From Clostridia bacterium (lineage in GTDB: Bacteria; Bacillota; DULZ01), in assembly GCA_012512955.1 (NCBI GenBank), contig JAAZDD010000037.1, forward strand, positions 1 to 41,638: a DNA stretch of 41,638 nucleotides. Direction: 5' to 3'. Position 1 is the stretch's first letter, and every line of letters starts with the position of its first letter. Of the stretch, positions 1 through 41,638 are shown piece after piece. The notes under the pieces are model-generated. The model had not been told where the DNA came from. It did no database searches and saw only the letters and a program-made list of their open reading frames with translations. The position numbers were made by a program, and so were the translations under genes.

Positions 1-77
1 GATCATGACCTTCCTTCTCTCTTCTTGTGTTGCAGTATAAAGAATTCTCCACCGGATGTCAAGGTGAAGACAAGGTT

Positions 78-103
78 GAAGCCCCACCTACCGGCGGGGC
101 TTC
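78..103 (-). terminator. Hairpin downstream of the EF-G gene
   Basis: Inverted repeat GAAGCCCC(78-85)/GGGGCTTC(96-103) just beyond the EF-G stop; no strong T-run. Confidence 0.45.
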
Positions 104-110
104 GGAACAG

Positions 111-2153
111 TTAATTCCCTTTTTCCGCTTTTGCCGCTTCAATGATCTTTTCGGCAATACTGGCGGGAACTTCCTCATAACCATAGAATTCCATGGTAAA
201 GCTGCCACGGCCCTGGGTAATGGATTTTAGGTCAATGGCATAACGATGCATTTCTGCATGTGGAACCAGAGCTCTAATCACCTGTTTGTTACCGACAGGT
301 TCCATGCCCAGGATCCGGCCACGCTTACCGTTCAGATCACCCATTATATCGCCCATGAATTGATCGGGAACTGTTACCTCAACGCTTAGGATAGGTTCCA
401 ACAAGACGGGTTTGGCCTGTTCCATCGCTTTTCTGAAAGCCAAACCGGCAGCGATCTTGAAAGCTAATTCAGATGAGTCAACAGCATGATAAGAACCGTC
501 TGTCAAGGTAACTTTGATATTGGTAACAGGGTATCCGGCAAGAACACCTTCCGCCATGGCTTCCCTAATGCCCTTTTCAACGGCCGGGAAGTAGTTCTTG
601 GGCACCGCTCCGCCAAATACGGTTTCGGCGAATTCGAATTCAGCATCTCCCAACGGTTCCATATCGATAAAGACATGACCGTACTGCCCGTGCCCGCCGG
701 ATTGCTTCTTATGCTTACCTTCCACCCTGGTGGCTTTACCACGAATTGTTTCGCGATAGGGAATCTTTAGATCCACCTGCTCTACTTCAACGCCGAATTT
801 TGTTTTTAATCTTTCAAGGACAATGTCTAAATGCATTTCTCCCATGCCGGTCAATACGGACTGATTTGTTTCGGCGTTTTTGGTGAAGCTGAGTGTCGGA
901 TCCTCTTCTAACAACCGGGCAACGGCAGAACCCAACTTGTCCTCATCACCTTTACTTTTCGGTTGAATAGCAATAGACAAGTTAGAGGTGGGGAATTGTA
1001 TTCCTTCCAGCACGATGCCTGAACCTTTTTCCGTCAAGGTGTCCCCTGTAGTCGTAGCTTGGAGTTTGGTCAACGCAGCAATGTCACCGGTATGCAGTTC
1101 CGGAATGGGCAGCTGTGTTTTACCTTGCATAACAAAAATTTGCCCAATTTTTTCATCTGCCTCTTTAGTACTATTGTAAACTACACTATCGGATTTCAAG
1201 GTACCGGAAAAGACCCGAATGAAGCTCAGCTTGCCTACATAAGGGTCGCTGAGAGTCTTAAAAGTTAAAGCGGAAAGACCTTGTGCTTCTACTTTTCTGT
1301 TTTTGGCTTCACTCTCGTGAGGTCCGGGAGCAAAATCCACCAACCTGTCCATCAGGGCAGTAATACCAATATTGAGGAGTGCAGAGCCGCAGAATACAGG
1401 CACGATTTTGTTGGCTTTTACACCTTTTTGCAGCCCCAGGAAAATCTCCTCAGGAGTCAATTCTTCTCCCTCCAGGTACTTCATCAAAAGGTCGTCATCA
1501 CCTTCTGCCGCAGCTTCGAGCAAGCTTTCCCTAAAGCTTGACACTTCATCGGCCAATTCAGCTGGTATTTCTTCTTCCTTGGCTTTTCCGCTCTTGTCAA
1601 AGATCAGCGCTTTTAAGGAAATTAAATCTACAATGCCTTTGAAATTAGCTTCAGAGCCAATAGGCAGTTGGAATGGGGTGATCAACCCATCGAAATGCTC
1701 TCTTAAATCCTCCAGCACCCGGTTAAAGTTGGCGTTTTCCCGGTCCATTTTATTGATGAAAACCATTCTGGGAATATTCTGCTCCATCGCCATCTCCCAG
1801 ATGATTTCCGTTTGGACTTCTACACCGGATACAGCACACACTGTCATTACGATGCTGTCGGCAACTCTTAAAGCACTGATCACGTCACCGATAAAATCAG
1901 AGTAACCGGGGGTATCAATAATGTTCAGCTTATGATCACGCCAGACAACCGGTGCCATTGCAGTATTTATGGTGATTTTCCGTTTAATTTCTTCAGGATA
2001 GTAGTCGGTAACGGTATTGCCATCGTCTACTTTTCCTAGGCGATTGGTGACCCCTGCATTAAAGAGCATTGCTTCGGTCAGCGAGGTCTTTCCGGCACCA
2101 CCATGGGCCACTACGCCTATATTTTTAATTCTCTCGGTGGTGAATACTTTCAT
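111..2153 (-). CDS. Elongation factor G (EF-G-like translational GTPase, probably a paralogue)
   Basis: Translation MKVFTTERIKNIGVVAHGGAGKTSLTEAML..., G motifs GGAGKT, DTPGYSDF, NKMD. Start moved from 2198 to ATG at 2153, preceded by GGACAAAGGAGGAC. Confidence 0.93.
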   Translation of the reverse strand: MKVFTTERIKNIGVVAHGGAGKTSLTEAMLFNAGVTNRLGKVDDGNTVTDYYPEEIKRKITINTAMAPVVWRDHKLNIIDTPGYSDFIGDVISALRVADSIVMTVCAVSGVEVQTEIIWEMAMEQNIPRMVFINKMDRENANFNRVLEDLREHFDGLITPFQLPIGSEANFKGIVDLISLKALIFDKSGKAKEEEIPAELADEVSSFRESLLEAAAEGDDDLLMKYLEGEELTPEEIFLGLQKGVKANKIVPVFCGSALLNIGITALMDRLVDFAPGPHESEAKNRKVEAQGLSALTFKTLSDPYVGKLSFIRVFSGTLKSDSVVYNSTKEADEKIGQIFVMQGKTQLPIPELHTGDIAALTKLQATTTGDTLTEKGSGIVLEGIQFPTSNLSIAIQPKSKGDEDKLGSAVARLLEEDPTLSFTKNAETNQSVLTGMGEMHLDIVLERLKTKFGVEVEQVDLKIPYRETIRGKATRVEGKHKKQSGGHGQYGHVFIDMEPLGDAEFEFAETVFGGAVPKNYFPAVEKGIREAMAEGVLAGYPVTNIKVTLTDGSYHAVDSSELAFKIAAGLAFRKAMEQAKPVLLEPILSVEVTVPDQFMGDIMGDLNGKRGRILGMEPVGNKQVIRALVPHAEMHRYAIDLKSITQGRGSFTMEFYGYEEVPASIAEKIIEAAKAEKGN

Positions 2154-2389
2154 GTGCGTCCTCCTTTGTCCTACTCGACGGTTTAGACCATCCAGCAATC
2201 GTAGTAGTTTAATATGTATATTAAATTAAAGGTCAGCAAAATCCTTTTAATCGGGAAAAATATTTCCCTTACAACTATACCCAAAATGGCAAGTAAGTAC
2301 CTGTTGATGAATAGTGTTGCACCATATTACCTTTTTTATCCTAATCTGGTTAAGTGAGGCATATCATAGACTGACGGAGGCGGATTAGG

Positions 2390-3898
2390 ATGAAACAAAG
2401 TTTTTTTCGCGGTGCATTAATTTTAATGATTGGTTCAGTATTGTCAAGGATTCTGGGTTTTATTTACCGCATTTGCATAGTCCGCTTGCTGGGACCGGAA
2501 GGTATCGGTTTGTATGAGATGGTTTTTCCCGCGATCACCCTAATTTTGGTATTGACTACAGCAGGTATTCCGGTAGCCCTAGCCAAACTGATTGCAGGCG
2601 ACTTTGCCCGGGGCCATCGTAGGAAAGTAGCGGCAATTTTGCGAGTATCCCTCCTAATCTTGGTAGCCACAGGCATTTTGTTTCCTGCCGTGTTGATATA
2701 CACAGCACCCTGGCTGGTGCCTAAAGTTTTCAGTGATCCCAGGGCTTATTGGCCTTTTATGCATTTAATTCCTGCATTGTTCTTTGTGTCAATCAGCTCT
2801 GTTTTACGAGGGTATTTTCAAGGCATCAACTTTATGCTTCCTTTGGCTACAGGACAGTTGCTGGAACAGGTGATCCGCATTGTGATGGGAATAGGGCTTG
2901 TTTCCTGGTTGTTGCCTTATGGAGTGGAATTTGGAGCTGCCGGCTTGTCCCTGGCGGTGGTGGTTGGGGAGGCAGCCGGTCTTGCGGTACTGGTGGTCTA
3001 CTTTTGGGGCACACGCCTTCAAGTTACATCTCCCAAATCCCAGACAGAGCCAGCCATTGAAGGCCGGTTAATCATCCGGGAGTTACTGTCTTTGGCCACA
3101 CCGGTAACCATGTCCAGGGTTGTTTCCAGCCTGATGCTCAGTGCCAAAGCCATCGTCATCCCTAACCGGTTACAATTGGCCGGGGCAACTTTAGAGCAAG
3201 CAACCCAATTATACGGTATTCTTTCCGGGATGGCCATGTCGCTGGTGAATTTTCCTTCGGTAATCACCGGTTCCCTGAGTAGCGTGTTGTTGCCGGCAAC
3301 GGCTGCGGCGATAGCCAAAAAAGAATTCAAGGCAGTTGAGCTGAGAATCAACCAGGCATTCAAGCTGACTGTATTAACTGCCCTGCCCTTCACCCTTTGG
3401 TTTATCCTTTTGGGAGAACCTTTGACACTGGCTTTTTTTAATAACCGGGAAGCAGCCATCCCTTTAAAAATACTGGCACCTGGCTGTGTTTTCTTTTATT
3501 TACAGCAGACCAGTTCCGGTATGCTTTACGGTATGGGCCAAATGAAGACCTTATTCATCAACTCCTTGATCGGTAACAGTGTTAGCCTGTTGGTAACTTA
3601 TGTGTTGACCGGAATGCCTGCCCTTGGTATCAAGGGGGCTGCTCTGGGAATCTTGGTCGGGACTTTGATCACCTGTATGTTGAACCTGGGCGCCCTATTT
3701 AAAACCACACCGGTTACATTACAGTTGTCAGGCTGGCTTCACCGGTCCCTTTTCGCCCTGGGAATAATGGCAATATTCATTCTATTGGCCGGAGGAAAAA
3801 TCCCCGTTCTTTTAACGGTCACGGCCTCGGGCAGTTGTTACGTCCTGAGTCTGTTTTTAACCGGTGGCTTAAGGCTAACGGACTTTCGCAAGAGTTAA
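2390..3898 (+). CDS. spoVB: Polysaccharide biosynthesis / stage V sporulation protein B-like flippase (MATE/MOP superfamily)
   Basis: MKQSFFRGALILMIGSVLSRILGFIYRICIVRLLGPEGIGLYEM..., multi-TM, typical SpoVB N-terminus. Confidence 0.85.
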   Translation: MKQSFFRGALILMIGSVLSRILGFIYRICIVRLLGPEGIGLYEMVFPAITLILVLTTAGIPVALAKLIAGDFARGHRRKVAAILRVSLLILVATGILFPAVLIYTAPWLVPKVFSDPRAYWPFMHLIPALFFVSISSVLRGYFQGINFMLPLATGQLLEQVIRIVMGIGLVSWLLPYGVEFGAAGLSLAVVVGEAAGLAVLVVYFWGTRLQVTSPKSQTEPAIEGRLIIRELLSLATPVTMSRVVSSLMLSAKAIVIPNRLQLAGATLEQATQLYGILSGMAMSLVNFPSVITGSLSSVLLPATAAAIAKKEFKAVELRINQAFKLTVLTALPFTLWFILLGEPLTLAFFNNREAAIPLKILAPGCVFFYLQQTSSGMLYGMGQMKTLFINSLIGNSVSLLVTYVLTGMPALGIKGAALGILVGTLITCMLNLGALFKTTPVTLQLSGWLHRSLFALGIMAIFILLAGGKIPVLLTVTASGSCYVLSLFLTGGLRLTDFRKS

Positions 3899-4062
3899 CT
3901 CCAAAAATTTCTTTGGGCAAGTTTGTTTAACTGGGCCAGTCGGCCATAATCCGTGAGATCATATTGTACCGGTGTGAGGGAAATATAGTTGTGAGCGACA
4001 GCCCAAACATCTGTCTCCGGTTCCGGAGTACCTTGGAGTATTCCCGACAGCCAGTAATAGCT
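3895..4062 (-). pseudogene. surE: Detached SurE C-terminus in the same frame after an in-frame TAA
   Basis: In-frame translation after TAA: SYYWLSGILQGTPEPETDVWAVAHNYISLTPVQYDLTDYGRLAQLNKLAQRNFWS*, matching the usual SurE C-terminus (DPRGxxYYW...TD..A...YISLTPL..DLT). Confidence 0.8.
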
Positions 4063-4662
4063 TTAGCCCCGGGGATCTTTTCTTTCTTCCACGCAATTTA
4101 TGTACCGGCGTGTACCCAGTTTAACAACCTGCACTCCCTTAATGTCTGAACGATCTACATCAGGCACATTAATATTCAGAAAGGTCTGTTCAGGCAGTGG
4201 TTCTTGGAGGAGCACCGGTATCAACTTGGTGGTGAAACTGGCTGCTACCGGAAAGAGCCCTTTGTTCCGGTAATCCAGGGAAACTGCTACTGATGGAATT
4301 CCATTGATAATAGCCTCCAAAGCGCCTGAGACGGTGCCGGAGTAGAGTACATCCGTGCCTAAATTTGCCCCTTTGTTTATGCCTGAGATCACCAGGTCCG
4401 GAGCCCGGTCCAGTAATTGCTCCAATGCCAGTTTGACACAATCGGCCGGTGTGCCGGAAATTGCATATCCCTGGGAACTGCCAAATCTTTTGGCTTCTAC
4501 CCGCAGGGGTTTATGCATCGTTATACCGTGTCCTGAAGCACTTCTTTCCCGATCAGGAGCCGCCAGAACCACTTCAGCCAGTGGCTCCAGGGCTTCCCGC
4601 AAGGATTGAATGCCGGGAGCGTCCAACCCGTCATCATTAGTAAGCAAAATCAGCATTTCCAC
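4063..4662 (-). CDS. surE: 5'/3'-nucleotidase SurE, prematurely terminated
   Basis: LLTNDDGLDAPGIQSLREAL...APDRERSASGHGIT...SGTPADCVKLAL...SGINKGANLGTDVLYSGTVSGA are SurE motifs. ORF stops at TAA (4063-4065) right after ERKDPRG. Start GTG 4662 or ATG 4656. Confidence 0.9.
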   Translation of the reverse strand: MEMLILLTNDDGLDAPGIQSLREALEPLAEVVLAAPDRERSASGHGITMHKPLRVEAKRFGSSQGYAISGTPADCVKLALEQLLDRAPDLVISGINKGANLGTDVLYSGTVSGALEAIINGIPSVAVSLDYRNKGLFPVAASFTTKLIPVLLQEPLPEQTFLNINVPDVDRSDIKGVQVVKLGTRRYINCVEERKDPRG

Positions 4663-4686
4663 ACCTACCTAATCTTCCCGCCCATT

Positions 4687-4866
4687 TCAGACTTCATAGA
4701 CGGATATGGTCATGGTTCCATTCTCCACGTCTTTGGTTAAACCAAACATGACGCGATGCTCTTTAAGCGTTTTATTCAAAAAGTCCACAATAATATACAG
4801 CTCATCATAAGATTTTACCGTTTTGGTGGCGATTAGCTGTAGCTTTCCCTGGTTTTTTTCATCCAA
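4687..4866 (-). CDS. YpmA / DUF4264-like small protein, 59 aa (not in ORF track, TTG start)
   Basis: Reading TTG at 4866: LDEKNQGKLQLIATKTVKSYDELYIIVDFLNKTLKEHRVMFGLTKDVENGTMTISVYEV*, resembles YpmA/DUF4264 (STKTI..Y.DLY.IVDFLNKTLK....FGLTK...MTISIYEV). Confidence 0.75.
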   Translation of the reverse strand: MDEKNQGKLQLIATKTVKSYDELYIIVDFLNKTLKEHRVMFGLTKDVENGTMTISVYEV

Positions 4867-4877
4867 TTCCTTTCACC

Positions 4878-5837
4878 TCACTGGATCCCGTGGTCCCATT
4901 TGCCGCACCGGCCACCCCACCGGGCAATGATATTTCCGTCCTGGTAAATATTAATTATTTCGCAGAGATTGGCGCAACCGTCGCATTCAAAACTGGTAGC
5001 TGAAAAGTCAGATGTGCTGATTTCAAATCCTTTAAATTTGCTGCCGCCGTTTTCTCGATAGTGATTCCTGGCCAGGATGGCCGCCCCGATTGCTCCCATC
5101 ACATCAAAATACTTGGGAACCTGCACTTCAAATCCCAGTTGTTTTTCGAAAGCCCACTTAATTCCTGCATTAGCTGCTACACCGCCCTGAAAAACGATGG
5201 GAGGTAGTATTTCTTTACCCTTTCCCACATTGTTCAGGTAATTCCTCACCAGCGCTTCGCATAAACCGGCAATAATATCCTCCGTATTGTGACCGGTTTG
5301 TTGCTTATGGATCATATCGGACTCGGCAAAAACAGTGCAACGTCCAGCTATTCTTACCGGATTGGTAGCTCTCAAAGCCAAGGTGCCGAATTCGCTAATA
5401 TCAATATGGAGCCGGTCAGCTTGCTGGTCAAGAAATGAACCTGTGCCGGCGGCACAGACGGTGTTCATGGCAAAATCGGTAACGATTCCGTCTCTCAAAA
5501 TAATTATTTTGGAATCCTGCCCGCCGATTTCCAGGATGGTCTGCACGCCGGGCACCATGGTAGAAGCAGCAATGGCGTGGGCGGTTATTTCATTTTTCAC
5601 CACATCGGCACCCACAATGGCGCCACTGAGTACCCTGCCGCTGCCGGTGGTTCCTACCCCCATTATTTTCAGTTGCGGGGACATTTGCTCTTTTAATAAT
5701 TGCAACCCTTCTTGCAGCACTTTGATAGGTTGCCCTTTTGTTCTTAAGTATAGATTTTCCAAAACATTTATATTCTCATCAATAATTACCAAGTTGGTAC
5801 TGACTGATCCTACATCAATGCCCAGAAACCCTTGCAT
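4878..5837 (-). CDS. 2-hydroxyacyl-CoA dehydratase activator-like ATPase (HgdC/BcrA/BadF family, ASKHA fold)
   Basis: MQGFLGIDVGSVSTNLVIID...ILEIGGQDSKIIILRDGIVTDFAMNTVCAAGTGSFLDQQADRL...FQGGVAANAGI are activator motifs; Cys-containing C-terminus. Confidence 0.9.
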   Translation of the reverse strand: MQGFLGIDVGSVSTNLVIIDENINVLENLYLRTKGQPIKVLQEGLQLLKEQMSPQLKIMGVGTTGSGRVLSGAIVGADVVKNEITAHAIAASTMVPGVQTILEIGGQDSKIIILRDGIVTDFAMNTVCAAGTGSFLDQQADRLHIDISEFGTLALRATNPVRIAGRCTVFAESDMIHKQQTGHNTEDIIAGLCEALVRNYLNNVGKGKEILPPIVFQGGVAANAGIKWAFEKQLGFEVQVPKYFDVMGAIGAAILARNHYRENGGSKFKGFEISTSDFSATSFECDGCANLCEIINIYQDGNIIARWGGRCGKWDHGIQ

Positions 5838-6918
5838 AATTCAAGCCTCCATGCAGCCTTTTTTGTTCCAACAAATCAACGAATGCTTCCAGCCGGGTTT
5901 GCACTCCTGCTTTGGCGGTCTGTTCATCAATCGTCAAACTCAAAACAGGTATATTCAAATCCTTGCTTACTTCCGGCAAAATACTCTTGGCCACTATCTC
6001 AGGTATACATGTAAAAGGTGCCACCTGGATGACACCGTCAAAGCCATTTCGAGCATAAAGAATGGTCTCTCCTATACTGTTGATGCCATGACCTCCGATT
6101 TTTTTCTTAAGATAAGGATAAGCAGTTTTGTATATAGAACCTTCCGTATTGACGATGATGTTTTGTCTGGACCATTGGGTTAGGTAGATGGAACGATGGG
6201 TGATAACACCCATTTCTTCCAGAGTTATTTCCACGTCCATATTCATGAATGGTTCCAGCACTACATAGATTTCGCCGATAATTCCTATTTTAAGTGGGTT
6301 ACGGGAAGGATCCTGAGGTACTTCTTTTAACTTTTTTTCGCAGATTCTTTTTGCGTCTAGGATTTCCTCCCTGGTTTGAGCCTGGTCCACAATGTGGAGA
6401 CATTCTTTAAAAACCTTGGTAGTGGAGCCTTTTTTCAGTTCGTATGGTCTCACTTGATGGGACAGGATTTCTACGTCATCCAGCACACAGAGTTTCAGCC
6501 AACTGGTTTTGAACTCCTTCCAGAATTGTCGCCAGGATTTACCTCCCTTTTTTATAATGTAATTGATTTTGCTGAAAAAATCCTTAAGATTGTGGAGCGG
6601 TGGATCAAAAATGATTATTTTACAGTCGTAGCCAAGATCTTTTAGTATTTTTTGATGCAAATGGGGGTATAAGCCTGCCCGGCATGGGCCTACCCCTCCG
6701 GAAGTGATGATGGTATCCGCTCCCTTTTCCAAAACCTCTAAATAGGTGCCCAGGAGCATTTTTAAAGGCACACAGGCAAACTCAGGAGCATACTTTACTC
6801 CCAAATCCAGGGTTCTGCTGGTAGGAGCAGGGGGTGGTACTACTTCGTGACCTAAATGTTCTATGAGATGTTTGAAGGCAATATGAGAGGTGCCCATATG
6901 GGGAAACGAGATTTTCAT
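5815..6918 (-). CDS. Acyl-CoA dehydratase activase-related protein (DUF2229 / HgdB-like)
   Basis: MKISFPHMGTSHIAFKHLIEHLGHEVVPPP...EFACVPLKMLLGTYLEVLEKGADTIITSGGVGPCRAGLY...PVLSLTIDEQTAKAGVQTRLEAFVDLL. Confidence 0.8.
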   Translation of the reverse strand: MKISFPHMGTSHIAFKHLIEHLGHEVVPPPAPTSRTLDLGVKYAPEFACVPLKMLLGTYLEVLEKGADTIITSGGVGPCRAGLYPHLHQKILKDLGYDCKIIIFDPPLHNLKDFFSKINYIIKKGGKSWRQFWKEFKTSWLKLCVLDDVEILSHQVRPYELKKGSTTKVFKECLHIVDQAQTREEILDAKRICEKKLKEVPQDPSRNPLKIGIIGEIYVVLEPFMNMDVEITLEEMGVITHRSIYLTQWSRQNIIVNTEGSIYKTAYPYLKKKIGGHGINSIGETILYARNGFDGVIQVAPFTCIPEIVAKSILPEVSKDLNIPVLSLTIDEQTAKAGVQTRLEAFVDLLEQKRLHGGLNYARVSGH

Positions 6919-7889
6919 TCAAGCTGCCTCCTATGTCGGATCATATCTACAAAAGCTTCTAAACGGGTTCTTACTCCGGCCTCACCGGAATGCTCATCGA
7001 CGGTGATGGGCATAAAGGGAATCTTTCGCTGTTTGAGTTCCAATTCCATAAATTTGTCCACCATGGCGTCGGGCCCACAAGCAAAGGCAGTGACATGAAT
7101 TACTCCGTCAAGTCCACCTTTATTCAGGAAATAAAACAAGGACCACATAACCCTGTTACTAAAATGCCAGAAATGATTCTTGCTCATCACTTTTCGATAG
7201 GGTCGCAACATGGTTTGAGAAACCATTTCCATCGTCCAAATATTAACGCCCAATTGCTTCAATTGCTCCAGCAAATTGACGGATATATGGGCATCATGAA
7301 TTTGATAAGGATATCCCAATACAGCAATGTTTAAGTCTCCCTCTTTGACCGGACTCCCGGCAGTTCGACCGCTTTTAACCAGTTTCATTGCTACTTGAGG
7401 CAAGTAACCCTGCTGCAACAGTTTTATGTACTGTTTCTGTACTCGTCCGGCTTTAGCCAAAGCATGGGCTACTCTGGCAAAGGAAGCTCCGGTCTTTTCC
7501 GCCAGTTCCTTACACAATCTCAATCTGGATAAAGGATTAACCAATTGAATATCTGGAGCGATAATTTTGGGTATTCCCGGTATTGACGCTCTGACCATAT
7601 CCGGTAAACCTAGAAACTTAGGACAGAAAGTCTCCTTTTTCTCCAGATTCATATAGCGGGGAATAAAAAGGTAATCTACCTTGTCTTTTAAAGCGATGAC
7701 GTGACCGTGATAAACCTTAATCGGTACGCAGGCATCGGTAACTGTAACTTTAATCCCTTCATCCAAAATCTTTTTGTTGGTAGCTGATGAATAGACTACG
7801 TTAAAACCTATATTTTCCCAAAATGCCTGCCAAAAAGGTGCATCGGTAAAGTAAAACAAAGTGGCAGGAAATCCAATCGAGGGTTTCAT
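6915..7889 (-). CDS. Second acyl-CoA dehydratase activase-related protein (DUF2229-like), paralogue of the adjacent gene
   Basis: MKPSIGFPATLFYFTDAPFWQAFWENIGFNVVYS...TDACVPIKVYHGHVIALKDKVDYLFIPR...PFMPITVDEHSGEAGVRTRLEAFVDMI. Start at ATG 7889 behind TTGGAGGC, not 8012. Confidence 0.8.
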   Translation of the reverse strand: MKPSIGFPATLFYFTDAPFWQAFWENIGFNVVYSSATNKKILDEGIKVTVTDACVPIKVYHGHVIALKDKVDYLFIPRYMNLEKKETFCPKFLGLPDMVRASIPGIPKIIAPDIQLVNPLSRLRLCKELAEKTGASFARVAHALAKAGRVQKQYIKLLQQGYLPQVAMKLVKSGRTAGSPVKEGDLNIAVLGYPYQIHDAHISVNLLEQLKQLGVNIWTMEMVSQTMLRPYRKVMSKNHFWHFSNRVMWSLFYFLNKGGLDGVIHVTAFACGPDAMVDKFMELELKQRKIPFMPITVDEHSGEAGVRTRLEAFVDMIRHRRQLE

Positions 7890-8050
7890 TAGTTGGTGCC
7901 TCCAAATAATACACTTAGGTGTTCTAATACATATCTGATTTATTCGACAAAGAAAATAAAAAACCTTTATTGAGTTTTTCGTTAACTTGCATGACCTGCT
8001 TGAGGCCGGCATATAAACTAGATGAAAGAAAACAGGAGGTGGTGTAGGAC

Positions 8051-8443
8051 ATGGTCACTTTGAAAACGGAAAATCAGGGGTATTTGACCAGGTGCCCCCT
8101 TGTCAATGGTGTTTTAATTGCTTTTCTGGTTCAGTTGGTTTTGATTTTGCTACTGGCGCTGTTGCTCCACTTCACCGGCTTGTCCGACAGCTATCTCAAT
8201 TTTATGTCGACCATAGCCGTGATCATCGGTGTGTCAGGGGGCGGTATGTCGGCGGCGAAGACGGCAGAATCTAGGTTTTTGTTAAATGGTTTGGGAGTGG
8301 GTATTCTTTGCCTGGTCATTGTCTTGTTGATATCTTTGTTCAGTGGCAAAGGACTTGATCTGACTAACTTAGGGGTCAGGAGTTTATCCTATCTGGGGGC
8401 CGGGACCGTCGGCGGGATGTTGGGGGCGCTGTTAACTAAATAA
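8051..8443 (+). CDS. TIGR04086-like small membrane protein
   Basis: 130 aa, four predicted TM segments, preceded by AGGAGGTGG; overall pattern of the TIGR04086 family. Confidence 0.65.
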   Translation: MVTLKTENQGYLTRCPLVNGVLIAFLVQLVLILLLALLLHFTGLSDSYLNFMSTIAVIIGVSGGGMSAAKTAESRFLLNGLGVGILCLVIVLLISLFSGKGLDLTNLGVRSLSYLGAGTVGGMLGALLTK

Positions 8444-8447
8444 AGAG

Positions 8448-8476
8448 GAGAGTGGCCGCTTGGCTACTCTCTTTAA
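8448..8476 (+). terminator. Rho-independent terminator
   Basis: GAGAGTgGCC-gctt-GGCtACTCTC followed by TTTAAGTTT. Confidence 0.7.
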
Positions 8477-8597
8477 GTTTGCTTCAAAATCTTCTTAAAG
8501 AATCTTTTCAAAAAACCGGGCAACGGGACAAAATACACCCGCATGACTGCTCACCCCCCATAGTCTTCATGGGATCAATATATTGTATTATATTGGT

Positions 8598-9188
8598 TCA
8601 GATACCTTTTTGGTGAGCGGTATAAATTGGATGGGAAAGGCTCAAGCCAAAACTGACCAGGACACAGGCTGCCAGCATGAATAGCCTGTCGATCTGTGGC
8701 ACGGGATTGAAACAGATGGTTATTAATCCTGCGATGGTACTGGATAGGGCCAGATATTTTTTTTGGTGGGTTAGCAAGAGAATTGAGCAGAAAACTGCTG
8801 CCGCCATTTGGGCCAGGGGAAAAAACAAAGGAAGAATGGCTCCCAAAAAGATAGTCCATCGTTTCCAGAAACTTCTTTGCAGGGGTACTTCCTGATTGAT
8901 GGCGAAGAACAACAGGCAACACAAGCCAAGCCAGAGTTGCCACGAAGAAAGCAGTTGACTGTGAATGAGTAATAGGGAAAAGATCAATCCCCTGAGCATA
9001 TTCAGCGCGGCCAGGAGAACTGCGGTCTCAAAGCCCCAGTACAGGACGATATCTTGAAAGGAAAGGCCGTTGATAATTTTCAGGTCCGGAGAGGAATACC
9101 CCTGACTTATTGCATAGAACAATTCAGGTTGCAGTTTGGCCCAAAGGTAAGTAACCCCCAACAGTAGCCCGGTGGTGGCAATCAGCAT
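8598..9188 (-). CDS. Hypothetical multi-pass membrane protein
   Basis: 196 aa hydrophobic ORF, several TM segments, GGAGAGAAGGAC upstream of ATG. Family not recognised. Confidence 0.6.
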   Translation of the reverse strand: MLIATTGLLLGVTYLWAKLQPELFYAISQGYSSPDLKIINGLSFQDIVLYWGFETAVLLAALNMLRGLIFSLLLIHSQLLSSWQLWLGLCCLLFFAINQEVPLQRSFWKRWTIFLGAILPLFFPLAQMAAAVFCSILLLTHQKKYLALSSTIAGLITICFNPVPQIDRLFMLAACVLVSFGLSLSHPIYTAHQKGI

Positions 9189-9258
9189 GTCCTTCTCTCC
9201 TCCAACCTGAATCTTTATTACAAGCTATGTCAGGGCCGGGGAAAATATGACATTAATA

Positions 9259-9286
9259 AAAGGCTTACCTTGTCAGGCAAGCCTTT
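9259..9286 (-). terminator. Hairpin terminator at the end of the methylmalonyl-CoA/C4 operon
   Basis: AAAGGCTT(9259-9266)/AAGCCTTT(9279-9286) with inner CCT/AGG pairing, directly after the malic enzyme stop. Confidence 0.6.
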
Positions 9287-9292
9287 ATATTC

Positions 9293-10525
9293 TTACTTAT
9301 CTAATAATTTTCTTGTCCGTTCAGCTATGATTTCCGGGTCAATGGACAATCTGGCAACCCCGCTGTCTTGAGCTGCTTTGGCAACTGCTTTGGCAACTGC
9401 CGGAGCAACCCTGGGATCAAAGGGGCTGGGAATCACGTAATCAGGACGCAATTCATCTTCCGAAATCAACTCAGCAATAGCATAAGCAGCTGCAATTTTC
9501 ATGGGTTCGTTAATATCGCTGGCTCTCACATCCAATGCCCCCCTGAAAACACCGGGGAAAGCCAGTACATTATTAACTTGGTTGTGAAAATCGGAACGGC
9601 CGGTACAGATGACTTTGGCTCCGGCAGCGGCAGCATCTTCCGGCATAATTTCCGGAATGGGGTTGGCCATGGCCATCACAATTGGTTGGTTCATGGTGGC
9701 TACCATTTCTTTAGTAACTGTACCGGGGCCGGACACTCCCATGATCACGTCGGCACCTTTAATAACATCCGCAAGGGAACCGGACAGCTTTTGTTTGTTG
9801 GTCATCCGGGCAATTTCCTCTTTAAAGGGATTCATCCCTTCCGGTCTACCTGGGTAGATAGCTCCTCTCCGATCACACAGGATCAGGTCTTTGACACCCA
9901 GAAAAACCAGCAGTTTACTGATGGCAATGCCTGCGGCACCGGCGCCGTTGATGACGACGGTGATCTCCTCCATCTTTTTCCCGACTATCTTGAGGGCGTT
10001 GATTAAACCGGCTGCGGCCACAATTGCCGTTCCATGTTGATCATCGTGAAAAACCGGAATATCAAGTTCTTCTTTCAGCCTTTTTTCTATTTCAAAGCAG
10101 TTAGGTGCAGCAATATCTTCCAAATTGATTCCGCCAAAAGTCGGTTCCAATAGTTTGACAGTTTCCACTATTTTGTCTACATCAGTGGTTCCGATACAGA
10201 TCGGAAAGGCGTCAACCCCGCCAAAACCTTTAAATAAGACCGCTTTCCCTTCCATCACCGGATAACCGGCTTCAGGGCCAATGTCACCTAAACCAAGAAC
10301 TGCCGTTCCGTCGGTTACTACCGCTACCATATTGCCCTTTGCGGTATACTCGTACACCAGGTCTTTATTCTTGTGTATTTCCTTGCAGGGTTCAGCTACT
10401 CCGGGAGTGTAAGCAACGCTGAGATCGTGTTTGTCATTCAGCGGTACTTTACTCACTACTTCGATTTTACCTTGGTGCTCACGATGAAGTTTTAATGCTT
10501 CTTCTTGTACAGACATGTTGTCCAC
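9293..10525 (-). CDS. Malic enzyme (NAD(P)-dependent, decarboxylating)
   Basis: KVPLNDKHDLSVAYTPGVAEPCKEI...TDGTAVLGLGDIGPEAGYPVMEGKAVLFK...FHDDQHGTAIV...INGAGAAGIA. Confidence 0.93.
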   Translation of the reverse strand: MDNMSVQEEALKLHREHQGKIEVVSKVPLNDKHDLSVAYTPGVAEPCKEIHKNKDLVYEYTAKGNMVAVVTDGTAVLGLGDIGPEAGYPVMEGKAVLFKGFGGVDAFPICIGTTDVDKIVETVKLLEPTFGGINLEDIAAPNCFEIEKRLKEELDIPVFHDDQHGTAIVAAAGLINALKIVGKKMEEITVVINGAGAAGIAISKLLVFLGVKDLILCDRRGAIYPGRPEGMNPFKEEIARMTNKQKLSGSLADVIKGADVIMGVSGPGTVTKEMVATMNQPIVMAMANPIPEIMPEDAAAAGAKVICTGRSDFHNQVNNVLAFPGVFRGALDVRASDINEPMKIAAAYAIAELISEDELRPDYVIPSPFDPRVAPAVAKAVAKAAQDSGVARLSIDPEIIAERTRKLLDK

Positions 10526-10527
10526 TC

Positions 10528-11079
10528 CTAACTCTGATATTTTTTCATACCTTCTTGGTACAGATCCCTTCCGAAGCTGTCGTTAACTACAATTACCGGT
10601 AGATTTTCCACCTCCAATTTATGAATTGCTTCAGGGCCTAAATCCGGGTAAGCGATTACTTCCGCCTTCTTGATGCGCTGGGCTGTCAGGGCGGCAGCAC
10701 CTCCCACGGCAGCAAAATAGACAGCCTTATTCTTTACTATGGATTCCTTTACTTCCTGAGAACGGGAGCCTTTGCCGATCATCCCTTTTAACCCCTTGTC
10801 TAAAAGGGCCGGCGTGTAAGCGTCCATCCGGTAACTGGTGGTAGGTCCGGCTGAACCGATGACTGCCCCCGGTTTAGCAGGGCTGGGTCCTACATAGAAC
10901 AGAATTTGGCCTTCCAATTCAAGGGGCAATTCTTCACCTTTATCCAGCAATTCAACCAATCGTTTATGGGCGGCGTCCCGGGCCGTGTAGATAATGCCGG
11001 AAATATAAACTTGATCTCCAATGGTAAGCTCGCTGACATCCTGGTCAGTTAAGGGTGCTTTAAGATATTTTTCAGCCAT
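10528..11079 (-). CDS. fumB: Fumarate hydratase class I, beta/C-terminal subunit
   Basis: LTIGDQVYISGIIYTARDAAHKRL...FYVGPSPAKPGAVIGSAGPTTSYRMDAYTP...GKGSR. Confidence 0.9.
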   Translation of the reverse strand: MAEKYLKAPLTDQDVSELTIGDQVYISGIIYTARDAAHKRLVELLDKGEELPLELEGQILFYVGPSPAKPGAVIGSAGPTTSYRMDAYTPALLDKGLKGMIGKGSRSQEVKESIVKNKAVYFAAVGGAAALTAQRIKKAEVIAYPDLGPEAIHKLEVENLPVIVVNDSFGRDLYQEGMKKYQS

Positions 11080-11090
11080 CTCTACACCTC

Positions 11091-11933
11091 CTAGATGGTT
11101 TTCGTTTTATGGCGGGCTGCATGGCAGTTAATATTGACAGCTACCGGGAGACTCGCTATATGGCAAGGGAAAGTATTAACATGTACATCCAAAGCGGTCA
11201 CCACACCGCCAAAACCTTGAGGTCCAATTCCCAACTTATTGATGGACTCCAGCAACTCTTTTTCCAGTTCAGCCAATTCCTCATTGGGATTGACACTGCC
11301 CACCGGTCGCAGCAATGCTTCTTTGGCCAGCAATGCTGCCTTTTCAAAATTGCCGCCGATGCCAACTCCCACAACAATTGGGGGACAAGGATTGGGTCCG
11401 GCGTTTTTAACCGTTTCCAGGACGAAATCAATAACACCTTGTCTTCCTGCGGAAGGAGGCAGCATTTTGATGGCACTCATGTTTTCACTGCCCCCTCCTT
11501 TGGGAGCCACGGTGATGGTTAAGTTATCTCCGGGGACGATCTTGGTGTGGATTACAGCCGGGGTATTGTCGTTGGTATTTTTTCGTATTAAAGGATCATT
11601 GACCATGGATTTCCGCAAGTAACCTTCAACATAGCCTTTGGCTACCCCTTCATTGACGGCCTGGTACAAATCTCCTCCGGTAATGTGAACCTCCTGTCCT
11701 ACCTCCAAGAATACCACCGCTACTCCGGTATCCTGGCACATGGGTACTTGGTTGGCACTAGCAATAGCAGCGTTTTCCACCAGTTGTTCCAACACTTTTA
11801 CACCGGTCTCCGACTTTTCCTTGGCGATCCCTTCCTTCAGGCTTTGAATTACATCTTCCCCCAAGTAGTAATTAGCTGACATGCACAATTCACTCACTGT
11901 TTCCACTACTTGTTCATAGGTGATTTCTTTCAA
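11091..11933 (-). CDS. fumA: Fumarate hydratase class I, alpha/N-terminal subunit
   Basis: PMCQDTGVAVVFLEVGQ...VAPKGGGSENMSAIKMLPPSAG...PNPCPPIVVGVGIGGNFEKAALLAKEALLR. Confidence 0.9.
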   Translation of the reverse strand: MKEITYEQVVETVSELCMSANYYLGEDVIQSLKEGIAKEKSETGVKVLEQLVENAAIASANQVPMCQDTGVAVVFLEVGQEVHITGGDLYQAVNEGVAKGYVEGYLRKSMVNDPLIRKNTNDNTPAVIHTKIVPGDNLTITVAPKGGGSENMSAIKMLPPSAGRQGVIDFVLETVKNAGPNPCPPIVVGVGIGGNFEKAALLAKEALLRPVGSVNPNEELAELEKELLESINKLGIGPQGFGGVVTALDVHVNTFPCHIASLPVAVNINCHAARHKTKTI

Positions 11934-11981
11934 AGCAATACCCCCTCGTCAAATTTTTTGAAAGGCAAAAGCCTATGATGA

Positions 11982-13106
11982 TTAGCCAAGAATAGCAATC
12001 AGGATGCCGGCTGCTACGGCAGAACCGATGACACCCGCCACATTTGGCCCCATGGCATGCATCAGCAAAAAGTTGGTGGGGTTTGCTTCCTTACCTACCT
12101 TCTGGGCCACTCTTGCCGCCATGGGCACCGCGGAGACTCCCGCTGCGCCAATCAGGGGATTGACTTTACCGCCGGTAAGCCGGTGCATAACTTTTCCGAA
12201 TATCACTCCGCCGGCGGTTCCGAAGGAGAAGGCAATTAAGCCCAAGACGATAATCTTGATGGTACCCAGTTGCAGGAAGGTTTCCGCATTGGCGGTAGCA
12301 CCGACAGATAAAGCCAACATAATGGTAACAATATTAATCAATTCATTGGCTGCTGTTTTGGAGAGCCTTTCCACCACTCCCGCTTCCCGGAAAAGGTTGC
12401 CAAGCATCAGCATCCCGATTAATGGCCCTGCCTCGGGTAGAATCAAAACGGTAATAATGGTTACGGCAATGGGAAAGACTATTTTTTCCGTCTTGGATAC
12501 TTCTCTTAATTGGTCCATTACTACTGCCCGCTCTTCTTCAGTAGTCAACAATTTCATGATGGGAGGTTGAATGATCGGTACCAGAGCCATGTAGGAATAG
12601 GCTGCAATAGCGACAGCCGGTAACAAATGGGGTGCCAAAATGCTGGTGGTCAAAATGGCTGTAGGACCGTCAGCGCCGCCAATAATACCGATGGCTCCCG
12701 CTTCCTGGGGGGTAAAGCCTAAAAATAAGGCCCCGAGAAAAGTCAGAAAGATACCTAACTGGGCTGCAGCTCCCAGTAAAATGGTTTTGGGATTAGCCAA
12801 CAAAGGTCCAAAATCGGTCATCGCACCTATCCCCAAGAAGATCAAAGGAGGATAAATGCCAAGCTTTACTCCTTGGTAAAACCAATAAATAAGACCTCCT
12901 TCGTTATGGGCCGATAAACCTGATCCGGGGAGGTTGGCCAGCAGCACCCCAAAGGCGATGGGTAACAAGAGCAGAGGCTCGTATTGTTTGACAATGGCTA
13001 AATATAGAAGTAAACAGGCGATTCCGATCATCAACAAATGCTTCCAGGTGAGCAGGACAAAACCGGATTGTTGGAAAAGATTGAGATAATCAGTCCACAA
13101 AGTCAA
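11982..13106 (-). CDS. Na+-translocating decarboxylase beta subunit (methylmalonyl-CoA/oxaloacetate decarboxylase type)
   Basis: [34 protein letters not shown]...[14 protein letters not shown]...[52 protein letters not shown]. Confidence 0.93.
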
Positions 13107-13114
13107 ATGCCCCC

Positions 13115-13522
13115 CTACTCAATGGTCATCAAAACTTCATTAGTATTGACGGTTTGTCCTTTGCTAACCAACAGGCTGGTCACGGTCCCTGAAACCGGAG
13201 CGGCAATCTCGTTTTCCATCTTCATGGCTTCCAGGATCAACACTGTCTGGCCGGCAGTTACTTTGTCTCCCACATTGACCAGGATATTCAATACACTTCC
13301 CGGTAAGGGTGCGACTACTTGCTGGCCTCCCCCGGCGGGAGTTTTTGCCGGTTGCGGTGCCGGTTGTGAAGCGGGTTGTGGTGCAGGCTTGGCCTCTGCT
13401 GCCGGTTTAGCAGTCTGCACCGGTTGGGGTGCCGGAGCAGGTGTTGCACCTGCCTCTGTTATTTCCTCCACTTCTACTTCATAGATTTCGTTGTTTACGG
13501 TTATCTTAAACTTTCTTAACAT
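13115..13522 (-). CDS. Biotin/lipoyl attachment-domain protein (decarboxylase biotin carrier)
   Basis: Biotinylation motif EAMKMENEI after a Pro/Ala/Gln-rich linker. Start [20 protein letters not shown] at 13522. Confidence 0.92.
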
Positions 13523-13523
13523 G

Positions 13524-13910
13524 CTATTTGGTTCCTCCTTTGGCATAAAAGCTGCTCCTGGTATTAATCAAATCAGTACGCCCCTGAAAACTCCAAACAG
13601 CGGATGCTTGGCGTTCTGCTGCTTTGCGTACACTGACCAGACGAAAGTTCCGGGTAGGTCTTCCTGTGTGGCAGGCAATTGCTCCCATAATGGCTGCGAT
13701 AACTTGGGGTGACAGCTTTTGGGTTTCAACTTCACCCGGTGTTTGGGATACGGGCTCCGGTTGAATATTGGTTGGCTCTTGGGTTTTGGAGCTGCGGGTT
13801 GATAAAAGCCACGCTTCTCCTGTCATGAACAATTGTAATAGCAACAGGATAAAGAAGACAGTACCCATTCCTGTTACAGTGAGACTGAGACCTAGACTGA
13901 GGTTATCCAT
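13524..13910 (-). CDS. Na+-translocating decarboxylase gamma subunit (OadG-like)
   Basis: Single N-terminal TM, GLSLTVTGMGTVFFILLLL, then VIAAIMGAIACHTG; located within the decarboxylase operon. Confidence 0.8.
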   Translation of the reverse strand: MDNLSLGLSLTVTGMGTVFFILLLLQLFMTGEAWLLSTRSSKTQEPTNIQPEPVSQTPGEVETQKLSPQVIAAIMGAIACHTGRPTRNFRLVSVRKAAERQASAVWSFQGRTDLINTRSSFYAKGGTK

Positions 13911-13931
13911 TATGCTACCCTACTCCCTTCA

Positions 13932-15479
13932 TTAAACCGGGAAGTTGCCGTGCTTTTTCCCGGGACGGCTTTCTTTTTTGGTTGCCAGGGCTTCCAGGGA
14001 CTGGATTAAATAGGGCCTGGTTTCAGCCGGATCAATCACCGTGTCTACATAGCCTCGACCGGCAGCTACATAGGGGTTGGCAAATCGCTCACGGTATTCA
14101 TCTATTTTCTCTTGACGAACGGCTACCGGATCTTCTGCTCCGGCTATTTCCTTGCGGAAAATGATGTTGGCTGCTCCTTCGGGGCCCATGACGGCAATTT
14201 CCGCTGAGGGCCAGGCGATAATCTGATCGGCTCCGAGGGAACGGGCACACATGGCCAGATAAGCGCCTCCATAAGCTTTCCGCAAGATAAGGGTGATTTT
14301 GGGTACCGTCGCTTCGGAATAGGCGTATAAGAGTTTGGCGCCGTGCCGGATGATACCGCCATATTCTTGCTCTGTGCCGGGCAAATAGCCCGGGGTGTCT
14401 ACCAAGGTCAGCAAGGGAATGTTAAAGGCATCGCAGAACCGGATAAAGCGGGCCGCTTTGTCCGAGGCGTTAATGTCAAGGCAGCCAGCTAAAAATTTCG
14501 GTTGATTGGCTATGATGCCCACGGTTTGTCCGTTCAACCGTCCATAACCTACTACTATATTGGTGGCGTATTTGGCCTGGACTTCAAAGAATTCACCCTG
14601 ATCCAACACTAATTTTAGAATCTCCTTAACGTCATACGGACGATTTGGCTCAGGAGGGATAATTGTCTGCAGGGTATCTTCCAGTCTCCCGACGGGATCG
14701 CTACATGTAGTTCTTGGTGCTTCCTCAAGATTATTGGACGGTAAATACTGAAGGAGTTGTCTGATTTGGCGGAAACATTCTTCCTCCGTAGCAGCCATGA
14801 AGTGAGCAACACCGCTTCTGGTGTTATGGGTTTTTGCTCCGCCAAGATTTTCTGGAGTCACTTCTTCCCCGGTGACTGATTTAATGACTTGGGGACCGGT
14901 GATGAACATCTGGCTGATATTTTCCACCATAAAGATATAGTCAGTCAAAGCGGGAGAATAGACTGCCCCTCCTGCACAAGGACCCAGGATTACGGAGATC
15001 TGGGGAATGACCCCTGAAGCCAGGGTATTCCGCTTGAAGATTTCCCCGTAGCCGTTTAGGGCATCTACTCCTTCTTGAATCCTGGCTCCGCCGGAATCAT
15101 TGATCCCGATAATGGGGCAACCGGTTTTCAAGGCCAGGTCCATGACGCGACAAATTTTGGCGGCGTGCATTTCTCCTAAGGTGCCGCCAATGACGGTAAA
15201 GTCCTGGGAATAAACGTATACCTGGCGACCATCAATCAACCCATAGCCGGTGATCACTCCTTCCGCAGGAGCTTCAACTTCTGTCATCCCGAATTCAGTT
15301 GCCCGGTGGGTCACGAATTGCCCTATTTCCACAAAGCTGTCCGGATCCAGCAACATAGCGATTCTTTCCCTGGCGGTCAATTTGCCGGCTTCGTGATGTT
15401 TGGCAATCCGCTTGGCTCCTCCGCCCGCTTCAATCTTGGTTAACTTTTCCTTCAATTCCTTGAGTTTGGTATTTTCCAT
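13932..15479 (-). CDS. mmdA: Methylmalonyl-CoA decarboxylase alpha subunit (acyl-CoA carboxyltransferase)
   Basis: KLTARERIAMLLDPDSFVEIGQFVTHR...GINDSGGARIQEGVDALNGYGEIF...LVDTPGYLPGTEQEYGGIIRHGAKLLYAYSEATVPK. Confidence 0.94.
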   Translation of the reverse strand: MENTKLKELKEKLTKIEAGGGAKRIAKHHEAGKLTARERIAMLLDPDSFVEIGQFVTHRATEFGMTEVEAPAEGVITGYGLIDGRQVYVYSQDFTVIGGTLGEMHAAKICRVMDLALKTGCPIIGINDSGGARIQEGVDALNGYGEIFKRNTLASGVIPQISVILGPCAGGAVYSPALTDYIFMVENISQMFITGPQVIKSVTGEEVTPENLGGAKTHNTRSGVAHFMAATEEECFRQIRQLLQYLPSNNLEEAPRTTCSDPVGRLEDTLQTIIPPEPNRPYDVKEILKLVLDQGEFFEVQAKYATNIVVGYGRLNGQTVGIIANQPKFLAGCLDINASDKAARFIRFCDAFNIPLLTLVDTPGYLPGTEQEYGGIIRHGAKLLYAYSEATVPKITLILRKAYGGAYLAMCARSLGADQIIAWPSAEIAVMGPEGAANIIFRKEIAGAEDPVAVRQEKIDEYRERFANPYVAAGRGYVDTVIDPAETRPYLIQSLEALATKKESRPGKKHGNFPV

Positions 15480-15481
15480 AA

Positions 15482-15895
15482 CTACTTGTCACCTGCCTGT
15501 TCTGGTTCACACAGTTCCATTAGTACCCCGTTGGTGGATTTCGGATGGAGGAAAGCAATTTTGTTGCCGCCGGCTCCAATTCGCGGCTCCTTGTCGATGA
15601 GCCTGACGCCTTTTTCCGCCAAATGGGAAAGGATACTCTCCAGTCCGGAAACCTGCAGGGCAATATGATGAATCCCCTCTCCCCTGGAATCAATGAATTT
15701 GGCTACTGGGCTTTCAGGGGAAGTGGCTTCCAGCAATTCAATTTTACTTTCTCCCACCGGAATAATGGCGGCCTTGATTTTTTGCTCAGGTACTTCTTCA
15801 ATGGCTGTTACTTCCATGCCCAAGACATCCCGATAGAATTGCAGCGCGGTATCCAGATTGGAAACAGCGATGCCGATATGGTCAACTTTACGCAA
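15482..15895 (-). CDS. mce: Methylmalonyl-CoA epimerase
   Basis: KVDHIGIAVSNLDTALQFYRDVLGM...GEGIHHIALQV...GAGGNKIAFLHPKSTNGVLMELCE. Confidence 0.93.
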   Translation of the reverse strand: MRKVDHIGIAVSNLDTALQFYRDVLGMEVTAIEEVPEQKIKAAIIPVGESKIELLEATSPESPVAKFIDSRGEGIHHIALQVSGLESILSHLAEKGVRLIDKEPRIGAGGNKIAFLHPKSTNGVLMELCEPEQAGDK

Positions 15896-15912
15896 GATTA
15901 CACCTCCCTGTA

Positions 15913-16311
15913 CTATGATACATTATTATTGATAAATGCTATGATGTCTTCAGTAGAAGTTCCGGGACCGAAAATCGCAGCTACTCCTGCCTCCTTTAAA
16001 GCAGCATGATCTTCCTCCGGAATGATACCACCGCTAAGGAGCAATATATCAGAGGCATTTTTTTCTTTTAGTAACCTGGCTACCGGAGGTATCAAGTACA
16101 GATGGGCACCGGAAAGGGTGCTGATGCCGATCACCTGTACATCCTCCTGCAGGGCCGTTTCCACTACTTGTTCCGGAGTTTGCCTGAGGCCCGTATAGAT
16201 TACTTCCATACCTGCATCTTTCAAGGCCTGGGCAACCACTTTAGCGCCCCGATCATGGCCGTCCAGACCCACTTTAGCTACTAAAACCCTAATGGGTTTA
16301 CCCATCGCCAT
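15913..16311 (-). CDS. Methylmalonyl-CoA mutase small (B12-binding) subunit
   Basis: [44 protein letters not shown]12 motif DGHDRG. Confidence 0.94.
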
Positions 16312-16319
16312 ACCTCCTT

Positions 16320-17987
16320 CTACAGACTAACCCTTTGCTGGTATTCTCCGAATACGTCTTTCAAAACACCGGTGATTTCTCCAATAGTTGCGTAGCTCTT
16401 TACGGCAGTCAGAATGTAGGGCATTAGATTTTCGCCGGTTTTGGCAGCGGACCTTAATTGAGCTAATGAAGACTCAACTTTTGTATTATCCCTGGAACGG
16501 CGCAGGGCCGCCAGTTTTGCTTTTTGTTCATCCATCACCTTGGGATTGACTCTTAACAGACCGCTGGGAGGTGCCTCCTCAACCTGGAATTTATTAACGC
16601 CGATGACCACTTTTTCCCCGCTCTCCACAGCCTTTTGATATTGGTAAGCACTGCTGTGAATCTCTTTCTGCTGGTATCCTTCGCTAATCGCTTTGACAGC
16701 TCCGCCTTTTTCCTCGATTTTATTGAGGTACTCCCAAACCTTTGCCTCAATATCGTCTGTCAGTTTTTCTATAAAATAAGAGCCTCCCAGAGGATCCACT
16801 GTATCGGTAACACCTATTTCGTAGCCAATTACCTGTTGAGTACGCAAAGCGATAGTAACAGCTTCTTCGCTGGGTAAAGCCAAAGCTTCATCTTTGGAGT
16901 TGGTATGCAAGGACTGGGTTCCTCCCAAAACAGCACTCAAAGCCTGGAAAGCTACCCGAAGAATGTTTACGTCAGGTTGTTGGGCAGTTAGAGTACAGCC
17001 TGCTGTTTGAGTATGAAAACGTAGCATCATGGATTTAGGATTTTTCGCCTGGAACCGTTCCTTCATGATCTTCGCCCATACTCGTCTGGCGCTGCGGAAT
17101 TTAGCAATTTCCTCAAAGAAATTCAGATGTGCATTGAAAAAGAACGACAGACGAGGAGCAACCTGATCTACTTCCAAGCCAGCATCAATGGCTGCTTGAA
17201 CGTAAGCGATGGCATTGGCGAGGGTAAAGGCCACTTCCTGGACGGCAGTGGAACCTGCCTCCCTGATGTGATAGCCGCTGATGCTGATAGTATTCCAATT
17301 GGGAACATGTTCGGAACAATAGGCAAAAATGTCAGTGATCAGCCGCATTGAAGGTTCCGGCGGGAAAATATACGTACCTCTGGCAATATACTCCTTCAAA
17401 ATGTCATTCTGGATAGTGCCCCGGAGTTTACTGGGTTCAATACCGTTTTTTTCCGCAACGGCAATATACATGGCCAGTAAAATACCTGCCGGAGCGTTAA
17501 TAGTCATGGAAGTACTGACTTTATCCAGGGGAATCCCGTCAAGCAGGGTTTCCATATCTTCCAGACTGTCAATGGCAACTCCGACTTTGCCAACTTCACC
17601 CATGGCAAAAGGATGATCAGAATCATAACCGATTTGAGTCGGTAAGTCAAAGGCGACACTAAGACCGGTTTGACCCAGGGACAACAAATATTTAAATCGC
17701 TCGTTGGTTTCCTGGGCTGAACCAAAGCCGGCATATTGCCGCATGGTCCACAAACGGCCCCGGTACATGGTGGGCTGGATACCCCGGGTGAAGGGATATT
17801 CACCGGGAAAGCCCAATTGCTCCTCATAATCACCGGTGAGATCCAATGGAGTATACAACCTGGCAATAGGGATGCCGGCATCTGTTGCATAGGAAGATTT
17901 TGCCTCAGGGTGTTTATCCAATTTACTCTCTACAGATATTTGCCACTGCCGGTGTTTTTCCTTTAAGCTATTGTCAAAATTGCTCAC
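16320..17987 (-). CDS. Methylmalonyl-CoA mutase large (catalytic) subunit
   Basis: [56 protein letters not shown]...[16 protein letters not shown] start at 17987 behind AGGAGGTTTTT. Confidence 0.94.
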
Positions 17988-18000
17988 CGAAAAACCTCCT

Positions 18001-18873
18001 TTACAATATCTGCAATTCTTTGATAATACCTGGTACCTCATAGGGTAAGGTGGCCACATGGACTCCTGCAGATTTTAAGGCTTCAATTTTTCCCTGGTAG
18101 GTGCCTTTGCCCCGTTCAATAATGGCTCCGGCATGTCCCATCCGCTTGCCGGGTGGAGCACTCTTGCCGGCGATATAGGCCACTACCGGTTTGGTAATAT
18201 GTTCCTTAATATATTCAGCTGCTTCTTCCTCGCTGGAACCGCCAATCTCACCTACCAGCACAATCACTTTTGTATCCGGATCCTGTTCAAATTGTGCCAG
18301 CACTTCAATAAAGTTCAGTCCCACTATTCTGTCGCCGCCCATACCGACAACGGTACTGGTTCCTAAATTGGCATTGGACAAGTTACCTACTATTTCATAA
18401 CTTAAAGTGCCGCTTCGGGCTACGATGCCAACGGGACCGGGAATAAAGAATTGATTAGGCATGATGCCTATTTTACACTGCCCTGAGGAGACGATACCGA
18501 AAGTATTGGGACCGACAATGGTGGTGCCCCTTTTCTTGGCAAAAGCCATTATTTCCGCTGCATCATGCAATGGAATGTGCTCCGTAATACAAACTACCAG
18601 TTTCAGTCCGGCGTCGATAGCCTCCAGGGCAGCATCTTTGGCAAAGGCTGCCGGAATAAAGATAACTCCTGCATCTATTTGATGTTCCTTGGCTGCTGCA
18701 AATACACTGTCATAGACCGGTACTCCCTCAGCTTCCTGGCCTCCCTTGCCAGGAGACACGCCGGCGACAATTTTTGTTCCGTATTTCAGCATTTGCTGAG
18801 TATGAAAACGTCCCTGTTTTCCTGTGATTCCCTGGACTACTACTTTAGTATCGGAATTAACAAAGATAGCCAT
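18001..18873 (-). CDS. sucD: Succinyl-CoA synthetase alpha subunit
   Basis: [34 protein letters not shown]...GPNTFGIVS...[10 protein letters not shown]...GHAGAII. Confidence 0.94.
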
Positions 18874-18874
18874 T

Positions 18875-19990
18875 TTAACCTACCATCCCTTTCGCTAAAG
18901 CTACAGTTTTCATGGCAGCCTCTTGCATCTGTTCGTAGGCAACAATCCCCTGTTCCTGTAAGAGTTTAACTCCTAATTCCTGATTGGTGCCTACCAGCCG
19001 GATGACCACCGGAACATCGATTTTTTTCTCACTGTTGACTTGCAGAAAAGCCTTGGCTACATCGTCACAGCGGGTAATACCCCCGAAAATATTGATAAAG
19101 ATCGCTTTGGGGTTGGTACTTAACAATAATTCCAGAGCCTGTGCCGTTTGTTCTACATTTGCTCCGCCTCCGGCATCCAAAAAGTTGGCCGGTGCCCCCC
19201 CGTAGTGGTTGATCACATCCAGGGTAGCCATGGTAATACCTGCACCGTTAGCCATGATGGCGATATCCCCGTCTAGCTGGACAAAGGATAAACCGATGGC
19301 ATGGGCTTTCTGTTCCGCTTCGTTTCTTTCTTCTACTCTCGGCAGATCCGGCTGGCGATACAGGGCTTCGTCGTCTATGGTAACCTTTGCATCGGCGGCG
19401 ATCAGTCGGTCTCCTGAGATGACCAAGGGGTTAATTTCTACCAGTTCACAGTCTTTTTCCCGGAAAAGACGGTATAATTTGACTAACATTTCCGAAAACT
19501 GCCGGCCAAGCTCACCGGTTAGGTTTAATCTACGGGCAACTTCCTTACAGAAATAGGGCTGGATTCCCACATGAAGATCAATGGGCATCTTTACCATATG
19601 TTCTTCAGGTACTTCTTCGATATCCATTCCACCGTATTGGGAGGCCAGTAAAATAGGCCCCCGCAGGGAACCTTCCATCACAATGGCAAGGTACAGCTCG
19701 TGTTCAATTTGTAGCTTTTCTTCTACCAAAACTTCGGTGGCGACCAATCCGTTAAACTCCTGGCCCAGGATGGCTTGAGCTGCTTCAACTGCTTCGGCTG
19801 GATTCCCGGCAAACTTAATACCCCCTGCCTTTCCTCTCTTGCCGGACAGGATTTGGGTTTTGATGACCACTTCTCCTAATTCTTCTGCTACCGGACCGGC
19901 CTGAAGGGCCTCCTGGATCACTTTTCCTTTCGGCGTTGGGATGCCGTACCGGCGGAAAAGATCTTTCCCCATGTACTCAAAAAGTTTCAC
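18875..19990 (-). CDS. sucC: Succinyl-CoA synthetase beta subunit
   Basis: VKLFEYMGKDLFRRYGIPTPKG...KTQILSGKRGKAGGIKF...LVEINPLVIS...FLDAGGGANVEQ. GTG start at 19990. Confidence 0.93.
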   Translation of the reverse strand: MKLFEYMGKDLFRRYGIPTPKGKVIQEALQAGPVAEELGEVVIKTQILSGKRGKAGGIKFAGNPAEAVEAAQAILGQEFNGLVATEVLVEEKLQIEHELYLAIVMEGSLRGPILLASQYGGMDIEEVPEEHMVKMPIDLHVGIQPYFCKEVARRLNLTGELGRQFSEMLVKLYRLFREKDCELVEINPLVISGDRLIAADAKVTIDDEALYRQPDLPRVEERNEAEQKAHAIGLSFVQLDGDIAIMANGAGITMATLDVINHYGGAPANFLDAGGGANVEQTAQALELLLSTNPKAIFINIFGGITRCDDVAKAFLQVNSEKKIDVPVVIRLVGTNQELGVKLLQEQGIVAYEQMQEAAMKTVALAKGMVG

Positions 19991-20085
19991 TGACCGATTC
20001 CTCCTCATGAACATTCTGAGTATTGCCAATCTTGTTTCATGTGAGATAAGATTCTATTTTGGATAGGGAAATCCTGCAGAATAAA

Positions 20086-20118
20086 AAAAAACATTATCAA
20101 GACAAGTCTTGATGATGT
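20086..20118 (-). terminator. Rho-independent terminator after the NERD-domain gene
   Basis: ATCAAGA-caag-TCTTGAT inside CATtATCAAGA...TCTTGATgATG, with an A-run at about 20083-20091 (T-run on the reverse strand). Confidence 0.75.
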
Positions 20119-20263
20119 TCAATAAAGCATAAGGCAATTCTTTTTATGGTATCCGGTGTCAATGCGGTATCCGTTGGGAGAGATTTGATATATTCGTTTA
20201 ATTTATCTTTTTTCAAAACGGTAAGATGGGGGTCCTGGCCTTCGATTATAGTTCGACTGTTGC
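20097..20263 (-). pseudogene. Out-of-frame C-terminal continuation of the NERD-domain protein
   Basis: -1 frame reads ...NSRTIIEGQDPHLTVLKKDKLNEYIKSLPTDTALTPDTIKRIALCFIEHHQDLS*, restoring VVMANSRTIIEGQDPHLTVL. Confidence 0.75.
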
Positions 20264-20941
20264 CATGACTACGATACTGTAAATGGGTATGGAAAATTCC
20301 GGAAAATGTTCTTTTAGGAAACTTTGGAGAATGATTTCATGTCGCCGGATCTGTGGTAAGGGACTGTCCATTCCTTCACGAACAATCTTATTTTGAGCCG
20401 CTTTTAGTACGGTCCAGTCTCCTTTTTCATCTATTAAAACAGCACCGTTGATGGTTTTTGTTTCCACATGGATTACTCCCGGCGGACCAATGACAAGATG
20501 ATCCAGTTGCTGGGTCTCGAAATCCTCCGTGGGCAAATAAATATTGTTTAAAGAAACGAAGTTTTTGGGTAACCAACCCAGAATATAGGCTACCTCCCTT
20601 TCTCCTTTCAGACCGGCTTCTAATTTATTTTTTTCTTTATGTAAAATAGCTAGTTGTCTTTGTAATTGGCTTTGCATTTCCTCTCTGTTCGGCTGGTATA
20701 AAACCAGATAAGCACAGGTAAACAAAAGAGAGAAAAACAGGGCCCCGGTAATGGCAATAGAAAAATCAATTAAGCCGTCAGATACGATTGCCAGTACAAG
20801 GAAGATTGCTGTAGTTGGCAAAGCAACTACCATATATATAAAAGGGAATTCTTTTTGATTTTTGATAGCGTCCAGTTCCTGTTGGTAATACTCTATTTTA
20901 GCATTGATATTCTCCAAAGGATTTTCCGGCAATTTCTGCAT
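20246..20941 (-). CDS. NERD (nuclease-related) domain membrane protein, frameshifted near its C-terminus
   Basis: Two TM segments then LKGEREVAYILGWLPKNFVSLNNIYLPTEDFETQQLDHLVIGPPGVIHVETKTINGAVLIDEKGDWTVL: NERD motifs. Ends abruptly at IYSIVVMATVEL*. Confidence 0.85.
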   Translation of the reverse strand: MQKLPENPLENINAKIEYYQQELDAIKNQKEFPFIYMVVALPTTAIFLVLAIVSDGLIDFSIAITGALFFSLLFTCAYLVLYQPNREEMQSQLQRQLAILHKEKNKLEAGLKGEREVAYILGWLPKNFVSLNNIYLPTEDFETQQLDHLVIGPPGVIHVETKTINGAVLIDEKGDWTVLKAAQNKIVREGMDSPLPQIRRHEIILQSFLKEHFPEFSIPIYSIVVMATVEL

Positions 20942-20967
20942 GCCAATTACTCCTTTTTGGCAACTGA

Positions 20968-21585
20968 TTATTTTTCAGGTAAATTGGCAATTAATTGCTC
21001 AATTAAGTACTCCCCCAAAACAGCGTAATCTTCGGTAGCTAAAAAGCAGTTCGCATTATGATCAAACAAGATATTGCCTGATGGGGGAAACTCCTCATCC
21101 CCTTTCCAGCAGACTAAACCTAGGGGAATATAGGGAAAAAGGTGAAACTTAAAGGCCATGTCGCCGCCGGTTATTTTTTCACCGCTCAGCTTCTGACAGG
21201 CATGGACCAGTGGTTTTAAGTCGGGATTATTTCGAAGTTTACCGAATAGCCTGCCGGTTGTTCTGTTTTGAAAGGGAGTTTGGTAAACAGTTCCTCCTGG
21301 TATTTCTTTAAAAGAGACCCAGATTCCTGTTGGCGGTACCGGTTTTGCCAAAAGGTAATGAAGTGTTAATAAAGCAAATTTGGGAATAGCTTTAACAGTA
21401 TGGTCTTTATGAACATTGCCTTCGGGGAAGGAGACTGTGTATTGCTCTCCCAAAGAGGTAAAAGAAAAATGCCGGTTTTTTTCATCCCATTCAACTCCGG
21501 CCTGGTGAGCCAGCATTGCCGGATCAGCCTCTTGCAGCTGTTTCTTGGCTTTGGCAAAAGCTGCTGCATAACCTGCCTGAACCAA
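20968..21585 (-). CDS. DUF3786-like protein
   Basis: MVQAGYAAAFAKAKKQLQEADPAMLAHQAGVEWDEKNRHFSFTSLGEQYTVSFP...GTVYQTPFQNRTTGRLFGKL...GDMAFKFHLFPYIPLGLVCWKGDEEFPPSGNILFDHNA. Confidence 0.75.
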   Translation of the reverse strand: MVQAGYAAAFAKAKKQLQEADPAMLAHQAGVEWDEKNRHFSFTSLGEQYTVSFPEGNVHKDHTVKAIPKFALLTLHYLLAKPVPPTGIWVSFKEIPGGTVYQTPFQNRTTGRLFGKLRNNPDLKPLVHACQKLSGEKITGGDMAFKFHLFPYIPLGLVCWKGDEEFPPSGNILFDHNANCFLATEDYAVLGEYLIEQLIANLPEK

Positions 21586-21650
21586 AGTATCACCGCCTCA
21601 ATGTTGATTGTTAATAAAATGATAGCTTATGAGCAATAATTTAGCAACCA

Positions 21651-21679
21651 AAGAAAAAGCCTAGCAGCCGGTGCTAGGC
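21651..21679 (-). terminator. Rho-independent terminator overlapping the stop of the 44-aa ORF
   Basis: GCCTAGCA-gccg-TGCTAGGC perfect stem flanked by AAAGAAAAA (T-rich on the reverse strand). Confidence 0.75.
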
Positions 21680-21808
21680 AGATTGCTCATGCAGGTAAGT
21701 AATAATGTAGTTTTTGTCGTGTTCAAGATATTTGTTTAAATCCGAACCACTAGCCAGGAACAAGTACTCCACTTCTTCACCGTTACTCCAGGTAACCAGG
21801 TAGTCCAT
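21674..21808 (-). CDS. Small hypothetical protein, 44 aa (not in ORF track)
   Basis: GGAGGACTTCCC-ATG then MDYLVTWSNGEEVEYLFLASGSDLNKYLEHDKNYIITYLHEQSA*; SD and own terminator. Confidence 0.7.
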   Translation of the reverse strand: MDYLVTWSNGEEVEYLFLASGSDLNKYLEHDKNYIITYLHEQSA

Positions 21809-21913
21809 GGGAAGTCCTCCTTAGTATTTTGTATACAGTGTTCCTAATCTGATTTTACTAGACATTTATATTTCAGGCAAGGTAGAGGTGGGCCGAGGGG
21901 AAAAATATTGGCT

Positions 21914-21942
21914 TTGACATTGGCGAAAGAATGAGTTATAAT
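21914..21942 (+). promoter_or_regulatory. Sigma-A promoter for tRNA-Arg
   Basis: TTGACA-17 nt-TATAAT, 13 bp upstream of the tRNA. Confidence 0.85.
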
Positions 21943-21955
21943 TAAGTCTGCAGTT

Positions 21956-22032
21956 GCGCCCGTAGCTCAGCAGGATAGAGTAACGGAATCCGAGTCCGGA
22001 GGTCACAGGTTCGAATCCTGTCGGGCGCGCCA
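21956..22032 (+). tRNA. tRNA-Arg (anticodon CCG), CCA encoded
   Basis: Cloverleaf GCGCCCG...CGGGCGC-GCCA, T-arm GGTTCGAATCC, loop ATCCGAG with anticodon CCG. Confidence 0.93.
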
Positions 22033-22043
22033 TAAAGACAACA

Positions 22044-22077
22044 AACGACCGGTTAGCGGATGCCCGGTCGTTTTTTT
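22044..22077 (+). terminator. Rho-independent terminator of tRNA-Arg
   Basis: AACGACCGG...CCGGTCGTT followed by TTTTTT. Confidence 0.85.
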
Positions 22078-22090
22078 AGTTCAACAGTTT

Positions 22091-22288
22091 TTATTTATAT
22101 CTGGGATTGTCACATTCTACCATACCTTCAAAACATTCGTTGCAAATGAATTCGCCACAAGTGGGACAAGGTCGTAAATTAGATTTATGTAAGTCGAGAC
22201 AATCATAGCAGTAATAGTTGTCACAATGGCGGCAGACAACACCTTCCACATGTTTAGCTTTGCAAGTATCGCAAATGGGAATTTTCAT
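22091..22288 (-). CDS. Small Cys-rich zinc-finger protein (B-box-like), 65 aa
   Basis: MKIPICDTCKAKHVEGVVCRHCDNYYCYDCLDLHKSNLRPCPTCGEFICNECFEGMVECDNPRYK; repeated CxxC. Start at ATG 22288 behind AGGAGG. Confidence 0.75.
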   Translation of the reverse strand: MKIPICDTCKAKHVEGVVCRHCDNYYCYDCLDLHKSNLRPCPTCGEFICNECFEGMVECDNPRYK

Positions 22289-22361
22289 TGGAAACCTCCT
22301 GTATTGCATTTCTTCCCTTCACCCATTTTATAACATAAAGCTTTTGGTTGTAAATAATAAA

Positions 22362-22381
22362 TCCCGGCCTAGGGCCGGGGA
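22362..22381 (-). terminator. Hairpin terminator after pduL
   Basis: CCCGGCC-tag-GGCCGGG directly beyond the pduL stop, AT-rich (TTTATTATTTA) on the reverse strand. Confidence 0.6.
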
Positions 22382-22385
22382 ATAT

Positions 22386-22994
22386 TTATCCAACCAGACA
22401 AAGGGTTTGGTTTTTGTTGATCATAGTCACTTTATCGCCATTGTTGAGCCAGGCACTGTTAGCTTCATCCACGTCCAAATGGAGTTCCAGGGCAAAATTT
22501 TTGTTAACCCTGACCAGAACATTATTAAAGACCAGCCCTCTTTCTCCGTCTACCAAGATACTAACCCGGTCTTTATCATGTAAACCATACTGGCCGGCTT
22601 CAACCGGCGTCATGTGAATATGTCTGGCGGCAATGATTACTCCGGAGTTGAGAGACACCATTCCCTTAGGTCCCACCAATACGCAGCCAGAGGTACCCTC
22701 GTGATCTCCCGAATCTCTGATTGGAGCTTTAAGTCCCAGCTTAAAGGCGTCAGTCCGGGAGATTTCCACTTGGGTTTTCTTGCGCACCGGTCCTAAAACT
22801 CTAACGTTTTCAATGATACCTTTGGTACCGACTACTGATACAACTTCTTTGCAGGCATACTGACCTGGCTGCCTTAAATCCTTCCAAATAGTTAATTCAT
22901 AACCCGGTCCGAATAGTTGTTCAAGATGCTCTTGGGAAAGGTGCACATGCCTATTGGATACTCCGACAGGAATCTCTAGCATTCCGGTGTTCAT
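22386..22994 (-). CDS. pduL: Phosphate propanoyltransferase (PduL-type phosphotransacylase)
   Basis: IPVGVSNRHVHLSQEHLEQLFGPGYELTIWKDLRQPGQYACKEVV...ARHIHMTPVEAGQYGLHDKDRVSI...LHLDVDEANSAWL. Confidence 0.93.
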   Translation of the reverse strand: MNTGMLEIPVGVSNRHVHLSQEHLEQLFGPGYELTIWKDLRQPGQYACKEVVSVVGTKGIIENVRVLGPVRKKTQVEISRTDAFKLGLKAPIRDSGDHEGTSGCVLVGPKGMVSLNSGVIIAARHIHMTPVEAGQYGLHDKDRVSILVDGERGLVFNNVLVRVNKNFALELHLDVDEANSAWLNNGDKVTMINKNQTLCLVG

Positions 22995-23125
22995 AATTAA
23001 CCTCCTCTCAGCTGCCGACGGTTCAACTTTGAATTACTACCGTTTACCGGGCAAATTATTCCGTTCACTGTTATTATACTACCGATTGATGGAAGAAGCA
23101 ACTGAAAGTATAAAAATAATTTATG

Positions 23126-23884
23126 TTATTCAAGGGAATGTTCCTTGGATTTTAAATACCTGATGTCCTGAATACTGGCCAACCGGTAAACCCGGCATAA
23201 TTGAAGAATGCGTGAGGTGGTTCTTTCGCCCAAATAGGTGTCCAGTTCCGCTAAACTTAGGTTCGTTGTGATCACCACAGGCAGTTGGTAATTGGCACGG
23301 TAATTGAGAATGGAGTAGATTTTATTTACTGTCCATTCTGTATAGTTGTGAACACCCAGATCGTCCAAGATCAACAATTCTACAGTTCTGGCTCCTTCCA
23401 GAATGGTGGTTTCGTCCACCGGATTTGGGTTATGCCGGTGGTAGGTGGCCTTTATTTCATCTAACAAATCCGGCACTACGGTAAACAGGACCTGTCTTCC
23501 CCTAACCAATACATAATTGGCAATGGCGCCGGCCAGGAAAGTCTTGCCACTGCCTACCGGACCGGTAAAAACCAGTCCCGGACCATGATAATTTCCGGCA
23601 GCGAAAGCTGAGGCGAATTTTTTGGCGGCATCCAAGGCTTTTTGGGCATTTTCATAATAGGTAAATCCTAGCTCTTTATCCATGACTTTTGGATAATAGG
23701 CAAAAGAAAAATCCTCAAAAGAACAGCGCTGCTGGAGGCGACCCAGGTTGGCGTGTCGAACCAATGCTTTTAAGCTGCGCTGTTTGGAACAGGAACAACG
23801 GTGAGCAACTTCATCTTTAATCACGAAGCCTCTACCGTGGCATATGTTGCACTTGATTCCTTCATTAGGATCGTTTTTCAGCAT
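23126..23884 (-). CDS. DnaC/DnaI-like helicase-loader ATPase
   Basis: N-terminal zinc motif CNICHGRG...HRCSCSKQ, Walker A GPVGSGKTFLAGAI, Walker B ELLILDDLG. Confidence 0.88.
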   Translation of the reverse strand: MLKNDPNEGIKCNICHGRGFVIKDEVAHRCSCSKQRSLKALVRHANLGRLQQRCSFEDFSFAYYPKVMDKELGFTYYENAQKALDAAKKFASAFAAGNYHGPGLVFTGPVGSGKTFLAGAIANYVLVRGRQVLFTVVPDLLDEIKATYHRHNPNPVDETTILEGARTVELLILDDLGVHNYTEWTVNKIYSILNYRANYQLPVVITTNLSLAELDTYLGERTTSRILQLCRVYRLASIQDIRYLKSKEHSLE

Positions 23885-23898
23885 GGTATCTACTTCCT

Positions 23899-24663
23899 TT
23901 AACTCATATAGACATCTTTGTATTTGTCTATTTTTTTCTTAATTTCCTCTTCTTTTCGTCCAGGTCCTTTGTAAAGACCTTTTTGGGCCTGCTGGCGGGC
24001 TTGGAACTGCTGTTCGTATCTTTCTACTTCTTCCAAAGTGGTTATATTGTGTTTGGACCAATCGGCAAGAATGGAATCGATATATTTCAGGTTTTTTATT
24101 CCCCTAAGGCTGGCTTTTCGTAAAGCTTCCATTACTAACTCCGGGGAATATTTGTCCTCATCGCACCATTCCAGTATTTGATTGCTTTCAAAGGGCGAAA
24201 GCAAGCGACCGAATTCTTCCTCAAATGTTTGGAACAGGGATTGGGCTACTTCTGCAGACAATTGGGAACCGGATTGCTTCTCTTGTTCCAACTGTTGTGC
24301 CTTTAGCAAGGCCCAAACCTCCATTAACTGGTCAAACAAACCGGCAAAAGAGAAACGATCTACCCATCTCTGTTGGTTGGGTTCGAAAATATGTTCAACC
24401 GAAATGATTTTCTTTTCAATCAGTCCCGCAAGCAAATCTTGGATTTCCTCTGCCGGGGTGGTCATGTAATCTGAAAGGTCTTTGGGAGTTGGATAGCGAT
24501 TGTCTTCTTCTTGCTGAAAACGCCATAAATGGATTAGTAATACCAGTTCGGTTTCATTGAGCCCTAATTTCTTATAACTGCTGAGAAGCAGATTGGGCAG
24601 GCTAATGGTTCCGTTGACGAAAAGTTCCGAAGTAAACTTAACGTAAAGACTGTACTCTGCCAT
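23899..24663 (-). CDS. DnaD-domain replication protein
   Basis: ISLPNLLLSSYKKLGLNETELVLLIHLWRF...FEEEFGRLLSPFESNQILEWCDEDKYSPELVMEALRKASLRGIKNLKYIDSILADW. Confidence 0.88.
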   Translation of the reverse strand: MAEYSLYVKFTSELFVNGTISLPNLLLSSYKKLGLNETELVLLIHLWRFQQEEDNRYPTPKDLSDYMTTPAEEIQDLLAGLIEKKIISVEHIFEPNQQRWVDRFSFAGLFDQLMEVWALLKAQQLEQEKQSGSQLSAEVAQSLFQTFEEEFGRLLSPFESNQILEWCDEDKYSPELVMEALRKASLRGIKNLKYIDSILADWSKHNITTLEEVERYEQQFQARQQAQKGLYKGPGRKEEEIKKKIDKYKDVYMS

Positions 24664-24929
24664 GCCTCACCCTCCGTCATCGACTTTTTTCCATTGTAAC
24701 ATTTTTGGCATCGGTCTGCAGCTTATTTCCTTCGGATAGGGGGAACCGGTCCAGTTTCTTTTACTGCTGACTTAATGCCTATTTTGGTTTTCTGGGAAAT
24801 TCTTAGGTAATACTATATATAATTGATATGGGACATCAAGCTAAATTGTTTAAATTTTCATCCATTTAGTGGCATTGTGTATTATAATAAAGAAATATAT
24901 AATGACCGAATTCGGTGGAGGTTTAATCA

Positions 24930-25772
24930 ATGCGAGTTATTGCTTTAGTTGGACCCAGCGGAACCGGCAAGAGTCACCGGGCTTTAGTAGTCGCCCATGA
25001 TTACGGAGCGGAAGTATTGATCGACGATGGGCTTCTCATTAAAGATCATAATATCTTGGCAGGTATTTCCGCCAAGAAACAAGCAACAGCTATCGGAGCC
25101 ATCAAGGCAGCACTCTTTACCGATCAGGAACATGCTGAACAGGTTAAACAGGAGTTGGCTCGAATTGCTCCCAATTGCCTGCTGGTTTTGGGTACATCCC
25201 GGGAAATGGTGGACAGGATTGCAGCAAGATTGGAGTTGCCTAAGCCCGATTTGTATCTAAGTATTGAGGATGTGGCGACTCAGAGAGAGATCAGACAGGC
25301 TCAGCGAATCCGCCAGCATTTTGGCAAACATGTAATACCTGCTCCTACTGTAGCAGTTAAGCCCAGGTTGTCAGGCGTGTTAACTGATCCACTCCATGTC
25401 CAGTTCCCCAAAAAACATCAGGTTGGACGAAACAGTCGATTTTGGGTGAGTCAATCGGTGGTACGGCCTACCTTTAATTATTACGGTAAGTTTTACATTG
25501 CCAATACCGCCATTCAGGAAATCATCAAAGGAGTGGCCCAGGATTTCCCTGAGGTAAATAAGGTACAGCATATTCTCATTGAAAATGTGACACAGGGTAC
25601 TGTGATCAGCATGGATTTAACGGTATGTTACGGAAAGCCTCTTCCTCCTTTATTAAGGGCCCTTCAAAACCGGGTAAAAGAAGTATTGGAACATATGACC
25701 GCTTTACATATTTGCCAGGTGAATATTTTTGTGATGAAGCTACTTGTACAGGAAACTACGCCAAAAAAATAG
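24930..25772 (+). CDS. P-loop NTPase with Asp23/Gls24-like C-terminal domain
   Basis: Walker A GPSGTGKS at the N-terminus; C-terminal region VRPTFNYYGKFYIANTAIQEIIKGV...V...LTVCYGKPLPPLLRALQNRVKEVLEHMTALHICQVNIFVMKL resembles Asp23. Confidence 0.7.
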   Translation: MRVIALVGPSGTGKSHRALVVAHDYGAEVLIDDGLLIKDHNILAGISAKKQATAIGAIKAALFTDQEHAEQVKQELARIAPNCLLVLGTSREMVDRIAARLELPKPDLYLSIEDVATQREIRQAQRIRQHFGKHVIPAPTVAVKPRLSGVLTDPLHVQFPKKHQVGRNSRFWVSQSVVRPTFNYYGKFYIANTAIQEIIKGVAQDFPEVNKVQHILIENVTQGTVISMDLTVCYGKPLPPLLRALQNRVKEVLEHMTALHICQVNIFVMKLLVQETTPKK

Positions 25773-25791
25773 CCCTTTGTGGGGACAAAGG
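25762..25791 (-). terminator. Hairpin terminator of the beta-CASP locus, overlapping the end of the convergent gene
   Basis: CCTTTGT-gggg-ACAAAGG (25774-25791) with A7 on its left (T-run on the reverse strand). Confidence 0.6.
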
Positions 25792-25800
25792 ACCGGTTTC

Positions 25801-27078
25801 TTAGACAACTTTTGTTTGCTGTTTCCCTCGAAGCAAATTTTCCAAATTGGCCAGCAGATTATACATTTCATAAGTTTTTTGCTGGTCGGTTTCCATGGCA
25901 ATCAAATGATTCATTTCCTGATAAATCCGCTGGGCGATAGCATAGAGATCATCTTTGGTAATTGTAGGCTGTTCAACCGGAGCGGTTTTCCAGGGAGTTA
26001 CTAGGTCATATTGCTCCAGGTATTTGGGTACGATAACCTCAGTGTTAAACTTTTCTTTGAGCACTCTGGCCAAATGTTGGGCAGAGTCCGGCTCTCCGTG
26101 GGTCACGAATATTTTTTGAGGTGGCTCTTTAAAATAAGAGATCCAATTGAGGATTTGGGCTTGATCTGCATGGGCTGAAAAACCTTCCAGGTTCACGATT
26201 TGAGCCCTGACTTGTATTTGCTCCCCGTGGATTCTGACCGTCTTTTCACCGTCAATCAACCGCCTGCCTAAAGTACCCTGGGCCTGATAACCGATAAAGA
26301 CGACTGTAGATTCCGGACGCCATAAATTATGCTTCAAATGGTGTTTAATACGGCCGGCATCTGCCATGCCGCTGGCGGAAATAATAATTGCTCCCTCTTT
26401 GATTTTATTAAGGGCCATGGATTCTTCTGCCGTACGACTGATTTGCAACCCTGGCAAGTATAAGGGACAGTTACCTTGAGAGGTTCTACGCAACTGCTTG
26501 TAATCTTCATCAAATAAGTGCTGATTGCGGCAAAAAATCTCTGTAGCGGTGATAGCCAGTGGGCTGTCGATATAGATATTTTGGCCGTCAATTTTTTTCT
26601 CCTTGATGAGAAGATGCAGGTTATACAATAAATCCTGGGTTCTTTCAATGGCAAAGGCCGGAATGATGACATTTCCACCTCGCCTAAAGGTGTCCTTAAT
26701 CACCTTGGCAAGAGCCTCCCGGCGGTTACCTGCCACTTTATGAAGGCGATCGCCATAGGTGGATTCCACCACCAGGTAGTGTGTGTGTTCAATGACTGTG
26801 GGATCGTTAGCCAATGGACGATCTACTGCTCCCAAGTCCCCGGAAAAGACAAATTTGGTAGTTCCTTCTTTAGTTTCCAGCCATAATTCTACAATGGCTG
26901 AGCCGAGAATGTGTCCTGCATCCCTAAAGCGAAGGGTAATGCCAGGGCGAACTTCCCAGAATTCTTCATAATGTACACCGATAAAATGCTGCAGGCAATC
27001 CTGGGCATCTTGGGCTGTATAAATAGGTTCCAATAACGGTAAGCCGGAACGCTGGTTTTTCCTGTTTTTCCGCTCCAC
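25801..27078 (-). CDS. MBL-fold/beta-CASP RNA-specificity hydrolase, C-terminal ORF of a split gene
   Basis: RFRDAGHILGSAIVELW...VFSGDLG...VESTYGDR...IPAFAIERTQDLLY...ISASGMADAGRIKHHLKHNL...GYQAQGTLGRRL...FSAHADQ...VTHGE. Confidence 0.9.
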   Translation of the reverse strand: MERKNRKNQRSGLPLLEPIYTAQDAQDCLQHFIGVHYEEFWEVRPGITLRFRDAGHILGSAIVELWLETKEGTTKFVFSGDLGAVDRPLANDPTVIEHTHYLVVESTYGDRLHKVAGNRREALAKVIKDTFRRGGNVIIPAFAIERTQDLLYNLHLLIKEKKIDGQNIYIDSPLAITATEIFCRNQHLFDEDYKQLRRTSQGNCPLYLPGLQISRTAEESMALNKIKEGAIIISASGMADAGRIKHHLKHNLWRPESTVVFIGYQAQGTLGRRLIDGEKTVRIHGEQIQVRAQIVNLEGFSAHADQAQILNWISYFKEPPQKIFVTHGEPDSAQHLARVLKEKFNTEVIVPKYLEQYDLVTPWKTAPVEQPTITKDDLYAIAQRIYQEMNHLIAMETDQQKTYEMYNLLANLENLLRGKQQTKVV

Positions 27079-27396
27079 TTACATTTCCTGGATGAAACCG
27101 CTGTCAGGTAAAACTGCTGTACATAATTCAGCGGTAGCAGTCGTAGCATAGACAGGTCCTTGGAAACCGAGTTTATACAATTTAGGGATTAAACCACAGT
27201 GATCAATATGGGCATGAGTTAAAATCATGAAGTCAATTTCGACCGGGTCAAAAGGAAAGGAGGAATAGTTTCGCTCCTTGACGGCTTTTGACCCTTGAAA
27301 CATCCCGCAGTCTATCAAAAACTTGTAGGTTCCGGTATCGAGCATGTAACAGGAACCGGTAACTGTCTCTGCTGCACCATAGAAGCTGATTTTCAA
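27079..27396 (-). CDS. MBL-fold/beta-CASP hydrolase, N-terminal ORF of the same split gene
   Basis: [35 protein letters not shown]...[16 protein letters not shown]; HxHxDH motif. Ends GFIQEM* with the next ORF in the same frame. TTG start. Confidence 0.88.
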
Positions 27397-27430
27397 TTGA
27401 AGTTCCCTCCTCTGGCAGCGTGTGTCTAGC

Positions 27431-28621
27431 TTAATTAGCGATTCTCTTTAATTGGTGCCTTCGGAGAAAACGTTCCATCCGGTTCATCGCTTCTTCCAAA
27501 TTTTTCACTGAGTTAGCATAGGAAATGCGAATATGCCCTTTGCCGGAAGCTCCAAACGCCTCTCCCGGAACCACTGCCACCTTTTCCTCCTCTAACAGCT
27601 TTTGGGCAAAGGCCTCTGAGCTAAAACCCGTACTGGCAACAGAGGGAAAGATATAGAAAGCTCCTTTCGGTTCGAAACACTCCAGCCCCATCTCCAGCAA
27701 TCTGGAGTATACCAACCGGCGCCGGTAGTTATATTGCTGTACCATATTCTGTACTTCTTGGGCTCCGTTGCGCAGGCCCTCCAGGGCAGCTTGTTGCGCC
27801 ATGATGGGAGCACAGAGGATGGTGTACTGATGAATCTTGGTCATGGCACCCAAAATCTCAGCCGGTCCGGCGGCAAAACCGATGCGCCAGCCGGTCATGG
27901 CAAAAGATTTGGAAAACCCGTGGACTAAGATGGTTCTTTCCCTCATTCCCGGTAACTCAATAATACTGGCATGCTCACAGCCATAAGTCATCTCGGCGTA
28001 GATTTCGTCTGACAAAACCAAGAGATTATGCTTGGCAATGACTTCTGCCACTGGTTTCAATTCTTCTTTAGTCATAATGGCACCGGTAGGGTTGTTGGGA
28101 TAAGCCATGATCAGAAGCTTAGTTTTGGGGGTAATCGCAGCTTCCAGTTCTTCCGGCATTAATTTGAAATCGTTTTCCGCTTTCGTTTGGATAAACACGG
28201 GCTTGCCCCCTGCTAAAATGGTACAGGGAGTATAGGAAACATAAGCCGGTTCCACAATAATTACCTCATCGCCGGGGCAAAGGATTGCTCTCAAAGCCAA
28301 ATCAACAGCTTCGCTGGCCCCAATGGTGACCAAAATTTCCTCTTCAGGATCATACTGAACCTGGTGCCGGGAAAACAGGTGTTTGGACAGTTCTTCCCGC
28401 AACTCGGGGGTACCTTTGTTTGAAGTGTAGCTGGTTTCGCCTCGATAGAGAGCTTCTATAGAGGCATGTCGAATTGACATTGGAGTAGAAAAGTCTGGTT
28501 CTCCCACTCCCAGTGAAATAATATCCGGTGAGCCGGCGATCAAGTCAAAAAACTTACGGATGCCTGAAGGAGGTAATGACTTAACTACCGGAGAAATCAT
28601 TTGTTCAAGATTGACAGCCAT
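27431..28621 (-). CDS. Class I/II PLP-dependent aminotransferase
   Basis: [13 protein letters not shown]...[17 protein letters not shown]...[10 protein letters not shown]...[12 protein letters not shown]...[20 protein letters not shown]. Start ATG 28621; the longer ORF is T-box leader. Confidence 0.92.
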
Positions 28622-28654
28622 TTTATCCACCTGCCTAGAATTATCCTGATCAAT

Positions 28655-28920
28655 AAATAAAAAACCTCTCATCCTGAAGGGACGAGAGGTTACCCGCGGT
28701 ACCACCCTTGATGGCAAAAACCCAAACTCAACCCACGAGCAGATCTGCTCCCGGACATCGATAACGGGACTACCCGGCACGGCTTACTCAAATTTTCAGC
28801 CTGCAACTTAGGGAGGGCGTTCACTGGGCCTACATACCGGTCTCACACCAAATGCCGGCTCTCTGAATGTGGTGACCAGCTACTCTTTCCCTGCATTGTT
28901 GTTTCGACATCATAAAAATT
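28655..28920 (-). promoter_or_regulatory. T-box leader upstream of the aminotransferase, with terminator
   Basis: Reverse strand carries AGGGTGGTACCGCGGG (T-box), AGTA and AGAGAG stem-I motifs, and terminator ACCTCTC...GAGAGGTTTTTT. Confidence 0.93.
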
Positions 28921-28927
28921 TAAATAA

Positions 28928-28956
28928 ATTATAACAGTTTCCAGGCAGGGTGTCAA
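28928..28956 (-). promoter_or_regulatory. Sigma-A promoter for T-box/aminotransferase
   Basis: Reverse strand TTGACA-17 nt-TATAAT, exact consensus. Confidence 0.88.
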
Positions 28957-28975
28957 ATGTTTTTCAGGAAGATTT

Positions 28976-29860
28976 TTAGCCGGGGATTTGGGCCAGGTAT
29001 TGTCGTATGGTTCGTACGATTTGACGGGGACGGGCATCGTCTCCAACGGCCGGCAGCGACAACAACCTGATTCTTTCCTGCCTGCAGTAATATTCCTTCC
29101 AAATGGCTTCCCGCTTGTCAGTAGGGGCGATGTCAATAGCGATTGCCTTTTCCGGGAGAAAATAGGAGAAAGTAAGTCCTTTAAGAGAATAATCCTTACT
29201 GATTGTCGCACCGGGAAATAATTGTTTCAAAGCCAGGTCCCAGGAGTCTTGGCCGGGATCACACTGAGAACATACGGTTTCGGCAATCTCAACAAAACTC
29301 TCCTCCTGGAGTTCTGAAGTGTCTGCAAGTACTTGTTCCTGTGTCTCTGTCCCCTCAGTTTCAACGGCATCAACCACCGGTTCTTTTTCCAATGATGCCT
29401 GAGCAGTGTGGGCATTTTCATCTGAAACCATGGTTTCGGAGATTTCTTCCACAGGTGCTTGGCCATCACCGGTTTCCCATGTATCTTGTAGATCTTGCCT
29501 AGGCTCAGGGACCGGTTCCGGGTCTGGTACTTCCTGATCCATATTCAGATATCGCTCCAGCCCTTTCTTGATCGCTGTATCCAGCACCAGATTGAAGTCC
29601 CCGAAGCTTTGCAACACATTTTCATCCGGCAATTTCTGTCTGGTCAGTTCTCCTAGCAGGGTTTCGAAATGTTCCGGATGACCACCCAAGTATTCTTGCA
29701 ATAAAGACGCCATTTCACAGACAATTTGGATTCCATTCTCAAGTTTCCGTTCCCTTTCTTCACCAACCAGCATACTGGTCTCCATGGCCAACTCAATTAA
29801 CAGATCTGTTTTGTTTAGAATTTGCCGCTCCAATTCCAGCTGTTCTTTCCTTTGTAGCAA
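28976..29860 (-). CDS. Hypothetical protein: helical N-terminus, acidic linker, compact C-terminal domain
   Basis: 294 aa; E/V/P-rich middle; C-terminal ALKQLFPGATISKDYSLKGLTFSYFLPEKAIAIDIAPTDKREAIWKEYYCRQERIRLLSL. Confidence 0.65.
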   Translation of the reverse strand: MLQRKEQLELERQILNKTDLLIELAMETSMLVGEERERKLENGIQIVCEMASLLQEYLGGHPEHFETLLGELTRQKLPDENVLQSFGDFNLVLDTAIKKGLERYLNMDQEVPDPEPVPEPRQDLQDTWETGDGQAPVEEISETMVSDENAHTAQASLEKEPVVDAVETEGTETQEQVLADTSELQEESFVEIAETVCSQCDPGQDSWDLALKQLFPGATISKDYSLKGLTFSYFLPEKAIAIDIAPTDKREAIWKEYYCRQERIRLLSLPAVGDDARPRQIVRTIRQYLAQIPG

Positions 29861-29927
29861 CCTGCCTCACCTCTTTTACAGATCCTTCTCTAGGACAATA
29901 TGCGCCGGAATTGGATTTTATGTATAA

Positions 29928-29962
29928 AAAAAAAGGATGCAGACCAGATTAATCTGCATCCT
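29928..29962 (-). terminator. Rho-independent terminator of the acs operon
   Basis: GGATGCAGA...TCTGCATCC with A9 at its left (T9 on the reverse strand). Confidence 0.88.
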
Positions 29963-29974
29963 GGATGAATTTTG

Positions 29975-30778
<804 letters not shown>

Positions 30779-30791
30779 TTAATTTTAACGA

Positions 30792-31763
30792 TTAATAATC
30801 GTTGGGCACCATCAATTGGTCAATGTGCTTTTTAACCAATTGAACCGACTTGGGATGACGCATCAGCAGGATGTTAACGCCTGATTGCAGCAGAGCTGTG
30901 GCACAAGTGGTTTCCCACAGGATTCCTCTCTCTTCGGCATCGCCCCAGCTAGGATTTTCCTCAGTACTTAAGTTAGCTTCCTTGGTTCTCCAGGATTCAT
31001 AGCCAACAGTAGCGATTATGGGCATAGAGAGCATTTTATCCCCTTGGAGAGCACCTAAACGTGCCCTTTCCAAAATGGAGTAAGCGTATTCAATACCATA
31101 ACCCAAGCCGCCAATGGTGGGGTCAATCACGATTCTGTTCAAGGGCAGATTCATCTCGCTGATTAAGATGTTAAGCTGCTTGCAGATGTTGATATCCAAT
31201 GGTGAACGGGCAATAATGTTATGCTTGTGAACCATGCAAGCTGCAGTCAAAGACTTATAGTTTGTTTGTTCCGCATTACCAAACAGCAAGTTTTCCCCGG
31301 AGGTGGCTTCTGCTACGGCTACCAGTACTTCGTTGTCTTTTTCTTCATCATCGCAACCAACCACGATCAAGGGAACGCCAACAGAAGCAAGGACATCTTT
31401 AACAACGGCCACACACTCTTCCGGCGACTTGTTTCCGTTGTCAGGATGTGCTCCGTCCAGCTTCAGGTAAACCAGATCAGCACCGTATTCTTCAACACAT
31501 TTTTTGGCCCACTGGCCGGGATTATCCACAACATCACGATAGTACTTGAGCAGATTCTCATTCCATTCGGGAACAATATCGTTAACTTCCAAAGCAACGA
31601 CAGGGCGGTGTTTAATTTCGCCTTCAAAATGATGGAAGGGTAACGCAGCGTCTCCACCGACAGTAATGGTATGGGTCCTGGTTCCTCCCTGTTCTTTTGT
31701 AGCTCCAATAGTAACCTCAGGTACACTGGCTCTACTTTTTTCCTTCAGAATTTCAACGGCCAT
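30792..31763 (-). CDS. acsD: Corrinoid/iron-sulfur protein small subunit (CODH/ACS delta)
   Basis: [42 protein letters not shown]...[20 protein letters not shown]...[24 protein letters not shown]. Confidence 0.94.
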
Positions 31764-31816
31764 TCACCATTTCTCCTTTCCTGGCTTTGATTGGAAACCC
31801 ATATTGAGTAAGAACC

Positions 31817-32581
31817 TTATAGATTTGCTTTTTGCAGAATTGCAAACACCGCTTCCACAGCTTGGGAATCATTGGGTAACTCAAACAATGGCTTTCCTTC
31901 AGTATCGTATTTCACTACCAAAGGATCCAAAGGAACGGTACCGATTAAAGGAAGTCCCGTTTTTTGGATCTCTTCCTTCATCGGTTCAATTCCCTCGTCA
32001 CCAACCCTGGAGACGATCAGATAAATATTCTCTACCTTACTGCCCAAAGATTTAACCAGTTGGTGAACTCTTCCGGCAGACCGGATACCGCGGGCTGAAG
32101 CATCACTGATTACAAACAGGTGTTGAACTTTCGGCAGGATGCCCCTGCTGATATGTTCCACACCCGCTTCATTGTCCACCACCAGATAATCATAGTTTCC
32201 GGTAAGAGCCTCAATCTGCTTCCGCAATAAATCACTGGGATAGCAGTAACATCCAGGACCTTGAGGATTACCCATCACTAACAAGTCCAAATTGTCGTGT
32301 TCCACCAAAGCTTGAGACATGCGGTAATCAATGAAAATGTCTTTGCTCATTCCGGAAGGAATTGCTTTAGGGTTTTTGGTTTCCTCCAGAATATCGGAAA
32401 TATAAGAGGTTACCTCTAACCCTAAAGCTTCATTTAAATTGGCATTAGGGTCAGCGTCCACTGCCAAAACAGTACCTTTTTCCTGTTCCAGCAAGTATCT
32501 AATCAACAGTGCGCCAAATGTAGTTTTTCCTGTTCCACCCTTGCCTGCCACTGCAATGTGTTGTGCCATTTTTGCTCCCAC
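31817..32581 (-). CDS. CooC/AcsF-type nickel-insertion ATPase
   Basis: HIAVAGKGGTGKTTFGALLIRYLL...VDADPNANLNEALGLEV...GNPQGPGCYCYPSDLLR. Confidence 0.9.
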   Translation of the reverse strand: MGAKMAQHIAVAGKGGTGKTTFGALLIRYLLEQEKGTVLAVDADPNANLNEALGLEVTSYISDILEETKNPKAIPSGMSKDIFIDYRMSQALVEHDNLDLLVMGNPQGPGCYCYPSDLLRKQIEALTGNYDYLVVDNEAGVEHISRGILPKVQHLFVISDASARGIRSAGRVHQLVKSLGSKVENIYLIVSRVGDEGIEPMKEEIQKTGLPLIGTVPLDPLVVKYDTEGKPLFELPNDSQAVEAVFAILQKANL

Positions 32582-32594
32582 CCTTTCCTGTTAG

Positions 32595-34493
32595 TTAAGC
32601 CGGTACAGAGGGAAACAGACTCAAATCCGTATGGGGAAGGAAGAGAGCAGACACGAACTCATCCATGAAGGTGGTTCCAACCGACAGTTCGATATAGGTC
32701 ATCTTCCGGCCAATCTCTACGGCATCTTGATAGGCCTGACGGGACAACAGTGCCAGTTGAGCTCCCTTTACGGAGGTGTTGCCAACGAATTCATATTTCT
32801 CCACGGGCAAATCAGGGAGCAGCCCGATGGAAATGGCATCTGATAAATTGAGATAGTTGCCGAAACCACCGGCAATGAGTATCTTATCGATTGCTTCCAT
32901 ATCCATTGATACCATTTGTAAGAGGCTGCGGATACCCGCATAGACGGCACCTTTGGATCGAATTAGATTCTTGATGTCAGCTTCGGTAATGACAATGTCT
33001 TTACCTACTCCTGTGTCCTTTCCCCATACAAGGACAAATTCCGGTCCTTCTTCGTTTTGACGCAGGCGGTCAGATGAAACCGGTTGGAATTGACCCGTCC
33101 GATCGATCAGGCCCACGTCCCGCAACTTGGCAATGCAATCGATCAGGCCGGAGCCACAGATGCCGACAGGTTTTCCGTTGGCAACTGTTTCAACGGATAC
33201 TTCGTAAGTCTCGGGGTCGATTGACAGCCGTTCAATGGCCCCCTTCATGGCTCTCATCCCAAAGGTGATGCCTCCACCTTCAAAGGCAGGCCCGGCCGAA
33301 CAAGCGCAGGTAACCAGGAAATCCCGGTTGCCCAGGACCATTTCACCGTTAGTGCCGATGTCGATAAAAAGGGTCATTTCATCGGCTTCACTCATCCTGG
33401 TACATAAGACACCGGATACGATATCTCCCCCAACGTAACTGGCTAGAGCGGAGAAACTGAATACCCAAGCCTCAGGGTTAATTGCCAGCCCCAGGTCTCT
33501 GGCCGTTACCGGCGGCAAATCAGCTGCCGTTGGAATATAAGGATCAAGCCTGATGTACTTAGGTGTCAGACCTAAGAACAAATGGGCCATAACTGAATTA
33601 CCTGCTGACATAACGGTCTGAATATTGGAACTCTTGATCTTATGCTCTTTGACCAATTTGTCGATGAGCTCATTAACGGTTCCGATCACGGCTTTATGGA
33701 GGTCTTCCAGCCCATTTGGCTCATTGGCATAGATCATCCTGGAAATAACATCGTCGCCAAAACGGGCCTGTTTATTATAGGTACCTGCTTTTCCGACCAC
33801 ACTGCCCGTTTTCAAGTTCAGCAGATAAGCTACCACGGTAGTTGTGCCGATATCCACGGCTAACCCGTACTGGTCGGAGGTCGTATCACCGGCCTCAATG
33901 CTGACAATGTGGGCACTTCCGTTAAAGCAGGCCAGTGTTACAGAGACTTTCCAGTCAGCCTCTCTTAATGTTACAGCCAAATTTCGCAAAACAGACAACG
34001 GTATCCGGATCTCTTTATGCTCCAAGTGTTTACGCAGTTCAGCTGTCAAACGGGTAAGATCGCTGGCGTTTTCCGTAATGGTGGGCGGTGGCAGTTCCAA
34101 ATAGACACTGCGGCAAATAGGATCAAAATCATAACCCTCCAACAGATCCAGTTCCCGTTCCACCAATATTCCTTTTTCCCGGGAAGTACTCACTAAAACC
34201 TGGTGTTCATCCAGCCTTGATTCCGCAGGTATTTCTACCTTAATGTCGCTTTCCGGAAAAGTCCGACACGCCAGTACATGACCGGAATTGCGGAGGCGGG
34301 AGGAAAGATTTCCTCCCAGATTCTTAATGTCGCCTCCTATTACCTTTACTGCGCATCTTCCACATGTACCTACTTCCCCGCAAGTGCTCTTTAATTCGAT
34401 GCCTGCTAAAGCGGCGGCTTGTTTGATTGATACTCCTTCTTCCACTTCTACTGTAATGTTTTCGGGGAAAAAGGTAACAGCGAATTTCGACAT
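32595..34493 (-). CDS. Corrinoid protein reductive activator (RACo-like, ferredoxin plus ASKHA domains)
   Basis: N-terminal 2Fe-2S motif CGEVGTCGRCAV...C; YGLAVDIGTTTVVAYLL; FIDIGTNGEMVLG; ACSAGPAFEGGGITFGM. Confidence 0.92.
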   Translation of the reverse strand: MSKFAVTFFPENITVEVEEGVSIKQAAALAGIELKSTCGEVGTCGRCAVKVIGGDIKNLGGNLSSRLRNSGHVLACRTFPESDIKVEIPAESRLDEHQVLVSTSREKGILVERELDLLEGYDFDPICRSVYLELPPPTITENASDLTRLTAELRKHLEHKEIRIPLSVLRNLAVTLREADWKVSVTLACFNGSAHIVSIEAGDTTSDQYGLAVDIGTTTVVAYLLNLKTGSVVGKAGTYNKQARFGDDVISRMIYANEPNGLEDLHKAVIGTVNELIDKLVKEHKIKSSNIQTVMSAGNSVMAHLFLGLTPKYIRLDPYIPTAADLPPVTARDLGLAINPEAWVFSFSALASYVGGDIVSGVLCTRMSEADEMTLFIDIGTNGEMVLGNRDFLVTCACSAGPAFEGGGITFGMRAMKGAIERLSIDPETYEVSVETVANGKPVGICGSGLIDCIAKLRDVGLIDRTGQFQPVSSDRLRQNEEGPEFVLVWGKDTGVGKDIVITEADIKNLIRSKGAVYAGIRSLLQMVSMDMEAIDKILIAGGFGNYLNLSDAISIGLLPDLPVEKYEFVGNTSVKGAQLALLSRQAYQDAVEIGRKMTYIELSVGTTFMDEFVSALFLPHTDLSLFPSVPA

Positions 34494-34503
34494 TCAATCA
34501 CTC

Positions 34504-35841
34504 CTAGGCAAACTGACTCTTGGCAAAGGCGGGTATAGCAGAAGCTTCCCTTGGGCCGATGATCACATTCCAACCGGATTCTTCTTCCAACTTACCGCTT
34601 AAAACGGCTACCAAGCCGGGCAAGACGATATTCCTGTGGTTTACTTTTTCTTCCAAGCCGCATTTCTTCATGACGGCAGCAATTTTGTCCGCTTCAAATT
34701 TTCCGTCAGCATAGGCAGTCAGCACTGATAATCCATCGGTGTCCACCGCCAAGATGTAGCTGGGAATCTTGCTGGCCTCTACTTCTCCTTCTACGGAATA
34801 ATAGGTCAAGGAGAAGTTGGTGGTAATGTAAACAGGCGAATCAGCAGTTACATTGCCAACTTCATGCAGCTTTTCTTCCACCCGAATAGGTACTTGCGGG
34901 TCCGTATACAGGTTTTGTCTCCAGCTCAAGAGCGGCAGAATATGGGCTTTTTCCACCGTATTCATGACGATCAAGCTGGCGTACTTGCTGATATAAGCGG
35001 AAGCTTCCGCTGCTTCCTCCATCGGGTCTTCCGAAGCGGTGAAAGCGATAATGGGATATCCGAAAGGACGAAACTTTTTCTTGATGGCCAGCCGGCGGAT
35101 CTGGGTAAAGTCAGCAATGGCACGGGAGAGACTTCTTGCTCCCGGATCCACAACCAGATCCTTTTTGCCCAGGGCAACTACTTTTTCCACTAAGGAAGCC
35201 AAATCATCAAGGTTGGCACCTTTTACTGCCAAGGGGCAATTCCTTTCGATGGCCAACTTCGCCATCGCTTCATAATTGTCGTTGGTGGCTGCGTAGATTA
35301 AAGGCTTTGCTACTCCTTCCACATCCAAGGCTTTAGCGATGGCTTCAGGACTTTCTGACATCAACACTAAAGGCAAACTGGAGTTCTTGGCCACTGCAGT
35401 TACGGCAGCAACAAATTTGTCAGCATCTCCGGACACATTCTCCACGGCAATGGCTTGGATCCGGTATTCCAAACCTACCCGGACAAAAACGAGATCATTG
35501 ATTTTTTGGGTCCTTTCGACAATTTCCGCCTCACTTAAATTGTCAACAACCCTGAAAGAAATAGCTGTTTCATGATAAAACTTTTTGTCGTGCCTGAACA
35601 GCTCTGTTTCGTCACCCATAGTAACGCTGTTTTCGCCGGCGCCAAAGACCACTTTGGCGATGGGGGGAGCTGCGGCGGATTCCAACATCGCTCTTGCTTC
35701 ATCTGATACGTAGGGGCAACTGTCTAAAGACGCTTTGCCCCCTGCCAAAGACATGGCAAAAGCCAAACATGTCGGAGGTCCGCATTCTCCACAGTTCTTT
35801 TTCGGCAGTTGTTTGTAGATTTCTAAGCCTGTTAAAGCCAT
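34504..35841 (-). CDS. acsC: Corrinoid/iron-sulfur protein large subunit (CODH/ACS gamma)
   Basis: GLEIYKQLPKKNCGECGPPTCLAFAMSLAGGKASLDSCPYVS: N-terminal 4Fe-4S motif of AcsC. Confidence 0.94.
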   Translation of the reverse strand: MALTGLEIYKQLPKKNCGECGPPTCLAFAMSLAGGKASLDSCPYVSDEARAMLESAAAPPIAKVVFGAGENSVTMGDETELFRHDKKFYHETAISFRVVDNLSEAEIVERTQKINDLVFVRVGLEYRIQAIAVENVSGDADKFVAAVTAVAKNSSLPLVLMSESPEAIAKALDVEGVAKPLIYAATNDNYEAMAKLAIERNCPLAVKGANLDDLASLVEKVVALGKKDLVVDPGARSLSRAIADFTQIRRLAIKKKFRPFGYPIIAFTASEDPMEEAAEASAYISKYASLIVMNTVEKAHILPLLSWRQNLYTDPQVPIRVEEKLHEVGNVTADSPVYITTNFSLTYYSVEGEVEASKIPSYILAVDTDGLSVLTAYADGKFEADKIAAVMKKCGLEEKVNHRNIVLPGLVAVLSGKLEEESGWNVIIGPREASAIPAFAKSQFA

Positions 35842-35878
35842 CTTCCTTACTCCTTTCTGCAGATATTGCAGTTAATAT

Positions 35879-38065
35879 TTACATTAGAGGATCCATAGTC
35901 AAAGCCGGATGTCCCTTCTCTTCCAAGAACGGCAGTATCTCCTCGGCAGTAGTACCGATGGTTTCGTCAGCAATCATGTCAATGAAGTCTTCCGGAAGTC
36001 CTTCCTCGATGCTCCGCTGGACAAAGTCCTCCCGCAGGAATTCCTTCAGATCCTTGGGCATCCAGACGATTCTACGGATACCACCGTCAGCGGTGATGAA
36101 TTTACGGCTGACAATATAGCTCTTACCAATGCCCATAAAGCCCGGGGTCTGGGTTCCGCCGCCAACCATACCGGCCAAGGTGGAGAAAGTCATGCCGCAT
36201 GGTGTAAGTCCGCTGTGTTCCCTGGTGGTGACCATGATTCCGTTGGCTTCAGGAACAATAGCGAGAATCGCTTCGAAGCAACCGCAGGAAGTCATGGGAT
36301 TCTCCATCAAAGTATACAGGCAGACCTCTTCCAAATTCCGGTTGGAATTGGTATACAGGTAATCGTTAACTGACTGCCACATCCCTTTCACTTCATCAAT
36401 GGCTGTGCCCTTAGGAATAGGCTGGTTAGGTCCTGTATTATCAATTTCATAGGAAGCTTTTCCGTCTAACCAGGTAACGGCACCGCAGAGACCCACCCGT
36501 TCAGGAGTGACGATACACACATGGTTCGGAGCAAAGGACTGGCACAAGAGGCAGGAATAGAAAGTATCCACCGCATCATCGGTTAAGCCTCTCATCCGGT
36601 CATCTCTTTGCCTGTACTTCTGCCGGGCAATCTTGATGTTTTCATCTACAGCTTCCTGGTCAGTTAAGATGGTTACTTGCACCCGGTCTACGATGGCCGG
36701 GAAGTCTTGCTTCATCTTGGCTACCAGGATTTCACCCATGTGCCGGAATTTTGCTCCCTTGGCCACCGCATCCTTACTGACCCGGAGCCAGTTGATATCC
36801 CTCTGGGCAGTGTGCCAGAAACCTTCACCATAGTTAATAAAGTCGTGGATCCTTCTTTCCAGAACTCCTTCAAAGTCTTCCTGCATCTTCCTGCCGTAAA
36901 TATCAACGATAATTCCGAAGGGGATCTTTTCTCCCTCAGCTATTTCGTCAAGTTCACGGCCGATAACCGTCACTTTACCGTCTTCGATTTCATTTTCCGA
37001 TACGGTTCTGACCAATTCGAAGGAAGTAGTGCGGCCACCGCCCATTTCTACGTACATGTCGCCCTTCCGGATGGTTTCGCCTTCGAAAGCAGGGCCAAAG
37101 TTAATGGGCAGATCCAATTGAATATTGGTGAGCTTGATGCCCCGCACTTCCAGCGCTGTCTGGACAATCTTGTCATAATCGGGAACCGACATATACCAAT
37201 CAGGAATCTGCTCATCTTCTGCCAAAGGCTGGTCAGTAATGACCGGGAAGCCCAGGAAGATACAACCAAATTCGGCGGCAGTCTTAACATCATCCCGCTC
37301 ACCCAGGTGCAAAATGAACGCTCTAATCCGGCGGCGCTGGTAATCCCGGTGTTCTTCCCTTAAACCGGGGGCGATACCGCCGAACATCATACCGGCCCGC
37401 AGTGCGTAGTTGGCCGCATGGACAACCTGGGTAAAGTTACCCAGCGGGAAAGCAATGTAGTCAATGCCCAGTTTTACGTTTTCTTCCAAGAGCTGCTCAA
37501 TTACTTCGTCAGCCAGGAACAACATGAAACCTTTGCTCATCAGGTCCCCGACCAGTTTAGCCAGTTGCTTGCTGTCCTTGGCTCTGCCCAGGATCACTGC
37601 TTCCCCGGGAATGGTCCAGTCAACCATCTTAATGCCGAAACGACGGACCACCGGGTCACCGATAAAGTTGGTCCATGGCTCCACATCTTGCACTTCGCCC
37701 CGGACATACCGGAGGGCCTCGATGATTTCGGCGGCATAGAGTGTGGATTCGCCGGCTAAACGGGCATTTTCAAAGGTATATTCATAAGTCTTGACTTGAT
37801 TCCTCATCCTGTTGAGGATGGGAACCAGTTGCTTTAATGTGGTAACTTCCTCACCGCTTAAGCAACGAATAACAGGCAAATAATAAGCAGTATCAGGATA
37901 AGCAACCGGTGCATCAGGACCATACTTTCTAATTGCCTGGTTTAACAAGATTTCAGCGTAACTTAAAGCAATGATGGAGCCTTCCACCGCTTGCCTGAAT
38001 AATCTTTTTGGTTCTTTACCTTCTTGAATGGCACCTTCATAAACCTTATCAAAATCCAAGGCCAT
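35879..38065 (-). CDS. acsB: Acetyl-CoA synthase (CODH/ACS complex)
   Basis: MALDFDKVYEGAIQEGKEPKRLFRQAVEGS...CLLCQSFAPNHVCIVTPERVGLCGAVTWLDGKASYEID...NPMTSCGCFEAI. Start ATG 38065, 728 aa. Confidence 0.95.
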   Translation of the reverse strand: MALDFDKVYEGAIQEGKEPKRLFRQAVEGSIIALSYAEILLNQAIRKYGPDAPVAYPDTAYYLPVIRCLSGEEVTTLKQLVPILNRMRNQVKTYEYTFENARLAGESTLYAAEIIEALRYVRGEVQDVEPWTNFIGDPVVRRFGIKMVDWTIPGEAVILGRAKDSKQLAKLVGDLMSKGFMLFLADEVIEQLLEENVKLGIDYIAFPLGNFTQVVHAANYALRAGMMFGGIAPGLREEHRDYQRRRIRAFILHLGERDDVKTAAEFGCIFLGFPVITDQPLAEDEQIPDWYMSVPDYDKIVQTALEVRGIKLTNIQLDLPINFGPAFEGETIRKGDMYVEMGGGRTTSFELVRTVSENEIEDGKVTVIGRELDEIAEGEKIPFGIIVDIYGRKMQEDFEGVLERRIHDFINYGEGFWHTAQRDINWLRVSKDAVAKGAKFRHMGEILVAKMKQDFPAIVDRVQVTILTDQEAVDENIKIARQKYRQRDDRMRGLTDDAVDTFYSCLLCQSFAPNHVCIVTPERVGLCGAVTWLDGKASYEIDNTGPNQPIPKGTAIDEVKGMWQSVNDYLYTNSNRNLEEVCLYTLMENPMTSCGCFEAILAIVPEANGIMVTTREHSGLTPCGMTFSTLAGMVGGGTQTPGFMGIGKSYIVSRKFITADGGIRRIVWMPKDLKEFLREDFVQRSIEEGLPEDFIDMIADETIGTTAEEILPFLEEKGHPALTMDPLM

Positions 38066-38119
38066 CTTTTCTCCCCCTTCTCTAGTCCTATCTTCTCTAT
38101 TGGCAACCGACACCACTTA

Positions 38120-40180
38120 TTAATAGTTCTGGCAAAGGGCTGTTTCGTATCTTTCTGCTACCTGCCTGTGCACTCCCAGCTTCCAGGTACGATACTCCAA
38201 TGCACTCAGGATCTTTTTGGCTGATTCTGCCGGATCCATTTCAAAGATGAAGTATCCGCCATAGACATCCGAAGCAATTTTTGTGAGAATGCCGTAGAAC
38301 ATTTCGCTGCCTTCAACAGGAGGCATGGTACCTACATGAGTGGGAACCCCCAATGCCACAAACCAGGTTCCGATAGCGGTGGCTTTACCGCTCATCGCTT
38401 CAGGAGCAGAGGCGACAAAAGGTACCTTCGGGGTATCCACATTAAGCTCTTTGGCCATATCCATCAGTAAAGCCGCAGCCCGTGAATTGTCAACACAGGA
38501 ACCAAAGTGGAAAGCGGGCGGCAGCGGGGTGGTCAAGTTAGCTTTTTCCGAAATCCGCTTCAGGAAGGCTTTCAACCCGTCTCCTGCATATTTCTCTGTG
38601 GCATCTGAAGATAGCAGGCCGTATTTAGCCATTGCTTGGGCTGAACAGCCGGTGGCCACCACAAAGACATCGTTTTTCAGCAATTCCTTAACTATTTCAA
38701 TATGGCTGTTGTCCTGGAAAGTCTTCAAGTTGTTGCAGCCACACAGGTTGACAACTCCCTTCAGCTCTCCGGACATGATGGCGTCGGTTAATACGCTAAT
38801 GGGACGTTCAGGGTTCACAGTGGCAAACAATTCCAGCAGTCTCTCATAAGCAAAGCCGGCAATCACTTGATTGCAGACATTGGGAATATTGACCCGGGAG
38901 GCTTCTCTTTCCTTGAAAGCCTCTATGGCCAATCTAACCACCGTTTTTGCGTCTTCCAAGGCATTTGCAGTGTTAAAGTCAATGTGATAGGAGCCTGGAA
39001 TTTTAGCAATCGGTGAAGTAGTAATCAATCTAGTATGATAGCATTCAGCGGCCTGTCTCAGGCCCGGCATGATGCACTGGACATCTACCACCATGGCATC
39101 CACGGCTCCGGTAGTAATAGCCAACTCAGCGGAAGCGTAAGAGGTGACCAGGGGCACTCCTTTGCGCATCAGTACTTCGTTTCCGGTACAGCAGATACCT
39201 ACCAAATTGATGCCTTCTGCTCCGGCTGCTTTGGCTTCCTCTTCCAATTCCTTGGCGGCCAGTACCACCATTTCACTCAAAAGAGGGTTATGACCATGCA
39301 AGGCGATATTGACTTTGTTTTCTTTCAAAGTACCCATATTGGCTTCAGTGACCACCGGTTCCGGAGTGCCGAAGAAAATATCTGATAATTCAGTGGCGAT
39401 CGTCATGCCGGTAAAGTCGCACAGAGCGGTACGAATAGCGCTGAAAGTCAGGTTAACCGGATCATTGTCATTACCTACGTGGGCTTGCGCCAGCAAATCA
39501 GAAATATTTCCGTGAATACCCGAAGGCATCACGTTACATTGTTCGAATTTCCTGTATCTTTGTTCGACAATAGATGCTTTAGTCCAAACACTCTCTCCAT
39601 GGCCGGGCAATCTTTCAAAATCTCTAAGAGAAATCTCGGCCACTTCCCGAGCGATTTCTTCCGGAGTTCTGCCTTCTGTTGCTACGTTGAGTTTATTGGC
39701 GACGGCCACGAGCTTTTCTTTATCAGTGATTCCGTAATCATTAGCTTTTCCGGTGACACTGTCCAACAAGGTTTCAGCAATATGCCTGGAGTGCTCACAG
39801 TGGGAAGCTGCACCCGTCAGAATTAGGGTTCCGACGCTTCTAGCAACGATAGTCCAGGCAGAAGCACCACAAATACCGCGACTTGCCGGCCCTTCCTCAA
39901 ATTTTACCCGGCAAGGGCCCATGATGCAAAAACGACAACAAATCCCTTGATAACCAAATTGGCACTGAGGCTGTTGAGCCAGAAAGCGATCGAATGCGGT
40001 TTCCACATTCTCCTGCTTAGCCTTTTCCAGCATTTGCAGTGCAGCAGGGTCAATGGTTCGTTCTCTTTTTTTTCTTTCCATAACCCTGGGTGCCTTTGAA
40101 GGCCTGGAAGTGTGTTCAGCATCTCTAAATCTTGGCACTTGGAGATACCCCCTTAAAAAATTATTTATGGACAAAGACAA
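38120..40180 (-). CDS. acsA: Anaerobic Ni-carbon monoxide dehydrogenase catalytic subunit (upstream start uncertain)
   Basis: CQFGYQGICCRFCIMGPCRV...GICGASAWTIVARSV...ASHCEHSRHIAETL...GICCTGNEVLMRKG...NLCGCNN...GSCVDNSRAA. Confidence 0.94.
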   Translation of the reverse strand: MSLSINNFLRGYLQVPRFRDAEHTSRPSKAPRVMERKKRERTIDPAALQMLEKAKQENVETAFDRFLAQQPQCQFGYQGICCRFCIMGPCRVKFEEGPASRGICGASAWTIVARSVGTLILTGAASHCEHSRHIAETLLDSVTGKANDYGITDKEKLVAVANKLNVATEGRTPEEIAREVAEISLRDFERLPGHGESVWTKASIVEQRYRKFEQCNVMPSGIHGNISDLLAQAHVGNDNDPVNLTFSAIRTALCDFTGMTIATELSDIFFGTPEPVVTEANMGTLKENKVNIALHGHNPLLSEMVVLAAKELEEEAKAAGAEGINLVGICCTGNEVLMRKGVPLVTSYASAELAITTGAVDAMVVDVQCIMPGLRQAAECYHTRLITTSPIAKIPGSYHIDFNTANALEDAKTVVRLAIEAFKEREASRVNIPNVCNQVIAGFAYERLLELFATVNPERPISVLTDAIMSGELKGVVNLCGCNNLKTFQDNSHIEIVKELLKNDVFVVATGCSAQAMAKYGLLSSDATEKYAGDGLKAFLKRISEKANLTTPLPPAFHFGSCVDNSRAAALLMDMAKELNVDTPKVPFVASAPEAMSGKATAIGTWFVALGVPTHVGTMPPVEGSEMFYGILTKIASDVYGGYFIFEMDPAESAKKILSALEYRTWKLGVHRQVAERYETALCQNY

Positions 40181-40190
40181 TAATATTTAT

Positions 40191-40952
40191 TTAGCGAATA
40201 CCGACCTCCTTCTCCAGCCTCAGGCCTAAATCAGCGACAAAATCGGCCAATTTCTCGAGGCTCTGGTTATCTGGCTGCATCGACAGGGAACTGATGCTTC
40301 CCTGATAATGAAGTAGGCCCAAAAAATTCTCCTGCCCCAGGTTTTCCAATAGAAAGTCTCGTTCGTGGGTCTGGTGGATTTTGTTGCCAATGAATTTGAT
40401 TTGTTTGATGCCAAGGTCCTGAGCCAAAGACCGGACTGTTTTGGCCGTCTGAATGCTAGTCCGAGAAGGCTCCGTCACAATTAGCATCATATCTACACCT
40501 TGGGCAGTTCCTCGTGTCAAATGTTCAATACCGGCTCCCATATCCAAAAACACCATCTGGTCTCTTTGTAGCATCAAAGAAGCGACTAAGGCATGGAGGA
40601 CCGTATTTTCCCTGCAATAACAGGAACTGCCTCCCTGCTTAACCGCACCCATTTTAAGAAATCTTATGCCGTCGATGGGAATGGAATAATCCTTCAATAG
40701 ATCGTCAACTTGAGGATTAAGAGTAAAATAAGTCCCATCCCCGGTTTTTTCTAAGATCAGCTCACGCATATCAACGATTGGTTTGATTTCGGAAATAACC
40801 TCATCAGGCAAGCCCAGAACGGTTCCCAGACTCAAGTCAGGATCCGCATCTACAGCGATTACCTCAAAACCCTTCCCGGCAAAATACTTGATTAAGCCGG
40901 CGGCTATGGTCGTCTTTCCAACACCGCCCTTTCCCGAAATGGCAATCTTCAT
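40191..40952 (-). CDS. cooC: CooC-type Ni-accessory ATPase
   Basis: MKIAISGKGGVGKTTIAAGLIKYFAGKGFEVIAVDADPDLSLGTVLGLP...GSSCYCRENTVLHAL. Confidence 0.92.
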   Translation of the reverse strand: MKIAISGKGGVGKTTIAAGLIKYFAGKGFEVIAVDADPDLSLGTVLGLPDEVISEIKPIVDMRELILEKTGDGTYFTLNPQVDDLLKDYSIPIDGIRFLKMGAVKQGGSSCYCRENTVLHALVASLMLQRDQMVFLDMGAGIEHLTRGTAQGVDMMLIVTEPSRTSIQTAKTVRSLAQDLGIKQIKFIGNKIHQTHERDFLLENLGQENFLGLLHYQGSISSLSMQPDNQSLEKLADFVADLGLRLEKEVGIR

Positions 40953-41012
40953 TTAATCACCTTCCCCTTCTTCCATTGTTGCTGTAACCTGTCTGCCGTC
41001 ACTAATAACACA

Positions 41013-41042
41013 ATTGTAGTAATATTACCAATAGTCATTCAA
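41013..41042 (-). promoter_or_regulatory. Candidate sigma-A promoter of the cooC/acs operon
   Basis: Reverse strand TTGAAT-18 nt-TACAAT, about 60 bp upstream of cooC. Confidence 0.4.
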
Positions 41043-41219
41043 AAATAAGTTCAACACAAAGTAGTGTTTTCCTGCTACAATTCTCTAAAATGTCCATTAT
41101 TTTTAGAGTCAGTGGTGCCAAATAGTACTTATATGGGATTGACACCAAGGTGAATGGTTATTCATTTACAAGAATTAGTAGTTGTATTAAGGTGGAACAA
41201 AAAACTTACTTCAGGTATC

Positions 41220-41248
41220 TTGACTATTTTTTCTTTATTGTTTATAAT
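41220..41248 (+). promoter_or_regulatory. Sigma-A promoter of the tRNA cluster
   Basis: TTGACT-17 nt-TATAAT, 15 bp before tRNA-Pro. Confidence 0.85.
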
Positions 41249-41263
41249 TTTTAATGCGTGCTT

Positions 41264-41340
41264 CGGGGCGTAGCGCAGTTTGGTAGCGCACTTGGTTTGG
41301 GACCAAGGGGCCGGGGGTTCAAATCCCTCCGCCCCGACCA
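41264..41340 (+). tRNA. tRNA-Pro (TGG)
   Basis: CGGGGCG...CGCCCCG-ACCA; loop TTTGGGA. Confidence 0.94.
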
Positions 41341-41358
41341 GATATATGACAACTGCAT

Positions 41359-41433
41359 GGCCCGTTGGTCAAGTGGTTAAGACACCGGCCTTTCACGCCG
41401 GCAACAGGGGTTCGAATCCCCTACGGGTCACCA
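41359..41433 (+). tRNA. tRNA-Glu (TTC)
   Basis: GGCCCGT...ACGGGTC-ACCA; loop CTTTCAC. Confidence 0.93.
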
Positions 41434-41438
41434 TTTGC

Positions 41439-41514
41439 GGAGCTGTAGTGTAGCGGTTAACATGTCGGCCTGTCACGCCGAAGATCGCGGGTTCGATTCC
41501 CGTCAGCTCCGCCA
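41439..41514 (+). tRNA. tRNA-Asp (GTC)
   Basis: GGAGCTG...CAGCTCC-GCCA; loop CTGTCAC. Confidence 0.93.
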
Positions 41515-41522
41515 GCCATCAT

Positions 41523-41598
41523 GCCGACGTAGCTCAATTGGCAGAGCAGCTGACTTGTAATCAGCAGGTTGCGGGTTCGAGTCCCATCGTCGGCTCCA
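41523..41598 (+). tRNA. tRNA-Thr (TGT)
   Basis: GCCGACG...CGTCGGC-TCCA; loop CTTGTAA. Confidence 0.93.
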
Positions 41599-41604
41599 TT
41601 TTTT

Positions 41605-41638
41605 GGAGAGGTTCCCGAGTTGGCCAAAGGGGGCAGAC
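41605..41638 (+). tRNA. tRNA-Tyr, 5' part, cut by window end
   Basis: GGAGAGGTTCCCGAGTTGGCCAAAGGGGGCAGAC matches the 5' half of a bacterial tRNA-Tyr; anticodon lies outside the window. Confidence 0.7.

Follow-up and report, generated by a model that had tools for sequence, protein, structure and literature searches.

The surE gene at this locus is interrupted by an in-frame TAA beyond which the reading frame continues, and the question was whether this stop is an error of the sequence, a very recent nonsense mutation, or a site of readthrough that yields short and long forms of SurE, the three options offered by an earlier reading of the sequence alone (the sequence-only reading). The stretch of DNA analysed here (the window, 41,638 nucleotides) is contig 223 of a draft assembly of 2.04 Mb, which consists of 258 contigs and is 81% complete. 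The relatives used for comparison were a genome of the same genus (G001) and a genome of the same family (G002).

As the sequence-only reading had described, the surE frame ends in a stop directly after the conserved ERKDPRG motif and is then followed by 55 in-frame codons and a natural stop (Table 1); the interrupting codon is TAA on the minus strand. Translation of the minus strand from 4662 to 3895 gives VEMLILLTNDDG...VEERKDPRG, the internal stop, SYYWLSGILQGTPEPETDVWAVAHNYISLTPVQYDLTDYGRLAQLNKLAQRNFWS and the natural stop. Since SurE homologues start with MLILLTNDDG, the ATG at 4656 is more likely to be the initiation codon than the GTG at 4662. Counted from this ATG, the internal stop is codon 198, the short form has 197 amino acids and the full form 253. 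A MATE-type gene is convergent with surE, and the stop codons of the two genes overlap, as would be expected if surE were normal and of full length.

The protein obtained by reading through the internal stop contains the family-level SurE domain (Pfam, 219.6 bits, cut-off 22.1, E 3.9e-65). With residues 2-249 it matched the NCBIfam model PRK00346.2-2 (300.9 bits, cut-off 271, E 6.3e-90), and almost the entire length of the NCBIfam SurE models was covered. The Pfam and NCBIfam matches therefore assign the 55-codon tail to SurE. Solved SurE structures (e.g. 2wqk, 5ksq) could be aligned on both sides of the stop. The likeness to the SurE 5'/3'-nucleotidases (Pfam PF01975; NCBIfam TIGR00087; PDB 2wqk, 1ilv, 5ksq) thus extends over the full length and includes the NDDG motif, SGIN.G.NLG, DPRG.SYYW and ITP/LTPVQYDLT, whereas the in-frame TAA at codon 198 occurs in this assembly only. 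As assembled, the C-terminal part of the protein (tetramerization loop and C-terminal helix) is not uninterrupted: 55 residues are cut off by the stop, although the sequence coding for them is present downstream.

Table 1. Positions of surE, its internal stop and the other features discussed in the text (L numbers denote loci of the draft outside the window)
Feature	Position	Strand	Details
surE, upstream part	4063..4656	-	197 aa from ATG 4656, 199 aa from GTG 4662; ends with TAA 4065-4063; Pfam SurE E 3.9e-65
In-frame TAA of surE	4063..4065	-	nearly all homologues have R, K or N, with AAG (Lys) in G001 and G002; homologue alignment
surE, tail	3895..4062	-	55 codons and natural TAA (3897-3895); YYW segment, C-terminal helix region; aligned to solved SurE structures
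MATE-type gene	2390..3898		convergent with surE
beta-CASP metallo-beta-lactamase-fold nuclease gene	25801..27396	-	TAA 27081-27079 in conserved QEM-E-VERKNRK motif; Glu in relatives
NERD-type gene	20100..20956	-	frameshift near 20207-20264 (~20250); intact in G001 and G002
Single stops in dnaE, mfd, peptidylprolyl isomerase, purB, purF, PBP1A family, recQ family, pyrR, scpB and PucR-like genes	L241:396; L243:3721, 4688; L155:926, 2595; L128:2306; L160:2407; L247:15327; L234:6699; L120:3510	-; +; +; -; -; +; -; +	

The comparison with close relatives that the sequence-only reading had called for was carried out. None of 109 aligned homologues, including those of the same genus and the same family, has a stop at this site; all have a sense codon, coding for R in 39, K in 36, N in 18 and for rare other residues in the rest. 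G001 and G002 both have AAG (Lys) in the sequence DPRGKSYYW. Of the proposed single substitution from AAA to TAA, the change of a single codon was borne out and AAA is possible, but the codon of the nearest relatives is AAG and not AAA. The tail is 67% identical to that of G001 and 62% identical to that of G002, which between them share 58%; there is therefore no evidence of decay downstream of the stop, in agreement with the sequence-only reading. In the homologue alignment this surE deviates in only two of 66 strongly conserved columns. The 55-codon tail is an ordinary, conserved part of SurE. A TAA was also flagged in the more distantly related surE of G044 (L108); this gene has AGA (Arg) at the site, and the flagged stop lies elsewhere in the match.

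Within the window surE is not special. Two other genes that had escaped the sequence-only reading, a beta-CASP nuclease gene and a NERD-type gene (a family name given from reading the sequence and not from a family search), are also broken (Table 1). Two further candidates were rejected. An in-frame TAA seen in the beta-CASP gene of G001 is most likely the natural C-terminal stop of that gene, the site itself being GAA (Glu), and the messy frames at 41.4-41.6 kb belong to a tRNA cluster.

The search was extended to 403 kb of the draft by a codon-usage screen, comparison with G001 and G002 stretches, and family searches. About 12 genes were found that contain exactly one internal stop each, with both flanks intact and conserved: surE, the beta-CASP gene and the genes in the last row of Table 1, in which the PucR-like name derives from sequence alone. 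The number is approximate, because these genes were hand-picked from 65 codon-usage candidates and the alignments; for only six of the 12 did the aligned set contain an ortholog. The 65 candidates consisted mostly of gene ends and of normal adjacent genes that share a frame. An internal TGA in prfB was likewise dismissed as the normal programmed frameshift site, which is present in G001 and G002 too. Approximately 3% of the sampled genes are hit, with one lesion apiece. Family-wide searches confirmed that dnaE (TAG), purB (TAG) and purF (TGA) are interrupted in this genome. G001 and G002 both have uninterrupted dnaE and purF genes. The purB gene of G002 is uninterrupted as well, and that of G001 is divided between two contigs.

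The aligned genes of this genome, 111 kb in all, contained six nonsense codons and one frameshift, whereas in the 150 kb aligned for G001 and G002 none was judged genuine; the further stops listed in the relatives (11 in G001, 2 in G002) were discounted on visual inspection, the alignments being antisense or lying in leaders or at contig ends. If the rates were equal, the chance of finding all six nonsense codons in this genome would be approximately 0.006. Hand inspection of the same screens revealed no comparable cases in the two relatives, save two genes with selenocysteine-type TGA and a beta-helix gene that contains TAG twice. The former, both listed by the codon-usage screen of G002, are fdhA-like and hdrA-like genes whose in-frame TGA (L194:12829, plus strand, and L213:1450, minus strand) look like ordinary selenocysteine sites. 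The latter, also in G002, is a right-handed beta-helix-like gene with apparently two in-frame TAG codons (L200:11026 and 11677, plus strand), and may be a pseudogene or recoded. Lesions like that of surE thus occur in unrelated genes of this assembly, housekeeping genes among them, with none judged genuine in the aligned genes of the relatives, as expected of sequence errors.

The 12 internal stops comprise six TAA, four TAG and two TGA. Random substitution acting on the codon usage of this genome would produce 41% TAA, 39% TAG and 20% TGA, that is 4.9, 4.7 and 2.4 of the 12, and the observed types are in this proportion, again as expected of errors. The residues lost at the stops differ from gene to gene (K, E, L or M, Q, W, G, R). 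Such a mixture of stop types and lost residues excludes the reassignment of a codon and is what random substitution of bases would give, at an implied rate of approximately 8e-4 per base.

Because single stops of this kind interrupt many unrelated housekeeping genes of the same draft, the surE TAA most likely reflects an erroneous base in an assembly of low quality, and we hold this explanation with fair, though not full, confidence. Random base substitutions across a poorly supported draft would have turned a sense codon of surE into TAA, and sequencing or consensus error would have scattered single stops over the assembly. The lesions resemble the point-error artefacts of draft and metagenome-derived assemblies in that they are single-base changes in unrelated genes, of random stop types, none common to the relatives, in a fragmented assembly; the difference is that here we infer the error origin, as opposed to real mutation, on grounds other than reads. 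A literature search on stray stops in draft genomes yielded nothing useful. The fragmentation and incompleteness of the assembly were counted in favour of base error, and the lack of a missense excess against it. Private amino-acid changes numbered 284 in this genome (22 radical, including 2 stops) vs 344 in G001 (31 radical), a weak, underpowered test in which only about 12 extra changes are predicted in the 20 kb compared.

The lack of a visible missense excess speaks for the second explanation, a genuine and very recent nonsense mutation, by which surE would be a new pseudogene coding for a 197-amino-acid fragment that stops 55 residues short, and the lineage or strain mixture would carry many fresh loss-of-function mutations. 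Such a product would retain the catalytic residues of the N-terminal part but would be missing the swapped C-terminal helix and the last portion of the tetramerization loop. The surE TAA is indeed a clean change of a single codon in undecayed surroundings, and the proteins hit include SurE, the beta-CASP nuclease, RecQ and Mfd. Many bacteria can do without these and similar proteins. However, dnaE, purB, purF and scpB are also among the roughly 3% of genes hit, and each gene carries one lesion, whereas among pseudogenes of mixed age some would be expected to have several. Nor did the same screens detect such a pattern in G001 and G002. A real mutation was therefore considered possible but clearly the less probable of the two.

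Programmed readthrough of the surE stop, giving short and long SurE forms, is very improbable. The downstream frame is intact and conserved, and the short form would retain the catalytic residues (D8/D9 and the 39-51 loop region), which are encoded ahead of the stop (PMC3567009). However, a stop that is used for readthrough or recoding should be conserved at the same codon in relatives, and here all homologues have sense codons. UAA is read by both RF1 and RF2, and the genes of both are present; moreover, unrelated genes are similarly interrupted, by all three stops, and no tRNA with a TTA anticodon was found among the detected tRNAs. In Salmonella SurE the dimer is held by a swapped C-terminal helix (227-253) and the tetramerization loop (179-210), and mutants of the helix hinge are nearly inactive (PMC3567009). 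By analogy, a form ending at residue 197 would probably not work. Of the three options of the sequence-only reading, sequence error was thus supported by the similar single lesions throughout the genome, housekeeping genes included, and readthrough was not; its interpretation as a whole is partly supported.

Internal TAA codons in several conserved genes could also point to reassignment of UAA to an amino acid, or to a suppressor tRNA that makes stops leaky throughout the genome. As in known stop-codon recoding (selenocysteine UGA, pyrrolysine UAG, suppressor tRNAs), the conserved frame runs on past the stop, but here the stop is unconserved and the lost residue varies from gene to gene. To our knowledge, there is no dedicated recoding system for UAA of the selenocysteine UGA or pyrrolysine UAG type. 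No single reassignment can account for internal stops of all three kinds in place of K, E, L, Q, W, G and R, and TAA is the stop codon most often used for normal termination, closing 97 of the 161 long frames that finish with a stop; on these grounds UAA reassignment was rejected. No TTA anticodon was found among the detected tRNAs (27 matches), although such a tRNA may be missing from a genome that is 81% complete. Both release factor genes are present, and the codons of G001 at the surE, beta-CASP, mfd and peptidylprolyl isomerase sites are sense codons. Overall, this explanation has very little probability. Equally far-fetched is the idea that the lesions are real and tolerated through unusually leaky termination, for example by a suppressor tRNA missing from the assembly, with surE and dnaE still giving full-length products.

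Genome-wide base errors thus come first among the explanations, followed by a genuine and very recent nonsense mutation; neither programmed readthrough nor recoding of UAA is likely. Real and tolerated stops would imply a strikingly permissive translation termination, which nothing here favours. The draft appears to carry approximately one stray stop per 30-40 kb, and unless reads support it, no single interrupted gene of this draft should be taken for a pseudogene, for a recoded gene or for one that yields two protein forms. In the cell, surE is probably intact and codes for one ordinary SurE (5'/3'-nucleotidase) of approximately 253 amino acids.
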